This document shows, piece after piece, positions 1 to 64,000 of a stretch of DNA of 64,000 bases; within the stretch, counting starts at the first letter, position 1, and each line of letters starts with the position of its first letter. The stretch is taken from NCBI GenBank assembly GCA_029261295.1, contig JAJDBP010000032.1, forward strand, positions 124,001 through 188,000. The letters are read 5' to 3'. The notes beneath the pieces were generated by a model. That model was given only the letters and a program-made list of their open reading frames with translations. It made no database searches and had not been told where the DNA came from. Origin of the DNA: Nitrospirales bacterium. GTDB taxonomy: Bacteria; Nitrospirota; Nitrospiria; Nitrospirales; UBA8639. Made by a program: the position numbers and the translations under genes.

Positions 1-751
1 ATCCCACAATCAATGCTACGGGCAACGTTCCAGAACGCATCCCACGTTCATGTCCACCACCATAAATCATCGGTTCCAACCGAACACGAGGGGCTTTTCG
101 TCGAACATAGAGTGCCCCAATTCCCTTGGGACCATAAATTTTGTGGGCGGAAAAGGACATCAAATCAATGCCCATTTCCTGCACATTCACCGGAATCTTT
201 CCAACGCCTTGAGTCGCATCACAATGAAAAATGATGCCTTTTTCTTTGGCTACTTTTCCAATTTCGGCAATGGGGTTAATGGTCCCGATTTCATTGTTCG
301 CCATCATGACCGAAATTAATATGGTTTTGTCGGTGATCGCATTGCGCACATCATCCGGACTCACCCTTCCTTGTTTATCGACAGGAAGAAATGTGACGCT
401 CACGCCCTTTTTTTCAAGATATTTTGCCGTATCAATCACCGCCCGATGCTCAGTGGCAGTCGTGATAATATGGTCACCCTTCTCCTTGTACATGGCCACG
501 ATGCCCTGCAAAGCTAAATTATCCGATTCCGTCGCCCCACTGGTAAAAATAATTTCCTTCGCATCTGCACCAATTAAGTGAGCGATTTGCTTTCTGGCAT
601 GTTCAACGCCTTCTTCTACTTCCCAGCCAAAACTGTGGTTACGGCTGGCGGAATTACCAAATTTTTCCGTGAAATATGGAAGCATCACCTCAACAACCCG
701 CGGATCGCAGGGGGTCGTCGAATGATTATCTAAATATATGGGTAACTTCAT
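1..751 (-). CDS. iscS: Cysteine desulfurase IscS (3' part missing at window edge)
   Basis: PLP-dependent cysteine desulfurase that takes sulfur from cysteine for Fe-S cluster assembly. Reading the minus strand from the ATG at 751 gives [20 protein letters not shown], the typical NifS/IscS N-terminus. It is followed by the GATESDN segment, the ATEHRAV segment, HCDATQG and the PLP-lysine motif [10 protein letters not shown], and then the RSGT region near the window edge. The frame is still open at base 1, so the C-terminus with the catalytic cysteine loop is outside. Its start overlaps the iscR stop as ATGA, so the two genes are translationally coupled. An assignment to NifS rather than IscS cannot be excluded, but the IscR neighbour favours IscS. 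Confidence 0.93.
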
Positions 752-1233
752 GCTTGAACTCCTTCTTTTTTTCGAGATTCCACAATAATTAAAGGCGGCT
801 CTTCCATCATATCTTCAATCGACATACTACTGAGTAATTGTCCAATACTTTCTTGAACCTTCAGAAGCGGTGTGCGGATATTGCAATGCTCCATCTGTTC
901 ACAAGCGAGATGATCATCCTTTTCATGGTAGCAATCAGCAATACCTAAAGGCCCCTCGATAGCTTCCAACACCTGGGCAATGGAAATCTCTCGCGGTTCG
1001 CGGGCCAAGACATATCCTCCCTTTGGACCATTTTGACTTTCAATCATCTCGTGCTTGGCTAATGTCTGAAGCACTTTTGCTAAAAGTTCCAAGGGAATGT
1101 GATGTTCCTCAGCAATCTCTTTGGTATTCACCACTCGAAATGTGCTGAGTGTATTCATCTCTCCATATTGCACGGTGGCCATATACTGGAGAGCCATCAA
1201 GGCATAGTCCGATTTTTTTGAAATTTTCAACAT
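748..1233 (-). CDS. iscR: Rrf2-family Fe-S regulator, IscR-like
   Basis: Winged-helix Rrf2 regulator that senses Fe-S status and controls the isc genes. I chose the start at [15 protein letters not shown] because Rrf2 proteins begin there; an upstream in-frame ATG at 1290 would add 19 atypical residues. The HTH region is followed by [10 protein letters not shown], and then three cysteines ([19 protein letters not shown]) in the position of the IscR cluster ligands, though the first spacing (nine residues between cysteines) is longer than in E. coli IscR. No strong ribosome binding site is visible before the chosen start. It is the first gene of an iscR-iscS operon and is divergent from the ferredoxin at 1469. 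Confidence 0.88.
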
Positions 1234-1298
1234 AATAAAGAAGTCATTTGATAGATTTGGAGATCGCCGCTCAAATTTCCATCGCTCCAAACGATCTC

Positions 1299-1325
1299 TA
1301 ATCCCGACTTATATGATCGGGATTA
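1299..1325. promoter_or_regulatory. IscR-type palindromic operator candidate
   Basis: A perfect 9-bp inverted repeat, TAATCCCGA at 1299-1307 and TCGGGATTA at 1317-1325, separated by 9 bp. The core CCCGACT-TATAT-GATCGGG resembles the E. coli type 1 IscR box (YYGACTRWWWYAGTCRR). It lies upstream of iscR in the divergent iscR/ferredoxin promoter region, so autoregulation is the simplest reading. The function is inferred. Confidence 0.6.
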
Positions 1326-1354
1326 ATGTACCATTGACCTCAAAGCATGGTCAA

Positions 1355-1388
1355 GACTAAAATGGTCGGAGATTTAATTAGTCGGATT
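1355..1388. promoter_or_regulatory. Second IscR-like box plus a half-site
   Basis: GACTAAAATGGTC at 1355-1367 matches the spacing of an IscR type 1 core (GACT, five bases, then a degenerate AGTC). A further AGTCGGATT half-site lies at 1380-1388. Both are between the first palindrome and the ferredoxin gene, so they could control the rightward promoter. The match is imperfect. Confidence 0.42.
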
Positions 1389-1468
1389 CTTCGTGCTAAC
1401 AATAAAGTGAATAATTAGCCTAACTGAGCATATAAAATTATAACATACTGTTTTAAAAGGAGAATTTA

Positions 1469-1882
1469 ATGGGAGGCAGTAATCCATATATTGAAAAAAG
1501 CGAAACGATCATTGCTAGAAAACCTTTCAAAGTCACGTTCATAACCCCTGATGCCCCGATCGAAATCCAAGTCGACCCCACAAAACTGCCCTTAGGTGAT
1601 AATGGACTAGCTGGAAGCCTCCTGGATATCGCATTGGGAAATGGCATTGATGTAGAACATGCTTGTGGAGGAGTCTGTGCTTGTTCAACCTGCCATATCA
1701 TTGTCAAAGAAGGCCTCGAAACCTGCAATGAACCAACCGATGACGAAAATGATCAACTGGATGAAGCACCTGGCTTGAGCCTGAAATCAAGACTAGCCTG
1801 CCAATGTGTTCCTAACGGCGACAAAGATCTAATTATTGAAGTCCCTGAATGGAATAAAAATCTGGTCAAAGAAAGCCATTAA
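1469..1882 (+). CDS. fdx: ISC-type [2Fe-2S] ferredoxin
   Basis: Electron carrier of the adrenodoxin/ISC ferredoxin class, used in Fe-S cluster assembly. The cluster ligands are visible as HACGGVCACSTCH (C-X5-C-X2-C) around residues 66-75, with a fourth cysteine in RLACQC near residue 111. The N-terminus is about 25 residues longer than E. coli Fdx. A good Shine-Dalgarno AAAGGAG lies just upstream of the ATG. It is divergent from iscR-iscS and shares their IscR-like boxes, which supports a role in cluster biogenesis rather than in carbon fixation. Confidence 0.9.
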   Translation: MGGSNPYIEKSETIIARKPFKVTFITPDAPIEIQVDPTKLPLGDNGLAGSLLDIALGNGIDVEHACGGVCACSTCHIIVKEGLETCNEPTDDENDQLDEAPGLSLKSRLACQCVPNGDKDLIIEVPEWNKNLVKESH

Positions 1883-2034
1883 TTCTAAGATTTTCCCTTT
1901 CCAAAATTACCAACAATCGTCCTAGCCATTTTTTTTCATTCATTTTTCCTGGATAGAAAGAGAAGGCAGGAAGGATGTACCCTTGGATGGCTATTTCCAC
2001 AAGAGTGAAATTCCCAACTTTAGACAAACTGCCA

Positions 2035-3603
2035 TTAGAAGGATTTGTAAATTTCGTCGCGAATCTTTTTGACGTGAATATGATAACGGTTAATTTTTTT
2101 GATAAGCCCTTGCCGGCTAATACCTAGCTGGGCAGCGGTCCTGACTTGGTTGAATTGGCAAGCTACCAAGGTATCTTTGATTATTTGCTGCTCAAGCTCA
2201 CCCAAAATTTCTGGCAGGCTTTTCCCTTTCAATCCATCGGGCTCATTCAAATCTCGTGAGGAATGATTTTTAATCGTAAGATCAAGAACCTCCTCATTGA
2301 TCGTAGATCCACGCACCATAACAGCCAAACGTTTCATTTCATTACTGAGCTGGCGCATATTACCGGGCCAATCATATTCAACTAACCTGCGCATGGCGGC
2401 CGAAGAGATTTTTTTGGGCGGCTTGTCCATCCCAGTACAATGTTGATGTAAGAAAAAATTAGCGAGCAAAGGAATATCGGCCGGAATCTGCCGTAACGCC
2501 GGAGTCTGAATATGCACGACCTTCAATCGATAATACAGGTCTTCACGGAAAGCTCCAACTTTGATAGCCTCTTCAAGATTGGTATTCGTAGCAGCTACGA
2601 CCCTGATACTAATGGGAATGAGCTTTCGTTCCCCCACTGGCTCAACCACTCGTTCTTCTAAAACCCTCAAGACCTTGGCCTGGGCCTTAAGTCCCAAGTC
2701 CCCTATTTCATCAAGAAAGAGTGTTCCTTTGTGGGCTTGTTCAAATTTTCCTATCCGGGCATCAACTCCAGTTGCTGTGCCCCTCCCAATCCCAAACAGC
2801 TCACTTTCAACTAAATTTTCAGGCAGAGCGGCACAGTTGATCGCCACAAATGGAAACCTTGCCCGTGGGCTTGAATAGTGAATGGCCTTGGCCACTAATT
2901 CTTTACCTGTTCCATTTTCGCCTGTGATTAGCACATCGACAGAACTATCGCGTATTTGATCGATCACTCGAACTAATTGCTGCATGGGAAGACTGTTGCC
3001 CATGAGGTTTTGTGTGGAAAACCGCCCTTCTATTTCTTTCCATAATTGAGCATTTTCCTCTTCCAAAACTTGACGTGCTTGATTCAAATTTTCCATTTGA
3101 TGAAATTTCTGAAGAGGTATAGAAATTTCATTGACGAAATTCTTGGCCACATGCTCATCCTTCGCTGAAAAATCCCCTTTTTTTTTATTGACCGCCTCAA
3201 AAACGCCAAAAGTTTCTCCGGTTGATAATCGCAAGGGAATAGCCAACAGGGTACGCGTGCGCCGCTTGGTGCTCAAATCAATTCCCGAGAAAAATCGGTC
3301 ATCGGATTGGACATCCTTAACATTGAGCGTTTCTCCTGTGGAGACACAATGCCCGGCAAGACCTAAGCGGGCATCCAACCGTAATATTTGCCCTTCTTCC
3401 TGCAGAGGAAACCACAATTCTTGTCGAGCCTTATCTAAGAGAAAGACGCTGGCCACTTCTGCGTCTAATCGCCTACGAGCTTCGTCACGAATACATTGGA
3501 AAAATGAGCTGCAGTTCGTTTCTTGCTTAAGACAAATCTGAAAGCGACTGCCATCACGCTTTGGGCTTGAGATATTGTCCTCTTTTTTTACTCGTTCAGG
3601 CAT
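2035..3603 (-). CDS. GAF-AAA+-Fis transcriptional regulator, atypical bacterial enhancer-binding protein
   Basis: Domains in order: a GAF sensor at about residues 30-175 (AGHCVSTGETLNVKD, LLAIPL), a sigma-54-interaction AAA+ domain at about 200-435 with Walker A GENGTGKE and Walker B GTLFLDEIGD, and a C-terminal Fis-type HTH (RTAAQLGISRQGLIKKI). At the position of the GAFTGA loop that touches sigma-54, the protein reads GTATGV (ELFGIGRGTATGVDARIG). The R-finger region AFREDLYYRL is normal. GAF ligands cannot be predicted. The gene stands alone, with 150 bp to the ferredoxin end and about 220 bp upstream of its start. It probably acts as an ATP-driven activator or as a member that has lost sigma-54 contact. 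Confidence 0.88.
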   Translation of the reverse strand: MPERVKKEDNISSPKRDGSRFQICLKQETNCSSFFQCIRDEARRRLDAEVASVFLLDKARQELWFPLQEEGQILRLDARLGLAGHCVSTGETLNVKDVQSDDRFFSGIDLSTKRRTRTLLAIPLRLSTGETFGVFEAVNKKKGDFSAKDEHVAKNFVNEISIPLQKFHQMENLNQARQVLEEENAQLWKEIEGRFSTQNLMGNSLPMQQLVRVIDQIRDSSVDVLITGENGTGKELVAKAIHYSSPRARFPFVAINCAALPENLVESELFGIGRGTATGVDARIGKFEQAHKGTLFLDEIGDLGLKAQAKVLRVLEERVVEPVGERKLIPISIRVVAATNTNLEEAIKVGAFREDLYYRLKVVHIQTPALRQIPADIPLLANFFLHQHCTGMDKPPKKISSAAMRRLVEYDWPGNMRQLSNEMKRLAVMVRGSTINEEVLDLTIKNHSSRDLNEPDGLKGKSLPEILGELEQQIIKDTLVACQFNQVRTAAQLGISRQGLIKKINRYHIHVKKIRDEIYKSF

Positions 3604-3827
3604 AGAATGGGCTCGCTATATTGAGAATTAAATGAATTCTGCCTCTATAAATAGCACCTATTTTTATTATCTCTACATAAGAATGATTCGGTCAACACCA
3701 CAAAGACGTACCATGAACGGAACCAATGAGGAATAAATATACAAAATTTTCTTGAGGCAAAGGACAACTACAAATAGTGTCTCTGAAATTCACCCCTTCA
3801 TAACGGCCCTTTAAGAATATCCGATAT

Positions 3828-4616
3828 TTAAATATCTATGACTTGGCCTTCTTGAAGAATCGTGACATCTGGAAAATTGAGTTGGGAAATTTCTTGAATA
3901 ATTGGGTCACGAACAGCAGGTTTCATGTGATAGACGAAAAGAGAAAGCTCAGGATTTCCGATCTTCAGGTATTCTTCGGCGAGATGCTTGGGTGTGAGAT
4001 GCTTACTTTGAACAGCAAGATCCATCATTGAGTCCGGAAAGGAAACTTCGATTAAGACCCCTTTGAGATTAGGTGTGCAGGCGGCCATTTCCCAAATGGA
4101 TTCTGTTTGATAGGTATCCACTATAAATCCAGGCTGCTGTATCATCTCGAATGACATAGCCCACCATTTCGACAGTATGATTCACGAGCACTGGAGTCAC
4201 CCTAACACCGCCCGCAACAGGACCTCTTTTTGAGGCTTGAGGATCTGAGATCGCAGATTGGAATTACGTGGGCCTTGGAGATTGAAAAAATTCGGGAAGA
4301 TCAAATCATTAAAGATATGTTTTTAAAGCCCTTCCATGACTGATGATAAGCGAGCCACCACAACTCGATGGCCCACCAACCCAGAAAGGTTGTCCACCAA
4401 TAATGGAATACTTTTAATATAATCCAGATGGAGGTGCGAAGGAATTATCTGTTTTACACATGGTTATTCCTCGAGTGTGAGACTGGAAACAAAGGCACCC
4501 GCATCAATCATCAGTTCGTCATGGACTAAGAACCCCACGCTCCGACAGTTAGAAGAACCAATTGGCCCTTTTACCAGCAAATCAGAACCATGTGCTCCAA
4601 GGACGCGAATCTTCAT
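3828..4616 (-). pseudogene. Decayed metallo-beta-lactamase-fold phosphodiesterase-like gene
   Basis: The minus strand from ATG 4616 reads MKIRVLGAHGSDLLVKGP, a typical MBL-fold N-terminus. It meets a stop (TAA after LTLEE), continues as IIPSHLHLDYIKSIPLLV (the metal motif HxHxDH with the last H now Y), meets another stop (TAA), and then changes frame. The C-terminal third is open at 3828-4157 and carries VLIEVSFPDSMMDLAVQSKH and LFVYHMKP, typical of class II cyclic-nucleotide phosphodiesterase/MBL hydrolases. A 2-base loss around SGDTY explains the last frame change. The total of about 263 codons matches the family length, so this is one intact gene broken by at least two stops and two frameshifts. 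The open C-terminal piece alone could be annotated as a small gene by mistake. Confidence 0.85.
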
Positions 4617-4987
4617 GGATTGGGTTTTTTAAAAAATGGGGATACCCTAACATTCGCCATACCAAGTGAAATAAGAAGTAATCTGAAATTTTGATTTCTG
4701 CGCGTATAATGTCCTGCTTATCACCACACAAAGCACACTTTGCTAACCATCATGCAAATATAGCCGAAATAATACAACCTTGGATTCCCCATTCTTACCT
4801 ATGCTCCTCTCCCAACGTCCTCTTCAAAGAGTAGTGACTTAATAATGTAAACCCAGACAAATGGTAAGCCAACCAATATTTATGAAGGATCGTACCTAAC
4901 ATTGGGAATACCTCTTTTCTACGGTCTCCCACCCCACGCATTTGCACGCGGTTATTCAGAAGGCTTTTAAGACAAAAGACATGTAGA
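4617..4987. other. Intergenic region without recognised gene
   Basis: About 370 bp between the decayed MBL gene and the end of egtD. I see no convincing reading frame, RNA gene or terminator hairpin. It may contain the promoter of the pseudogene. Confidence 0.5.
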
Positions 4988-5986
4988 CTATTTCTTCACT
5001 TCCCAAATTGAGTCTACAAAGTAGTGCTGTGAGTCAAAGAGATGCTTCACTATTCGGTACCCACTAGCCTCAGCCAGAGATTCTATTTCTAATTGCGTAT
5101 ACTTATAGGAATGCTCGGTTTGCATAGCTTCCCACTGTTCAAAAGAAAACTCCTTCCTCAACGCATCAATGGTGACCACCTGTTTTTGTGTACTGAAAAT
5201 GTAGCTCTCGACTGCATGTGTACTCGGATTATAATGACCTTGTTGAACAAAATGTTCTTTTGAAAAGTTCGCCCCTAGCCTTACATTCAGGATACTCAAC
5301 AGATGGAGATTGAATCGTTCAAACACCATTTTTGAATCATTGTAGGCTGCATACAACGTTTTGGGGTGTTTCATCAGATCGAAGCCGATCATGACATAGT
5401 CCCCTTCATTCAACAATTCCCGCAATTCCCGAACAAATTTCGCGGCTAGAGGTAACTCCATGTTGCCAATGGTCGAACCTAGAAAAAAAACAATATTTCG
5501 TTTGTCAGATTGGCTGCTTAAGGTACGGAGTCCCTCAAAATAATCCGCAGCCAATCCAGCAACCGACATGGTGCCCTTGGCATACCGGGACTCAAGAAAA
5601 TCCACAAGATCCTTGATAGCTCCCTCAGAAATATCAATAGGCATATACTCAAATGTCAGTTGGCTCTGAATAAAGTGCTGAAGAAGAATGTGTGTCTTCA
5701 TCCCATCTCCCGCACCTAATTCAATTAGACGGAAATTATCGTTGGCCAGCAGATCGGTGATTGTCTGCTTGTAGTTGTGAAATATTTCAATCTCACATTG
5801 AGCTGGATGATATCCTGGCAGTTGTGTAATTTCGGTGAAAATTTCGCTACCCCGATTATCGTATATCAACCACGATGGCAGACGCTTTGGGTTTTTTGAT
5901 AGTCCTTCGAGTACTGCCTTGGCGAATTGGTCATCGAAAGTGGAAACGGCAGTTCCCAATCTCAAATTATTATAGTGAAATGACAT
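4988..5986 (-). CDS. egtD: L-histidine N-alpha-methyltransferase (EgtD family)
   Basis: SAM-dependent enzyme that trimethylates histidine to hercynine, the first committed step of ergothioneine synthesis. Visible signatures are the SAM site LIELGAGDGMKT (about residue 90), FLGSTIGN with the Asn that binds the substrate, and EHSYKYT near residue 290, containing the Glu and Ser that hold the histidine in characterised EgtD. The length of 332 residues is normal. The usual YYPTR is altered to GYHPAQCE, so substrate preference could differ. No egtB or egtA is in the window. It is divergent from the diiron-oxidase-like gene at 6105. Confidence 0.85.
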   Translation of the reverse strand: MSFHYNNLRLGTAVSTFDDQFAKAVLEGLSKNPKRLPSWLIYDNRGSEIFTEITQLPGYHPAQCEIEIFHNYKQTITDLLANDNFRLIELGAGDGMKTHILLQHFIQSQLTFEYMPIDISEGAIKDLVDFLESRYAKGTMSVAGLAADYFEGLRTLSSQSDKRNIVFFLGSTIGNMELPLAAKFVRELRELLNEGDYVMIGFDLMKHPKTLYAAYNDSKMVFERFNLHLLSILNVRLGANFSKEHFVQQGHYNPSTHAVESYIFSTQKQVVTIDALRKEFSFEQWEAMQTEHSYKYTQLEIESLAEASGYRIVKHLFDSQHYFVDSIWEVKK

Positions 5987-6104
5987 GAGGCTCCTTGTTT
6001 CATATTTAGCATGACGCGTTGTTTGATCACCCTTCGAGAAGCTTGCTAGAATATAAGCGTTTACGTTTTTTTTTTACAGCCACTTTCTAGTATAACCGCC
6101 CCTG

Positions 6105-7157
6105 ATGAACGTTTCTTCCTCTCCAACCCTAAATCCAACCACCTATTTTGAAGCCGAAGCTGTATTTGGCGACCTTCTGCAACATGCCGACCTTGATCAG
6201 TACACATCCACAGCACCCGAAAGCCTGGAGCTGTTTGAACATGTCTTAGGATTAGCCCTTGAAGCGTACCAGGACCCATCCCCCTGTCCGCATGCACATC
6301 TTTTCCTTCAACGAATTTTGTATAGAATCAACCGACTTAAGCTGTTCTGGTATGACAATCTTGAGAATTATGTTAACGAAAATTCGACTTTTCTTTTCCT
6401 AGTTCAGAAGAAAATCGATACCGCTTGCCAACGCTGGGAAACTCAGAAGTTTGACATCCCTTTCTTGAAGAGTCTGGATGTTGAAACAGGACTTCGGGAA
6501 CGTACAACTGAGGACCTTGAACCTGAACCATCGCAAACTGGCCTGTTTTTCCGCAATGAAATGTCGCAGGCAGGATACCGTCGATTATTAGCTATCGCCT
6601 CTCTTGATGGCTTGGTGGAAGCCAGCCAATTGTCCAGAGTGATTGGCGGAGTTGGGAACGAGGTTCAGGCGATGCTTACCAAAATTCTCTTCGAGGAGTA
6701 CGGAGGAGGGAAGTTGGCAAGAAAACATTCATCGTATTTTTCGAAGATGCTGAAAGAATTTGATATGAACACCACACCAGAAGCATACTTTGAACTGGTT
6801 CCCTGGGAAGTACTGGCTAACATCAATCACAGCTTCACCATTTGTGAGCGCAAAAGAAATTTTTTACGGTATATTGGCAGTCTCCTCTACTTTGAAATAT
6901 CCGTTCCTTCTGCATTCAGAAATTACCAAACCGCAGGTGAGCGACTGGGCTTGAGCGAACAAGCCATCGGTTACTGGGAGGTACACATCAAAGAAGATCT
7001 TCGGCACGGACAATGGATGCTGAATGAGGTTGCTTTTCCACTCATCAGTAGCTATAAGGACTCCGCATGGGAACTCCTCTTAGGATACGACCAACAACGA
7101 TACCTCAGTAATCGCGCCAGCCAAGCCATTGCTCTATCTGTCCAACAAGCTGATTAA
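6105..7157 (+). CDS. Heme-oxygenase-like diiron oxidase (iron-containing redox enzyme family)
   Basis: All-helical protein of 350 residues. The C-terminal two thirds carry the ligand pattern of heme-oxygenase-like diiron oxidases: EEYGGGKLARKHSSYF near residues 205-220 (Glu and His) and HIKEDLRHGQW near residue 295 (His, Asp, His). Members of this superfamily cleave or oxidise amino-acid-like and fatty substrates in natural-product pathways; heme degradation itself is not implied. The first ~100 residues are not recognised. It shares a ~120-bp divergent promoter region with egtD, which suggests but does not prove a common pathway. Confidence 0.7.
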   Translation: MNVSSSPTLNPTTYFEAEAVFGDLLQHADLDQYTSTAPESLELFEHVLGLALEAYQDPSPCPHAHLFLQRILYRINRLKLFWYDNLENYVNENSTFLFLVQKKIDTACQRWETQKFDIPFLKSLDVETGLRERTTEDLEPEPSQTGLFFRNEMSQAGYRRLLAIASLDGLVEASQLSRVIGGVGNEVQAMLTKILFEEYGGGKLARKHSSYFSKMLKEFDMNTTPEAYFELVPWEVLANINHSFTICERKRNFLRYIGSLLYFEISVPSAFRNYQTAGERLGLSEQAIGYWEVHIKEDLRHGQWMLNEVAFPLISSYKDSAWELLLGYDQQRYLSNRASQAIALSVQQAD

Positions 7158-7302
7158 CCTAAGCCTCCCAAACGGTTTGACCCATTTTGAAATAGCATAC
7201 AGTTAAAGAATTTCGACCTCATCGAATATTCTTCCGCTCATATATTCAAGACAAATACTCTTCCAGAAGGGTTACCATACATCAAATTCACGTGGGAAAA
7301 GA

Positions 7303-7336
7303 AAAGCCCTTTGCAAGTTACCTTACAAAGGGCTTT
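7303..7336 (-). terminator. Rho-independent terminator of tRNA-Asn
   Basis: An 11-bp perfect inverted repeat (AAAGCCCTTTG / CAAAGGGCTTT) is followed on the minus strand by a T-rich tail (TTTTCTTTTCC). It lies directly downstream of the tRNA. Confidence 0.8.
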
Positions 7337-7344
7337 GGCAATAT

Positions 7345-7420
7345 TGGCTCCCCGGGCAGGACTCGAACCTGCGACCATTCGGTTAACAGCCGAACGCTCT
7401 ACCAACTGAGCTACCGAGGA
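7345..7420 (-). tRNA. tRNA-Asn (anticodon GTT)
   Basis: The minus strand folds as a complete cloverleaf. The acceptor TCCTCGG pairs with CCGGGGA, the D-arm is AGCTCAGTTGGTAGAGC, and the anticodon stem-loop is TTCGGCTGTTAACCGAA with GTT. The T-arm is GCAGG-TTCGAGT-CCTGC. The 3' CCA is encoded. A terminator follows immediately. Confidence 0.97.
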
Positions 7421-7515
7421 ACGAATGTATCGTAATTTGATTTACTTTTGGTTGATTTTATCCTGACTTCCAGTTTTCTTCAAGAACCGATGAAATGTTT
7501 TTTATTGTTAATGCT

Positions 7516-7779
7516 TCAAAATTGAAAATCAGCTGAATCCTCTTCACCTTCGTCTGCTTCTGAGGCACCACCCTCTGAGAGATTCACATAATGTCTAGCC
7601 CAGGATAAATAGATATTGGCGCTATCTCTCATAGCGTCAGCCCCGTTTATGAGTTTGGTGACAACCTCCTGGTCTCCACCAGCCATCTCCATATCTCCAG
7701 CTTTAACCTCAAGTGAGGAATGGAAATGCTTCATCTGGTTGGTCAATGAAATCATTTGTTCACGAAGATCATCAGTCAT
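7516..7779 (-). CDS. Small acidic helical protein of unknown function
   Basis: 87 residues, not recognised. It is rich in Glu/Asp at the C-terminus (ASEADEGEEDSADFQF) and looks helical, with no cysteines or membrane segment. A good ribosome binding site (AGGAGAGG) lies about 9 bases before the ATG. It lies after the oxidoreductase operon on the same strand but beyond a strong terminator, so it is probably transcribed separately. Confidence 0.65.
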   Translation of the reverse strand: MTDDLREQMISLTNQMKHFHSSLEVKAGDMEMAGGDQEVVTKLINGADAMRDSANIYLSWARHYVNLSEGGASEADEGEEDSADFQF

Positions 7780-7842
7780 TATCGCGTTCCTCTCCTGAAC
7801 GTCTGTCAGGCAAACTTACAAGTGATAACTATGGCCATGACC

Positions 7843-7888
7843 AAAAAAAACCCTGCGATCTTCATCTAATAAGAGAAACATCGCAGGG
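7843..7888 (-). terminator. Terminator of the oxidoreductase operon
   Basis: The stem CCCTGCGAT (7851-7859) pairs with ATCGCAGGG (7880-7888). On the minus strand it is followed by eight T residues. It sits about 20 bp after the last gene of the operon. Confidence 0.9.
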
Positions 7889-7906
7889 CTTTTCAAATAA
7901 AAGAGT

Positions 7907-8185
7907 TTACCCTGAATAGGCTTGACCCAACTCCGCGGCTTCTCCAGCCTTGTCCATTAAAGTCCCATCTGAATTCACGGCGACCATATCGATCGCCTCA
8001 TGCTTGGCGGCGTCACACACGACTTTACACAACTCACATCCTTTGCACCGTCCAATAACGACTTCCGCAACCATTTTATCTGGATTCAGATCCAACGTAT
8101 TGGCTTCCGGACAATACATGATGCAAAGCCGACAGCCTTTTTTCGCCACACACTTGTCATCTGTTACGAGGGCAACATTATACAT
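7907..8185 (-). CDS. porD: 2-oxoacid:ferredoxin oxidoreductase, delta subunit (2x[4Fe-4S])
   Basis: Small ferredoxin-like subunit of 92 residues. Two cluster motifs are visible: CVAKKGCRLCIMYCPE and CKGCELCKVVCD. It passes electrons between ferredoxin and the TPP catalytic site formed by the beta subunit. It is the last gene of the E-A-B-G-D operon, 31 bp after the gamma gene. Together with the epsilon-like gene this gives the five-subunit form known from Hydrogenobacter-type reductive TCA cycles. Pyruvate and 2-oxoglutarate enzymes cannot be told apart from this subunit. Confidence 0.88.
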   Translation of the reverse strand: MYNVALVTDDKCVAKKGCRLCIMYCPEANTLDLNPDKMVAEVVIGRCKGCELCKVVCDAAKHEAIDMVAVNSDGTLMDKAGEAAELGQAYSG

Positions 8186-8216
8186 CTATCTTTTTCCTTC
8201 ACTGAGGTTCTCAAGA

Positions 8217-8921
8217 TTACGCAGCCGCAGCTTCTCCAACCATTATCTCCACGTTGTTTTTCTCCGCCCATTCTGCAGCAATTTCATACGAAGCCTTCAC
8301 GGTATCTAAGTTCTTTTTTAATAACATTTCTTTCTTCGCAAACTTTTTCTTAATCGCTTCGTCAAGAGTGGCTGTCCCACCAGATGCGACGAATTTTTTT
8401 CCAAATCGCTCCTGTAAGGCCAAATCCAAACCATTCATGGAGACACATTTGGTAATCCCAGCCACCGAGCCAATCATAGTCATGTTCGTCGCCAGTTCAG
8501 TCCCAGCGACGTCCATGGCAATATTTGTCCCTGGAATGCTAAAAACCGACACATTCATATCTTTAAGTCGCTTCACATCTTCATCGGACAAGAGAGGCAT
8601 ATCCGTATTAATGATGACGAGGCCACCTTCTTTTATCCCTGAATAAAATGGCATAGTGTAACTTTTACCCATCGTAATGACTTGAGGATGAAACACTTGA
8701 ATCACATCAGGAAACACGAGTTCCCCACGATCATAAATTTTCCGCAGTCCAATTCGACAATAGCTCTCAGCTGGCGCCATGCGTTTTTCTGCACCAAAAA
8801 ATGGATTCGAAATAGCAAACTTCCCATCTTTGGAAGCTGCCATCGCCATGACATGGGCCGCCGTCACGGCACCCTGTCCTCCTAATCCTGACATTCGTAT
8901 ATTAATTCGACGTAAAATCAT
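8217..8921 (-). CDS. porG: 2-oxoacid:ferredoxin oxidoreductase, gamma subunit
   Basis: 234 residues. The family signature MSGLGGQGAVTAAHVMA lies at the N-terminus, with the FGAEKRMAPAESYCRIG segment near residue 45 and the ATNMTMIGSVAGI segment near residue 145. The subunit contributes to CoA binding and holds the catalytic assembly. The gene is 17 bp downstream of the beta subunit and is co-transcribed. The alanine-rich C-terminus (GEAAAA) is unremarkable. Confidence 0.92.
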   Translation of the reverse strand: MILRRINIRMSGLGGQGAVTAAHVMAMAASKDGKFAISNPFFGAEKRMAPAESYCRIGLRKIYDRGELVFPDVIQVFHPQVITMGKSYTMPFYSGIKEGGLVIINTDMPLLSDEDVKRLKDMNVSVFSIPGTNIAMDVAGTELATNMTMIGSVAGITKCVSMNGLDLALQERFGKKFVASGGTATLDEAIKKKFAKKEMLLKKNLDTVKASYEIAAEWAEKNNVEIMVGEAAAA

Positions 8922-8938
8922 GGTATCGCTCCTCTTAC

Positions 8939-9856
8939 TTATCCCACTGCGACTGTTTGGGAAGCCAGTTGCCTTTTTGCTTCAGCTTTCCGTTCTTTTT
9001 CTTTCGCAGCCATTTCCGCTAACAATTCCTTGGCCGGCTCACTGACAAATTCTTTATAAGCAAATCGTTCCGAAGGCTTTTCGGAATCGCGCATTTCCTG
9101 CAACCCTTCCATGCTATTTTTCCCAATTTCCAAAATACAGGGGGTGTACATTTGCAGGTATGTTGGCCCAATTTCTCGAGCCACATTAATAGCATTCTTA
9201 ATGACTTTTTCCACTAAGTTGGGTTTACTCACTGTACAATTCACCACATAGTGACAGCCAGACTCACGAGCAATTTCAGGTAGACGAACTTTTTCAAATG
9301 ACTTTCCAACTGGGGCCATTTTGGCAACAAACCCCTTTTGCATCAATCCGCTTTCTTGACCACCCGTGTTGGCATACAGCTCATTATCAAAACAAATGGT
9401 CGTAAATTTTTCTTGCCGGAACCACGCTTGAAGGGTCATATCTAACCCAATATCCACGGTCGCCCCATCTCCCGCCAAAACGACCACATCTTTGACTCGA
9501 TCAGGGAACCGTACACTTAACGCACGTTTTAGTCCTGAAGCTATGGCGTTTTGATTGCCAAACAAGGAATGAATGTTATGAACGGCCACATGAGGGAAGA
9601 CCAAACTCGTACAGCCAGTTGACCCTACCATCACCGTATCTTCTGGGTTTGGGAGGGAGGCTAAGATATAGCGGAAAGCCATGGACTCTGGACAACCAGC
9701 ACACAAGGAATGCTCTTCGATGAGTTCCTTCGCATTTCCAATATCTTTCCATCCCCGTTGCTCATTCCCGTACGTTGCTCGCTTGACCAAATCTTGGTAT
9801 TCAGCAGGCATAATGTCATACAACTCTTCTGCAATCTTTATTCGTTCTTTACTCAT
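8939..9856 (-). CDS. porB: 2-oxoacid:ferredoxin oxidoreductase, beta (TPP-binding) subunit
   Basis: 305 residues. The TPP/Mg motif is clear as GDGATVDIGLDMTLQAWF followed by CFDNELYANTGGQ. The cluster-proximal cysteines SLCAGCPES lie near residue 52, and VGSTGC near residue 80. This is the active-site subunit that decarboxylates, or in the reductive TCA direction carboxylates, acyl-CoA using reduced ferredoxin. It is 66 bp after the alpha gene. The substrate (pyruvate or 2-oxoglutarate) is not decidable by eye. Confidence 0.94.
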   Translation of the reverse strand: MSKERIKIAEELYDIMPAEYQDLVKRATYGNEQRGWKDIGNAKELIEEHSLCAGCPESMAFRYILASLPNPEDTVMVGSTGCTSLVFPHVAVHNIHSLFGNQNAIASGLKRALSVRFPDRVKDVVVLAGDGATVDIGLDMTLQAWFRQEKFTTICFDNELYANTGGQESGLMQKGFVAKMAPVGKSFEKVRLPEIARESGCHYVVNCTVSKPNLVEKVIKNAINVAREIGPTYLQMYTPCILEIGKNSMEGLQEMRDSEKPSERFAYKEFVSEPAKELLAEMAAKEKERKAEAKRQLASQTVAVG

Positions 9857-9922
9857 GTGCTTCTCCTTATTTACAGGGTCTGTTTCAAAAGCCAGATACT
9901 CTCAAGAATGCTTTCTATTGCG

Positions 9923-11131
9923 TCAGCCTCGTCCGGCCATCGCAGGGACTTTCATCCCCAACAAGGTTTTGATCTCTGCTGCAATTATTTCAGGTGGCAT
10001 CGTCATACCACCACATACATGAGGACCCGCATGCACCCGTTCATTATTCGGAATGGTTGCACTTACTTCTCTAGCCATCCACCCTGTCACATTAAACTCT
10101 GGAATTATAATATGCTTTGCATTCTTGGTAGCTTCCCTAATTTCCTCACCAGGCCAAGGACGCAAGGTCTTGACCTTTACTAGCCCAACTTTAACGCCTT
10201 CATCTTCCAAGAGGGCAATTGCCTCTCGGCTTTGCGAAACGGCTGTGCCAGAGGCCACCACAATAACATCTGCGTCCGTATTTTCGGTTTCAATCAATCC
10301 ATTCATCCAACGGATTGTGTGTTTCCTCGACCGCTCAACGGCTGCCCACACTTCTTGTTGCCAACTCGCATGAGTCGCATAACTAATGTAGTTACTTTTC
10401 ATGACAAATGGATCTCGCATCATGCGCACCGGAGGACATTCCATATCCATACATGGAACCGGTGATCGATAGGGATCATACGGTGGCAAACACATCTCTG
10501 TGGGGGTTAGATCAACCATATCTTTCGTATGGGTCACAAAAAACCCATCGCAGCACAAAGCCAGGGGTAAATGGACATCCGGTTCCTCAGATACCATATA
10601 ACCCATAAGGATCCAATCATAGAAATCTTGGGCCGTTTCCGCATGCCACACCAGCATTCCGGTATTCATGAGATAGGCGATTTCTAGGGTATCGGGTTGA
10701 ATCGAAAGAGGCGAGTTAATCCCTCTGCAGGTCACAATCATCTGAATGGGCAACCGAGCTCCAGCCCACATCGGAAAATTTTCCATGGCCCGCATCGTCC
10801 CAGGTCCAGCGGTAGTGGTAAAAACTCGTGCGCCACCAAAGGCTGCTCCCGCACATTGCGACATCACAGCAAATTCGCTCTCGCCTCGGAAATAATCGCC
10901 AATGTAACCTTCGGCGAAGAGTTCGCCGCATAAGGCAGCTGCTTCACTTTGAGGTGTAATGGGATACGCAACCATCATGTCACAAGAAGCTCGACGTACG
11001 GCTTCTTTAATGACTTCACTACCCGTAAAAAACGATGGCGTTCTTTCGGCCTCAAACATCATTTTCCAAGGATCAGTGTAAACCTGATCTTTTTTATTCT
11101 TTTGTCCTATGAACGAAGCTTGAGTGGCCAT
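9923..11131 (-). CDS. porA: 2-oxoacid:ferredoxin oxidoreductase, alpha subunit
   Basis: 402 residues. The pyrimidine-binding domain MVAYPITPQSEAA is near residue 55, followed by the FRGESEFAVMSQCAGAA segment, TTTAGPGT and the LPIQMIVTCRGINSP segment. The C-terminal domain contains IVVASGTAVSQSREAI and VKVKTLRPWP, typical of POR/OFOR alpha chains. It pairs with the beta subunit to form the catalytic core. It is 128 bp downstream of the epsilon-like gene, so an internal promoter is possible, although an operon is the simplest view. Confidence 0.94.
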   Translation of the reverse strand: MATQASFIGQKNKKDQVYTDPWKMMFEAERTPSFFTGSEVIKEAVRRASCDMMVAYPITPQSEAAALCGELFAEGYIGDYFRGESEFAVMSQCAGAAFGGARVFTTTAGPGTMRAMENFPMWAGARLPIQMIVTCRGINSPLSIQPDTLEIAYLMNTGMLVWHAETAQDFYDWILMGYMVSEEPDVHLPLALCCDGFFVTHTKDMVDLTPTEMCLPPYDPYRSPVPCMDMECPPVRMMRDPFVMKSNYISYATHASWQQEVWAAVERSRKHTIRWMNGLIETENTDADVIVVASGTAVSQSREAIALLEDEGVKVGLVKVKTLRPWPGEEIREATKNAKHIIIPEFNVTGWMAREVSATIPNNERVHAGPHVCGGMTMPPEIIAAEIKTLLGMKVPAMAGRG

Positions 11132-11259
11132 AAAGACCTCCTTTTGATTGCTTCAAGTGAAAAGGCAATGATTACTAAAATTTCTCAATTCGTTTGGTAA
11201 AGCTTACATGAATGAAGATATTACCATTCTTCTCACCATTATTATACATTTATTGAACT

Positions 11260-11892
11260 TTATTCAGGGGGAGGGACCGTTCCTTTTAGTTTTTTGACCC
11301 AATCAGCCAATCTCCCTATCTTTTCGGCTGTTGCATCCCGGAACGAAAGCATCGCATCCTCGTGTCCAGCTTGAGCGCACATGGCCACAGTATAGCAGCT
11401 TGTTCCCCCACGAATGATTTTGAGGGAGAGATTGGCCTGATGACAGTGTACGCCTACAAACATACAGGCATCAATTTTATTATGCCAAATGGTGAGATTA
11501 GGATGATTGGGGTTAATTTCGATTTCTGGATTGATTTTTGGGTATTTGGGACGATAATCCGGCATGGGAATGAGCATGGCTTGCTGGAGCTTCGGATCAA
11601 CACATTCCTTAATGGTTTCATAGAGATGCCGAACAGCCTTGGCTTTTTTGGCAGCCTTCTCATTCCAAGCCCATAAAACAAGTGGCCCAGGGAAAACAGT
11701 AGGTACTTTTGCTGCCAAAAACTCCCTAGCAGCCTGCTCCATGGCCTCTTCTTCTGAAACAATTGCGCCATGAATATGGGCTTGTCCAGGATCGGGTAAC
11801 CGAATACCCATCGACGACGCCGAAGGTGGTAGAAAATGTTCGGGGCCGGGCATCACTTTATAGGTAGTGGTCATCGTCCTACGCGTCTCCAT
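11260..11892 (-). CDS. porE: Fifth (epsilon-like) subunit of the 2-oxoacid:ferredoxin oxidoreductase
   Basis: 210 residues, or 204 if the second ATG at 11874 is used. Seen in it: PTVFPGPLVLWAW, PDYRPKYPKINPE, and the conserved block MFVGVHCHQANLSLKII with histidines and a cysteine. This matches the extra subunit that accompanies five-subunit enzymes of Hydrogenobacter and Nitrospira. Its biochemical role is not settled; assembly or regulation has been considered. Being first in the operon here, it is the strongest local marker of the five-subunit, reductive-TCA type. There is no signal peptide. Confidence 0.8.
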   Translation of the reverse strand: METRRTMTTTYKVMPGPEHFLPPSASSMGIRLPDPGQAHIHGAIVSEEEAMEQAAREFLAAKVPTVFPGPLVLWAWNEKAAKKAKAVRHLYETIKECVDPKLQQAMLIPMPDYRPKYPKINPEIEINPNHPNLTIWHNKIDACMFVGVHCHQANLSLKIIRGGTSCYTVAMCAQAGHEDAMLSFRDATAEKIGRLADWVKKLKGTVPPPE

Positions 11893-12111
11893 TGTTCAAA
11901 AATTTGCACAAAAAACCCTTCGTTCAATTCAGACAATCTATCCTAATGAGGTTTGGAGGAATTCTCAATGCTAAAAAAGACCCAGCTAAACGGAATCTTA
12001 GCCTTTTTGAGAAGGCATCAATGAGTCTTTGGGCCTACAAAATGAAGAAATCAGCAGCCACACCAAGTATAGGAAGCCCCTGTAAATATTGTCAATTCAA
12101 TGAAGTTTGGC

Positions 12112-12591
12112 TTAACGAGCTCGAATTTTTAAGACTTCATATTCCCAAGCAGCCTCTCCTTTGACTTCAGGAACAACCGAAAAAGGTATTGTTACAGAGA
12201 AATCTCTCGATTGAGCTGAAGGGACTTCCAAGGGAAAGGTGACCTCCTCCTGTCCCACAATCTCACAAACTCCAATTTCACAGTCTTTTGCAGTGGCCTG
12301 AAGCTGAATAGAGAGTATGCTATAGTCTTTGGAAATATTTTGGATTCTGCCATCCACCACAAATGATCGTGCATTCAGTCCCGATCTGACATGCATTTCT
12401 GATAGCTGAGCCTCCTCAACTGAAATTCTTTCAAATTCTAAATTCCGCTCCCGAGAATCCTGCCAAATAATGACCCCAATACCCCCTATTAAGACCACAA
12501 GGGTTCCCACCAAGATTCGCCGAAACCTGGGGAAATACACCGCTACCAAGACAATAATGAGGACTAAAATGAAAATAGCGATACGGACCAT
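12112..12591 (-). CDS. Two-TM membrane protein with exported beta-sandwich-like domain
   Basis: 159 residues, function unknown. Residues 1-20 (IAIFILVLIIVLVAVYF) and about 26-43 (ILVGTLVVLIGGIGVII) are membrane segments. The rest (FVVDGRIQNISKDYSILSIQ, then CEIGVCEIVGQEEVTFPLEV) has the alternating pattern of small immunoglobulin-like domains of the FxLYD/DUF type that measure or stabilise envelope complexes. Two cysteines (CEIGVC) could form a disulfide. It is not clearly linked to either neighbour. Confidence 0.7.
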   Translation of the reverse strand: MVRIAIFILVLIIVLVAVYFPRFRRILVGTLVVLIGGIGVIIWQDSRERNLEFERISVEEAQLSEMHVRSGLNARSFVVDGRIQNISKDYSILSIQLQATAKDCEIGVCEIVGQEEVTFPLEVPSAQSRDFSVTIPFSVVPEVKGEAAWEYEVLKIRAR

Positions 12592-12704
12592 GACATTCGG
12601 CTTTCTTGAAAAGGTATCCTGATTATTCCCTCATAATGTAATACTTCCCTGCTTCACTATCTTATCGACCCTCAAACGAGAAACCTTTCCTGCAATTGGC
12701 CCCC

Positions 12705-13529
12705 ATGTCAGATTGGGCAGATGAAATCGAAGTAGCTTCCCATCTAGCCCGAGAGGCAGGCCGCCGAATTATGCTTTTGTACGAAAAAGGAGTTGCCGTC
12801 TCATACAAAGGGGATAATGACCCGGTCACGGAAGCTGACAAAGAAGCCAATTCCATCATTATTGAGGGCTTAGCCTTGCATTTCCCTCACGATGGGATCA
12901 TAGCAGAAGAAAGCCCACTGCCCCTAAAACCTCTGGGAAACGATCGCGTGTGGTATGTGGACCCTCTAGATGGAACCAAAGAGTTTATCGCTCACAATGG
13001 AGAATTCTCCATAATGATTGGAATGAGCCTCAGCGGTTGTTCCCAACTCGGTGTCGTCTATTGGCCTTCACACGACCAGCTATTTGCAGGGGTGACAGAC
13101 AGAGAAGCTTGGGTGGAACATCATGGAAAAACTTTTCCCTTACAAGCAGCGCAGACCAAACACCCTCAAACCTTGACCCTGGTGACTTCTCGTTCCCACC
13201 GGTCTCCGAATCTTTCAAAGATCAATCAAACCCTTAATATTGCAGCGGAACACCCCATGGGTAGCGTAGGCTTAAAAGTTGGATTTATTACTCAAGGCAA
13301 CGCAGATGTGTATATTGAACCTGGCCCATTCACCAAACTTTGGGATGCTTGCGCTCCTGAAGCCATCCTGCGTGGCGCAGGCGGCTGTTTTACAGACCTC
13401 CATGGGAACCCTATTCACTATGCTACCAATGAATGGCGGAATATGCATGGACTCGTGGGCTGTACTAAAGATTGCCATCAACGCGTCATTCAAGCCTTGA
13501 CGGGATTATGTGTCTCATGTGATGTTTGA
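12705..13529 (+). CDS. cysQ: 3'(2'),5'-bisphosphate nucleotidase / inositol-monophosphatase family (CysQ-like)
   Basis: Mg-dependent phosphatase that most likely hydrolyses PAP formed during sulfate assimilation. Key motifs are GDNDPVTEADKEAN, GIIAEES (metal Glu), WYVDPLDGTKEFI (the metal-binding DPLDGT with the CysQ-typical KEFI), and LWDACAPEAILRGAGG near the C-terminus. The length of about 274 residues is normal. I took the ATG at 12705; a TTG nine bases upstream in the same frame is also possible. No sulfate-assimilation gene is nearby. Confidence 0.85.
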   Translation: MSDWADEIEVASHLAREAGRRIMLLYEKGVAVSYKGDNDPVTEADKEANSIIIEGLALHFPHDGIIAEESPLPLKPLGNDRVWYVDPLDGTKEFIAHNGEFSIMIGMSLSGCSQLGVVYWPSHDQLFAGVTDREAWVEHHGKTFPLQAAQTKHPQTLTLVTSRSHRSPNLSKINQTLNIAAEHPMGSVGLKVGFITQGNADVYIEPGPFTKLWDACAPEAILRGAGGCFTDLHGNPIHYATNEWRNMHGLVGCTKDCHQRVIQALTGLCVSCDV

Positions 13530-13605
13530 AACTTTTTTTACGGTTTTTAGAATCGCCCTTAAGAAATATTTTTCGTCTTCTTAGCAACGGAATCCTTATA
13601 TACAT

Positions 13606-14925
13606 ATGAGAGAAGATCTCGTCATTATTGGTGGCGGACTTGCCGGCGCTGAAGCCGCCTGGCAGGCAGCCAATCATGGGACAAAAGTCACCCTCTATGA
13701 AATGCGTCCGAAAACGGAAACCGCCGCCCATAAAACCGAACAACTTGCGGAAATTGTCTGCTCCAACTCGCTAGGCTCCAACGATCCCCTGAGCGCACCT
13801 GGGATTCTCAAGCAGGAAATGCGAAAACTCGGGTCGTTGATTATTAAGGTCGCCGATGAGGTCGCCGTTCCAGCAGGGTCTGCTCTCGCAGTAGATCGAG
13901 AAAAATTTGCTCAAAAAATTACACAGGCCTTGAGCGAACACCCCAACGTGCGAATACTGCGGGAGGAAATAGAAGACATACCAGAAGATACGGTGTGCAT
14001 TATTGCAACTGGCCCCTTAACGTCACCCAAGCTATCTGAAGCGATTATGCAATTCACGCGATCAAAAAATTTGTACTTTTTTGATGCGATATCCCCAATT
14101 ATTGACACCGACTCCTTAAACATGGAGCGAATCTTTCGGGCTTCTCGTTATGATAAAGGCACCGCCGATTATCTCAATTGTCCGATGGATGAAGAAGCTT
14201 ATAATCTTTTCTACGATGCTCTTATCAAAGCTGATCGCGTTCAACCAAAGTCATTTGAAAATATTCCATATTTTGAAGGATGTTTGCCAATTGAAGTTAT
14301 GGCCGAGCGAGGACGACAAACTTTAGCCTTTGGGCCCATGAAACCCGTAGGACTCATTGACCCCAAAACAGGCACTCGGCCGTTTGCCGTGCTACAATTA
14401 CGAGCAGAGAATCATCATGGTTCTTGTTATAATATGGTAGGTTTTCAAACAAAGCTCACCTACCCCGAGCAAAAAAGAATATTCCGCATGATTCCCGGGC
14501 TGGAGCAGGCTGAATTTCTTCGCTGCGGAAGCATCCATCGCAACACATTTATTAATGTCCCTATTCTTTTGAAAGATACGCTCCAATTAAAAAAACAATC
14601 CAACATTTTCTTCGCAGGTCAATTAGTCGGAGTAGAAGGCTACGTAGAGGCGGCGGCAAGTGGAGGACTCGCAGGGCTCAATGCTGCCCGTTTGTTATCA
14701 AACCAAAGTCTTATGACGCCCCCTCCCACGACAGCTCACGGGGCACTCCTCCATTACATCACAACCTGTGAACCGAAACATTTTCAACCAATTAATACCA
14801 ACTTTGGGTTATTCCCACCTCTCGATATGCCTATTCGTGACAAACAAAAAAAGAGGCTGGCCATTCAAGAGCGGGCACTTTCGAATTTTCAATCATGGAC
14901 CACGCAATCAGAACTTTTACAATGA
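13606..14925 (+). CDS. trmFO: tRNA m5U54 methyltransferase TrmFO (folate/FAD-dependent)
   Basis: Flavoprotein that makes ribothymidine at tRNA position 54 using methylenetetrahydrofolate. The FAD site IIGGGLAGAEAAWQAA lies at residues 7-22, followed by LYEMRP, IVCSNSLGSNDPLSAPG, and, near the C-terminus, GQLVGVEGYVEAAASGGLAG. The length of 439 residues is standard. Its TGA stop overlaps the xerC ATG (ATGA at 14922-14925). The order trmFO-xerC-hslV-hslU matches the conserved gid-codV-clpQ-clpY arrangement of Firmicutes. Confidence 0.97.
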   Translation: MREDLVIIGGGLAGAEAAWQAANHGTKVTLYEMRPKTETAAHKTEQLAEIVCSNSLGSNDPLSAPGILKQEMRKLGSLIIKVADEVAVPAGSALAVDREKFAQKITQALSEHPNVRILREEIEDIPEDTVCIIATGPLTSPKLSEAIMQFTRSKNLYFFDAISPIIDTDSLNMERIFRASRYDKGTADYLNCPMDEEAYNLFYDALIKADRVQPKSFENIPYFEGCLPIEVMAERGRQTLAFGPMKPVGLIDPKTGTRPFAVLQLRAENHHGSCYNMVGFQTKLTYPEQKRIFRMIPGLEQAEFLRCGSIHRNTFINVPILLKDTLQLKKQSNIFFAGQLVGVEGYVEAAASGGLAGLNAARLLSNQSLMTPPPTTAHGALLHYITTCEPKHFQPINTNFGLFPPLDMPIRDKQKKRLAIQERALSNFQSWTTQSELLQ

Positions 14926-15893
14926 TTGACGCCATTCACGCTTTTATACTCTACCTGCAATTAGAACGCGGAGGATCAGATGAGACCCATCGGAACTATC
15001 AGTCTGATCTCCAACAATTCTTGAACCATCTCCAGGAACAATTTTTTCAATCAGAGACGAACGTGGCACCCAATGCCATTCATGCGCTGCATATTCGTTC
15101 CTTCTTAAAACACTTGAGTGACCAAGGCCTGAAGAAAACCTCTCTGGCCCGCAAATTAGCGTGTTTGAAAAGTTTCTTTCGATATTTACTGGAAGTTGGA
15201 CGCATCCCTCACAATCCAGCTTCAGCCATTCGGTCGCCTCGACTGGGAACACACCTTCCAACAGTTCTCACCAAAGACGAAGCCACCACGCTACTTGATT
15301 CACCACCAGTCCAAACGTGGATTCAAGCCAGAAATCAGGCCATGCTAGAAATCCTCTATGCAAGTGGTGCCAGAGTGTCAGAATTGGTGGGGCTCAATTG
15401 GGAAGACCTGGACCTGGAGACGCAATTTATTCGTTTACGTGGGAAAGGGAAAAAAGAACGAAGAGTCCCTATTGGAACGGTAGCAACTGAAGCCATACTT
15501 GATTATCAGCGGCAACTCTTTCCCATGGGAAAATCGACCCGACCGACAGTCAAGAAACCGCTGACCTCTTGGTCTGGATCACGACCGCTCTTTTTAAACA
15601 CCCGAGGAACCCGGCTCACCACTCGGAGTGTCGAACGCATTATCAAACAAGAAGCCGGAGACCGTTTCCCAAAATCGGTAACTCCACACACACTTCGACA
15701 TTCATTTGCGACCCATTTACTCGATGAGGGTGCGGATTTGCGTGCCATCCAAGAATTACTCGGCCATGCGTCGTTAGCTACCACACAAAAATATACCCAC
15801 GTCGCAACCAATCAACTCATGGCAGTCTATGATCGAGCACATCCTCGATCAGGCTCTTCTGTCCCCACACCGACGCAAGGAGATACACGGTAA
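14922..15893 (+). CDS. xerC: Tyrosine recombinase XerC/XerD type
   Basis: Site-specific recombinase that resolves chromosome dimers. The N-terminal SAM-like domain spans about residues 1-90. Catalytic residues are visible: Arg in [13 protein letters not shown], Lys in [17 protein letters not shown] in the [13 protein letters not shown] block, His in [13 protein letters not shown], and the tyrosine just after it (KYTHV). I chose the ATG overlapping the trmFO stop; an upstream ATG at 14895 lies inside trmFO and is less likely. Length is 323 residues. Confidence 0.93.
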
Positions 15894-15895
15894 TT

Positions 15896-16432
15896 ATGAT
15901 TATTCGTTCAACGACTATACTTTGCGTGCGAAAAGGACCCATCGTGGCCATGGGCTCCGACGGACAGGTCACCGTTGGCACCACAGTCATGAAAAGCAAT
16001 GCACGAAAACTTCGCACCATGCATCAAAACCAAGTCCTTGCCGGATTTGCAGGAGCCACAGCCGATGCATTTACGTTGTTTGAAAAATTTGAGGCAAAGT
16101 TAGAGGAATATAGGGGAAAGTTGACCCGCGCAGCCGTTGAACTCGCGAAAGACTGGAGAACTGATCGTGTCCTCCGACGCCTGGAAGCCTTACTCGCCGT
16201 AGCAAACCATGAACAATCCTTTATTATTTCCGGCACAGGTGATGTCATCGAGCCTGAAGATGGGATTCTAGCCATTGGCTCAGGGGGTTCGTATGCCTTA
16301 GCGGCGGCGCGAGCCCTTTTGGCTCAAACCGAGCTGGCCCCAAAACAGATTGTCGAGCAAAGTATGCAAATCGCTGGAAGCATCGACATTTACACGAACC
16401 ACAACATTGTCATCGAGGAGTTACCGAAATAA
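15896..16432 (+). CDS. hslV: HslV (ClpQ) protease subunit
   Basis: Peptidase subunit of the HslVU ATP-dependent protease. The sequence [14 protein letters not shown] places the nucleophile threonine at residue 6 or 7, so a short propeptide (MIIRS) must be removed; B. subtilis ClpQ is similar. [19 protein letters not shown] and [20 protein letters not shown] are family signatures. The length of 178 residues is typical. It begins 3 bp after the xerC stop, and hslU follows 3 bp later. Confidence 0.95.
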
Positions 16433-16435
16433 CAT

Positions 16436-17845
16436 ATGGAACAACCATCGACCGCTTCGACGCCAAAACTTGATTCCATGACTCCACGCCAAATCGTGGA
16501 AGAGCTTGACCGCTACGTCATTGGGCAAAAAGATGCGAAACGGATGGTCGCCATCGCCCTACGCAGTCGGTGGCGACGCCAACAGCTCAGCCCCGAGCTC
16601 CGCGAAGAAATTGTTCCCAAAAATATCATTATGATCGGCCCAACCGGAGTGGGGAAAACAGAAGTCTCCCGTCGGGTTTCTAAGCTGGCCGACGCCCCGT
16701 TCATTAAGGTCGAGGCCTCTAAATTTACAGAGGTTGGTTACGTCGGGCGCGATGTAGAGTCAGTGATCCGAGATCTGACAGATATCTCCATCAACCAGGT
16801 AAAAACCGTCTACTTAGAAACCGTTCAACACAAAGCCGAAGAAATGGCCGAAGACCGGGTCTTGGATATTCTTCTTCCGCCTTCCCCGGCTGTTTCAACG
16901 AATGACACTAATCAAGAAGACGAAGATCTAGACAGTGGAGCGCCAAAAAAACCTGACCCCCAAGAATCCACCCGAGCCAAACTCCGAAAACAATTACAAG
17001 AGGGAAAACTCGATGATCGGATGGTGGAAATAGAAATCAAAGAACGAGGTGGACTACCGGTAGGGATCATATCAAATATCGGCGGCATGGAAGACATGGA
17101 AAATAACCTCCGAGAAATGCTCGGTGGAATGATGCCAGGGAAAAAGAAAGATCGCCGCATGAAAATTTCGGAAGCGCTGAAATTTCTGGCCCAGGAAGAG
17201 GCTCAAAAACTCATCGACATGGACGAAGTGACCAAAGAGGCGATCTCCCGAACCGAGCAATCGGGAATCGTGTTTTTGGATGAAATTGACAAGATTGCAG
17301 GAAAAGAAAAACACCAAGGCCCGGATATTTCGCGAGAAGGGGTTCAACGAGATTTGTTGCCCATCGTCGAGGGCTCAACCGTCAATACCAAACATGGACT
17401 CGTCAAAACCGATCATATATTGTTTATTGCAGCAGGCGCATTTCACGTGGCGAAACCCTCAGACTTAATTCCGGAACTACAGGGTCGATTCCCCATTCGC
17501 GTCGAACTTGAGCCCTTAACCAAGGACGACCTTATACGGATTCTCACCGAACCAAAGAATGCGTTGATTAAACAATATCATGCGCTGCTCGAAACAGAAG
17601 GCATCAACCTGGATTTCACCAAGGATGGCATCGAAGAAATTGCTGCAACCGCCGTCGAGGTCAACGACCGAACTGAAAATATTGGTGCCAGACGACTGTT
17701 CACCATCGTCGAACGCTTATTGGAAGACGTATCATTTCAAGCTCAAGATCTTCCTGAAAAACACGTCACCATCAATGCCCAGTACGTCAAAGATCATTTG
17801 CAAGACATTGTAAAAGATCAAGACCTCAGCCGATTTATCTTATAA
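16436..17845 (+). CDS. hslU: HslU (ClpY) ATPase subunit
   Basis: AAA+ unfoldase of HslVU. It starts with [20 protein letters not shown], has Walker [14 protein letters not shown] near residue 62 and [14 protein letters not shown], and an intermediate domain from about 110 to 240. Walker B is [12 protein letters not shown], and the AAA+ arginine region is [12 protein letters not shown]. The C-terminal ends in LSRFIL, which fits the HslV-docking tail. The length of 469 residues is normal. Confidence 0.97.
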
Positions 17846-17867
17846 GGACAGCTTAAAAAGACGACCC

Positions 17868-18761
17868 ATGGACAAGCTCATCAAAAAAGCCGATATCCTC
17901 ATTGAGGCACTTCCCTATATTCGCAATTTTGCCGGGAAAACCATTGTCATTAAATATGGCGGTCACGCGATGGTGGCAGAAGACCTCAAAGAAGGGTTTG
18001 CCGAAGATGTGGTCTTGCTGAAATACGTCGGACTTAATCCCATCATCGTCCATGGAGGCGGTCCCCAGATTAATACCATGCTCGAGACCCTGGGAATCGA
18101 GGCCAAGTTTATTCATGGAGTACGAGTGACGGACCAACCAACCATGGAAGTCGTGGAAATGGTGTTAGGGGGAAAGATCAATAAAGAAATCGTCGCACTC
18201 CTCAATCAGCATGGAGGAAAAGCCGTTGGACTGACCGGAAAGGATGGTGGACTGTTCACCACGAAATCATTTAATCCGAAAAGTCTCTTCCATCGGTATA
18301 GTGGATCAACGGAAGTGCTTCAGTCTGAAAACTTTGGGTTGGTAGGAGAAGTCAGTCAGGTCAATTCTGAACTATTATTAACGCTGCAAAACGCGAATTT
18401 CATTCCGGTGATCGCCCCGATTGGAGTTGATGCCAAAGGTCATACCCATAACATCAATGCCGACCTGGTTGCCGGAAGCTTAGCGGCCGCGATCAAAGCC
18501 GAGAAACTCCTCATGTTAAGTGATGTCAAAGGTATTCGTAATGCCAAGGGAAGCCATGTTTCAACGTTGCCTCGGAAAGACATGGAGCGGATGGTGAAGA
18601 AAAAAGTCATTAACGAAGGCATGTTGCCTAAAGTCCATGCCTGCTTAACGGCGCTACAAGGTGGAGTGCAAAAAGCCCATATCATTGATGGGCGTGTGCC
18701 GCATGCTATCCTGCTTGAAATTTTTACAGACAAGGGCATCGGTACAGAAATTGTGGCCTAG
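17868..18761 (+). CDS. argB: Acetylglutamate kinase
   Basis: Second step of arginine synthesis: ATP-dependent phosphorylation of N-acetylglutamate. Motifs are KTIVIKYGGHAM (residues 24-35), PIIVHGGGPQINTML, and GKINKEIVALLNQHGGKAVGL. The C-terminal block KVHACLTALQGGVQKAHIID is also typical. The length of 297 residues matches the family. It lies 22 bp after hslU, so it belongs to the same transcription unit by position although it is functionally unrelated. Confidence 0.96.
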   Translation: MDKLIKKADILIEALPYIRNFAGKTIVIKYGGHAMVAEDLKEGFAEDVVLLKYVGLNPIIVHGGGPQINTMLETLGIEAKFIHGVRVTDQPTMEVVEMVLGGKINKEIVALLNQHGGKAVGLTGKDGGLFTTKSFNPKSLFHRYSGSTEVLQSENFGLVGEVSQVNSELLLTLQNANFIPVIAPIGVDAKGHTHNINADLVAGSLAAAIKAEKLLMLSDVKGIRNAKGSHVSTLPRKDMERMVKKKVINEGMLPKVHACLTALQGGVQKAHIIDGRVPHAILLEIFTDKGIGTEIVA

Positions 18762-18766
18762 TCACC

Positions 18767-19381
18767 ATGAGACTCACCAAAGATTCTGATTCAGGTCAAT
18801 CCTCAATTCCCCAACCTGACCGACAGTCAGCCCTTCTCCTCCTCGACCCGCAAAATGATTTTTTCCCAGAGGGAGCGATGGGAACGCCTGAGGGAAACAA
18901 TCTCATACCGGTCATGAATAGCTACATTCAACATTTCAGTCGAAACGGCTGGTCCATTCTCGCTACAAGAGATTGGCATCCTCTAAACCATTCTTCGTTT
19001 ACCGAGCAGAACGGTCCCCATCCAATCCATTGCGTACAAGGATCACGCGGAGCCCAATTCCACTCAGACTTGGTCATGCCACCTGGCATGATGGTCATCT
19101 CCAAAGGGACAGACCCCAAGAAAGATGCCCTCTCGGGATTTGAGGGCAGCAGCTTGGCTGATCGCCTAGAAGATCTCGATGTAAAAAAAGTATTTGTGTT
19201 AGGACCAGCCACTCAAGATTGTCTGATACAGACCGTGGTGGATGCCCATAAACTCGGCCTCCAAGTTATCGTTCTGGAAGATGGCATTGGATCCAGAATG
19301 ATAGATAAAAACTCCAAAGAAATCTCTCGAGAAGGAATCTTCCAAGCTGCAGCGGCAGATCTAGGGATTGCGCCTTTCTAG
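18767..19381 (+). CDS. pncA: Nicotinamidase-like cysteine hydrolase (isochorismatase superfamily)
   Basis: 204 residues. The catalytic Asp is in LLLLDPQNDFFPEGAMG, the Zn-binding D-x-H is in ATRDWHPLNHSSF, the Lys is in ISKGTDPKKDALSGFEG, and the nucleophile Cys is in LGPATQDCLIQTVVDA. This combination fits nicotinamidase, which converts nicotinamide to nicotinate for NAD salvage. The wider superfamily includes other amidases, so substrate identity is inferred. It starts 5 bp after argB and probably ends the operon. Confidence 0.85.
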   Translation: MRLTKDSDSGQSSIPQPDRQSALLLLDPQNDFFPEGAMGTPEGNNLIPVMNSYIQHFSRNGWSILATRDWHPLNHSSFTEQNGPHPIHCVQGSRGAQFHSDLVMPPGMMVISKGTDPKKDALSGFEGSSLADRLEDLDVKKVFVLGPATQDCLIQTVVDAHKLGLQVIVLEDGIGSRMIDKNSKEISREGIFQAAAADLGIAPF

Positions 19382-19453
19382 TGGAAAACAGAGATTCCTT
19401 CTTTCCCGTTCCAAATCAGAGCCAAATACATCCTTACTTTTTAAACCATAATT

Positions 19454-19483
19454 CTCTCAATTAGGGTACACCCTATTTGAGAG
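19454..19483. other. Strong hairpin between pncA and the small-gene array
   Basis: CTCTCAATTAGGG pairs with CCCTATTTGAGAG across a TACA loop, 12 of 13 bases matching. There is no clear T-run after it on either strand, so it may be a weak terminator for pncA, an operator, or part of the repeat-rich array that begins here. Confidence 0.5.
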
Positions 19484-19484
19484 T

Positions 19485-19524
19485 AAAAATGTTACAGATC
19501 GCTTAGGGGAACTGTTACATTTTT
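19485..19524. repeat. Divergent palindromic repeat R1
   Basis: AAAAATGTTACAG and CTGTTACATTTTT form a near-perfect inverted repeat (12 of 13) around a 14-base centre. It shares the ATGTNAC...GTTACAT arms with R2-R5 but its centre is three bases longer, so it is a relative rather than a full member. Confidence 0.6.
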
Positions 19525-19598
19525 GGCCATAGGCAATTTCGTAGGACCGCATTTATCCTAATATTTTCAGGGAGTGATTTTCTAGCCGGAGCCTTAAA

Positions 19599-19629
19599 AT
19601 GTAACCGAATAACGTATTCTGTTACATGG
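19599..19629. repeat. 31-bp palindromic repeat R2
   Basis: Arms ATGTAAC and GTTACAT flank an inner GAATA-ACG-TATTC hairpin, followed by GG. It is the upstream boundary of the first small-gene unit (gene at 19706). Confidence 0.75.
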
Positions 19630-19705
19630 GATTGCATGAAAGATGTTTTATGGAGGGATATCCGGTGAATACGATGGTTAAGGTTCCGAGGAATAACCAG
19701 TCGGG

Positions 19706-19945
19706 ATGTGTGAGAGCACTGGAATGAGGCAACGTAGAATTAACATACCCCTGTTGTTGTTTAGTCTTCTTATGCTGGGATTAGGTATTTACGCTGTAAA
19801 CGTCGAGGAGTTGAACCTTTTCCTCAAAACATCAACCGCAACTAACCAATGGCGGACGATTCCCAATCCTTATAAAGACATATTGGGATGGGTCTTCTCT
19901 CTGGGAGGAGGCTACTTTTGCTATCGTTCGGTCTATTTGAATTAA
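19706..19945 (+). CDS. Small membrane protein of unknown function (array unit 1)
   Basis: 79 residues, not recognised. It has an N-terminal basic stretch (MRQRRINI), one clear membrane segment (PLLLFSLLMLGLGIYAV), and a second hydrophobic stretch near the end (ILGWVFSLGGGYFCYRSVYL), so both termini may face the same side. A GAGGA sequence lies about 12 bases before the chosen ATG; an internal ATG at 19724 is an alternative start. It is bounded by palindromic repeats R2 and R3, with R3 starting 73 bp after the stop. Confidence 0.55.
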   Translation: MCESTGMRQRRINIPLLLFSLLMLGLGIYAVNVEELNLFLKTSTATNQWRTIPNPYKDILGWVFSLGGGYFCYRSVYLN

Positions 19946-20017
19946 CGGAGAATAGAGGGGTACTCCACCGTTAGTGAAAATGAAACACTACAGAGCAAAG
20001 TGTCACATGAACAGGAT

Positions 20018-20048
20018 ATGTGACGGATTACGTCATAGTGTTACATGG
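20018..20048. repeat. 31-bp palindromic repeat R3
   Basis: ATGTGAC at the left arm and GTTACATGG at the right, 31 bp as in R2, with an internal TGACG-GATTA-CGTCA inverted repeat. An extra GTCACAT half-site lies just upstream at 20002-20008. Confidence 0.75.
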
Positions 20049-20158
20049 ATGACTTTCACCTATTGAATAAACTTGGACTACAGTTTGGAATTTAGCATTC
20101 TAGAGAGCTTTATGGACCAATATACCCCCTAGTTTGTTTCAAAGATTGTGTGACGCTC

Positions 20159-20404
20159 ATGAATTTAAAGAAGAAGAAAATTCTTGAACGCATCAAACAT
20201 CTTGAAGACGCGATTGTCAAAGGACGTGAATATCTGGAAAGTGGAAAGCACGCGCATTGGAATGGGTTTCGACCTTGGTTTGTCGAAAAGATAAGGGACG
20301 GCAAGGTATTGCCGCCTCACAAAGATTGGATAAGGAACGTATTTCTTCCGAGGAATGAACGCGCACTAAAGAGGGCTCAGGAAATACTAGAGAACCTGAC
20401 TTAG
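20159..20404 (+). CDS. Small basic helical protein of unknown function (array unit 2)
   Basis: 81 residues from the ATG at 20159; a GTG nine bases earlier is possible. It is very Lys/Arg rich and helical (MNLKKKKILERIKHLEDAIV near the start, NERALKRAQEILENL at the end), with a Trp-rich middle (HAHWNGFRPWFVEKI). No known domain is recognised. It looks like a small nucleic-acid-binding or immunity-type protein, but that is a guess. Repeat R4 begins 22 bp after its stop. Confidence 0.55.
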   Translation: MNLKKKKILERIKHLEDAIVKGREYLESGKHAHWNGFRPWFVEKIRDGKVLPPHKDWIRNVFLPRNERALKRAQEILENLT

Positions 20405-20425
20405 GATGCTTTGTCCTCAGAGGAT

Positions 20426-20456
20426 ATGCGACGGATTAGCCCATAGTCTTACATGG
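20426..20456. repeat. 31-bp palindromic repeat R4
   Basis: ATGCGACGGATTA at the left and ATAGTCTTACATGG at the right, 31 bp. It is closest to R3 (they share GACGGATTA, CATAGT and TTACATGG), with more arm mismatches. Confidence 0.7.
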
Positions 20457-20524
20457 GCTCCACTAAAAATGGATTATCACAGACTTGTAGCCGCCAATAG
20501 ATAGTTGATAGGACAGAGGCAAAT

Positions 20525-20872
20525 ATGTCGAAGACAAGCTTTCAGATTCAATGGTGTGAGATCGCAGCCCTGTGGAAACTGAGAATCGAGACGCCCTTCG
20601 TTGTCACGGTGTCGTCCGGATCGGTTACCGTGCCAGTCCTCCTTCGAGACTTTGGTGCCTCCAAGGGAATGCTGCTTGTCACGGACTTCAAGATCATCGC
20701 TCCATATTCAGATGAATTAGTTGGTCTCGGATTCGGCTACTCGTGTCTCTCTGAACCAAGTAAACCATACGACCATGAAATCGATGACGATACCTTGCGG
20801 ATAATGCTGGAAGATTGGGGATGGACTGGCTCAGACAGTCCCCCGAGTCGACTTAGTGATCAAGCTAGCTAA
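20525..20872 (+). CDS. Protein of unknown function (array unit 3)
   Basis: 115 residues, not recognised. The pattern is beta-rich (FVVTVSSGSVTVPVLLRDFG, MLLVTDFKIIAPYSDELVGL), then acidic and helical (YDHEIDDDTLRIMLEDWGW). This resembles small immunity or antitoxin-like proteins in general shape only. An AGAGGC stretch lies just before the ATG. The stop is 23 bp before repeat R5. Confidence 0.6.
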   Translation: MSKTSFQIQWCEIAALWKLRIETPFVVTVSSGSVTVPVLLRDFGASKGMLLVTDFKIIAPYSDELVGLGFGYSCLSEPSKPYDHEIDDDTLRIMLEDWGWTGSDSPPSRLSDQAS

Positions 20873-20894
20873 AAGGCTCATTATTTTGTGAAAA

Positions 20895-20925
20895 ATGTAA
20901 CAGATGAAAGCATTCGGTAACATGG
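20895..20925. repeat. 31-bp palindromic repeat R5
   Basis: ATGTAACAGATG on the left and CATTCGGTAACATGG on the right, 31 bp with an AAAG centre. It closes the three-gene array. Confidence 0.7.
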
Positions 20926-20930
20926 TGAGA

Positions 20931-21116
20931 CTATCTCAACCATTTGGGCCGACGAAACGGCTTTTTCTTCCGGGGCTGCTGGCGCGGATTATTGCTCAAA
21001 TCAAATTCCGGATTGGAAAAGATAAAGCCCATGCGGCGACCGGGAACCGAGGCGGCTTTAAAATTAGACGCTTGAAATGAAAAAGTGGCCGTTAACGTGG
21101 ACGCAGAATTACTCAT
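20931..21116 (-). CDS. Possible small basic protein (uncertain)
   Basis: 61 residues if it starts at MSNSASTLTATFSF; the same frame extends to 21215. The C-terminus is very basic (RQQPRKKKPFRRPKWLR). No ribosome binding site or family is seen. It faces the array on the opposite strand and ends 6 bp from R5. It may be a chance reading frame. Confidence 0.28.
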   Translation of the reverse strand: MSNSASTLTATFSFQASNFKAASVPGRRMGFIFSNPEFDLSNNPRQQPRKKKPFRRPKWLR

Positions 21117-21204
21117 GGTGCAAGTATGAATCGAATGGAAGGGAACGCCAAGGCATAACAGAAAAACATTCCACATCTGAAGAAAAAGCTTGCAAAAAAG
21201 TTTT

Positions 21205-21233
21205 TTGCGTACCATAGTACGCTGTAGTATAAT
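21205..21233 (+). promoter_or_regulatory. Promoter and operator of the RelE-type toxin-antitoxin pair
   Basis: -35 TTGCGT (21205-21210), 17-bp spacer, -10 TATAAT (21228-21233). A perfect inverted repeat GCGTAC-CATA-GTACGC (21207-21222) overlaps the -35 and spacer, which is where an autoregulating antitoxin would bind. Confidence 0.75.
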
Positions 21234-21250
21234 GAGAGAAAGAACAGTGA

Positions 21251-21589
21251 ATGCCTAAAATAGCGCACCCGAAACGGGTTATTGCCTATGTTGATAAAGA
21301 CGGAAAAGAGCCGTTTACCGAATGGATTGACAGTCTTCGGGATACGATGGGCCGCAAACGGATTTTAGTTCGTATTGGGCGATTACAACATGGCAATTAT
21401 GGTGATTGTAAATCTGTTGGTGAAGGAGTCAGTGAATTAAAAATGACGTTTGGCCCAGGTTATCGGGTTTATATTGGCGAAGAAGGGAAAAATATAGTCG
21501 TTCTGCTTTGTGGTGGTGATAAAAGCACCCAAGAGCAAGACATAGAGACAGCAAAAGTATATTGGAAGGAGCATACAGACCATGGCTAA
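21251..21589 (+). CDS. RelE/ParE-superfamily toxin (Gp49-like, addiction module killer)
   Basis: 112 residues. The family pattern is visible: PFTEWIDSLRDTMGRKRILV, RIGRLQHGNYGDCKSVGEGV, ELKMTFGPGYRVYIGEEG, and the end VVLLCGGDKSTQEQDIETA. Members are ribosome-dependent mRNA interferases of the HigB-like group. The toxin precedes the antitoxin (the HigBA order), and the two genes overlap by 8 bp. The promoter/operator palindrome upstream supports an autoregulated module. Confidence 0.88.
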   Translation: MPKIAHPKRVIAYVDKDGKEPFTEWIDSLRDTMGRKRILVRIGRLQHGNYGDCKSVGEGVSELKMTFGPGYRVYIGEEGKNIVVLLCGGDKSTQEQDIETAKVYWKEHTDHG

Positions 21590-21908
21590 AAGAAAATATC
21601 GGACCTTTGATGAAATTGAAGAAGACTATTTTGTGAAACACCCGGAAGAAATTGATGATTATCTGACGCTATGTTTTGAAGAATATGCGAATGATCAGTG
21701 TACGCCAGCCTTGCTATCTTCGTTGCGTATGATTGCGCGAGTAAAGGGTATCACCGCAACAGCTGACGCCGCAGGTATGAGCCGGAAAGGGCTACAAAAA
21801 GCTCTTTCAGAAGAAGGCAACCCACGCTTTGAAAGTGTCAACGCGATTATGCATGCCATGGGCTATCACTTGAAGCCGGAAAAGTTTGATATGGCAGCAG
21901 GACGGTAA
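21582..21908 (+). CDS. Addiction module antidote protein (HTH antitoxin)
   Basis: 108 residues. The C-terminal half contains the typical antidote HTH: ARVKGITATADAAGMSRKGL then GNPRFESVNAIMHAMGY. It neutralises the overlapping toxin and is expected to bind the palindrome at 21207-21222. The N-terminal half (KHPEEIDDYLTLCFEEYAND) is acidic. Confidence 0.85.
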   Translation: MAKRKYRTFDEIEEDYFVKHPEEIDDYLTLCFEEYANDQCTPALLSSLRMIARVKGITATADAAGMSRKGLQKALSEEGNPRFESVNAIMHAMGYHLKPEKFDMAAGR

Positions 21909-21910
21909 AC

Positions 21911-22156
21911 ATGAAACAGGAAACTATGCAGTGGCGAATTCCGGAAACACTCCCGAAAGAAGAAGGAACAGAAGCTATTTTATGGCTCACTACTGATAAA
22001 GGGTTTCCTGATGTATCCGCGCAATGTTTTTTAAAAGGTGGTGTGTGGCATTGGATGGACACGCAGGAAGTGATTAAGAGGCAGGATTTTATTATGGGCT
22101 GGCAACCGTGGCCAGAACCACCTGTGAAATATTCATTAGCCCAAGAAAAAGATTAA
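21911..22156 (+). CDS. DUF551-like small protein
   Basis: 81 residues, starting 2 bp after the antitoxin stop. The Trp-rich layout WRIPETLPKEEG at the start and FIMGWQPWPEPP near the end resembles DUF551 proteins, common in phage and mobile DNA, of unknown function. It is probably co-transcribed with the toxin-antitoxin pair. Confidence 0.55.
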   Translation: MKQETMQWRIPETLPKEEGTEAILWLTTDKGFPDVSAQCFLKGGVWHWMDTQEVIKRQDFIMGWQPWPEPPVKYSLAQEKD

Positions 22157-22229
22157 GCCATTGTAAGGCTTGGCAAAAGAACGGGGTATTTTTCGTAATC
22201 TATATTATCACTCTATACAAGGCACTCTA

Positions 22230-22847
22230 ATGGTTCAAAAAGTTCATATCCACATTTCGAGCTTCTTAGATAATAATGAATGGGAAATATTGGAGAAATT
22301 TTGTGGGAAATGTACGCGGCTATTAGCTACAAAATTAGCTCGGGAAGGGGGCGGTAATATAAGGGGGAAAATTACATTTGATGTTCAAAATCCTACCTAT
22401 TTCGAAGTTAATCTTCCTCCAGAAGAGCAAATTGTAGAATTTCTCACCGCATTCAGGTTTTTTTATCAACAAAAGGAACCTACACATTTCCCAAAAATCC
22501 TCAATATCGTTGGGAAACACGCGACTCATTCGAATGTAAAAATCGCTTTAAAGGGTCTCAAAAAACAATGGGGTAATTCATTGTTTAATAACACAATGGA
22601 GATTACACATAACGACACCCCTGTTACATCTTCTCACCTTTTTAATCTATGGTTTAATGCGTATTATTTTCATTCTGATCCAGATAAAATGCGTGAATTG
22701 GAAAACATGATGGCAGTAATGTCTGAAAGTTTTGTAAAGTACATGTTATTAAAAGCAGCATACGGAGCTACAAATGTGATTTTTAAACTTTACAATGGAG
22801 GGTTTCAGAAAATGGTCACTGAACATTATAGTTCTTCCTCAGTATAG
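22230..22847 (+). CDS. Protein of unknown function in the accessory island
   Basis: 205 residues from the ATG at 22230 (MVQKVHIHISSFLDNNEWEI), preceded by AAGG; the frame extends 20 codons further to a TTG. No family recognised. There is no signal peptide or clear membrane segment. It has Lys/Asn/Phe-rich composition and lower G+C than the surrounding core genes, in line with acquired DNA. It lies after the toxin-antitoxin and DUF551 genes on the same strand and may be carried with them. Confidence 0.6.
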   Translation: MVQKVHIHISSFLDNNEWEILEKFCGKCTRLLATKLAREGGGNIRGKITFDVQNPTYFEVNLPPEEQIVEFLTAFRFFYQQKEPTHFPKILNIVGKHATHSNVKIALKGLKKQWGNSLFNNTMEITHNDTPVTSSHLFNLWFNAYYFHSDPDKMRELENMMAVMSESFVKYMLLKAAYGATNVIFKLYNGGFQKMVTEHYSSSSV

Positions 22848-23147
22848 AAAGAATGTTCGTTTTTAGTCTTACCCGCCACATTTTCCATACGATACATTAT
22901 CACTCTTCAAAGCAGACATTCGTAAGTTTCAGTATTTCGGCAATCGGCCAGAAGCGGACTTTTACGCACTCTGCGCTGCGGTTTCTCGAATATTCACGGT
23001 AACATATTAGGGAAAAGCCCTTTCTAGTGAATCCTTTGCTAGAGGTTCCGGTTTGACAAAACCTATTTTAGGGCAAGTTTGAGGGTTTGAGAGTTAGAAT
23101 GCCATAGAGTAAAGAGGCAGGCCATATTTAGCCTAGGAAGTCATAGA
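22848..23147. other. Intergenic region without recognised gene
   Basis: About 300 bp between convergent genes. A GGTAACAT half-site occurs near 22999, similar to the right arm of R5, but without a matching left arm. I see no reading frame or hairpin terminator I would support. Confidence 0.45.
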
Positions 23148-23840
23148 TTAGATAGAAAGGAGCATCACTAGTCCATTGTACAACGAATGGGTTAACACGG
23201 AAGTTATCAAGCGGCCTTTCAGGTAGAGTAGGCCAAAAAGACCCTGCCACAAAAAACTTCCTAGGATTACAACCGTCAAATTTTCGAAAGAATCAATATG
23301 AAACAATGTAGCGGCAGCAGTGGTGATTAATAGAGCCATGCCTGATGAAAAGTGTTCTCGTTGAATCTCTAGAAAGAAGCGGCGAAAAATAATTTCCTCA
23401 AACAAAGGGGCTAGCCCCACAACAATAAATAGACCTAAGACATATTGGAGGGACGATAGGCCTTTCAATCCTTCATGGCGTTGATTCACGATGCGTTCCG
23501 GGCCGATGAGGAGACCAAAGATCCACAGCGTGAGAAATAGAGCAATCCCTACCATCATGAAGTCCCTACGTGTTGGAACCAGTTCGGTAAGACGAAGCCC
23601 CCCGTAACGCCTCACGCAATACAAGGTGATCGCGACATAGGCCAAGACTTTGATTTCCAGATTGAACAGAGCTGCGGGGAAAGTAGGAAAGGCTCTATTT
23701 ATCACAAAACCACAAATGACATTGGCTAGGAATTCAATCCCGAATAGAAGGAGGAGCAGACCCCATCCTTCGAGGTGAGAAATATGGTCAACCTTGAACA
23801 CTCTCGGAGTGATGACCGAGGAATGAGCTGAGTGGTGCAT
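23148..23840 (-). CDS. CPBP-family intramembrane metalloprotease
   Basis: 230 residues with about six membrane segments. The catalytic motifs are visible: LAPLFEEIIFRRFF (EExxxR), TLFHIDSF (FxxxH) and VLTHSLYNGL (HxxxN/B). These proteases process prenylated or peptide substrates in the membrane. In bacteria they often serve in bacteriocin immunity or stress roles. Its position in an accessory island fits immunity, but nothing nearby names a substrate. Confidence 0.85.
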   Translation of the reverse strand: MHHSAHSSVITPRVFKVDHISHLEGWGLLLLLFGIEFLANVICGFVINRAFPTFPAALFNLEIKVLAYVAITLYCVRRYGGLRLTELVPTRRDFMMVGIALFLTLWIFGLLIGPERIVNQRHEGLKGLSSLQYVLGLFIVVGLAPLFEEIIFRRFFLEIQREHFSSGMALLITTAAATLFHIDSFENLTVVILGSFLWQGLFGLLYLKGRLITSVLTHSLYNGLVMLLSI

Positions 23841-24003
23841 GATAGTTTAATTAGTGTTCCTTTGGGTCTCCTTTCGGTTTTATACCACACGATCTTCAAT
23901 AAACTGGATAGGGAAGAATATGGGAAAGAGTTGCTGATTCACGGTCAGTTACAGTGTTGCGCCGATCAATTGAACTCACAGTCGCTTTGCGACGTTTGGA
24001 CCG

Positions 24004-24041
24004 AAAATTAAAAAGTCCACTTTTCCACAATAACGATTATC
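24004..24041 (+). repeat. 38-bp direct repeat, left copy
   Basis: Aligns without gaps to 25292-25329 with 32 of 38 identical bases, including the shared 16-mer ACTTTTCCACAATAAC. The pair flanks the broken HEPN-like gene. Confidence 0.7.
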
Positions 24042-24111
24042 ACATTTTCAGAAAAACGGTTCGGTCTCAAAAGGAATCCTAAAGCTACTGCTGACACCCA
24101 AATGCCCAGAC

Positions 24112-25119
24112 TTACCTATCTTCATGCAAATCAGTCGGTTTGTCAGATTTCCAATACATTGCGTATAAATCATTTCTGGAATGATCAACGGTTATTTCCA
24201 ATCTAACCGGATGCACTCCAAATTCGTCATAGAGGCGGAATAAAGGAGAAAAGTTCGTTCCTTGCTTCAATATGAAGTTTCCGGCTTTCGATGTGACAAT
24301 AGCGTTTGGTTTTCAAATATGTCTGCGGCTTTTGGAAGGGTCACGCCATTTCTCTTTATTAAAAAGCACATCTAAACAGGCTTGGTGAATTCGAAGAACA
24401 ACCGAACGAAGATCAGCTCCGGTGGCAATCCAATTGGTCTCTCCATAATCACCATGCATAGCTGGATGCCGAAGGTTTACCCATTTGTTAATTTCGTCTC
24501 GGTCATAGCCACCCGGCCAAGAACTAAGGAACTGCGTCAACTTTTTGGCGAGGCGCTGATCATAGAACGCAAGACCAAAAGCGAGTTCAAAAAACCTAAC
24601 GAACTCCCGATATTTGTGTCCCTCACTACCGCCACTAAACGCCTCAGACAGTAGAGCGATCCCATCGAAACGATCAGATATGGCAGTTACGAACTCAGGC
24701 GTCCACTCAATTCTCCAATCTAACCCGGACTCAGATTTCCGCTCAGGTGCAAAGATACCCTGACTGTTTTTCAGAAACTCACTTTCGCGAAGATTGTCAG
24801 ACCCAAAAGCAACACAAAAAACGGGCGAATAAATTTCTTTGGAACACGACTCAAGAACCGAAATTAAGTTGATTGCGTGACAAGCTGAAATTTCGCAATC
24901 CTCACGCTCTTTTTGAGGCACCAGAATTCGTCCTGCTTCATCAACACAAGGTAGAGTTTCCAGAGGAACACTGGCAGTTACTAGTCTATATTCAGAACCA
25001 TCACCTTCTTTTTGCGTTTCCCCAAAAGAGACACTTAGGCGACCTACGTCCGCTTTCTTATTCTGAAAATGCTTCAGTTCTCGACAGAATTAAGCGATGA
25101 AGTAGCGATAGAGTTTCAT
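24112..25119 (-). pseudogene. HEPN-like gene interrupted by two in-frame stops
   Basis: One continuous frame of 336 codons runs from ATG 25119 (MKLYRYFIA) to TAA 24112-24114, broken by TAA at codon 10 (25090-25092) and TGA at codon 269 (24313-24315), with no frameshift. Protein-like sequence continues across both stops: FCRELKHFQNKKADVGRLS after the first, and GNFILKQGTNFSPLFRLYDE after the second. Near residue 235, WVNLRHPAMHGDY has the R-X4-H pattern of HEPN domains, seen in many toxins and antiphage proteins. The family is otherwise not recognised. The middle piece (24313-24921, GTG start) could still be translated alone. Direct repeats flank the gene. Confidence 0.6.
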
Positions 25120-25291
25120 TAAAGAGATTAAGTTTTTGTTAGGGTTGGCAAGGCTTCGAATCTTTTACATTTCAGCATTTACCTCTAACCATGAAGCTTA
25201 GGGCTCTTGGTGAACATGCCACAAATGGCAAAGTCACCCCTAGCTCAGATGCGTCCCATCTGGTTGGGGACGATAGTATTTGATTCGTCTA

Positions 25292-25329
25292 AAAATTCGA
25301 AATTCTACTTTTCCACAATAACCCTTATC
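25292..25329 (+). repeat. 38-bp direct repeat, right copy
   Basis: Second copy of the repeat at 24004-24041 in the same orientation, 1,288 bp away. Confidence 0.7.
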
Positions 25330-25540
25330 CGACAAAATCCAACTCCCCTACCCGTTCTAAATGCTGGGCCCTCACGGGAAAACAATACAAGTCTTGTTCA
25401 ATAAAAGCCGCATTCACATTAAACCGCCGAAATAAGCCGTCTCCTTCGATGATTGAACAGGGAAACGCAAAAAGAAAAATCCCATCATCCACATAGGTTG
25501 ATCGAAACGCAGAACCGGGCTGTATGCTTTCCTCTGTCAT
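25325..25540 (-). CDS. Small protein of unknown function
   Basis: 71 residues with alternating hydrophobic and charged stretches (DDGIFLFAFPCSIIEGDGLF, NVNAAFIEQDLYCFPVRAQH) suggesting a compact beta fold. Not recognised. It follows the 64-residue gene on the same strand with 23 bp between, containing a short GGGG/CCCC hairpin. The last bases overlap the right direct repeat. Confidence 0.45.
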   Translation of the reverse strand: MTEESIQPGSAFRSTYVDDGIFLFAFPCSIIEGDGLFRRFNVNAAFIEQDLYCFPVRAQHLERVGELDFVG

Positions 25541-25563
25541 GATAGGGGCTCAAGTCCCCTACT

Positions 25564-25758
25564 CTATTCGTCAGCCTTCTCCTCTTTCGGGAACAAGACC
25601 ACATCACCAGACACGGCAATATTGGCGGGTAGTTTTAACGAAATACTGCCTGTGTCATTTTGGAAGGCGGTGCTGACCGTGGTCCAGGCGGTTTTTTCTT
25701 CCCCATCTCTTTCGTAGGTTTCAGGAACAGAAATATGGTATTGGATGTTTTCAGCCAT
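25564..25758 (-). CDS. Small beta-rich protein of unknown function
   Basis: 64 residues with GGAG about 8 bases before the ATG. The pattern QYHISVPETYERDGEEKTAW then GSISLKLPANIAVSGDVVLF looks like a small beta-barrel of the kind carried on plasmids and integrative elements. That comparison is by general shape only. It is the first of two small genes on this strand. Confidence 0.5.
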   Translation of the reverse strand: MAENIQYHISVPETYERDGEEKTAWTTVSTAFQNDTGSISLKLPANIAVSGDVVLFPKEEKADE

Positions 25759-26655
25759 TCTAGGTACTCCACTCAGTGTTGAAATTGATGGAGTCCACCT
25801 AAAATGATTCTTTTCCGCTCGTCCAGTAAAAAATATATAGGAAAACCCGGTCGGGTTTATCGTGGCTAGAGGGAGCCTATGCAGCCCCCCTACCCCCAGC
25901 AGGATATTTGAGCAACAGTGATGACCAGAGAGAAAAACGGGTCCATAGCCCTACCCTTTAAAACACGGCGGGATAGCTGTGGTTGTGTCGGGGTCCGAGG
26001 CAGCGCCCCGCAGCTTGGCGAAGCCAAGATATCGTTCAAACCGACCCCAAAAGCCCAGATGTTTTTTTGTGCGGTATCCTTTCCCACAAGACTTCCTTGG
26101 TAAGCATGGCGGTATTCACTCCAAGCACTCTGGTCCAAATCTTGAGGAATTTAACCCTTTAAAGCGTATTTTCTTTCTGCTCTTTCTTTCCTTCTTTTCA
26201 TAAGTCTTTTTTTAGAACATGATTATCGAGGTTTGGGGAGATACCATTTGAATAGGCCACGGCTTTGCGTGAGGCAAAGTGAGCAGAGGGTAGGTAAATT
26301 TATTTTGCCGTTACAATGAATTAATGGCCCCACTGTGGGAACACCATTTTTTTACACGTTTTTATTGACGGAGAATTGGAATTATTGCGGAACGGATGAA
26401 AGACCTAGCTGACGTACCTGGTGCCTGTGGGATTCAACCAAAAAGACAGTCCTTTATGTTAAAGAAGCTCTCTATTACGTTCTCAGAAAACGACACTCTA
26501 CTCTTGGAAACCTTATCCGTCGTGTTATATTCCTTCACATTTCGCGTGGCTGTGGCCCAGGATATTCTGATTTGATGGCCGAACACTCGGCAAATTGGCA
26601 ACCGCCTGGAACGCCCCCGGATTGGGACAAATCTTACTTGAAAGGGTTTAGGGAT
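25759..26655. other. Nearly 900-bp gene-poor stretch, probable mobile-element debris
   Basis: No supported gene. Features seen: a tight AAACCCG/CGGGTTT inverted repeat at 25843-25858 and a GC-rich patch at about 25990-26030 (CGAGGCAGCGCCCCGCAG, then TTGGCGAAGCCAAG) of the type common next to plasmid or integrative-element genes. A T-rich stretch lies at about 26165-26215. Short open frames exist on both strands but none has family resemblance or a convincing start. Confidence 0.5.
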
Positions 26656-27288
26656 CTATTTTGAATGAGGTATTTTGGCATGTGAAGGGGAATGCACATT
26701 GAGATGATCCGCGATTTCTTGGCTAAAGGTGGCAAACATGCGGCTCATGGCCTCAACCACATCTTCATATTCTGAACCCTGAATGATTTCTGAGAACTGA
26801 CTGGTCTTTTGATAAAAAACTTCTCTCCCCTCCTCTCTTGCCAAAGCCCATCGAACTTTTAGTATTGCCTCTTGGTTTTTGATGCCATCCAACTGAATGA
26901 TGTCCAAGGACAGTTGATACTCTGGCGCTTTTGATCGGTTCCAAGGGTAAGGCACAATTCCTTCTGTGGCGAGAATGGCCGAAAGATGTTCTTCGAGGAC
27001 ACGACTGACATTCTCTTTGAGGGGGGCCGCCCATTTATGAAACTCTGCGAGATTGATTTCATGAGTGCTGACTCTCGTCACAATTTGTGGACGATCTAAA
27101 TACTTAGGAATGCTTATCGGACCCAACCCTAAGGAGATACCAGAATGTGTCGATTCAACCATGCTGGAATTTTCAGGAACTTGAACCGCCCGCAACAGGT
27201 AGAAATGCGTCGGCTGCGTGTTGGCACATCCCCAAACAGTGATCAGACAAACTAGCAACAGGAACCCTTTAGAGACCCGTACTTTCAT
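26656..27288 (-). CDS. pqiC: PqiC-like outer-membrane lipoprotein (ABC-type transport auxiliary)
   Basis: 210 residues with a lipoprotein signal ending in VWGCAN (lipobox at about residue 21). The PqiC/YmbA pattern FYLLRAV, then GLGPISIPKYLDRPQIVTRV, is clear. It anchors the periplasmic MCE tunnel to the outer membrane. It is the last gene of a pqiA-pqiA-pqiB-pqiC operon and begins 13 bp after pqiB. Confidence 0.9.
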   Translation of the reverse strand: MKVRVSKGFLLLVCLITVWGCANTQPTHFYLLRAVQVPENSSMVESTHSGISLGLGPISIPKYLDRPQIVTRVSTHEINLAEFHKWAAPLKENVSRVLEEHLSAILATEGIVPYPWNRSKAPEYQLSLDIIQLDGIKNQEAILKVRWALAREEGREVFYQKTSQFSEIIQGSEYEDVVEAMSRMFATFSQEIADHLNVHSPSHAKIPHSK

Positions 27289-27301
27289 GGCCTATTCCCT
27301 T

Positions 27302-28978
27302 TCATTCACTTTTTCCATGCACTAATGACTCGGGATGTTGCTCAAGATAATCGGCTAATACTCGAATGGAACGGGCGGCGGCGGCCAGTTCTTCCAGAGT
27401 ATTAGCCAAATTGACGGCTGTTGGTGAATTGGGATCAATCACTTCCAATGCTGCCCGGGCTGCTGCCATTGTTTTTTCCGTACTGGTCGCCAAGGAGTCC
27501 ACTGTTTGGTTCACATCATAGGTTAATTTTTGAACATCCTTTAATGTAGTACTCAAGGTTTGGACGGCATGCATCAGGTCAGGAGAATTGGTCAGGCGTT
27601 TGGCCCCTTCCAACGTCTCTAATAATTCATGGGCAATTTTATCCAATGGTAATTTCCGCAACTCTTCTAACACATTGGTTGCGGTTCGACGGAATTCATC
27701 CAAGGTTGAGGGGACAGTCGGGATTTCTGGATATTTACTCGTCATCAGCAAGGGCATTTTCGGAAGGTCTGGATAAAAATCAAGGTCTACATACAGTTGG
27801 CCGGTTAAGAGACTCCCGGTACGAAGCTGCGCGCGCAGACCATGCTTTTCTACTAACATTCGTCCCACGGTATACGGTTTTTCTGCATTGATCTTATCAA
27901 TTTCTTCTAAGACACTCGGAGTCAGTATCCTGTCTGGATGAATTTCAATGGCCACCGGGACTTCGAAATGGAGCGTTTTCGGATCGAGTTTCATGGCAAT
28001 ATCCTTCACAGTCCCCACTTTTATCCCTTTTAATTCCACAGGTGCGCCAACCTTCAACCCACGAACCGATCCATCAAAATGGAGCAGAAAGGGCACCTTG
28101 CGAACATATTTGGCCTCTCCAATATTCGCAAAGCTGTCAAAGAGCTCAAACACCTTTCCTTGCGTACTCGGCTCCCCTGTACCACCCGCCATAATCGGCG
28201 TATCGAAGGCGACCCCACCAGCAATGACTGAGACTAGCGATTCCATTTTCACATCAATTCCTTCAGCTCCTACAGACGCTTCAATGCCGCTCCTCTGCCA
28301 AAACCGGCTGGTGTCCTGGACGAGAAGATCATAAGGAGACTGAATAAAAATATCGATAAACACACTTTGATGATCGTTGGCCAACTTGTGGCCTAAAATA
28401 CGCCCCACTTTAATTCCCCGCAGGAACACGGGTGCACCCGGATAACAGGAACCAAGATTTTCAGCAATCAACTGATACTGATTCCCTTCTTCGAAAACTG
28501 TCACTCCCGGTGGATTATCTAGCCCCATGAAATCTCGATTGGATTCGCCTGGCCTGGGATCAGCATCAATATAGGCTCCAGAAACCAGCGTTTCCAAACC
28601 GGAAATTCCGGTGAATCCCACTCGTGGTCGAACCACCCAGAATCGAGTATTGGCGGTTAAATGGTCTTCGGTTTTTTTGTGCATTTTCGCAGTGACCACA
28701 ACCTGCGAGAGATCTTCACTAATTTCGACCGTGTCCACCATCCCTACTTCGACCGCTTTATATTTGATTTTTGTTTTCCCTGCAACCAACCCTTCTCCGT
28801 CATTAAAGGTAATAGTAATAGTTGGACCCATTTCAGAAATTGTCTTATAGGCAAGCCAGGCACCAATCAATGCAGCGACCAACGGGATCATCCACACAAT
28901 AGAAAACCCACCGCGTGAAGCCACTTCCACCTCTGGAAGTTCATCAAGCACTGATTGATCGGGACGTTCGTCAGGCAT
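27302..28978 (-). CDS. pqiB: PqiB-like MCE-domain protein
   Basis: Intermembrane lipid transport protein with one N-terminal membrane anchor (GFSIVWMIPLVAALIGAWLA) and three MCE domains (starting near residues 40, 155 and 275; GISGLETLVSGAYIDADPRP is one signature). A long C-terminal helical part (LRKLPLDKIAHELLETLEGA onward) forms the tunnel needle. I chose MPDERPDQ because its ATG overlaps the preceding stop; an earlier in-frame ATG at 28996 is also possible. Length is 558 residues, similar to E. coli PqiB (546). Confidence 0.93.
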   Translation of the reverse strand: MPDERPDQSVLDELPEVEVASRGGFSIVWMIPLVAALIGAWLAYKTISEMGPTITITFNDGEGLVAGKTKIKYKAVEVGMVDTVEISEDLSQVVVTAKMHKKTEDHLTANTRFWVVRPRVGFTGISGLETLVSGAYIDADPRPGESNRDFMGLDNPPGVTVFEEGNQYQLIAENLGSCYPGAPVFLRGIKVGRILGHKLANDHQSVFIDIFIQSPYDLLVQDTSRFWQRSGIEASVGAEGIDVKMESLVSVIAGGVAFDTPIMAGGTGEPSTQGKVFELFDSFANIGEAKYVRKVPFLLHFDGSVRGLKVGAPVELKGIKVGTVKDIAMKLDPKTLHFEVPVAIEIHPDRILTPSVLEEIDKINAEKPYTVGRMLVEKHGLRAQLRTGSLLTGQLYVDLDFYPDLPKMPLLMTSKYPEIPTVPSTLDEFRRTATNVLEELRKLPLDKIAHELLETLEGAKRLTNSPDLMHAVQTLSTTLKDVQKLTYDVNQTVDSLATSTEKTMAAARAALEVIDPNSPTAVNLANTLEELAAAARSIRVLADYLEQHPESLVHGKSE

Positions 28979-29603
28979 GTCGTTTTTCCAAAGCATCCCA
29001 TATTAATCGCGGGTCGAAGCTCATGGCCGCAAACATCGTCAACACCACCACCGCCGCAAAAGAGGTGGCCCCCACACCAGGTTCAATTGTTGCAATAGCC
29101 TCTAATCGGACCAGAGCCACTAAAATGGAGATCATAAAAATATCAATCATCGACCAACGTCCAACAGCTTCGGTAATTCGGTATAATATCGTGCGTTGCC
29201 TCGGACGCCACTGCCATTGATACTGAACAGATATCAATAAGAGGGTCAACCCAAAGAGCTTAATTAAGGGAACAGCAATACTGGCGAAAAATACCAGAAC
29301 GGCCAACGGCCACATACCACTCGCCATTAACGATTGCACTCCACTTAAAATGGTATCTGGCTCACCTTTCCCAAAGGAGATAACCGTCATGATGGGATAC
29401 ACATTAGCCGGGATATACAGGATGGAGGCTGCAATAACCAACGCCCATGTGCGTGCCAGACTATTCGGCTTCCGTCTACACAGTTCGGCCCCACAACGTG
29501 GGCAGAAAGCATTTCGGTTTTTGAGCATGGGCTCTATACGGCTTACCTGAAAACAGGTGGTGCAATTAACCAGTGACACCTGAAATGCCCTCATATTTTT
29601 CAT
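28971..29603 (-). CDS. pqiA: PqiA-like integral membrane protein, second half-length copy
   Basis: 210 residues, one PqiA module with about four membrane segments. A zinc-ribbon-like N-terminus is present (NCTTCFQVSR, then FCPRCGAELCRRK), with the PqiA motifs LARTWALVIAASILYIPANV and RWSMIDIFMISILVALVRLE. Its ATG (29603) overlaps the previous stop and its own stop overlaps the start of pqiB. E. coli PqiA is one protein with two such modules; here they are separate genes. Confidence 0.9.
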   Translation of the reverse strand: MKNMRAFQVSLVNCTTCFQVSRIEPMLKNRNAFCPRCGAELCRRKPNSLARTWALVIAASILYIPANVYPIMTVISFGKGEPDTILSGVQSLMASGMWPLAVLVFFASIAVPLIKLFGLTLLLISVQYQWQWRPRQRTILYRITEAVGRWSMIDIFMISILVALVRLEAIATIEPGVGATSFAAVVVLTMFAAMSFDPRLIWDALEKRHA

Positions 29604-30211
29604 ACTCGCTCAACCACCTCTAAGCGCTCCCACACATCATGTGGGTCCAGGGTTGCACCCGCCGCTGCCATAAAAATGAGCAGCGCGGCGAAGGAATACA
29701 AGGCAGCGCCCGGCACAATGGTCGCAAAGTCGCTCAGCTTGACCATCGCCACAATCACACCCAACATATACACATCAACCATGGCCCAGGGGTGCAGCGC
29801 TTCTACCATACGAAAAATATTCGACGCTTTCCACGGTCTCCGGTTAACCTTTAATGGGAGTAAAACATACAACATCCCTGTAATTTTGAGGAGGGGAAAC
29901 ACGACACTCACAATCAAGACTAAAATAGCCACAGCCCACAGATCTTGGACAAATAATTCTTTCACACCCGAAAATAACACACTTTCTTGCACCCGCCCTT
30001 CATATTTAAAGGTCATAAAGGGAAACACATTGGCCATGAGAAAAAAAATCAAGGCGGATAACGAAAAAACCACAGTATAATCTAGACTGTTTCGTTTTCT
30101 TCGATACAGAACAGCCCCACAACGAGAGCACATCGCCCGTTGGCCATCGCGCAATTGGCGTGGACGATGTAACAAGTCACAATCCTGACAAGCGATGATT
30201 GTCGAGGGCAT
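29600..30211 (-). CDS. pqiA: PqiA-like integral membrane protein, first half-length copy
   Basis: 203 residues, equivalent to the first PqiA module. A zinc-ribbon-like CQDC...CSRCGAVLYRRK is followed by membrane segments (VVFSLSALIFFLMANVFPFM, WAVAILVLIVSVVFPLLKIT) and HPWAMVDVYMLGVIVAMVKL. It is the first gene of the operon, overlapping the next by 4 bp. It supplies the inner-membrane part that couples to PqiB. Confidence 0.9.
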   Translation of the reverse strand: MPSTIIACQDCDLLHRPRQLRDGQRAMCSRCGAVLYRRKRNSLDYTVVFSLSALIFFLMANVFPFMTFKYEGRVQESVLFSGVKELFVQDLWAVAILVLIVSVVFPLLKITGMLYVLLPLKVNRRPWKASNIFRMVEALHPWAMVDVYMLGVIVAMVKLSDFATIVPGAALYSFAALLIFMAAAGATLDPHDVWERLEVVERV

Positions 30212-30475
30212 GATATTGTAGAAGTTCAGGAGTTTAGTGGGGAGAACGGTTTTAGCCTGATCTGCCCGACCCTACTTCCCTTCCTTTCATCTAGTGGGGA
30301 TGCTACCATTTGAGCCAGAAACAGAAGAATAAAATATTTTAGATTACCCTAAACGAGCAGCTAAGGGAATTCTCGGACTGGTTATTCAGGTATTCTGTGT
30401 GCTGAAAAAGCCTCTCAGTCGTATCCACAGAGGCGCAAGCTTCAGTGTCAAAATTATGTGGGAAATGGCGAACAA

Positions 30476-32899
30476 ATGATACACCTATTGTTCATCTTGT
30501 TAGCCTTCCTCCTCATCAACTCCTTTCCCGCTCCTCCTATGGCCCAGGCCAAATCGCTACCAATTGTGAGAATTGGTGTCGTGTATGATGGACCGCATTC
30601 AGACCTAGGGCTGGGTAAATTTATTCGCCAAGGAACGATTCAAAAAGAAATTCTCTCTCTGACCCAGGGAGAATTTACAGTCAAATTTCCTAAGAAATTC
30701 CAAATACATGGTAGCTGGTCTGCTAAAAAAGTTGATCGGGCATTAACTGCCCTTCTCAAACAACCAGACGTCGACATGATTCTGACTCTAGGCATTCTAG
30801 GCACCAACGCAGCACTTCAACGAAAAGGGTTTTCCAAGCCAGTTATTGCCCCTTTTGTCATTGATGCCTCACTCCAAGGTGTACCTCTTACTAAAGGGAA
30901 AAATCGCATTCCTAATCTCACGTATTTGACCTCGTTTAAAAGTTTTGAGCGTGATTTGCAAGCCTTTTTGGAAATCGTGTCCTTCAAGCATCTGGCACTA
31001 ATTGAAGATGCAGCCATCCCCGAAGCTATCCCACAGGTCTTAGAAAAGATCCAACGGGCAGCAAAAGCGAATGACATCGTCATCCACCCAATTCGAGTCA
31101 CCGATTCTATCGATCCGCTTTGGGAACAATTGCCTCAAGAAACAGACGCCGTTTTTGTGGTTCCGCTCTTCCGGCTCTCTAGCAAGGCATTCGATTCCAT
31201 GGTCCAAGGCTTGATTGAACGTGGCCTTCCCAGCTTTTCTCTGACTGGACGGAGCGAAGTGGAACGGGGACTATTCGCCAGCCTATCACCAGAAACTGAT
31301 TCCATTCGGGCAGCCCGCCGCATTGCGTTAAATGTTCATCGGATATTATTGGGAGAACTGCCGGAGGATCTCCCTGTCACGATCTCCGAAGGTGAAGATT
31401 TAACAATCAATATGGCCACCGCCCGTGCCATTAATGTATGGCCCAGCTTCCGCATCCTGACGGAGGCCACACTTTTGAACGAAGAAACAACGGGAATTAA
31501 GAGGAAGCTCTCGCTCTATGGTGTCGTTCGGGAAGCCGCACATGTGAATTTAGATTTGGCAGTTGCCGATCGCCAAGTCGCCGCAGGCATTGGATCTGTT
31601 CAGAATGCCCGTTCGGCTCTCCTCCCACAAATTTCAATTGGGAGTTCGGCCAATCTCATTGACCAAGATCGAGCACAAGGAAGCTTTGGGAATAATCCTG
31701 AAAAGGCTGCTTTTGCTCAAGGATCTTTTCAGCAATTGCTGTATTCGGATAAAGCTTGGACGAATTATACGGTGGAACAGCGCAACCAAGATTCTCGAAC
31801 GGCTGACCGCCGACAAGTAGAATTGGATGTAACTCAGGAAGCCGCCCTGGCGTACTTACAAGTTCTCCAAACGAAAACAATCGAATCTATTCAAAAAGAA
31901 AATCTCAAGTTGACGCGATCGAATTTAGAATTGGCCAGGATTCGAGAACAGGTTGGAGCAGCCTCTCGAGATGAAGTCTTTCGGTGGGAAAGTGAGATTG
32001 CCAGCGGCCGCATTGATGTTCTTAACGCACAAGCGTCACGGCAACAAGCCGCCGTCAGTCTCAATCGCACATTGTTCCGTCCACTTGAGGAGCTTTTTGA
32101 AACCACCGAGGCTGGCCTTGAAGATCCAATTCTGTTTCAAGACGTTGAACGATTATTTATTTATGTGAATAATCCACGAAACTTTCAGGTCTTTCGTGAT
32201 TTCCAAGTTCGTGAAGGACTGCGGGCAGCTCCTGAACTGCACAGCCTGCAAGCCCGCATTTCTGCGCAGAAACGGATACTCCTTAATGCCCAACGCGGCT
32301 TCTGGGCGCCTGATCTGAATTTAGAAAGTGATGTGAGCCAGCGAATGGCTCAAGCGGGATCAGGACAATCCACTCCAACAGGTGGACTCGCCCAAGATCG
32401 AACGACCTGGAATCTTCAACTTGGCCTGACGTTTCCCTTATTTTCCGGTGGCGCAAAAGATGGCACACAGACTCAAGCCCTTGAAACGCTTCGCCAACTT
32501 CAACTTGAACAAAAAGCCACAGTAGGGAGAATTGAAGAACGAATCCGAACCTCCAATCTCGAAGCCGGCGCATCTTCGGCCACCATTCGCCTCTCGAGAG
32601 AAGCCTCTCACGCAGCCCAACAGAATCTAGAACTGGTACGCGATCAATATTCTCGCGGAGCGGTTGATATTATCAAACTTCTCGATTCTCAAAATGCCGC
32701 ATTAACGGCCAACCTTAATGCTGCCAACGCCGTCTATGAATTTCTCATCGATATTATTAACATCCATCGTGCCACAGGCTCCTTTCCATTTTTTGACTCG
32801 CCACAAGAATTAAATTCTTGGCATCAACGGCTAGAAACCTATTTTCAAGAACAAGGCATCAACACGAACTCCGAGATTGTCAGGAGTCCATTTAAATGA
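30476..32899 (+). CDS. TolC-family outer-membrane efflux protein fused to an ABC-substrate-binding-like domain
   Basis: 807 residues. A signal peptide at 1-25 (LLFILLAFLLINSFPAPPMA) is followed by a domain of about 300 residues with the ABC_sub_bind pattern (VRIGVVYDGPHSDLGLGKFI, LALIEDAAIPEAI, DAVFVVPLFRLSS). A TolC/OEP region follows from about residue 340 to the end (QEAALAYLQVLQTKTIESIQ and NLELVRDQYSRGAVDIIKLL are typical coiled coils). TolC proteins are usually about 450 residues, so the N-terminal domain is an addition. I used the ATG before the signal peptide; an in-frame GTG lies 18 bases upstream. It starts an operon with the MFP and RND genes, overlapping ATGA. Confidence 0.85.
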   Translation: MIHLLFILLAFLLINSFPAPPMAQAKSLPIVRIGVVYDGPHSDLGLGKFIRQGTIQKEILSLTQGEFTVKFPKKFQIHGSWSAKKVDRALTALLKQPDVDMILTLGILGTNAALQRKGFSKPVIAPFVIDASLQGVPLTKGKNRIPNLTYLTSFKSFERDLQAFLEIVSFKHLALIEDAAIPEAIPQVLEKIQRAAKANDIVIHPIRVTDSIDPLWEQLPQETDAVFVVPLFRLSSKAFDSMVQGLIERGLPSFSLTGRSEVERGLFASLSPETDSIRAARRIALNVHRILLGELPEDLPVTISEGEDLTINMATARAINVWPSFRILTEATLLNEETTGIKRKLSLYGVVREAAHVNLDLAVADRQVAAGIGSVQNARSALLPQISIGSSANLIDQDRAQGSFGNNPEKAAFAQGSFQQLLYSDKAWTNYTVEQRNQDSRTADRRQVELDVTQEAALAYLQVLQTKTIESIQKENLKLTRSNLELARIREQVGAASRDEVFRWESEIASGRIDVLNAQASRQQAAVSLNRTLFRPLEELFETTEAGLEDPILFQDVERLFIYVNNPRNFQVFRDFQVREGLRAAPELHSLQARISAQKRILLNAQRGFWAPDLNLESDVSQRMAQAGSGQSTPTGGLAQDRTTWNLQLGLTFPLFSGGAKDGTQTQALETLRQLQLEQKATVGRIEERIRTSNLEAGASSATIRLSREASHAAQQNLELVRDQYSRGAVDIIKLLDSQNAALTANLNAANAVYEFLIDIINIHRATGSFPFFDSPQELNSWHQRLETYFQEQGINTNSEIVRSPFK

Positions 32900-34032
32900 C
32901 CACAACACGCCCTCATTCCTTCAGCCATCTTGGTGCTTTGTATCTGATGAGTTCCCTAGGAATCGTTCTCAGTTTTTCAGCATGCCAAGACAAAGAACCG
33001 AATATTCCAGAAGTGCTTCGCCCCGTACGCTCCCAAACGGTTTTCTTTTCTAATGCCGAACAAATCCGAACATTTTCTGGGGTATCAAAATCAGGCTTAG
33101 AGGCCAGTTTAAGCTTTAAAGTTTCAGGAACTGTGAAAAGCTTACCCGTGAAAGTTGGCGACAAGGTTCGAAAAAACCAACGATTGGCCGAAATCGATCC
33201 CAAAGATTTTCGCCTAGAAGTTCAAAGGGCAGAAGCCTCTCTGGCCAGCGCACAAGCGGCATCGAGGAATGCTAGATCCGAATATGCACGGGTCCGTGCG
33301 CTCTATGAAAATCGAAACGCATCTAGGAATGATCTTGATCAAGCTCGGGCCACTGCTGAATCCGCTCGGGCCCAAGTCCAATCTGAACAAAAAGGCTTGG
33401 AGTTGGCGCGCTTGCAATTAACCTATACCCGTTTACTCGCTCCTGCCAATTGCTCAGTCGCCTCAGTTTCAAGTGAAGCTAACGAAAACGTGCAGGCTGG
33501 CCAAACTATTTTAGAAGTCGTTTGTGGCTCACATCTTGAAGTGGAGGTCGGCGTACCAGAAATCTTCATTGCTAAGATTAACCCTAAGATGCCAGTCACC
33601 GTGGCCTTCGATGCCATACCAGGCAATCGCTTCCCAGCCGTCGTGACAAAAGTGAGCGTGAGTGCTGGGAAAAAGACGACCACATTTCCCGTTACGGTTC
33701 AACTTCAAACCCGTGTACCTGGCTTTCGTTCAGGTCTTGCCTCTGACGTCCAATTTACCTTTAAAGGGAAAAGAGGAGAACCTCGAATCCTGGTCCCATC
33801 CGTTGCCGTTGGCGAGGATCAAGAAGGCTCCTTTGTCTTTTTACTGGAAGAACAGGAAGATGGAACCGGAATTGTTCGTAGACAGTCCGTTCGCATTGGT
33901 GAGCTCACACCTGAAGGATTAGAAATTGTGGATGGCCTCCGTAACGGAGCCCATATTGTTACCGGCGGAGTTCGCCGTCTTCACGATAGTCAGCCCGTTC
34001 GACTCACACCAACTTCCTCCCCTCCCTCATGA
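32896..34032 (+). CDS. RND efflux periplasmic adaptor (membrane fusion protein), probable lipoprotein
   Basis: 378 residues. The N-terminal signal ends with LSFSACQDK, a lipobox. The lipoyl/hairpin halves are KVSGTVKSLPVKVGDKVRKN and RLQLTYTRLLAP-type (LARLQLTYTRLLAPANCS), with a coiled-coil hairpin between them, then a beta-barrel and MP domain (ILVPSVAVG). It links the RND pump at 34029 to the TolC-type gene upstream. Overlaps of 4 bp on both sides indicate one operon. Confidence 0.92.
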   Translation: MTTTRPHSFSHLGALYLMSSLGIVLSFSACQDKEPNIPEVLRPVRSQTVFFSNAEQIRTFSGVSKSGLEASLSFKVSGTVKSLPVKVGDKVRKNQRLAEIDPKDFRLEVQRAEASLASAQAASRNARSEYARVRALYENRNASRNDLDQARATAESARAQVQSEQKGLELARLQLTYTRLLAPANCSVASVSSEANENVQAGQTILEVVCGSHLEVEVGVPEIFIAKINPKMPVTVAFDAIPGNRFPAVVTKVSVSAGKKTTTFPVTVQLQTRVPGFRSGLASDVQFTFKGKRGEPRILVPSVAVGEDQEGSFVFLLEEQEDGTGIVRRQSVRIGELTPEGLEIVDGLRNGAHIVTGGVRRLHDSQPVRLTPTSSPPS

Positions 34033-37000
34033 ACATAACCAAAGCTGCTATCGAGAACAGCCGCATTACGGCGGTGGCACTTCTTATCATTTTGTTTGCA
34101 GGCATCTCGTCTTATCAAAGTCTTCCACGCAATGAAGACCCCGGGTTCATTATTCGAACCGCTTTGGTCATGACCTATTTCCCTGGGGCAAGTCCAGAGC
34201 GGGTCGAACAACTCGTGACTGACAAACTGGAAAAAACGATTCAAGAAATTCCTGAATTAGATTTTGTGAAAAGTGAATCAAAAACCGGAGTGTCGCTCAT
34301 CTACGTCAATATTTTAGAAAAATTCAAAAAAATGAGGCCCATTTGGGACAACCTCCGACGAAAAATTGATAAAGCTGCCAGCGATCTTCCTGACGGAATT
34401 GCTGGCCCCTTTGTGAATGATGAATTTGGTGATGTCTTTGGCATTATTGTCAACATCACTGGTGATGGATTTACCTACCGTGAGATCAAGAATGTCGCAG
34501 ATGATGTGCGAGACGAGCTTTTACGGCAAAGTGAAGTGGCCAAGGTCGAAATCTATGGTGACCAAGAAGAACGCGTGTTCATCGAATTTAACAATGCCAG
34601 ATTGTCCGAACTTGGTCTCTCCCCAAGCCAACTCAGTACACTTTTGCAATCACAAAATATCGTATTGCCAGGTGGAGACATTCGAACCCAGGATGAAAAA
34701 ATTGTCTTAGAGCCTTCGGGTAATTTTGAATCGGTAGATGAGGTCCGCCGGACCGTCATTCGTTTACCCGAGACCGAAGAAGTCTTGTTCTTAGAAGACT
34801 TGGTTGATATTTCCCGAGGCTATATTGATCCACCTGATGCTCTCCTACGGTCCACCGGAGAGCCGTCAGTAGGCCTTGGCGTCTCCATGCAAACAGGAGG
34901 CAATATCATCAAATTAGGAGAACAAGTACGGGCCGTGCTTCATCAAGCTCATCAAGAATTCCCTATCGGCATTGATTTTGAGGTCATTCAATTTCAACCC
35001 GACGTGGTAGATCGGAAAATAAGAAACTTTACGAATAGTCTGCTTCAGGCTGTCGTCATCGTCACTGGAGTTATGTTGTTATTCCTTGGCATCAGAACAG
35101 GATTTATTGTCGCAAGCCTCATTCCCATGGCTATTTTCATGAGTCTCTTTCTGATGTCTCTCTTACACATCGGATTGGATCAAATGTCCCTAGCGGCTCT
35201 CATCATTGCGCTAGGACTTCTCGTGGATAACGCCATTGTCATGTCTGAATCAACCATGGTTCAAATGAATGCCGGCAAACCGGCCCTAGAGGCGGCTATT
35301 CACTCAGCAAATGAATTAAAAATTCCACTACTGACTTCTTCACTGACCACGGCAGCCGCGTTCTTGCCCATTTACTTGGCTGAATCGAATGTTGGGGAAT
35401 ATACCGCCCCGATTTTTCAAGTGGTGACCCTCACCCTCCTCTGTTCATGGCTCCTTGCTCTAACCATGATTCCGTGGTTTTGTGTGCTCTTTTTACGAGT
35501 CCTTCCCATGGATTCTGGCGATCCATTTCAATCTCACTTCTATACGGTCTATCGAAATCTGTTAGTGGCTCTCGTTCGGCGACCATGGCTCACAATCGGA
35601 GTCATCATGATTTTGTTTATCAGTGCCTTATATGGCTTCGGGAAATTGCCCGTGTATTTTTTTCCTGCAAATGACAAAGCTACGTTTACGGCAAAATTAG
35701 AGTTTCCTAATGGGACACCCATAGAAAAAACTGATGCGATGGTAACTCATGTCGAGCGTTTTATACAGACAAACTTAAAGACCAATGAAAATCGAAACCT
35801 GGGCATTGTCAGTTGGAGTAGCTTCATTGGAGAAAGTGCTCCTCGTTTTGACTTGCCATTTTCTCCGGTTCAAGCCAGTCCAAACTTCGCCTATCTCCTC
35901 ATCAACACCACCTCAAGAGAAATTTTCTCTGAGATAATCCCACAGCTTGAAACTTTTTGTCTTGAAAATTTCCCAGATCTCAAAGCCACCATCCGACCAT
36001 TAGAGACCGGCCCCCCCACCTATCCGCCAGTGGCTATTCGAGTGACAGGACGGGACACCGATGCTCTGTTCCAGATCATGGACAAAATCAAGACGAAGCT
36101 CAGAACCATATCAGGCACCAAGCTCATCGATGACAATTGGGGAGCCAGATCAAAGAAACTTATGGTCAAAATCAATCAACCTCGAGCCTTGCGTGCAGGA
36201 GTATCAAGCCAAGATATTGCCATTTCCTTACAAACCTATCTTACGGGGTTGGATATCACTAAATACCGGGAAGGGGATGAACTCATTCCAGTGGTTCTTC
36301 GATCAGTCGGCGCTGAACGACAAGATATGGGTAAACTTGAAAGCATCAATGTCTATGCTCAGGCCTCGGGCCAGTCAGTTCCCCTCAGACAAGTCGCTGA
36401 TCTGGAAGTGGTGTGGGAGCCAGCACAAATCCATCGGCGCGATCGGCTCCCCACCATCACCGTAGAAGCAGGTCTCCAAACTGGCACGACCGCCATGGAA
36501 GTCAACGGTCTGCTTGAACCTTGGCTCAAGGAACAGGAAAAAGGATGGGGCCTTGGGTACTTCTGGGAATTTGGAGGAGAAGCGGAAACATCAGGGAAAG
36601 GCAATAAATCCATTGGGGCTAAGCTTCCAGTGGCTGGCCTCATCATCCTCTTCCTTTTAGTTGCGCAATTTAATTCTCTTCGAAAACCTCTCATCATTTT
36701 GCTGACCATTCCATTAGGGTTAATTGGAGTCGTCATAGGCCTTCACCTCACTCAACTCTATTTCGGATTTATGCCGATGCTGGGCGTACTCTCCCTCGCA
36801 GGCATTATTATAAACAATGCGATTGTGTTAATTGACCGGATTAATATTGAATCCACCGACAATGGACGAGATTTGGCTAGCGCGATAATTATGTCGGCCC
36901 AACACCGCCTCCGCCCCATACTTCTGACCACCGTTACAACGATAGGAGGACTCATCCCCCTTTATACCGGAGGTGGCCCGATGTGGGAACCCATGGCCAT

Positions 37001-37178
37001 TGCCATCATGTTTGGGTTGCTCTTTGCCACGGTCCTCACACTAGGGGTTGTGCCTGTTCTGTTCACCCTGTTTTTTCGAGTCGACTTTCAGAACTTTTGT
37101 TATGTGCCACCCGCCCCCACGTCGCCAGTGACTGATTCAGCAATTCCGAACGAAACGAATCGGCCATTGCCGAGTTGA
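34029..37178 (+). CDS. RND-family efflux transporter (AcrB/MexB-like permease)
   Basis: 1,049 residues with 12 membrane segments arranged as 1+5 and 1+5 around two large periplasmic loops. Motif A region: IALGLLVDNAIVMSES. Here the second Asp of the proton relay is Asn, as in many HAE/NolGHI-type pumps. The second-half motif is SLAGIIINNAIVLIDRINIE. Substrate is not predictable by eye. It is the core of the tripartite pump with the adaptor and TolC-like genes upstream. Confidence 0.93.
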   Translation: MNITKAAIENSRITAVALLIILFAGISSYQSLPRNEDPGFIIRTALVMTYFPGASPERVEQLVTDKLEKTIQEIPELDFVKSESKTGVSLIYVNILEKFKKMRPIWDNLRRKIDKAASDLPDGIAGPFVNDEFGDVFGIIVNITGDGFTYREIKNVADDVRDELLRQSEVAKVEIYGDQEERVFIEFNNARLSELGLSPSQLSTLLQSQNIVLPGGDIRTQDEKIVLEPSGNFESVDEVRRTVIRLPETEEVLFLEDLVDISRGYIDPPDALLRSTGEPSVGLGVSMQTGGNIIKLGEQVRAVLHQAHQEFPIGIDFEVIQFQPDVVDRKIRNFTNSLLQAVVIVTGVMLLFLGIRTGFIVASLIPMAIFMSLFLMSLLHIGLDQMSLAALIIALGLLVDNAIVMSESTMVQMNAGKPALEAAIHSANELKIPLLTSSLTTAAAFLPIYLAESNVGEYTAPIFQVVTLTLLCSWLLALTMIPWFCVLFLRVLPMDSGDPFQSHFYTVYRNLLVALVRRPWLTIGVIMILFISALYGFGKLPVYFFPANDKATFTAKLEFPNGTPIEKTDAMVTHVERFIQTNLKTNENRNLGIVSWSSFIGESAPRFDLPFSPVQASPNFAYLLINTTSREIFSEIIPQLETFCLENFPDLKATIRPLETGPPTYPPVAIRVTGRDTDALFQIMDKIKTKLRTISGTKLIDDNWGARSKKLMVKINQPRALRAGVSSQDIAISLQTYLTGLDITKYREGDELIPVVLRSVGAERQDMGKLESINVYAQASGQSVPLRQVADLEVVWEPAQIHRRDRLPTITVEAGLQTGTTAMEVNGLLEPWLKEQEKGWGLGYFWEFGGEAETSGKGNKSIGAKLPVAGLIILFLLVAQFNSLRKPLIILLTIPLGLIGVVIGLHLTQLYFGFMPMLGVLSLAGIIINNAIVLIDRINIESTDNGRDLASAIIMSAQHRLRPILLTTVTTIGGLIPLYTGGGPMWEPMAIAIMFGLLFATVLTLGVVPVLFTLFFRVDFQNFCYVPPAPTSPVTDSAIPNETNRPLPS

Positions 37179-37207
37179 TAAGGACAATTATCCGGAGAAC
37201 TGATCGG

Positions 37208-37678
37208 ATGTTATTGTTAAAAAATCTCGCGTACACCATAGTTGTTCCCAGTACGTTTGCCATTTATCTCCCTTGGCTCCTTGTATCCAAACAATCAGCG
37301 AGTACAGGAATCTTGCTATTCATCTCCTGCATCTTTTTTCTTCTCGGGAGCACAGGTTATGTATGGTGCACGTGGAGCTTTGCCACCTCGGGACTGGGAA
37401 CCCCTGCGCCATTTGATGCCCCAATACATTTGGTTATTCGAGGCTTCTACCGTTACATTCGAAACCCCATGTATGGAAGTCTTCTCCTTATTCTCTTTGG
37501 CTGGATAACCCTCTTTCCCTGCCTTGCTCTTCTCCTCTATTGTCTTTCAGTGGGTGTCAGTTTTCATCTGTTTGTCATACTTTATGAAGAACCTCATCTC
37601 AAGAAAATATTTGGTTCCTCCTATGAGGAATATCTCAATCAGGTAGGACGATGGCTCCCAATGTTCAATAGGGGATAA
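37208..37678 (+). CDS. ICMT/PEMT-like membrane methyltransferase
   Basis: 156 residues with about four membrane helices. The C-terminal signature RGFYRYIRNPMYGS followed by EEPHLKKIFGSSYEEYLNQV is that of isoprenylcysteine carboxyl methyltransferase and phospholipid methyltransferase families. GGAG lies 10 bases before the ATG at 37208; the frame is open to a TTG overlapping the RND stop. In bacteria such proteins methylate lipids or small hydrophobic molecules. It sits between the pump and a lipase, which suggests envelope work. Confidence 0.8.
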   Translation: MLLLKNLAYTIVVPSTFAIYLPWLLVSKQSASTGILLFISCIFFLLGSTGYVWCTWSFATSGLGTPAPFDAPIHLVIRGFYRYIRNPMYGSLLLILFGWITLFPCLALLLYCLSVGVSFHLFVILYEEPHLKKIFGSSYEEYLNQVGRWLPMFNRG

Positions 37679-37690
37679 GTAAAAAATTTT

Positions 37691-39019
37691 ATGGACTATC
37701 TCATTAAATATCCTGCCTTAACCGCCACCGAAGGATTCATCAACAATTTCCAGATGGCTTTTCTTCGAATTGTGTTCTGGGGAATTATCGTCTTTGTTTT
37801 TTCGTCTTGTGCTTTTCAAAAATTAGGCAAAGAAGTAGCCATTCTTGACCAAACTTCCATTCTTCAAGGAAGAATTGCAAATTCATCTCCTCATAAAAAA
37901 CCGCTTATCGTCTTGCTCTATCACCTCCTCGACAATGAAAAAAAGCTTGTCGCATATTCCATACATCACACCCCTGGAACCTTTACATTTATCCGGTTAC
38001 CAGGACGGTACCTTATTGCCGCCTTTGAGGATGCGAATGAAGATTTGGTGTATCAGCCCAACGAATATGCCAGTTATGCCAATGACTCCAAGGTGATAAC
38101 CGTTACACCTGGGGAAGATGTTTTCAATCTTAATCTGACTGTTCAACATCCCCACAAGGGCCCCCTTCTAGAAGGGCCAGACTTAACTTCACCAGACACC
38201 AAAGCGCAACTTGATTTACCGAACATTCAGACAGGAGAAGTCGTATCCCTTGAAGATCGAAGATTTTCAGCAAAAAATGCGCAGCGTGGACTATGGCAGC
38301 CCATTAAATTTCTGCGTAAAATCGGCGGTGGCATATTCTTTCTGGAGCCGTTCGATCCAGAGAAAATCCCCGTAGTCTTTGTTCATGGAGTTGGTGGATC
38401 TCCTAGGCAATGGGCGACTCTTATCCAGCATTTAGATCGCAATCGTTTTCAACCCTGGGTTTTTTATTATCCGTCAGGTTTGCGACTTAACATGAATGCT
38501 GAATTTCTGATCCAAACCCTGAGCAAAATTTATGTGACGCATAAATTTCAAAAATTCGTCGTTATTGCCCATAGTATGGGAGGACTCATTTCTCGATCTC
38601 TTGTAAATACCATTGTTGAAAAGGATACGGATCAAAAGCTTAAGGTCCTCTTTCTTACCCTTTCTACTCCCTGGGGAGGACACCAGGCTGCTCAAATCGG
38701 CGTAGACCATGCTCCTGCAGTGATCCCTTCTTGGATTGACATGATTCCCAATAGTCCTTTTCAGAAGAGCCTTTTCCAAGCTCCCTTGTCGGATCAAATT
38801 GATTATTACCTTTTTTTTAGCTTTAAAGGCGGACACAACCCGTTCACGAATGGGAATGATGACGGAACGGTCTCCTTGGTAAGTCAATTACAAGCGGAAG
38901 CTCAGGACGCGGCCATCAAGACTGTTGGATTCAATGAAGATCACACGAGTATCCTGCAGTCCGCAGGAGCTGCGGGAAAAATAGAAACTTTGCTAGCAAA
39001 CTTCGCCAATCGTGAATGA
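37691..39019 (+). CDS. Alpha/beta hydrolase (lipase-like) lipoprotein
   Basis: 442 residues. A hydrophobic stretch ends with FSSCAFQ, a lipobox at about residues 37-40, so a start at the internal ATG (37754) may be the real one. The N-terminal domain of about 200 residues is not recognised. The hydrolase domain begins with IPVVFVHGVGGSPRQW, has the nucleophile in VVIAHSMGGLISRSL, and acid/histidine candidates in GNDDGTVS and FNEDHTSIL. PGAP1/lipase-class enzymes share this layout. Probably an envelope-located esterase. Confidence 0.75.
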   Translation: MDYLIKYPALTATEGFINNFQMAFLRIVFWGIIVFVFSSCAFQKLGKEVAILDQTSILQGRIANSSPHKKPLIVLLYHLLDNEKKLVAYSIHHTPGTFTFIRLPGRYLIAAFEDANEDLVYQPNEYASYANDSKVITVTPGEDVFNLNLTVQHPHKGPLLEGPDLTSPDTKAQLDLPNIQTGEVVSLEDRRFSAKNAQRGLWQPIKFLRKIGGGIFFLEPFDPEKIPVVFVHGVGGSPRQWATLIQHLDRNRFQPWVFYYPSGLRLNMNAEFLIQTLSKIYVTHKFQKFVVIAHSMGGLISRSLVNTIVEKDTDQKLKVLFLTLSTPWGGHQAAQIGVDHAPAVIPSWIDMIPNSPFQKSLFQAPLSDQIDYYLFFSFKGGHNPFTNGNDDGTVSLVSQLQAEAQDAAIKTVGFNEDHTSILQSAGAAGKIETLLANFANRE

Positions 39020-39165
39020 CATACCAGGCATCTGCCCTAGAAAGAGATCCTTTTAAATCCCCAACGCTTATGTCCTCTAAACATCAAATTTTTCATATGT
39101 TAAACTGGACTAAGGAGAACCAATTTCGAAGGATCCTGACCAATTTCCACGGAAACCAAAACTTG

Positions 39166-39690
39166 ATGACGCCTTCTCTTCTAAAAATTGGACTCTTGTG
39201 CCTGTGTTGTGTCCCTCTTACGGGTTGCGTAAGTGCGAGTAACTGGCTCGCGGGATCTGCCCAATTTCATAATTCTCAATTCGAAAAATCGCATCCTTTA
39301 GATTCTATACAGATCGGGATTACCACTAAAGAAGAGATTCTGGCCAAACTGGGAATTCCCACTGACCACCAAAGACACTCAATTGATGAGGCCCAATTAG
39401 AATCTTTAAGTTATTCCAACACTGATGCAACCATCACACCTTACCAATACCTTCCTCTTATCGGGGCCATTGCATTTTGGGGACCGGATCCAACCCCAAC
39501 TCCTTCGGTCGCCATCAGTTTTTCCTCTGAAAAGAGAGTTTCCGGGTTGACCGTTTCCACATTCAATGCCTATGGAGACAACAAAGCTCCAATACAAATC
39601 CCTCTTGATGACTCTCCTCCGTTATTTTATGGCATGAGAAATCCTGAGGTTTCCCATGCTCCAACCGATTTCATCCACATCAGTCGCTAA
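39166..39690 (+). CDS. BamE/SmpA-like lipoprotein
   Basis: 174 residues from MTPSLLKIGLLCLC. The signal ends in LTGCVSAS, a clear lipobox. The sequence IQIGITTKEEILAKLGIPT fits the small SmpA/OmlA fold of BamE-type lipoproteins. The open frame extends upstream to an ATG overlapping the lipase stop, but that would add 50 residues before a perfect signal peptide, so the later start is preferred. The role may be envelope assembly or simply an orphan lipoprotein. Confidence 0.65.
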   Translation: MTPSLLKIGLLCLCCVPLTGCVSASNWLAGSAQFHNSQFEKSHPLDSIQIGITTKEEILAKLGIPTDHQRHSIDEAQLESLSYSNTDATITPYQYLPLIGAIAFWGPDPTPTPSVAISFSSEKRVSGLTVSTFNAYGDNKAPIQIPLDDSPPLFYGMRNPEVSHAPTDFIHISR

Positions 39691-39795
39691 CCTTTTCCTG
39701 TCTCTCATTCTTCCGTTTTCCCCCTGATCAGCAACTGTCCTTTAAAAATTTATTCCAACCTGATCGAACCCTCAAGTGATCTCCCTGCCCGACCG

Positions 39796-40272
39796 ATGAA
39801 TGTTTGTATGCGACCAAAAGGTAGTGCAGAAAAATTAGAGGCAAGACGGCGATTGGCAGCCACTATGTTGACCAAAGGCCGTGGCATTCGAGAAGTCGCC
39901 CGAACCATTGGAGCGGCCCCATCTTCTGTCAAACGATGGAAAGATGCTCTTGAACAAGGCGGGAAAAATGCCTTGAAATCAAAACCCCATACGGGCCGAC
40001 CTTCACGTCTCTCCGCAAAGCAACGACAAGATCTTCTCCGAATTCTCAAGCAGGGGCCCAGAGCGGCCAACTTGCGTGCCGATCAATGGACTTGCCGTCG
40101 GGTTGGGACAGTCATTCGTCGATCTTTTGGAGTAAAATATCACCCTGATCACGTCAGCCGAATTTTACGCGCACTCGGCTGGAAGTATAAAGGGAAAAGT
40201 GGTTTACCCTCTAAAAGAAAATCCGAACAACGCCATGCCCAGTGGTCAGGTTTTGCACGACGCCACCGTTAA
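39796..40272 (+). CDS. Orphan IS630-type N-terminal DNA-binding domain
   Basis: 158 residues made of two helix-turn-helix units, LTKGRGIREVARTIGAAPSS and SFGVKYHPDHVSRILRALGW, as at the front of IS630/Tc1 transposases. The catalytic DDE part is absent: the frame stops after RHAQWSGFARRHR and I see no continuation. So it is either a truncated transposase or a domesticated DNA-binding protein. No terminal inverted repeats or target duplication were found around it. Confidence 0.65.
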   Translation: MNVCMRPKGSAEKLEARRRLAATMLTKGRGIREVARTIGAAPSSVKRWKDALEQGGKNALKSKPHTGRPSRLSAKQRQDLLRILKQGPRAANLRADQWTCRRVGTVIRRSFGVKYHPDHVSRILRALGWKYKGKSGLPSKRKSEQRHAQWSGFARRHR

Positions 40273-40434
40273 GGTTTCCCTCCTTTAGCGTTCTTTCCTC
40301 ATTCACTCAATCAGAATATCCAACGACTGGCTTGGAGTCGAAACTATTCTGTATCCATATTCGACGGATTACGCTTCTGTAACACATTGGTCTTGAATTT
40401 TTATTGAAGTCTGCCTAGGGCTGGCCAGGAGGCT

Positions 40435-40902
40435 TTAATTCAAGGCGGTGACGGAAGGGGCAACTAATCGAATAGCTGGAACGGTGACGAAATTTAAAAA
40501 TGAGCCCAAACAACTAATCGCTTCTTTAAAGGCTTCAGGCTCAATCGGCTTGGTCAAATAAAAATTACATCCAAGAGAATGGCAGGCTTCAACCTCTTGT
40601 GGATCGTCCGTGGTCGATAACATGAGAACGGGAACCCGCTTTAACACCTCGTGTTCTTTCATCATTCGCAACACTTCAATCCCATTGACCCGAGGTAGGT
40701 TGATATCAAGAATCAAAAGATACCGGTGACCTATTTTCCCCTGCACCATATTGTCTGATTTGAGGAAAAAATCCAGCGTTTCTTGACCGTCTCGTAATCG
40801 ATGACAGGGCTTTTCCAGTCCAGCGCGTCGCAGATTTTTTTCAATGAGCGCGGCATGGCCGTCATCATCTTCTGCAATCAAAAGCGTCGTGTCAGGATTC
40901 AT
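40435..40902 (-). CDS. Single-domain response regulator (Rcp1-like)
   Basis: 155 residues, a receiver domain only. The acidic pair is in LLIAEDDDGHAALI, the phospho-Asp in YLLILDINLPRVNG, the Thr in VLMLSTTDDP, and the Lys in FYLTKPIE. A strong Shine-Dalgarno AAGGAGG precedes the ATG at 40902. The gene overlaps the kinase stop by 11 bp. The insertion EVEACHSLGCNFYLTKP is typical of regulators paired with phytochrome-like kinases. Its output is not encoded here. Confidence 0.88.
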   Translation of the reverse strand: MNPDTTLLIAEDDDGHAALIEKNLRRAGLEKPCHRLRDGQETLDFFLKSDNMVQGKIGHRYLLILDINLPRVNGIEVLRMMKEHEVLKRVPVLMLSTTDDPQEVEACHSLGCNFYLTKPIEPEAFKEAISCLGSFLNFVTVPAIRLVAPSVTALN

Positions 40903-41719
40903 ACAGTCCTCCTTCTTCAACGTCAATCGCTCCGGGAACTTGCACGTGAAATGTCGTACCCTTTCCCAATTCAGACTCAACTTCAATCTTACCCTGATGC
41001 CGATCAATAATCCGTTGTACGATAGCTAATCCCAAGCCTTCACCCTTACCATGTTGCGGATTGAGACGGTGAAACACTTGAAAAACTCGTGCGTACTGCT
41101 CCGGGGGGATTCCCACCCCATTATCTGAAATGGAATACGCTGACAGTATATTATCGCTATTCCCGGAAATTGTGATCTCTCCAGGCCGTGAAGGATCGAG
41201 ATACTTCTGCGCGTTATCGATGAGGTTAGCGAATACTTGCGTCACTAACACCTCATCCCCCATACAATCCGGAAGATCTCCGATATGTAAGACCACTCCC
41301 TTTTGTTTCAATTGAAATTCCATGGAGGACACGATGCCAGTCATCAACTTATTCATATCCAAGCGAGCCCATTGGATATCTATTTGACCGAGCCGAATAA
41401 ATCGAAGAATTCCTGAAGTGACCGAATTCACACTATCGGCTCCAGCACGAATAAATCGCACAGCTTCAGGAATTTCTTGCATGACCAAAGGATTGACATG
41501 ATCTCTGGTCGACTCCGACATCGCTTCTTCTTCGAATAACGTTTTCAGACGATCACAGGCCATAGTCAGTTCTTGGCAAAACCCTTGAATGGTCACAATA
41601 GGCGCCCGCAGGTCGTGAGAAATGACATGCATGAGCGTTTCCATATCCTCCGGCAAAACCCCTTGCGTCGAATCTATTTGAGGAACATTTGGCTTATCTT
41701 CTTGACTCGGTGTATTCAT
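40892..41719 (-). CDS. Soluble sensor histidine kinase
   Basis: 275 residues. HisKA with the phospho-His in LMHVISHDLRAPIVTIQGF (about residue 35), and a HATPase domain with NLIDNAQKYLDP, ISDNGVGIPPEQYARVF and GEGLGLAIVQRIIDRHQG. No PAS, GAF or membrane segment is present, so the input must come from another protein. It is translationally coupled to the receiver gene, which is its likely partner. Confidence 0.9.
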   Translation of the reverse strand: MNTPSQEDKPNVPQIDSTQGVLPEDMETLMHVISHDLRAPIVTIQGFCQELTMACDRLKTLFEEEAMSESTRDHVNPLVMQEIPEAVRFIRAGADSVNSVTSGILRFIRLGQIDIQWARLDMNKLMTGIVSSMEFQLKQKGVVLHIGDLPDCMGDEVLVTQVFANLIDNAQKYLDPSRPGEITISGNSDNILSAYSISDNGVGIPPEQYARVFQVFHRLNPQHGKGEGLGLAIVQRIIDRHQGKIEVESELGKGTTFHVQVPGAIDVEEGGLYES

Positions 41720-42229
41720 AAAATCGCCATTCAGTTATGTACTCCGCACCTGAAAATCCATCTTCCAGCCCTGTTCATGTAGAAATCAGAATCCTACGAA
41801 ACAAAGAAACCCTACGCTGCCCAGGCATACACCCTTTCAGGCACATGCGCCCAAGATCTAGCTAATAAGACAGGAGCCTCAAACCCCTAGCCCCACAGCT
41901 TTAGCAACGGAAAGAAAGAAACGTCACACGATCTTGTTAGAAAGGGCATACTCCGAGGTGTGCTCACTTTCATGGCAAGAAGACAAGTTTTTGGTAAAGA
42001 AGATAAAACCGGAATGAAAAAATGAAGGTATAAATGAATGAGAACAGAAGAAAAAGAAGTAATAAGGCGGTACAGTCATAAAAACACTAATTATAAATTA
42101 TTCGGAACACAGCTAATAAGTCCTAATCTTAGTTGGAAGATATATTCCATTATACACCATCGTAAAAATAAATTGACCCTAGAAGTATAAATGCCATCTC
42201 AATGAGATTGTGAGGTCAATAAAAAACCT
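41720..42229. other. Intergenic region without recognised gene
   Basis: About 510 bp upstream of the kinase and downstream of the pyrophosphatase gene. AT-rich in its second half. No convincing reading frame, RNA gene or terminator hairpin was found; the kinase promoter should be here. Confidence 0.45.
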
Positions 42230-44377
42230 TTACTTGATTAATAGCCCCCCGTATTGAACAAAAAACGGGACAAACACTAGAGATAATATAGCCGAAAGTT
42301 TAATCAGAATATTCAATGATGGGCCTGAGGTATCCTTAAGAGGATCACCTACTGTATCGCCAACAACAGCAGCTTTATGGGTTTCAGTGCCTTTCCCGCC
42401 GAGGTTGCCTTTCTCAATATACTTTTTAGCATTATCCCAGGCCCCACCACTGTTGGATGAAGAGATAGCGATCACGCCACCTGCAACAAGAGATCCGGCG
42501 AGGACTCCAGCAACAGCTTGAATACCAAAAAGGAACCCCGTCACCAGAGGCGTCCCCATAATCAAAATACCTGGTGCAATCATTTCTCTGAGCGCCGCCT
42601 TGGTCGAAATCGCCACACATTGCTCATGATCTGCTTCGGCTTTTCCTTCCATCAGACCGGGAATCGTGCGGAACTGACGGCGGACTTCTTCAATCATCTC
42701 ATAAGCCGCCGATCCGACAGATTTCATAGTCATAGCGGAGAAGTATGATGGCAAGACTGCACCGATAAAGAGACTGGTAAAGACCAAGGGATCGAGCAAA
42801 TTAATAGTCCCTAAGAGATCATATTCTGGCCCATTTTGTTCCTTGAGCAGCAAATCAGCTCTAGTGAGAAAAGCAGCAAAGAGCGCCAATGAAGTGAGAA
42901 TCGCGGCACCAATGGCAAACCCTTTACCAATGGCAGCTGTGGTATTCCCAGCCGCATCTAACACGTCAGTCCGTTCACGAACATGCTCTGGCATCCCAGC
43001 CATCTCTGCAATGCCCCCGGCGTTATCAGAAACCGGTCCATACGCATCAATCGTCAACGCAATCACGAGTGTCCCCAGCATGCCCAGAGAGGCAATGGCC
43101 ACTCCATACATCCCTGCCAACATCCATGGAATATAGATGGCCAGCCCAATCGCAAGATAGGGGCCCACCGCACTCTGATAGCCTAGTGCTAATCCAAAAA
43201 TTATATTTGTAGCCGAACCAGTTTCACACGACTTCGCCACCTCTCGGACGGGGGCGTAATCATGCGAAGTGTAGTACTCGGTCATCAACCCCACAACAAG
43301 TCCTGCTATAAGACCCGTAAGGAAGCAGAAATAGACCCCAAGGTCGGTATATGGCACACCACCGATTTCAAAGGTATCTGGAAGCATGGCCTTGGTCACA
43401 AAAAACATGACGAAGGCCATCAACACACTGGAGATGATCAGCATCCTTTTCAAAGCTGGAGCAACCTGTTCCTCTGTGGTAACTTTGACCATCAGCAGCG
43501 TCAGTAAGCTTACAGGGATGCCAATTGCCGAAATGAGAATGGGATACAACAAGGCATCTACCATCCCGGAAAAAGCCACGGCACTAATGACCATGGCTGC
43601 GCATGTACTTTCAGCGCAGGAGCCAAATAAATCAGCGCCCATCCCTGCCACATCACCAACATTATCTCCCACATTATCTGCAATCACAGCTGGATTTCTG
43701 GGGTCGTCTTCCGGAATTCCTGCTTCAACTTTTCCTACCAGGTCAGCACCGACATCCGCGGCTTTTGTGAAAATTCCTCCACCCACACGTGCAAACAAGG
43801 CAATGGAAGATCCACCCAATCCAAAGCCAGCAATCACTTCCATTAAGACATGTGTTGGTAATTGTTCCGGCATAATGGCTTTCAATCCAAGGTAGATCAA
43901 AAGCAGCCCTAGCGCGGCTAAACTCACCAAGGCAAAGCCCATGACGGCCCCTGAATTAACCGCGACATTAAATGCGGAAGAAATCGATTGATTAGCCGAG
44001 ACCGTGGTTCTGACATTGCCCTGCGTGGCAATCTTCATCCCAATGAAGCCCGAGGCAATGGAAATAATGGAACCAAAGATGAAAGCAATGGCCGTATAGA
44101 TTCCTTCATTGACATAATCGGTGTGATGATCATCGATTAACACTGCGATGATCGCCGCAAAGACCACCATGAAGATGGCCATGATTTTATATTCCTGCTT
44201 GAGGAAGGCCATGGCGCCATTGGCAATCGCCGAGTGGATCTTCGCTAAACGCAACTTGGTGTCTTTATCTTCGACACCCATATCAATAGGAATTTTATTG
44301 ACCGATGCAGAGTAATAAAATGCGACGACCAATCCCAGAAGTGAGAGGGCCAGAATAATCGTGACTGCCATGGTCAA
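42230..44377 (-). CDS. hppA: Membrane-bound ion-pumping pyrophosphatase
   Basis: 715 residues with about 16 membrane segments. It hydrolyses pyrophosphate and pumps H+ (or Na+). The active-site segment [20 protein letters not shown] and the following [18 protein letters not shown] are complete. Around residue 475 the motif [14 protein letters not shown] has Ala where K+-independent enzymes carry Lys, which points to the K+-dependent subfamily. The C-terminus contains the second acidic site ([20 protein letters not shown]). A monocistronic gene. H+ versus Na+ specificity cannot be read from this alone. Confidence 0.95.
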
Positions 44378-44795
44378 TAGATCTCCATTAGTGTGAAAAA
44401 GAAAAGATTCAAAAAACTTCTAGTCCTGCCAAGGTCGACTATTTTTTAACAAATTGAAAAATAACGACTTTTCATGTCAGGCAGACCCTAAGATCCCTAC
44501 CTCATTTAAACCCACGGATAGTATCCACTATTAAGGAAATTAGGCTACCTGAAAGACCAAATACAATGTGGGGATTTTTTTTAAACTGGTCAGAGAAAAT
44601 AAGGACACCACATGAATTTTTGGTGGTATGTAGTACCCCTGAAGAAGTTACTACGCAAAATATTGTAAATATAGAGGTTCATATTGTACCTGTCTCCACA
44701 TAAATGTTCAAGGTATTTACCCTTATGGAAAAGGTTTTTATTCGTCTATAAACGCTTCCCTTCTCCCCTGGGTTCTCACGCCAATCCGTTTAGGC
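44378..44795. other. Intergenic region with a short palindrome
   Basis: About 420 bp between hppA and rluE. GTAGTA (about 44630) and TACTAC (about 44650) form a 6-bp inverted repeat around a 13-base spacer in the region expected to hold the hppA promoter. No reading frame supported. Confidence 0.4.
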
Positions 44796-45392
44796 TCATT
44801 TATGGAGTTCCTGCAACTGCTGAACTTCACCAAGACCGAGCACACGCCATTCTCCGGGAAGGAGCCTTCCTAACTGGATAGTTCCAATGGCTACACGAAT
44901 GATCCTCAGCGTGGGATGCCCAACTTGAGCCGTCATTCGGCGAATTTGACGATTCAAGCCTTCGGCAATTTCCATCCTCAACCAGGCCGTCGGCACAGAT
45001 TTTCGAACACGAATAGGAACAGAACGTGAATGGACTAGAGGCTCTTCGGTAAGCAGTTGCACCTTGGCTGGTCGAGTCCACCGACCTTTTATCTGAACCC
45101 CGGTTCGCAACCGCAGAAGAGCGCTCTCATCGGGAATCCGCTCGACCTGTACCCAATAGACTTTAGGAACTTTGAATGAGGGGCTAGTTAATCGAGCAGC
45201 GAGGCCCCCATCCGATGTCAGCAATAGCAACCCTTCACTGTCCATATCCAGGCGCCCCGCCGGGTAGACATGCGGCACACCTACATAGTCTGCCAATGTC
45301 GGACGATCTGCTGAATCAGTAAATTTCGACAACACCCCATAAGGTTTATTAAGCACGATATGCTGAGGAGTGCCACTTGATCGACTAGTCAT
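44796..45392 (-). CDS. rluE: rRNA pseudouridine synthase, RsuA/RluE family
   Basis: 198 residues with no S4 domain, as in RluE. The catalytic Asp motif is VYPAGRLDMDSEGLLLLTSD and the C-terminal signature is EGLNRQIRRMTAQVGHPT. RluE modifies U2457 of 23S rRNA, near the peptidyl transferase centre; RluF/RsuA would be longer with an S4 domain. Only the family is certain. Confidence 0.85.
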   Translation of the reverse strand: MTSRSSGTPQHIVLNKPYGVLSKFTDSADRPTLADYVGVPHVYPAGRLDMDSEGLLLLTSDGGLAARLTSPSFKVPKVYWVQVERIPDESALLRLRTGVQIKGRWTRPAKVQLLTEEPLVHSRSVPIRVRKSVPTAWLRMEIAEGLNRQIRRMTAQVGHPTLRIIRVAIGTIQLGRLLPGEWRVLGLGEVQQLQELHK

Positions 45393-45570
45393 TTGATGAA
45401 GGAATAGGCATACAGCTTTTTAAGAATATTCATGCCCACGAGGTCCTCGGCAAGGAACCATTTGTTCCTTTTTATTGCCCAATCTTAAATTTTCTGGTAC
45501 CGTGAAGGAGAATTGCACACCACAGTACACACACCACATTTTTCTCGACTTTACCTGACAGGACTCACTT

Positions 45571-46593
45571 ATGGCATGGGAACCTAAAGATCCGTGGGGC
45601 GGCAGTGGGCAAGATCCACTCGATGAAGCGTTGCGCAAAGCCCAAGATTCAATCAAAAACCTTGTTCCCGGACGAGGTTTTAAATCCATCATCTATATTG
45701 TCCTTATTGTCTTAGCACTCTGGCAATCCGTCTTTATTGTTGCACCTGATGAACAAGGTCTGGTGAAACGCTTCGGGGATATTGTCCGAGTAGTTGAGTC
45801 TGGCCCTCACTTTAAAGTTCCTTTTGCGGAAACGGTTGATACCCCTAAGATTGAAAAACTCCACCGGGTGGAAGTGGGCTTCCGCACAGACCGAGGACGT
45901 ACGAGATTCGTTCCTCGTGAGGCGTTAATGCTCACGGGAGATATGAACATTCTCTCCCTTGAGTTTATCGTCCAGTATAAAATTAATGATGCCAAAAAAT
46001 ATCTTTACCAAGTCGCGAATGTTGAAAACACGATTCACAATTCTGCTGAAGCCGCCATGCGAGAAGTCATTGGTAAAAGTAAAATTGACGAAGCCTTGAC
46101 CGTAGGAAAAGCGGAAATTCAACAAAACGCCCAGATCTTACTCCAAGGCATACTCGATCAATACCAAGCTGGGGTACAGATCGCGACCATTCAATTACAA
46201 GATGTGAATCCACCGGAAGCCGTTGCCGGCGCATTCAAGGACGTCGCCAGCGCGAAGGAAGATCGGGAAAAGCTCATCAATCAAGCCCACGGCTTTCGAA
46301 ACGATCTCATTCCCAGAGCCAAGGGGGAAGCGGCTCAACAAATCAATCAAGCCAAAGCCTATGCCCAATCCAGAATTAGCCGTTCCGAAGGGGAAGCCAA
46401 TCATTTCCTCCAAACCTTAAAAGAATACAAGCAAGGAAAAGACGTGATTAGCAAACGCGTGTATATCGAAACCATGGAAGAAGTCCTGTCCAATACCGAA
46501 AAAATCATTCTCGATTCCAATGCCGCGAAAAACGTGTTGCCCTATCTTCCTTTAGGTAGTCTCGGCAAAACTCGTGGAGGTGGCGCACAATGA
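45571..46593 (+). CDS. hflK: HflK, SPFH-domain membrane protein
   Basis: 340 residues. It has a cytoplasmic Gly-rich start (WGGSGQDPLDEALRK), one membrane segment (IIYIVLIVLALWQSVFIVA), and an SPFH/band 7 domain (DEQGLVKRFGDIVRVVESGP). With HflC it forms the periplasmic cage that modulates the FtsH protease. The tail lacks the long Gly/Asn region of some homologues. It overlaps hflC as ATGA. Confidence 0.95.
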   Translation: MAWEPKDPWGGSGQDPLDEALRKAQDSIKNLVPGRGFKSIIYIVLIVLALWQSVFIVAPDEQGLVKRFGDIVRVVESGPHFKVPFAETVDTPKIEKLHRVEVGFRTDRGRTRFVPREALMLTGDMNILSLEFIVQYKINDAKKYLYQVANVENTIHNSAEAAMREVIGKSKIDEALTVGKAEIQQNAQILLQGILDQYQAGVQIATIQLQDVNPPEAVAGAFKDVASAKEDREKLINQAHGFRNDLIPRAKGEAAQQINQAKAYAQSRISRSEGEANHFLQTLKEYKQGKDVISKRVYIETMEEVLSNTEKIILDSNAAKNVLPYLPLGSLGKTRGGGAQ

Positions 46594-47447
46594 AACAAAA
46601 CCTCATTCTCGGCATCGTCTTAGTTTTTGGACTTCTTATAACTTTGGGGCTCTCTCCATTTTTTGTTGTTGACCTAACGGAAACCGCCATTGTGGTCGCA
46701 TTGGGAAAACCGCAACGGACCATCACGGAGCCAGGACTTAAATTCAAAATTCCCTTCTACCACCAAGTCACATTCTTTGATAAACGGTTCCTTGACTATG
46801 ATGCTCCGGCCAGAGATGTCATCACGAGCGATAAAAAGTCCATGGTTATCGACAATTTTGCCAAATGGCGGATAGTGGATCCGTTGAAAGTCTATCAAGC
46901 CTTTCAGACACAACGAGGTGCCCTTCAACGCTTAGATGACATTGTGTATTCTGAACTGCGCGTGGAATTGGGGCGACATGAACTCGCAGAAATTGTTTCT
47001 GCTAACAGGGCAATCATTATGAAACTCGTCTCTGATCGATCCAATGAAAAAGCGTCGGTGTATGGGTTAGAAGTTTTAGACGTACGGATCAAACGCGCCG
47101 ACCTACCAGAACAAAACGAAAAAGCGATTTTCCAACGAATGCAGGCTGAGCGTGAACGACAAGCTAAGCAATATCGAGCAGAAGGTGAAGAAGAGGCCCA
47201 AAAAATCCGCTCTGAGGCTGAGAAAGATAAAGAGATTATCTTAGCTGAAGCCTATAAGACGTCCCAAGAACTACGAGGGAATGGGGAAGCCCAAGCCTAT
47301 AAAATCTATGCCACTGCCTACAAGCAAGCCCCAAAGTTTTTTGAATTTGTCCGAACAATGGAAGCCTACAAAAAAGTCTTTGCGAAAGATACCACCATGG
47401 TTCTCACGCCAGACTCCGAATTTCTTAAATACCTCAAAAAACGCTAG
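46590..47447 (+). CDS. hflC: HflC, SPFH-domain partner of HflK
   Basis: 285 residues. N-terminal membrane anchor (LILGIVLVFGLLITLGL), then band 7 (TAIVVALGKPQRTITEPGLK), then a long coiled coil (ERERQAKQYRAEGEEEAQKI). Size and order match E. coli hflKC. Coupled to hflK by a 4-bp overlap. Confidence 0.95.
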   Translation: MKQNLILGIVLVFGLLITLGLSPFFVVDLTETAIVVALGKPQRTITEPGLKFKIPFYHQVTFFDKRFLDYDAPARDVITSDKKSMVIDNFAKWRIVDPLKVYQAFQTQRGALQRLDDIVYSELRVELGRHELAEIVSANRAIIMKLVSDRSNEKASVYGLEVLDVRIKRADLPEQNEKAIFQRMQAERERQAKQYRAEGEEEAQKIRSEAEKDKEIILAEAYKTSQELRGNGEAQAYKIYATAYKQAPKFFEFVRTMEAYKKVFAKDTTMVLTPDSEFLKYLKKR

Positions 47448-47509
47448 ACGAGGGCCTTACTCCCACTCGACCAAGCTATTCCTTCTCGCCGTTCTCCGTC
47501 TATTCGCGC

Positions 47510-48172
47510 ATGGCTAATCCCGAACACGTTCAACTGTTGATTGAGGGTGGCGTTGCCGAATGGAATAAGTTTCGAGGTAATTCCCAATCACCGCAACCCG
47601 ACCTCAGTGGTGCCGATCTCTCCGGATACGACTTTACAAACCTGAATCTCAGCCATGCCAATTTGGAAGGCGTGGATCTCTCCGATGCCTATCTGTATCG
47701 CGCCAATCTCACGGAAGCCAATCTGACCAAAGCCAACTTCACCGAAGCCGATATCCTGGAAGCCAATTTCATTAAAGCCAATCTTTCGTTCGCGACCATG
47801 GTCGGAGCAGACTTAACAGGCACTGGATTAATTGCATGCAACTTAGAAGGCGCAAATTTCGAAGGCGCGAATCTTACTCAAGCCTCGCTGCCGTGGGGAA
47901 ATCTGACCGGAGCCAATCTTTCTAAAACAAAGTTGAAACTCACAGACTTGCGCGAAGCCAAATTGATTCAAGCGAACCTCCAAGGAGCCTCATTTCAAGA
48001 TACCTCCTTCACCGGAGCCATCCTTCAAGAAGCCAACCTTCTTGGCGTCACCCACGTCGACATCGACCTCCTCGCCAAGGCCAAAACGCTCTACCAATCC
48101 CAACTCGACCCAGAACTCAAAGATCAACTCCTCAAAGACCATCCCCATCTCTTCAATGAACCTTCCTCTTAA
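47510..48172 (+). CDS. Pentapeptide-repeat protein
   Basis: 220 residues. About 25 tandem pentapeptides of the type A(N/D)Lxx (DLSGADLSGYDFTNLNLSHA, then many ANLTEANLTKANFTEAD-like units) fold as a right-handed quadrilateral beta helix. A short N-terminal cap (HVQLLIEGGVAEWNKFRG) is present, and the helix is followed by about 35 residues of a non-repeat tail. Function is not predictable; some members mimic DNA and protect gyrase. It begins 60 bp after hflC. Confidence 0.88.
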   Translation: MANPEHVQLLIEGGVAEWNKFRGNSQSPQPDLSGADLSGYDFTNLNLSHANLEGVDLSDAYLYRANLTEANLTKANFTEADILEANFIKANLSFATMVGADLTGTGLIACNLEGANFEGANLTQASLPWGNLTGANLSKTKLKLTDLREAKLIQANLQGASFQDTSFTGAILQEANLLGVTHVDIDLLAKAKTLYQSQLDPELKDQLLKDHPHLFNEPSS

Positions 48173-48432
48173 CGTAGGGGATTTGTCATAGCACCCCAAC
48201 CCCACTGACGGTTTTTTAAAACCCTGTGGAGCAATTTAGCCATAGAGGGCGCTTCCCCTTCTAAACCAATCATTGAAGGAAGAAGAATTTTCTACCACAG
48301 CAAGATGGACAAGAAATTTGTTATGATGACCTTAGATTGGCCATTCAAAAATTGAGCCCTATCAAAAAACAAATGGTATTTTGAACTATCCCAGTGGCAG
48401 GAAACTGCAAAGTCCATCATAAGGAGAACGCC

Positions 48433-48909
48433 ATGAAGACTCATCGCATCGTACGTTTTGGTAAGTCATTATTGTTAATTGTCATCTTTGCTTTAATTGG
48501 AGCCACTTCTAGTTTGAGCCTGGCTGAAACGGAACGCTCTTTGTATGAACGCCTTGGTGGCTATGATGCTATCTCAGGCGTCGTTGATGTGTTTCTTATC
48601 AAAGTTTGGGAAGACCCGGTCGTGGGACGTTTTTTTGTAGGGATGGGCACGGATACCCGCAACCAATTGAGGCAAAAAAATAAGAATCTGATGTGTGCAA
48701 ATACCGGTGGCCCTTGTAATAAAATCAATCGCCCATTAGGCGAGGCCCATGTCGGCTTGGGGATTACAGACAAAGAATTCGATATCGTTGCTGGTCATTT
48801 AGTGACCACCTTAAAAGAATTCAAAGTTCCTCAAAAGGAATTCGATGAACTCATGACAAAAGTCGGCGGTCTCCGCGACTATGTGGTGGAGGCAAGAATT
48901 AAGAAATAA
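48433..48909 (+). CDS. Exported group I truncated hemoglobin
   Basis: 158 residues. A signal peptide (SLLLIVIFALIGATSSLSLA) is followed by a globin of about 120 residues: SLYERLGGYDAISGVVDVFL, the CANTGGPCNK loop, and the proximal His in GEAHVGLGITDKEFDIV. B10 is Leu rather than the Tyr of M. tuberculosis trHbN. Start chosen at MKTHRIVRF because AAGGAG lies 7 bases upstream. Export to the periplasm suggests NO or O2 chemistry outside the cytoplasm, which would suit a nitrogen-cycling organism, but this is inference. Confidence 0.85.
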   Translation: MKTHRIVRFGKSLLLIVIFALIGATSSLSLAETERSLYERLGGYDAISGVVDVFLIKVWEDPVVGRFFVGMGTDTRNQLRQKNKNLMCANTGGPCNKINRPLGEAHVGLGITDKEFDIVAGHLVTTLKEFKVPQKEFDELMTKVGGLRDYVVEARIKK

Positions 48910-48918
48910 GCTGAACCA

Positions 48919-49863
48919 CTATTTTCGGCGGATGGCCACTAGGCGGCCAATTATTTCTTGAGGAAGGTTTGCGGGAGGGGCACTCAGGTCAATTCGTGGT
49001 CCAACACCTTGAACCAGCTTGGGTCCTACCGACGTGTTGATGATGCCTTTAATACGTAATGTTTTGAGCGGTTGAAGTTGCTGGATGAGGTCTTCTGGCG
49101 TGATGTTGTCCGGAAAGGAGAGCTCTTGGGCCTCAAAGGCTTCATGCGTGTGAGGGAGAATTTCTGGCTTGCTTTTACGCTTGGATGAATTCGATGGCGA
49201 GAGAGCAGGAGGAAAGACCACCGACGTATCGATCTTCCCCTGAATACTTCGAATGAACGGGGCATCAGGAGCCATATCCAGCAGAAGACGTTCTACTCCT
49301 CCCAAGGAGTCTTCTGCCACTAAATCAATTTTATTGACTACCACGATATCGGCCGACGACACTTGCTGTTCAAAGGTGCCTTCTAAATCCCGGCCTTCCG
49401 CAACTTGCTCAGCATTGGCCACCACAACGGCCAGGCTTTCTCCAACCCATTCGGTGAGTGGTTCACGCCAAAAAGTCATCAGTGTTTCAAAGGGTAGGGC
49501 GACACCGGAGGTTTCAACCACAACCCGGTCTGGGCGTATGGTCTCCCATAAGTTCTGAAGCGTTTCCAGTAATTCATTCGTCAATTGACAGCAAACACAG
49601 CCGCCTTCCAACTCGACATATCCTGGGCCACCAGCTTCTTGTAGTAATGCCCGATCAATTCCCAATTCGCCAAATTCATTAGAGACCACGGCCAACTTCA
49701 AACCCTGTTGTTGCGCATCCACGATAAGATGCTTTACGAGAGTGGTTTTCCCTGCGCCTAAAAATCCAGAAACGACTAAGGCCGGTACACCCAGGAGAGG
49801 CTTAACGGATTCATGTTGAGAGGAAAAAGAATGGAATTCAGTGGTCATAACGTGGGCAATCAA
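48919..49863 (-). CDS. CobW/P47K-type G3E GTPase
   Basis: 314 residues (309 if the second ATG at 49848 is used). Walker A VSGFLGAGKTTLVKHL; the metal motif CxCC in ELEGGCVCCQL; the G3E Glu; NKIDLV for GTP specificity. These proteins deliver Zn, Co or other metals to target enzymes. No target gene or Zur-type site is visible close by, so the metal is not known. The C-terminal CobW domain (KTLRIKGIINT) is short. Confidence 0.88.
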   Translation of the reverse strand: MIAHVMTTEFHSFSSQHESVKPLLGVPALVVSGFLGAGKTTLVKHLIVDAQQQGLKLAVVSNEFGELGIDRALLQEAGGPGYVELEGGCVCCQLTNELLETLQNLWETIRPDRVVVETSGVALPFETLMTFWREPLTEWVGESLAVVVANAEQVAEGRDLEGTFEQQVSSADIVVVNKIDLVAEDSLGGVERLLLDMAPDAPFIRSIQGKIDTSVVFPPALSPSNSSKRKSKPEILPHTHEAFEAQELSFPDNITPEDLIQQLQPLKTLRIKGIINTSVGPKLVQGVGPRIDLSAPPANLPQEIIGRLVAIRRK

Positions 49864-49896
49864 CTAGGATTGATGATTGAAAGTAGTTCAACGCTT

Positions 49897-49935
49897 CTAC
49901 CTCCCCTACCCCTCCTTACAAAGGAGGGGAACTTT
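49897..49935. repeat. CCCCTCCTT dispersed palindromic repeat, copy 1
   Basis: CTACCTCCCCTACCCCTCCTT then ACAAAGGAGGGGAA: CCCCTCCTT pairs with AAGGAGGGG. Similar copies lie at 50997 and 61367. Confidence 0.8.
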
Positions 49936-49992
49936 TGATACTCAAACTAAATCTTGGCTCTCTTAGTTTAAGCCGAAAGATTCAAATCTTAT

Positions 49993-50751
49993 TTAATGAG
50001 GACTAATTTCGTACACTAAGGTCACCGTACCACGCACCGCGATTTCTCCAGCTGAAACTGAAGCTCCGCCTCCGCCCTCTGCGGCCATCGCAGCACTGGC
50101 CATCCGATAATGTCTGGATGGTGCCACCACCGATACACCGCCCTCCATGACTTTCATAATTCTGACTAACTTCAGCGATAACGATTGCGCCAAAGTCTCA
50201 GCTTTCGTCTGCGCTTTTGATGCAGCAACTTGCAAGACTTTCAGTTTGTTCGGCTGCTCATCTTGTAACCCCCAAGAAATACCTGAAAACCGATTCGCTC
50301 CCACTTTTAAGACACGATCCACGACTTTTCCGACAATGTCCAAATTTCGTACTTCCACATTGACCTGATGGACCACTCGATAACCAATGATACGAGGAAT
50401 CGTCTGCTCCAACGATCCACCTTTTGATCGTCGTACCGGAGGAGGATATTCAGGAATGACATTCAAGGAGGTCGTTTGGATAAATTTTGATGGGATCTTT
50501 AATTGTTGGCATTCCTTCAGGACTCGCGCCATGCGTTCCTGGTTTTCTTCTTGGACTTTCGCCAATTTTCCTCCAACGGTTTCTACGGCAAAACTTAACA
50601 CGGCCTTGTCAGGAGGGACGTTCATTTTTCCTTCGGCAGAAACGGTCAGACGCGGCTGGTCTTGCTCTTCACCTCCAGCCCACCCCTGAACGGGTAGCAC
50701 CATCAATAGCACACAGCTCAACAATAATGATGATTTTATGGTCTTGAACAT
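49993..50751 (-). CDS. SIMPL-domain (DUF541) periplasmic protein
   Basis: 252 residues from MFKTIKSSLLLSCVLLMVLP, a signal peptide ending near WAGG. The SIMPL pattern is RLTVSAEGKMNVPPDKAVLS and later TSLNVIPEYPPP, VNVEVRNLDIVGKVVDRVLK. Function of the family is uncertain; some members affect oxidative stress or membrane proteins. The open frame extends 64 codons upstream without looking like protein, so the start was placed at the signal peptide. Confidence 0.8.
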   Translation of the reverse strand: MFKTIKSSLLLSCVLLMVLPVQGWAGGEEQDQPRLTVSAEGKMNVPPDKAVLSFAVETVGGKLAKVQEENQERMARVLKECQQLKIPSKFIQTTSLNVIPEYPPPVRRSKGGSLEQTIPRIIGYRVVHQVNVEVRNLDIVGKVVDRVLKVGANRFSGISWGLQDEQPNKLKVLQVAASKAQTKAETLAQSLSLKLVRIMKVMEGGVSVVAPSRHYRMASAAMAAEGGGGASVSAGEIAVRGTVTLVYEISPH

Positions 50752-50790
50752 TGACAAACCCCACAGATGTTTTTGAGAATGTCTTCTATT

Positions 50791-50976
50791 ATGACTACAC
50801 CCAACACAGCTTCGGCTCAAACAGCACCTTCCTCGGAAATTCCTGACCGACTTTGCACATGGTGCCAAGCCACCATGATGAAACGACTTGTGGGGGAGGG
50901 CCGCTTTATCCATTACACCTGCCCCAAATGTATTTTCCAACATACGTCCAAAGTGCAGACAGCGGCCAGCTCCTAA
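50791..50976 (+). CDS. Small zinc-ribbon-like protein
   Basis: 61 residues from MTTPNTASAQ (an earlier ATG at 50767 is possible). Four cysteines in two pairs, LCTWCQATMM and YTCPKCIF, with a His between, suggest a small zinc ribbon. Divergent from the SIMPL gene with 39 bp between starts. Not a known named protein. Confidence 0.5.
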   Translation: MTTPNTASAQTAPSSEIPDRLCTWCQATMMKRLVGEGRFIHYTCPKCIFQHTSKVQTAASS

Positions 50977-50996
50977 TCTTTCTAAGTTACTGATAA

Positions 50997-51037
50997 CTCT
51001 ACCTCCCCTAACCCCTCCTTACAAAGGCGGGGGGAAA
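50997..51037. repeat. CCCCTCCTT dispersed palindromic repeat, copy 2
   Basis: CTCTACCTCCCCTAACCCCT then CCTTACAAAGGCGGGGGGAA. One base in the right arm (GGCGGGG) differs from copies 1 and 3. Confidence 0.8.
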
Positions 51038-51091
51038 TCTGGCCAAAACCTTTAAGAGGTCTGTTGATTTCAGCCAGCACAGGCTCTAAAA

Positions 51092-51111
51092 ATTTTCTGA
51101 TATCAGAAAAT
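51092..51111. other. Perfect 20-bp palindrome
   Basis: ATTTTCTGATATCAGAAAAT reads the same on both strands. It lies 3 bp from the left end of the 121-bp repeat copy and may be an operator or a hairpin. Function unknown. Confidence 0.6.
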
Positions 51112-51114
51112 GAC

Positions 51115-51235
51115 GGGAATGGTCAAAAAAGTCATCCAGCAAGGCCGCAGTCCTTTTGGTGCGCGGAGCGTACTTCTAGTACGTGAGCTCAGCAAAAAGG
51201 CGAGAACGCCGCTGATGGCTTTTTTGACCATTCCC
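51115..51235. repeat. 121-bp palindromic dispersed repeat, copy 1
   Basis: Starts GGGAATGGTCAAAAAAGTCA and ends TGGCTTTTTTGACCATTCCC, so the ends pair in a long stem; the middle contains GCGCGGAGCGTAC and AGTACGTGAGC. It ends exactly before the traB-like stop codon (51236) and could work as its terminator. Copy 2 is at 58776. Confidence 0.85.
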
Positions 51236-52465
51236 TTAGAATAAATTTGAGACAATGCGCGTCCCGCCAACCCATGTCCCGATAATGCTTCCAATAGTTG
51301 GGAGCAGAAAGGCGAGAAAGACGCGTAACAACCGGCTTTTCCACCATCGGCGTGGAATCGCAATATCTTCGGCGACCGTTTGAAAATCCCTGACGATTGG
51401 GGGCTGCAAGTAGGCTTGCACAAAGGCGGTCACGTAGCCCACGCCAATAACCGGCGTTAGACTCGTAAAAGGAGCGGATATAAAAGCGGTAAGGATTGTT
51501 AAAGGATGCGCCATGGCCAATATTCCTCCAATCCCACTAGGAATGCCATTGGCCAATATCCAAAACATCGCATTTTCACCGGCCGCATCTGCTCCTTTTT
51601 GCCAACCGATCCAAGCAATTGACCCGACGATTAAGAGAGGAATACTCCACCCAACCATTTTCCAGATGGGAGAAACAGGGGGCACATAATTCAAGGCTTC
51701 GAGGTCGACGGATTTTTGTTGATTAATCGTTTGGCAAATACCTGCCACATGTCCAGCCCCCACAACTGCTATCGTCCGTTTCCCTGGCGCTTCCACCATT
51801 TTTTTCGCTAAAAACCGATCACGCTCATCAATCAACACTACCTTCAGTGTGGGCACTTCTTTGCCGAGCTCTTTCATCATTTCGGATAGCACATCTTGTT
51901 TCTTCAGATTACGGATTTCATCCTCAGAAACCTCTGTGGTATCAAAAATACTGAGCATGAGAGAAGAGACGAGTAAGCTCTTACGCCAAAACGGGGTGTT
52001 GCGCCAAGCCCGTCGCATCGTCACTCGCACATCGCGATCACCAAGCGTCACCGGAATATTATGCTTCTCAGCCATTCGAATTGCTTCGAGCATTTCCGTT
52101 CCCGGCAACACACCCAATTTATCCCCTAATCGTTTTTGAAAAGAGGCTAGCACCAAATTAACCATGAGTGTGCTCAGTTGCTGACGACGAATGATTTCTT
52201 TAAGGTCGAGTGACTCCCAACGATTCGGATTGGAAATAGCCTCAAAGCGCTTTTCATCTAATTCGACACAGATTCCATCAGCCTGCTCCTGCTCTATGAC
52301 CAACTTGACTAATTCAACCGATTCTTGTGACACATGGGCAGTGCCAATGAGGATGATCGTCTTGTCGCCAGCGGTTAAGACCGTGACATCGGACTCATAC
52401 TGACCAAGAAGACCTGTTGGGGAATTTGGTGATGAAGAAAGCGAAGAATCATCCATATCTGACAT
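51236..52465 (-). CDS. TraB/PrgY-like membrane protein
   Basis: 409 residues. The TraB domain has IILIGTAHVSQESVELVKLV, ICVELDEKRFEAI, LGDRDVRVTMRRAW and AVVGAGHVAGI; the conserved His and Glu fit the proposed protease-like site of the TIKI/TraB clan. The C-terminal 150 residues hold several membrane segments. PrgY of Enterococcus reduces pheromone activity; for the chromosomal homologues the role is unknown. A 121-bp palindromic repeat abuts its stop. Confidence 0.85.
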   Translation of the reverse strand: MSDMDDSSLSSSPNSPTGLLGQYESDVTVLTAGDKTIILIGTAHVSQESVELVKLVIEQEQADGICVELDEKRFEAISNPNRWESLDLKEIIRRQQLSTLMVNLVLASFQKRLGDKLGVLPGTEMLEAIRMAEKHNIPVTLGDRDVRVTMRRAWRNTPFWRKSLLVSSLMLSIFDTTEVSEDEIRNLKKQDVLSEMMKELGKEVPTLKVVLIDERDRFLAKKMVEAPGKRTIAVVGAGHVAGICQTINQQKSVDLEALNYVPPVSPIWKMVGWSIPLLIVGSIAWIGWQKGADAAGENAMFWILANGIPSGIGGILAMAHPLTILTAFISAPFTSLTPVIGVGYVTAFVQAYLQPPIVRDFQTVAEDIAIPRRWWKSRLLRVFLAFLLPTIGSIIGTWVGGTRIVSNLF

Positions 52466-52608
52466 ATTTACACCTTGGCATATTTGACAATTAAGTTGTC
52501 AAGTTTGTTCCGAGAGTTGGGCAAATACTGTGCAATTCCCTAGGTTGCAACCTTCTCTTCTCCGAGCATTCAATGCTAAAATTTCTCCTTACCATGCCCG
52601 GAAGAGAT

Positions 52609-52812
52609 ATGGATAAAGAAAAAAAGAAGCCCTCTCGCCCATCTTCCACCTGGATCTGGTTGAGTGCTGATGGGGCCAGATGGAGAATCAATCATACCTT
52701 GGATGGAACCTGGTCCTGCCCTATCGGCACAGGGGGGAAACGAGTCGGTTCCTGGGAGCCAGGGCTCCCAGCGAGCCTAGGTTCTTGGCCCGGACAAATG
52801 AATGAGGAATAG
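52609..52812 (+). CDS. Possible small protein of unknown function
   Basis: 67 residues from MDKEKKKPSRPSSTW; the frame extends upstream to 52573. Lys/Pro-rich then Trp/Gly-rich (WIWLSADGARWRI, TWSCPIGTGGKRVGSW). A GGAAGAG sequence is too close to the ATG to be ideal. No family recognised, so it may be chance. Confidence 0.35.
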   Translation: MDKEKKKPSRPSSTWIWLSADGARWRINHTLDGTWSCPIGTGGKRVGSWEPGLPASLGSWPGQMNEE

Positions 52813-52833
52813 AAACTCACAGGAGACCGTCCT

Positions 52834-53139
52834 CTAAAGATCAAAGAGGAAATTCACGTTGCCCCCACCCCAGGACTTGATCGTTCCCTCAATGCCTTTT
52901 TTATTTTCGGAATAGACCCATACGACGACATCTTCTAATTCTGTCAGTTTTTTCATCTGCTCTAAAAGTACAAGAACAATCTTTCGCCCTCGCTCTCGAT
53001 CAGCCGATAACCGGTTAAAAAATTGTTCCGTGACGTGTAGTTGAAGCAGTTTCCCTTTGACCTGAAGGCCCGTAATCTCAGGGTTCTCTCCCAACTGCTT
53101 TTTGATGCTCTCAGCAACTTCCTCATCTGTCTTAGACAT
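52834..53139 (-). CDS. Small protein of unknown function
   Basis: 101 residues, one compact domain: MSKTDEEVAESIKKQLGENP, then LLQLHVTEQFFNRLSADRER, then VVVWVYSENKKGIEGTIKSW. An alpha/beta layout with no signal or cysteines. Not recognised. It lies close to the aminopeptidase on the same strand (68 bp downstream) and may share its transcript. Confidence 0.6.
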   Translation of the reverse strand: MSKTDEEVAESIKKQLGENPEITGLQVKGKLLQLHVTEQFFNRLSADRERGRKIVLVLLEQMKKLTELEDVVVWVYSENKKGIEGTIKSWGGGNVNFLFDL

Positions 53140-53206
53140 GTTTCATCTGAATCTTCCTTATCTTTGTGGCCCAAGCCAATATTGTTAGATTTTGCTTTTG
53201 ATAACT

Positions 53207-54991
53207 TCAGGACAGGGGTTGTGTGGCCTTTTCCAACCAGACTCGCGTATCCGTATCGACTTTCGATTCCAAACATTTCCATACTCGAAGATGATAGGCA
53301 TTTACCCAATCCAGTTCCTGCGTAGACAGCAGGTCCACGACAATCAACGTTCTGTCAAATGGCACCACCGTTAATGTATCAAATCCCAAAAACAGCCGCG
53401 AGACATCTTTCGACATCTCTTCACGTTTGACCACGACTAAATTTTCGATCCGAATCCCAAAGGCCCCGGTTTTATAAAACCCCGGTTCGTTGGACACGAT
53501 CATCCCGGGTTTCAATGCGACATGACTGGCAGATTTTGAAATCCGCTGCGGCCCTTCATGCACGCCAAGAAAACTGCCTACTCCATGGCCTGTTCCATGA
53601 TCGTAATCCAGCCCCATGGCCCAGAGGGGCGCCCGGGCTAAGGCATCAAGTTGGCTCCCTGTGGTCCCTTCTGGGAATTTGGCCATAGCCAATGCAAGGT
53701 GACCTTGTAAGACTCGCGTATAACGATCCCGATGTTCGTCCGTCGGATCCCCGATCGCCACCGTCCGAGTGATATCAGTTGTCCCGTCAAGATATTGGCC
53801 ACCAGAATCCACAAGATACAACATTCCTGGCTCCAACGTTTTGTTTGTCTCAGGAGTCGAATGATAATGCACAATCGCTCCATTCGCCCCTGCACCGGAA
53901 ATAGTTGGGAAACTCGCATCTTCCCACCTCGGCTGCTTTTGACGACTTTCATCTAAATAGGCAGACGCTTGCAATTCAGTGACTCGGCCTTTGGGTATTT
54001 CGCGAGCCAGCCAAGCTAAGAACTGACACACGGCGACACCATCTCGCTCATGAGCAGCATAGGCACCTTGAATTTCGATAGCATTTTTACAGGCTTTGGG
54101 CATCGCGCAAGGATCATCCCCATTGGTGAGATGCGCCCCATGTTGAATCAACGTCGAAAAAATCCAACTATTCGTTTTCGCGGGGTCACAAATTACGTGC
54201 TGCCCATGTTTTCCTAAATGCTGTAATGCCACCTCAAACGCCTCTGGCGATTCTAAGGAAATATCCGGCCCGAGATGCGAACTCAAACCAGGACTGACTT
54301 TTTGCGCATCCACAAAAACCACCACACGTCCCGTGGAATAGAGAATAGCCTGGCACAAGGGTAACGGTGTATGTGAGACATCACTACCGCGAATATTTAA
54401 CAACCAGGCAATTGAATCAGGTGCACTGATAATCGCGGCATCAATGCCTTCTTCTCGAAAATTTTTGGCTAATTCCTCACGCTTCTCCTGGGAACTTTTC
54501 CCTGAGAACTCTAAGAGATGCGGCTGAATCACACCCATGAGAACCGCAGGCCGTTCAGTCCAGACCTGATCAATCGGATTAGGAGAACAAGGAATCAGTT
54601 GGGCTTCGGCTCGGTCGCAGGCTGCCTGGAAACGCTCAAGATCTCGTGGGGTATGCAGCTTTGGATCATAGCCAATCCGGTTGGAGGGACGAACATGACA
54701 TTCCAACCAGGTGGCTGGAGGGTGTTCCCCACTATGATTGAAGGTGAAATCGTTCTTGTCCACTTGATCGCCAACTTGCAGAATATACCGACCATCGACA
54801 AATATCGCGGCTTCTTGGGTCAGAACAATCGCCGTCCCTGCAGACCCTGTAAACCCCGTGAGCCACGCTAACCGTTCGGCACAAGGCGGCACATATTCAT
54901 TTTGATATTCATCAGCATGAGGCACAACGAATCCTGTCAGATTCAGGCGTTGCAATTCCTGCCTCAAAGCCTCAAGGGGAGTGGTATTCAT
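53207..54991 (-). CDS. pepP: Xaa-Pro aminopeptidase, M24 family
   Basis: 594 residues, the long APP1-type with two N-terminal creatinase-like domains and a C-terminal pita-bread domain. Metal ligands are visible: Asp in LVDSGGQYLDGTTDITRT (both Asp residues), His in DHGTGHGVGSFL, Glu in VSNEPGFYKTG, and Glu in RIENLVVVKR. It removes N-terminal residues ahead of proline, in the cytoplasm. Start MNTTPLEALRQELQRL is natural. Confidence 0.95.
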   Translation of the reverse strand: MNTTPLEALRQELQRLNLTGFVVPHADEYQNEYVPPCAERLAWLTGFTGSAGTAIVLTQEAAIFVDGRYILQVGDQVDKNDFTFNHSGEHPPATWLECHVRPSNRIGYDPKLHTPRDLERFQAACDRAEAQLIPCSPNPIDQVWTERPAVLMGVIQPHLLEFSGKSSQEKREELAKNFREEGIDAAIISAPDSIAWLLNIRGSDVSHTPLPLCQAILYSTGRVVVFVDAQKVSPGLSSHLGPDISLESPEAFEVALQHLGKHGQHVICDPAKTNSWIFSTLIQHGAHLTNGDDPCAMPKACKNAIEIQGAYAAHERDGVAVCQFLAWLAREIPKGRVTELQASAYLDESRQKQPRWEDASFPTISGAGANGAIVHYHSTPETNKTLEPGMLYLVDSGGQYLDGTTDITRTVAIGDPTDEHRDRYTRVLQGHLALAMAKFPEGTTGSQLDALARAPLWAMGLDYDHGTGHGVGSFLGVHEGPQRISKSASHVALKPGMIVSNEPGFYKTGAFGIRIENLVVVKREEMSKDVSRLFLGFDTLTVVPFDRTLIVVDLLSTQELDWVNAYHLRVWKCLESKVDTDTRVWLEKATQPLS

Positions 54992-55132
54992 CGGTTTCCT
55001 ATTTTCTTAAAACAAACAGCCCATCATCTCAATTCTTTAGCAGGCCCACATCAAAATCTGAGCAAAAGCCTAGCATATTTTCCATTGATCTTGCTGAATC
55101 AAACTGAAAATGTGGGAGAAATCTTGGGAAAA

Positions 55133-55468
55133 CTACGAGATTGATTTAAAGGCTTTTTCTTCGGATGGAAATGTTGGAATTAATGTCGGAAAATTTGCAT
55201 CGTCAAGTAAAGATTTAATGGGTTGCTGAGGACCCACCAGACTCATCGCCAAATCAGATTCTTTTAAATTGAGATACGCCAATGCCAGCCCACCCAAGGC
55301 CGTACTGTCCATAAAAGTCACACCCTGAATGTTGAACATGATATGTTTGGCACCAGAAAGGCGGGCGTTGCTCACAATCGCTTGAAAAACTTTACGGGAG
55401 TAAAAGGTCACTCGCCCGGAAATCATCAAAACTAGTGTGTCGTCTTGTATTCGTTCAGCTACATGCAT
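55133..55468 (-). CDS. STAS-domain anti-sigma-factor-antagonist-like protein
   Basis: 111 residues. Family pattern VLMISGRVTFYSRKVFQAIV and the phosphorylatable serine in GVTFMDSTALGGLALAYL. Such proteins switch anti-sigma kinases or act in signalling stressosomes. No kinase or phosphatase partner is adjacent, so the pathway is unknown. Confidence 0.85.
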   Translation of the reverse strand: MHVAERIQDDTLVLMISGRVTFYSRKVFQAIVSNARLSGAKHIMFNIQGVTFMDSTALGGLALAYLNLKESDLAMSLVGPQQPIKSLLDDANFPTLIPTFPSEEKAFKSIS

Positions 55469-55810
55469 AAAAACACCTTGGTTGTTACGTCTTTTTCGGC
55501 AATTTCAGGCAATTCTTGCCGATTACCCTTGATTTTCTGTTGATCTGCTCATTCCTGGACCTAGAGAGAACAAGAGGGATTTTCATACGAGAATAGAAAA
55601 AACTTGGCCGAAAATTCAAAAACAAACTGGAATGTTACAAAAAATCGCAAGAAACTATGGCGAAATTGAAAGCCACGATGCTGATTAGGCCATACTTCTT
55701 TCCTCAATTGAATTGTGCGGAAAATTTGATGAGCGCATCCTACAAAATATTCAGATGCCAATATCTGCATAACTTCTACCCATAGATAAACCAAAGATAA
55801 AGGATTTGTT
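55469..55810. other. Intergenic region upstream of recQ
   Basis: About 340 bp between divergent STAS and recQ genes. It must hold both promoters. A minus-strand open frame in it (55561-55794) is Phe-rich and has no family resemblance, so it was not called. Confidence 0.45.
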
Positions 55811-58048
55811 ATGCGTTCGTCGGAGCCCTACAATCATCCATCTATGGAATCCTCAACAGCCAATATCTCGAACCAGGTCTCTTTACTTTCTTTGTTAAAA
55901 GAACATTTTGGCTTTACCTCTTTCCGACCGTTGCAAGAAGAAATCATTCGTGATTCCTTGGCGGGGAAAGACGTCGTTGCCCTGTTGCCGACGGGCGGTG
56001 GGAAGTCGCTCTGCTTTCAGTTGCCGGCGCTTGCACGCACAGGGCTCACCCTGGTGGTCTCACCCCTCATTGCACTTATGAAAGATCAAGTCGATGCACT
56101 TCAAGCCAATGGCATTGCTGCGACCTTTCTCAACTCCTCGCTTAGTACTCAGGAAATACAGGCAAGATTACGGGGGGTGTACCGTGGTGACTACCAGTTG
56201 CTCTACATGGCGCCAGAACGACTCATGCTCCCCGAAAGTCTCAACGACCTTCAGAAATGGCAGGTGAATCTACTCGCCATTGATGAAGCGCATTGTATTA
56301 GTGAATGGGGTCATGATTTCCGTCCGGAATATCGCAGACTGGTGGAGCTCCGAGAACGGTTCCCAGCCTTACCCATCATGGCACTGACAGCCACAGCTAC
56401 GGGACGGGTACAAGAGGACATCAGCACACTCCTCAAACTTCAAAACCCCGCCTCCTACATAGCCAGTTTCAATCGACCGAATCTCAGCTACCGCGTGCAG
56501 GCCAAATCCAGTCCTGTGGATCAAGTGATAACATTTCTTCAATCACAACCGCAGGAAAGCGGCATTGTGTATTGCCAAAGCCGTAAAACAACGGAACTGT
56601 TGGCAGAACGATTACAGGCACAAGGCATCAAAGCCCAACCCTATCATGCCGGCCTCACTCCAGAGGAACGGTCACGCCATCAAGAATGGTTTCTGCGAGA
56701 CGAAGTTCAGGTGATGTGTGCAACCATTGCCTTTGGTATGGGCATCAACAAACCCAACGTCAGGTTTGTCATCCACTATGACCTCCCCAAAAATATCGAA
56801 AGTTATTACCAAGAAACCGGCCGCGCCGGTCGTGATGGATTGCCAAGCGAATGTCTGCTGCTCTTCAGTGCAGGAGATACGGTTAAACAGCAACGCTTTA
56901 TCAATGAAAAACCTGGCATCCAAGAGCAACAGATTGCCAACGCCCAACTACAGCAAATGGTGCATTATGCGGAATGTCCAACATGTCGACGAGTCGAATT
57001 ATTAGGGTATTTTGGAGAGAAATTCACATCGGAAAACTGTGGAGGTTGCGACAACTGTCTTTCGCCTCGTGACACATTCGACGGAACGGAAGTAGCCGAG
57101 ACTTTGCTCTCTTGCGTCGAAACGATCTATGACACTAGCGGATTTAGTGTGGGGCTCAATCACGTGATTGCAGTGCTCACCGGCGCGAATACTGAGAAAA
57201 TTCGTCGATGGCGTCATAACCAATTGCCCATGTACGGACAAGGCAAGACGCAAAGCCGACCCGCATGGGCTGCTATGGCTCGTGAACTCATCCGTCTTGG
57301 ATATCTTCGCCAAGCCCCGGAAGCCTTTTCAGTCTTAGAGATCACTAAGCAGGGCCAAGCCTTTATCCAAGAACGCCACACCATCATGCTGACCACGCCC
57401 ATCAACGAACCTGTGCGAAAAACACCTTCAACCGAAGATCTCGCCCATGACGAATCATTATTCGACCGCTTACGGCAACTGCGGAAAACCTTGGCAGATG
57501 AACGAGATGTCCCAGCCTACGTCATCTTCTCCGATGTAGCCCTACGACAAATGGCCCAAAACTACCCAACAAATGAACAAGAATTCTTACGAATCAGCGG
57601 TGTAGGAAATCGGAAGTTGGAGGAATTCGGATCAGCGTTCCTTGCAGCAATCACGGAATATGTGGAGAGCAACCCTCGACAGCATTTCTCAAGCACATCC
57701 ACAGTCGCAGCACCATCGGCACCCACACAAGGGAAGCCAAAGCCTCTGAATGAGACGACTAGAGAAACACTGCGTTTATTTCAAAGGGGATTTTCGGTGG
57801 ATCACATTGCCAAACAACGAAAATTGGCGGGAAGTACAATCTATGGGCATCTAGAACAGGCCATACAAGCGGATGAACCCATAGATATCAATCGACTCTT
57901 AACACCTGACCAACAAACACACATCGCCTCCGCCTTTGCCAAAACCGGCTTAGGAAATCTCACCGGCGTCAAAGAACTCCTCGGTGACCTCTACGACTAC
58001 GGCCAACTCCGCCTCTTCCGCGCCCTTCATGGGAAAAAGAACCAATGA
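55811..58048 (+). CDS. recQ: ATP-dependent DNA helicase RecQ
   Basis: 745 residues. Motif 0/I FGFTSFRPLQEEIIR and LLPTGGGKSLCFQLPAL; DEAH box LLAIDEAHCISEWGHDFRPE; motif VI YYQETGRAGRDGLPSE; zinc site CPTCRRVELLGYF with NCGGCDNC; RQC winged helix; HRDC (LRQLRKTLADERDVPAYVIF). An extra C-terminal HTH (FQRGFSVDHIAKQRKLAGST) follows, longer than in E. coli RecQ. Good AAAGGA lies before the ATG. Confidence 0.97.
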   Translation: MRSSEPYNHPSMESSTANISNQVSLLSLLKEHFGFTSFRPLQEEIIRDSLAGKDVVALLPTGGGKSLCFQLPALARTGLTLVVSPLIALMKDQVDALQANGIAATFLNSSLSTQEIQARLRGVYRGDYQLLYMAPERLMLPESLNDLQKWQVNLLAIDEAHCISEWGHDFRPEYRRLVELRERFPALPIMALTATATGRVQEDISTLLKLQNPASYIASFNRPNLSYRVQAKSSPVDQVITFLQSQPQESGIVYCQSRKTTELLAERLQAQGIKAQPYHAGLTPEERSRHQEWFLRDEVQVMCATIAFGMGINKPNVRFVIHYDLPKNIESYYQETGRAGRDGLPSECLLLFSAGDTVKQQRFINEKPGIQEQQIANAQLQQMVHYAECPTCRRVELLGYFGEKFTSENCGGCDNCLSPRDTFDGTEVAETLLSCVETIYDTSGFSVGLNHVIAVLTGANTEKIRRWRHNQLPMYGQGKTQSRPAWAAMARELIRLGYLRQAPEAFSVLEITKQGQAFIQERHTIMLTTPINEPVRKTPSTEDLAHDESLFDRLRQLRKTLADERDVPAYVIFSDVALRQMAQNYPTNEQEFLRISGVGNRKLEEFGSAFLAAITEYVESNPRQHFSSTSTVAAPSAPTQGKPKPLNETTRETLRLFQRGFSVDHIAKQRKLAGSTIYGHLEQAIQADEPIDINRLLTPDQQTHIASAFAKTGLGNLTGVKELLGDLYDYGQLRLFRALHGKKNQ

Positions 58049-58126
58049 AAAACTCTGCTTTATTCTAGAACCCTGATTATTTCAAAGCAGACCGTAATTT
58101 CAAGTTGCAAAATCGCGTTAGCTCAC

Positions 58127-58600
58127 CTACTTCTTGTACTTATTCGTTTGACCATGATCTCCTCGTTCGACTCCCAGAGGTTCAAGGCCAAGCTCCAGCG
58201 CCTTGTCTGTAATAATCGCAAACGCAACATCTTTTGCGATGAGTTCCTTGCCAAGGAGGATTCGATCTGGTATCCACAGCTCCACCGTTTCCATCCCTCT
58301 GGTTTTAAGCTCGAATGTATGGAGTAGTTCTTCGATCGGCACAGCTCCGGGTATGGGTGCGGAGGTATCCCAACCTCTGTTTTTGGCCTCAATGATAAGT
58401 CGATCATATTCAGTCTGGAGGTCTTGCTGAAGCTGAGGTAAGGCGGGCGGGTTAAACCAATCGAAAAGACCGTCCAGCTCTTCCTCACCTCCGACACGAG
58501 CAATCTCACGAATCAGATGATCAACTTCTGACGAGAACACCTCAGCACCGTGTAGCAGAAGATCTGTACGAGGGTGATCCCCCGATTTCCCATTTGGCAT
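58127..58600 (-). CDS. Protein of unknown function
   Basis: 157 residues, not recognised. Helical N-terminal half (HGAEVFSSEVDHLIREIARV), a middle rich in Pro and acidic residues, and a beta-type end (VELWIPDRILLGKELIAKDV, then FAIITDKALELG). No signal peptide. Convergent with recQ, 78 bp between stops. Confidence 0.6.
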   Translation of the reverse strand: MPNGKSGDHPRTDLLLHGAEVFSSEVDHLIREIARVGGEEELDGLFDWFNPPALPQLQQDLQTEYDRLIIEAKNRGWDTSAPIPGAVPIEELLHTFELKTRGMETVELWIPDRILLGKELIAKDVAFAIITDKALELGLEPLGVERGDHGQTNKYKK

Positions 58601-58775
58601 TTTTTCAGGCCGGTTTATGAATAATTTAGGTTGATCCGCATAAGATGCGGAGAGCGAATTCTCTATCCCTATTATATGCTTTACGACTTCTTTCCCACGG
58701 CGTCATAACCGTTTTGCAATTAAATTTTGTTGCCCGTCTAGCGTGACATCGCACTTTCTACATAAACAATCCTTG

Positions 58776-58896
58776 CAGGATGTTCAAAAAGGTTCGTCCA
58801 GCAAGACCGCAGGCGATTGGGCGCGCGGAGCGTACGTTTAGTACGTGAGCACGACCAAACGTTGAGAACCCCGCTGGCGGACTTTTTCAATTCCTG
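58776..58896. repeat. 121-bp palindromic dispersed repeat, copy 2
   Basis: Starts CAGGATGTTCAAAAAGG and ends CTTTTTCAATTCCTG; same length and same core (GCGCGGAGCGTAC, AGTACGTGAGC, GAGAACnCCGCTG) as copy 1 at 51115. The region 58601-58775 before it holds no supported gene. Confidence 0.85.
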
Positions 58897-58955
58897 CTAG
58901 CAATCACCGATGGGCAGTGCCAATTAGAAATTCTTACGAGCGCGCACCCTCACGT

Positions 58956-59415
58956 CCGACGCCTGCCGTTTGGCCCAAAGGGAGGGAAGCTCTTTTCAGC
59001 TGGCGGGCCTTGTTTGAGCCTAGCGAGTTGGTCCGCACTCCTCAGGTCGGCGGGCTTCCCCTCCAATCTTGCCAAACGGGGCGTCAATGGTTTTGGGTCC
59101 TTTTGCCGAAACAAAAGGGCCTCGGCTGCCGGGCCGAAACCCGGTATCTAAAAAATAATTAAAAAATTTCTGAAAGAAGCTTAAGGCAGATCTTTGGTTG
59201 GCTAACACCATTCTACGATTTCACCGTTTAATGGCTATGGCCATCACCTTCATGGCTATGCCCATGCTCCCAATTCTTCTTTCGTCGCATTCCGTACGTT
59301 CTCAATTTTTACATCAAAATTCAGCGCGACACCGGCTAGGGGATGATTGATATCAATTATGGCATTATCACCCTCAACTTTCGTAACCATAATATGTTGC
59401 GCACTACCGTCCGGC
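58956..59415. repeat. Direct duplication, copy A (about 460 bp)
   Basis: High similarity to 60505-60965: both contain GTTTGGCCCAAAG, GGTCCTTTTGCCGAAACAAA and the slyD 3' end. Copy A breaks off after GTCCGGC (59415). Confidence 0.85.
59228..59415 (-). pseudogene. Truncated and frameshifted slyD copy
   Basis: Minus-strand reading of the last third of SlyD: DGSAQHIMVTKVEGDNAIID, then VALNFDVKIENVRNATKEEL, close to the intact copy at 60777. One extra G after the EEL codons throws the His-rich tail out of frame, and the N-terminal two thirds are missing at the junction with hicB. Confidence 0.85.
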
Positions 59416-59447
59416 TGCCACTTCCGCCGACTGTATTCACGGTTGGA

Positions 59448-59855
59448 TTAACGCTTTTTCGAAGAGGTATGTACACGTGCTCTTCGAGAACTACTAGCCA
59501 TCCTGCTATTTCCGCTTCTATGGATCCTATCTTCTCGAAGTTTATTGACACAGTAGGAATTGAGACTCTCGCCATGACGAAGCGCATCTATAGCCAAAGC
59601 TTTATGTAAATCCCTACCAACTCTGACGACGAATTTTCCAGAATAGTCTTTTCCTGCAGTGGGTTCAGGCAGGGGCTCTTTGTCTTCTTGATAAATCTCA
59701 ATCCATTCTTCAACCGCCTGACAAAGCTCCTTATACACTTTTGCCTCATCATCCCCGTGAATACCCCCAAGCATCAGACCTGGACATGTGCCCACATAGC
59801 ACTGATCTTCTTCTGACCACTCCACAATTTTGATGTATTGATCGCTGACCTTCAT
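59448..59855 (-). CDS. hicB: HicB-type antitoxin
   Basis: 135 residues. N-terminal partial RNase H fold (IVEWSEEDQCYVGTCPGLML, GGIHGDDEAKVYKELCQAVE) and a ribbon-helix-helix-like C-terminus (FVVRVGRDLHKALAIDALRH, GESLNSYCVNKLRED). The last ~22 residues (RIHRSGNSRMASSSRRARVH...) look unnatural and lie at the junction with the truncated slyD copy, so the original end may have been lost. Overlaps hicA by 4 bp, toxin first. Confidence 0.88.
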   Translation of the reverse strand: MKVSDQYIKIVEWSEEDQCYVGTCPGLMLGGIHGDDEAKVYKELCQAVEEWIEIYQEDKEPLPEPTAGKDYSGKFVVRVGRDLHKALAIDALRHGESLNSYCVNKLREDRIHRSGNSRMASSSRRARVHTSSKKR

Positions 59856-60046
59856 GCCTTCACCTCACGAATGACTTTTTCTACCTCTCGCTCCTGATAC
59901 TTCTTGGCATCATGCCCTGGGCTCCCACTGATTGTGATCTTCGCTCCGCTGGGATGCTTGAAATTGCGGTGACTCCCTTTTCCCCCTCGATCGACAAACC
60001 CAGATTTCTTTAACCTTTGAATCAGCGAGCCAATCTTCTTGGGCAT
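59852..60046 (-). CDS. hicA: HicA-type mRNA interferase toxin
   Basis: 64 residues, a double-stranded RNA-binding-like fold. The catalytic His is in GKGSHRNFKHPSGAKITISG. Followed by hicB with overlap. The operator-like palindromes lie just upstream of its start; no clear ribosome binding site is seen between them and the ATG. Confidence 0.92.
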   Translation of the reverse strand: MPKKIGSLIQRLKKSGFVDRGGKGSHRNFKHPSGAKITISGSPGHDAKKYQEREVEKVIREVKA

Positions 60047-60053
60047 GGCTTTA

Positions 60054-60072
60054 TAGTACTACTATAGTACTA
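60054..60072. promoter_or_regulatory. Twin palindromic operator of hicAB
   Basis: TAGTACTA occurs twice (60054-60061 and 60065-60072), each perfectly palindromic, with centres 11 bp apart, near the hicA start and overlapping a TACTATA -10-like sequence. Confidence 0.6.
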
Positions 60073-60180
60073 AAATTTCAACAAGAGAACCAACTTTTGA
60101 CCATCTGAGAGGAAAGGAGCGGCGGAATTAAGATTAGGGGGGCATTTAAAAGAAAGATTTTGGTCGAAAAGCAGCTTCAT
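60070..60180 (-). pseudogene. Remnant of a DUF5615 PIN-like toxin gene
   Basis: The ATG at 60180 overlaps the DUF433 stop. It encodes MKLLFDQNLSF, the standard DUF5615 start, then drifts into unrelated sequence (KCPPNLNSAAP) and stops after 36 codons. About 100 residues of the toxin are missing. Confidence 0.75.
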
Positions 60181-60410
60181 GTCAGAGGCGCAGAAAGCTT
60201 TTTCTCACGATCAGCGGCAAACGAGAGACACGCATGGATATCATCTTTGGTCAATTCAGGGAAATCACTGATGATCTCATCTTCTGTCATCCCCGAGGCT
60301 AAATATTCCAATACATCCGAAACTGTGATGCGCATACCCCTGATGCAGGGCTTTCCACTGCGTTTCCCAGGTTCGATGGTGATGATATCTGCATAATTCA
60401 TAGTCAACAT
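60177..60410 (-). CDS. DUF433 antitoxin
   Basis: 77 residues from MLTMNYADII, with further in-frame starts both upstream (60440) and downstream. The family pattern is IITIEPGKRSGKPCIRGMRI, TVSDVLEYLASGMTEDEIIS and FPELTKDDIHACLSFAADRE. DUF433 proteins are HTH antitoxins normally coupled to a DUF5615 toxin, whose start codon overlaps here but whose body is gone. Confidence 0.85.
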   Translation of the reverse strand: MLTMNYADIITIEPGKRSGKPCIRGMRITVSDVLEYLASGMTEDEIISDFPELTKDDIHACLSFAADREKKLSAPLT

Positions 60411-60504
60411 AGTACCTCGGGACCGGAAGAATGACAACACATTCGACTATTCCCCTAATGAAATCTGGCCTTGCTCTTAATTATATTTACTCCAAATAAC
60501 TTCT

Positions 60505-60965
60505 AAGACGTCTGACGTTTGGCCCAAAGGAGAGAAGCTCTTAGCAGCTGGCGGGCCTTGTTTGAGCGTAGCGAGTTGGTCCGCCCTCCTCAGGTTGCGG
60601 TCTTCCCCTCCTATCTTGCCAAACGGGGCGTCAATGGTTTTGGGTCCTTTTGCCGAAACAAAAGGACCTCGGCTGCCGGGCCGAAACCCGGCATCTATCG
60701 AATAATTAAATATTTTTCGAATAGAAGCTTGAATCAGATCTTTAGTTGGCTAACACCATTCTACGACTACAATGATTTAATGACTATGACCATCACCCTC
60801 ATGGCTATGCCCATGCTCCAATTCTTCTTTCGTCGCATCCCGTACACTCTCAATTTTTACATCAAAATTCAGCGCAACACCGGCTAAGGGATGATTGATA
60901 TCAATCGTGACATTATCACCCTCTACTTTAGTCACCATAATATGCTGAGAGCTTCCGTCCGGCGC
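60505..60965. repeat. Direct duplication, copy B (about 460 bp, contains the intact slyD end)
   Basis: Second copy of 58956-59415, in the same orientation. Between 60441 and 60776 there is no other gene; the non-coding part of the repeat contains CTCGGCTGCCGGGCCGAAAC. Confidence 0.85.
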
Positions 60966-61268
60966 CTGTGCTTCAAATGCCATCCCCACTTCCACAACAT
61001 CGACGCCCTCAAACGCTGCGCGTTCGATTGTCTTCATACCATTTGGAATAACCTCTCCATAGGCCTCGGCTGGCTCAACCCTGACCTTCAACGCATCGCC
61101 CTCTGTTTTTCCCACTAAAGCCTTTTCCAAGCCAGGCACAATTTGTCCCGAACCATGTAAATACATCATAGGCTTCGAACCATCGGAACTATCGAGCACC
61201 TTTCCAGCATCATCCGTGAGTGTATAGTTGAGGGTGACGACCGAATTTTTCCCAATTAATAATGACAT
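60777..61268 (-). CDS. slyD: FKBP-type peptidyl-prolyl isomerase SlyD
   Basis: 163 residues. FKBP core (LTDDAGKVLDSSDGSKPMMY, then GSGQIVPGLEKALVGKTEGD), the inserted flap (EAYGEVIPNGMKTIERAAFE), and a short His-rich tail (EELEHGHSHEGDGHSH) that binds Ni or Zn. It is a folding helper and nickel chaperone. The last third is duplicated in the truncated copy at 59228. Confidence 0.93.
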   Translation of the reverse strand: MSLLIGKNSVVTLNYTLTDDAGKVLDSSDGSKPMMYLHGSGQIVPGLEKALVGKTEGDALKVRVEPAEAYGEVIPNGMKTIERAAFEGVDVVEVGMAFEAQAPDGSSQHIMVTKVEGDNVTIDINHPLAGVALNFDVKIESVRDATKEELEHGHSHEGDGHSH

Positions 61269-61366
61269 GACGTGAGTTTCCTTTCCTTAATAAGTAAGCA
61301 ATATAAATTTCATAAGATTTTCACCTAAAGATCACGGCAGCTTCTGTTATTGAAAGCTCTGAAGAA

Positions 61367-61410
61367 GCTACCTCCCCTCCACCCCTCCTTACAAAGGAGG
61401 GGGAAACTCA
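61367..61410. repeat. CCCCTCCTT dispersed palindromic repeat, copy 3
   Basis: GAAGCTACCTCCCCTCCACC then CCTCCTTACAAAGGAGGGGG. Located between slyD and the exonuclease gene. Confidence 0.8.
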
Positions 61411-61430
61411 GAATGCTCAGCCTTGTCTGT

Positions 61431-62132
61431 TCACCACCATTCGGTGAATTTTGATCGTGGCCAGGGTTTGTCCATCCAGGATGTATCAGGTTCCGGCAAC
61501 AGGTAGGCTTCCTCCACCGTCAACCATCCTTCCGGCAAGTCGAAATAAGATGTCGTTCCACGTTTGGTTACCCAGCTAATTTTTTTGGCTTGCTCGCTTG
61601 CTTGTGCCACATCCAAGGTTAACCGACAATCCTGAGCCACATAATCCAACACCGTTTGGTATTTCCCCTCTTTCCAGAGTTTCGGAGCCACCGACCCATC
61701 AATATCGGCTGGTTTACTCACCCCGATGGCCTTCGCTGCTGCATTCAGCCCAACTCCAAACCCCTTCCCGCAAAAGAAGTGAAACATCGTATCCACATGG
61801 CTCATCGCCAAGTCTCGACAATCATCTTTTAAGCCAGATTCTTCTGCCACAATGACGAAATCAAATCCAAGGCCGTTATGCGTGATGATGGTATAGCCTT
61901 CCTGCAATTTGGTCTTGAGATGTTCGACAAACGCGGCGACATCCTCTTTGGTCATTTGTGGTGCAGGGCTTCCATCCGGATTTTTTGAATAAAACGTCTC
62001 TGCAGAGGGTTCATCGCTACACCATGTGGCCATACAGGTAATGCCCAGCGGACGGTGATCATGCAAATCACCGAAATTTTCTGGCAAGATTTTGGCTGTC
62101 TCAATATCAAAAGCCACATATTTACGGAACAT
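61431..62132 (-). CDS. DEDD-type 3'-5' exonuclease-like protein
   Basis: 233 residues. Exo I motif VAFDIETAKI, Exo II THNGLGFDFVIV, Exo III YVAQDCRLTLDVA: all four acidic residues and the Tyr of the DnaQ/RNase-T clan are present. The C-terminus (PDTSWMDKPWPRSKFTEWW) is an unusual Trp-rich tail. Substrate unknown; probably a DNA or RNA trimming enzyme. Confidence 0.8.
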   Translation of the reverse strand: MFRKYVAFDIETAKILPENFGDLHDHRPLGITCMATWCSDEPSAETFYSKNPDGSPAPQMTKEDVAAFVEHLKTKLQEGYTIITHNGLGFDFVIVAEESGLKDDCRDLAMSHVDTMFHFFCGKGFGVGLNAAAKAIGVSKPADIDGSVAPKLWKEGKYQTVLDYVAQDCRLTLDVAQASEQAKKISWVTKRGTTSYFDLPEGWLTVEEAYLLPEPDTSWMDKPWPRSKFTEWW

Positions 62133-62337
62133 GGACTATACCCTCCTGACCATTATGTTGAGGAGAAAAAATATGACCATGACAACAGCTTCTGAAGGAA
62201 TTCAAACAACGATTGTTTCTTGGAATTTTTGGAAAGGATAACAGACATTCAAGTCTGTTGAACTTTCATTCAGGAGAGGAGAAGTACTTCGGCTGGGTAA
62301 AAACCCCCCCACGAGCATGCTCGGGAATACTGAAAAC

Positions 62338-63207
62338 TCAACCCAAAACTGATTGTACTGCAACCCCGATTTCCGCAGGGTTTTTTACGACTGTCACTCC
62401 AGCAGATTCCAAAGCGGCCATTTTATCGGCGGCGGTTCCCTTGCCACCGGTAATAATCGCACCCGCATGACCCATACGACGACCTGGAGGTGCAGTAATA
62501 CCGGCGATGAAACTCACCACGGGCTTGCTCATCTCTTTTTCAATAAATGCTGCGGCTTTTTCTTCTGCATCGCCACCAATCTCACCAATCATGACCACGG
62601 CTTCGGTTTCATCATCTTGTTCAAACATGTGCAATAAATCGATGTAGCCCGTGCCAATGATCGGATCACCGCCAATACCCACGCACGTGGTTTCCCCGAG
62701 CCCTAACTGGGTGAGCTGATTCACCGCTTCATAGGTGAGCGTTCCGCTTCGAGAGATGACACCCACGCGGCCTTTTTTGTGGATGAAGCCCGGCATGATT
62801 CCAATTTTGCATTCGTCTGCTGTAATGATTCCTGGACAGTTTGGGCCAATGAGACGAGTGGCACGTCCATTTAACGCACGCTTTACTTTCACCATATCAT
62901 TGACCGGAATGCCTTCAGAAATACAAATTATTAGCCACACTCCAGCTTCTGCAGCTTCCAGAATTGCGTCAGCGGCGAAGGGGGGCGGCACAAAGATCAA
63001 TGAGGTGGTAGCTTCCGTTTTTTTCACGGCATCACGGACAGTGTTAAATACAGGTATCCCTTCGACTTCTTGACCGGCTTTTCCGGGTGTGACGCCTGCG
63101 ACGACTTGAGTCCCATACGCCTTACATTGGGTTGCATGAAAGGAGCCTTCTTTTCCCGTAATGCCCTGAACTACTACCCGTGTATTTTTATCGACTAGAA
63201 TACTCAT
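62338..63207 (-). CDS. sucD: Succinyl-CoA ligase alpha subunit
   Basis: 289 residues. N-terminal CoA-binding Rossmann fold ([20 protein letters not shown]), and the phospho-histidine in [20 protein letters not shown]. With SucC it interconverts succinate and succinyl-CoA; in a reductive TCA cycle it supplies succinyl-CoA to 2-oxoglutarate synthase. Directly follows sucC (47 bp). Confidence 0.96.
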
Positions 63208-63254
63208 GCCACATCACCTTTCACCAATCGAGAAGAATGATTCCAATAGCGGTT

Positions 63255-64000
63255 TTATTTTTTCTTTTTTCGTAGCGCGACAATACGTTGTGCGGCTTCC
63301 CAGAGATCAGCGACTCCTTCGACCTTCAAGCCTGAATCAGCCAGCAATTTTCGCCCCTCTTCAGCATTGGTTCCCTGAAGACGAACCACCACTGGCAACT
63401 TAATGCCTACCTCTTTGGCCGCTTCAATCACACCATGGGCGATACGCTCACAACGGACAATTCCGCCAAATATATTAATGAATATCCCTTTGACTTTTTT
63501 ATCTTTCAGGAGGATTCGAAATCCTGCAGCGACGGTCTCTTTGGTGGCCCCACCCCCAACATCAAGAAAGTTGGCGGGCTCAGAACCGGCCAGCTTAATA
63601 ACATCCATGGTCGCCATGGCTAAACCAGCCCCATTGACCATACAGCCAATATCACCATCGAGCTTCACGTAATTGAGGTTATGCTTTCCTGCCTCAATTT
63701 CCATCGGGTCTTCTTCATGAAGATCCCGAAACTTTTGTACGTCAGGATGTTTATAGAGAGCACTGTCATCAAAGGACACCTTGCCATCCAACGCGACAAG
63801 ACGCTTATCCGTGGTAATGACCAAGGGGTTGATTTCGAGCATCGCGGCATTTTTTTCCATGAACAAGCGATACAAATTTTCTAACATCTGAAAGAACGGC
63901 TTAACCACCGCCGGCTCAAGATCAGGTAAACCCAACGCAAACGCCAGATTGCGTCCGTTGTGCGCTTGAAACCCTACAGCAGGATCGATAGATTCTTTGA
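63255..64000 (-). CDS. sucC: Succinyl-CoA ligase beta subunit (5' end outside window)
   Basis: C-terminal part, about 248 codons, open at base 64000. Seen: GFQAHNGRNLAFALGLPDLE, MLEINPLVITTDKRLVALDG, VNGAGLAMATMDVIKLAGSE, ANFLDVGGGATKETVAAGFR, and the end (VVVRLQGTNAEEGRKLLADS). The ATP-grasp start is beyond the edge. Nucleotide specificity is not decidable. Confidence 0.95.
   Translation of the reverse strand, partial: KESIDPAVGFQAHNGRNLAFALGLPDLEPAVVKPFFQMLENLYRLFMEKNAAMLEINPLVITTDKRLVALDGKVSFDDSALYKHPDVQKFRDLHEEDPMEIEAGKHNLNYVKLDGDIGCMVNGAGLAMATMDVIKLAGSEPANFLDVGGGATKETVAAGFRILLKDKKVKGIFINIFGGIVRCERIAHGVIEAAKEVGIKLPVVVRLQGTNAEEGRKLLADSGLKVEGVADLWEAAQRIVALRKKKK

Follow-up and report, generated by a model that had tools for sequence, protein, structure and literature searches.

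In the genome of a Nitrospirales bacterium, a gene for a divergent paralogue of EgtD, the methyltransferase that makes hercynine, lies back to back with a gene for a heme-oxygenase-like diiron oxidase (HDO). What do the two enzymes make? The question was addressed in a stretch of 64,000 nucleotides, here called the window, in the rest of the same genome (the own genome) and in related genomes. The data suggest that the pair probably makes an undescribed modified amino acid. In the open-licence PMC literature, we found no description of the pair, no paper that joins heme oxygenase-like proteins with EgtD or PF10017 with PF14518, and no paper on ergothioneine in Nitrospina. According to PMC13108848, the function has been validated for only about a dozen HDOs. 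Groups of the Nitrospirota and Nitrospinota type are known for marine nitrite oxidation (PMC10579370, PMC8026999), and the EgtD2 partner found in these two groups would narrow the HDO substrate to alpha-amino acids.

The gene pair and its conservation

The methyltransferase gene (EgtD2, 332 aa) occupies positions 4988..5986 of the window on the minus strand, and the oxidase gene (HDO, 350 aa) positions 6105..7157 on the plus strand. A preliminary description of the locus had read them as an EgtD and a heme-oxygenase-like oxidase, and both the open reading frames and the family assignments were confirmed. EgtD2 belongs to PF10017 (E=5e-90, 302.1 bits against a cut-off of 23) and spans positions 1-303 of the 304 of this Pfam domain, and HDO belongs to PF14518 (Haem_oxygenas_2; E=3.1e-27, 96 bits against a cut-off of 28.9). 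NCBIfam has no family for HDO. EgtD2 is predicted to be a SAM-dependent alpha-N-methyltransferase of an amino acid, and HDO a predicted N-oxygenase.

In a survey of 146 related genomes, 18 have an intact EgtD2 orthologue, with 65-75% identity (100% in the own genome). In all 18, HDO adjoins EgtD2 divergently, with the HDO of G007 cut by a contig end. By the coordinates of the matches, to which start codons were added, the genes lie about 110-130 bp apart in 17 genomes and about 380 bp apart in G030. Since the same divergent pair recurs in 18 of 18 genomes, the adjacency is far beyond chance. The preliminary description had suggested a neighbourhood survey, in which absence of the oxidase from the surroundings of egtD in relatives, together with egtB and egtE elsewhere, would have spoken against its reading of a new histidine betaine-derived metabolite. 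The opposite was found, with HDO beside EgtD2 in these 18 genomes and in 41 of 80 loci of a wider scan.

Presence and absence of the two genes tell a similar story. In G003, fragments of the two genes lie on separate contigs; in G011, which gave no EgtD2 match, a fragment of HDO sits at the end of a contig; and G001 and G012 retain only EgtD2 remnants with an internal stop and lack any match to HDO. Among 395 genomes sampled from the phylum, close EgtD2 occurs in 10, all of them with HDO; 2 further genomes have EgtDs of 41-43% identity and lack HDO, and 5 further genomes (G003 and four of another family) have HDO and lack a close EgtD2. The genes are thus inherited together, with a dependence that is one-way: intact EgtD2 was always beside HDO, but HDO occurs without EgtD2.

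The genes diverge from a common intergenic region of 118 bp (5987..6104, assigned to neither strand). When 17 of the 18 intergenic regions are aligned, a promoter-like element towards HDO is among the best conserved positions. It reads TTGATC-18-TAGAAT, and a TG precedes the second hexamer (6023..6052, plus strand; scan match 9/12). Overall, the promoter scan did no better than chance (6 found versus 5.0), and it was rejected as evidence by itself.

A larger gene cluster was considered and rejected for the Nitrospirales. Across 16 neighbourhoods, which range from 8.8 to 20 kb in length, five is the highest number in which any other real gene recurs, and the bigger clusters consist of frames that overlap the pair. 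The most recurrent neighbours are a sigma-54 regulator and a second family (5 of 16 each). In the window, a protein with GAF, sigma-54 activator and Fis-type regulator matches in Pfam is encoded at 2035-3603 on the minus strand, and it is a relative of this regulator that lies near the pair in the five stretches. Also close to EgtD2 is an open reading frame of 109 aa (3828-4157, minus strand) with no Pfam match. In the Nitrospinota, where the loci come from close relatives, certain genes near the pair are found repeatedly, in up to 14 loci.

Ergothioneine-type genes in the host genome and its relatives

The novelty of the product had originally been argued from the lack of egtB. Near the pair, egtB is indeed lacking, since the only other FGE-sulfatase match on the 195-kb contig lies at a distance of about 64 kb and has no egtD neighbour. 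For the genome as a whole the premise fails. Contig C2 carries a second, canonical egtD (EgtD1), in a cluster (L015 7399-13716) together with a sulfoxide synthase that has DinB_2 and FGE domains, a betaine-type ABC transporter (an OpuAC/permease fusion and an ATPase) and an aminotransferase-V gene where egtE would be. This cluster rules out the step from "no egtB" to "new product" for the own genome. The recommended genome check for egtB and egtE thus came out positive for genes of this kind beside egtD1, but both stay below the curated cut-offs. The synthase scores 246 of 400 bits for OvoA, 188 of 420 for SenA and 186 of 360 for EgtB, and the aminotransferase 65 against an EgtE cut-off of 400, so the genes are named only EgtB/OvoA/SenA-like and egtE-like. 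EgtD2 is a paralogue with its own gene context, apart from the EgtD1 cluster. The broader idea that the pair matters and probably does not serve the usual ergothioneine route is upheld by this separation and by the conservation of the pair in Nitrospirota and Nitrospinota. In all, the own genome has 13 matches to the FGE-sulfatase domain.

The situation is different in a set of 18 Nitrospinota-type genomes with the pair (17 titled Nitrospinota/Nitrospina or like, one Nitrospirae), where EgtD2 is the sole EgtD-like match at E<=0.001. None of these genomes has a match to the C2 sulfoxide synthase at E<=1e-30, a test that missed the cyanobacterium G174, which the EgtB family model found. With this model, no full-length EgtB is present among the matches listed, which reach down to about E=1e-21: those from the Nitrospinota-type genomes begin at position 168 or later and miss the DinB half, and both halves are seen in the controls, three cyanobacteria and the own genome. 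The model's own cut-off is passed by no genome, the own genome included. A full-length metallopterin-dependent ergothioneine synthase (MES) is likewise absent from the 18 genomes; in 17 the matches are confined to the cysteine-desulfurase half, and G146 has no match at E<=1e-40. Among Nitrospirales of another family, G050, G053, G056 and G059 have no EgtB match at 1e-30, and G050 and G056 possess a second, canonical EgtD.

The active site and ancestry of EgtD2

The model of EgtD2 (pLDDT 91.9) has EgtD (4PIM) as its top PDB match, with a TM score of 0.91 at 28% identity. The likeness to EgtD (TIGR03438) includes the fold, the SAM site, the backbone residues and Glu282. With residues numbered by alignment to Mycobacterium smegmatis EgtD, and 35 EgtD2 compared with 34 other PF10017 proteins (the truncated EgtD2 of L171 was left out), Tyr56, Asn166, Tyr206, Glu282 and Ser284 are retained in 35 of 35 EgtD2. 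According to PMC8593015, Asn166, Tyr56, Tyr206 and Ser284 of EgtD grip the alpha-amine and the carboxylate. The GYHPAQCE motif, which had been noticed early as altered, is genuinely so. It aligns to residues 55-62 of the M. smegmatis enzyme (EYYPTRTE), retains Tyr56 and Pro58, and differs at positions 57, 59, 60 and 61. Judged by the alignment, it is in part a signature of the EgtD2 clade, where A62 is found in 33, C64 in 32, H60 in 25 and G58 in 19 of the 35 sequences.

The differences from EgtD concern the side-chain pocket. Thr213 of EgtD helps to position a water at the imidazole nitrogen (PMC8593015). The equivalent residue is Phe in all 35 EgtD2, but Thr or Ser in all 34 other PF10017 proteins. 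Tyr39 is replaced by Phe in 30 of 35 EgtD2, but is Tyr in the window's protein, and Ser takes the place of Met252 in all but one of the 35. Residues 252 and 282 had been altered to change specificity, as is seen from PDB entry 4PIP, by its title an M252V/E282A variant with tryptophan. EgtD2 also remains below the curated cut-off of TIGR03438, the histidine N-alpha-methyltransferase equivalog (290.9 bits), in all three cases tested (272.7 in the window, 272.2 in L155 and 253 in L160), whereas EgtD1 (327.4) and two MES-linked EgtDs (314.7 and 330.4) pass. EgtD2 is a member of PF10017 that falls short of a TIGR03438 EgtD.

The MES-linked EgtDs are the two nearest EgtDs outside the EgtD2 clade. 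They adjoin genes for proteins of 1125-1130 residues that combine the domains Molybdopterin, Molydop_binding and Aminotran_5, as MES does according to PMC9516567, which also describes the MES-linked EgtD as a histidine-methylating lineage. In the tree, with a long-branch warning, EgtD2 and the MES-linked EgtDs are sister clades (support 100/99). Both have Ser at 252 and Cys at 61, but the two MES-linked proteins retain Thr213, pass TIGR03438 and have MES, not HDO, as partner. Because of the sister relationship, it is most likely that EgtD2 descends from a histidine-methylating enzyme and that its side-chain pocket changed later. The replacement of Met252 by Ser was at one point taken as a sign against histidine, and was dropped because Ser is also present in the two MES-linked EgtDs. 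With Ser252 common to the sister clade, only Phe222 and Phe/Tyr42 argue for a changed substrate, and the retention of Tyr42 in the window's EgtD2 weakens the case.

The active site and fold of HDO

HDO matches SznF at E=1.2e-10. E215, H225, E281, H311, D315 and H318, the core metal ligands of SznF, align with E198, H208, E264, H294, D298 and H301 of HDO. An extra ligand, SznF E189, which sits on Fe1 according to PMC10654658, aligns with HDO E172, and RohS likewise has a Glu at this position. In an alignment of 16 Nitrospirales rows and 63 HDO loci (17 of the 80 loci, L074, L075, L077-L087, L098, L129, L136 and L142, were left out), all seven ligand residues (3His/4carboxylate) are invariant in 79 of 79 sequences. 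PMC13108848 puts the share of HDOs with such a 3H/4C set at about a quarter.

The AlphaFold model of HDO has a pLDDT of 91.8, and ranks 1-18 of the Foldseek search with this model are all HrmI, SznF or RohS. Structural Z scores are 32.3 for HrmI, 28.5 for SznF and 27.1 for RohS, followed by 24.1 for the Pseudomonas aeruginosa protein 3BJD, 23.0 for FlcD, 20.3 for CADD, 19.2 for BesC and 17.2 for UndA; Z rises with target length, and the values of CADD, BesC and UndA are lowered by their shorter chains. Ligands and modelled fold together point to N-oxygenation.

Each of the three nearest systems resembles HDO in part. HrmI, the L-lysine N-oxygenase of hormaomycin biosynthesis, has the closest fold (over 322 residues), but only 16% identity, and is a 3His/3carboxylate HDO according to PMC13108848, to which the HDO family of the window adds the extra Glu. 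RohS, the 2-aminoimidazole N-oxygenase of azomycin biosynthesis, is the best profile match (E=5e-18) and shares the extra Glu, but is shorter (278 residues solved) and about 18% identical. We know of no methyltransferase partner of RohS. The HDO domain of SznF, which N-hydroxylates N-methyl-arginine in streptozotocin biosynthesis, aligns with HDO at all seven ligands. In the SznF system, the N-methyl-arginine is supplied by the system's own methyltransferase. That the substrate of SznF is N-methylated (PMC13108848, PMC10849742) is a further point of likeness. Unlike SznF, HDO has no C-terminal cupin domain: Pfam detects only Haem_oxygenas_2, and the protein stops at residue 350. HDO is a member of the 3H/4C HDOs and not an SznF. 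By analogy, EgtD2 and HDO would work like a tailoring pair of methyltransferase and N-oxygenase.

Distribution of the HDO family

When named genomes were scanned with the HDO alignment, 93 relatives were obtained, and the best 80 were retained. Their sources are Nitrospirota, Nitrospinota, Cyanobacteriota and a few further groups. In 41 of these 80 loci a divergent EgtD2 gene lies next to HDO, all with titles of the Nitrospirota or Nitrospinota type except for one Ignavibacteria-labelled contig, and 39 have no adjacent EgtD2. The exceptional contig (L074) is 3.1 kb long, carries a Nitrospirales-like pair with 78% HDO identity, and is perhaps misbinned. An EgtD-like search that covered 45 of 46 loci (L112 was left out) found no match at all in 6 of 45 HDO genomes.

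In the HDO tree, the EgtD2-linked label changes only 4 times, compared to a mean of 26.3 for shuffled labels, and none of 500 shuffles is as low. The Nitrospirales sequences form one clade in both the EgtD and the HDO trees (100/99 each), surrounded by Nitrospinota sequences; both trees gave long-branch warnings and are rooted for drawing only. Such a pattern would fit a joint transfer of both genes. EgtD2-linked and unlinked HDOs differ in only three columns of the alignment (at least 85% versus at least 70% with a different residue), so the reaction of HDO is probably the same in both.

Where EgtD2 is missing, other methyltransferases may take its place. The next gene is methyltransferase-like in 15 of the 39 unlinked loci, by clustering and a few Pfam and NCBIfam checks, and none was identified as such in the other 24. 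In 12 of the 39 it belongs to one cyanobacterial family, called methyltransferase-like from sub-cut-off Pfam and NCBIfam matches in those tested (Pfam MTS in two); most of the 12 are close kin. In L101, L110 and L117, a Methyltransf_25-type gene adjoins HDO.

A possible pathway and its alternatives

The explanation that we tentatively favour, with a probability of roughly 0.4, is a two-step modification of one amino-acid substrate, in which HDO N-oxygenates and EgtD2 methylates the product. HDO would bind two irons and use O2 to oxygenate a substrate nitrogen, as SznF, RohS and HrmI do. With S-adenosylmethionine as donor, EgtD2 would then methylate the oxygenated amino acid at its alpha-amino group. 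The backbone site of EgtD2 should still fit an alpha-amino acid, and its side-chain pocket appears to be reshaped for something other than plain histidine. HDO may act first on a common amino acid, the product of which is then modified by lineage-specific methyltransferases, including EgtD2. This order is the simplest account of the occurrence of HDO without EgtD2, the near-invariant columns and the other methyltransferase neighbours; the reverse order is possible. The substrate is perhaps histidine, perhaps another nitrogen-bearing amino acid, and a histidine-derived product is possible. We infer N-oxygenation, the order of steps and the action of both enzymes on one molecule from the combined evidence. 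In evolutionary terms, and as guardedly, an ergothioneine-type EgtD may have lost its sulfur-inserting partner and joined a diiron N-oxygenase, to form a two-gene pathway of Nitrospirota and Nitrospinota towards an undescribed N-oxygenated, alpha-N-methylated and possibly histidine-derived amino acid. If true, this would extend the chemistry of HDOs by a new reaction, and the EgtD-type metabolism of marine nitrite-oxidising groups by a new branch.

Alternatively, EgtD2 may trimethylate histidine to hercynine, and HDO may oxidise the hercynine to a new histidine-betaine metabolite. The ancestry of EgtD2, its intact Glu282 and backbone site, the Ser252 that it shares with the MES-linked EgtDs and the lack of full-length EgtB (among the matches listed) or MES in the 18 Nitrospinota-type genomes are in line with this order of events, and the histidine-methylating sister clade weakens the case for a changed substrate. 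We nevertheless regard it as somewhat unlikely, in view of the Phe at position 213 in every EgtD2 and the TIGR03438 scores, and because HDO, with nearly unchanged conserved columns, is present in the 6 genomes without an EgtD-like match, so that EgtD-made hercynine is not its obligatory substrate. The pair could also modify an amino acid while HDO carries out desaturation, C-C cleavage or rearrangement. The same ligands can serve different reactions in different HDOs (PMC13108848), the fold of FlcD is close, and the extra ligand is missing from HrmI, the nearest protein in fold, all of which weakens the assignment as N-oxygenase. The extra Glu common to SznF and RohS and the top ranks of N-oxygenases favour the assignment, making other chemistry rather unlikely.

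Two further alternatives dispense with N-oxygenation altogether. HDO might mainly limit reactive oxygen, and EgtD2 provide an antioxidant betaine, with common stress regulation and no common substrate. The shared divergent intergenic region would suit this, and such a role has been proposed for DtpC of Acinetobacter baumannii, an HDO-domain protein that limits peroxide when cells are dried (PMC13232832). However, the co-loss in G001 and G012 and the one-to-one tie of HDO to EgtD2, and not to the canonical EgtD1, better fit a single pathway, and independent roles seem improbable. Finally, HDO could sulfurise EgtD2-made hercynine, either by itself or with the help of an unlinked sulfur donor, in a fourth route to ergothioneine, the synthesis of which arose at least three times according to PMC9516567. 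Genomes with the pair that have no full-length EgtB (among the matches listed) or MES match, namely the 18 of the Nitrospinota type, would leave room for such a route. It is very improbable all the same, considering that neither the Pfam search of the window nor the comparison of the 16 Nitrospirales neighbourhoods shows a domain or partner for sulfur transfer at the locus, that the own genome already has a sulfoxide-synthase cluster, and that HDO is present without EgtD.

Other neighbours of unlinked HDO genes

Several unlinked loci have HDO next to genes of other families. In the cyanobacterial loci L121, L125, L138, L141 and L151, a MOSC-domain gene of a single family is arranged divergently to HDO (by Pfam in L121, L125 and L151), and the gene of L125 matches PDB yuaD at E=5e-60. 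Some MOSC proteins reduce N-hydroxylated compounds, so such a neighbour would fit an N-oxygenated product. A GCS2/YbdK-type carboxylate-amine ligase gene adjoins HDO in four other cyanobacterial loci (L112, L113, L137 and L149). In L132, L134, L135 and L140, from Pyrinomonadaceae, Binatia and deltaproteobacterial MAGs, HDO precedes genes for a glycosyltransferase-like protein and a PLP decarboxylase (by Pfam in L132 and L140).
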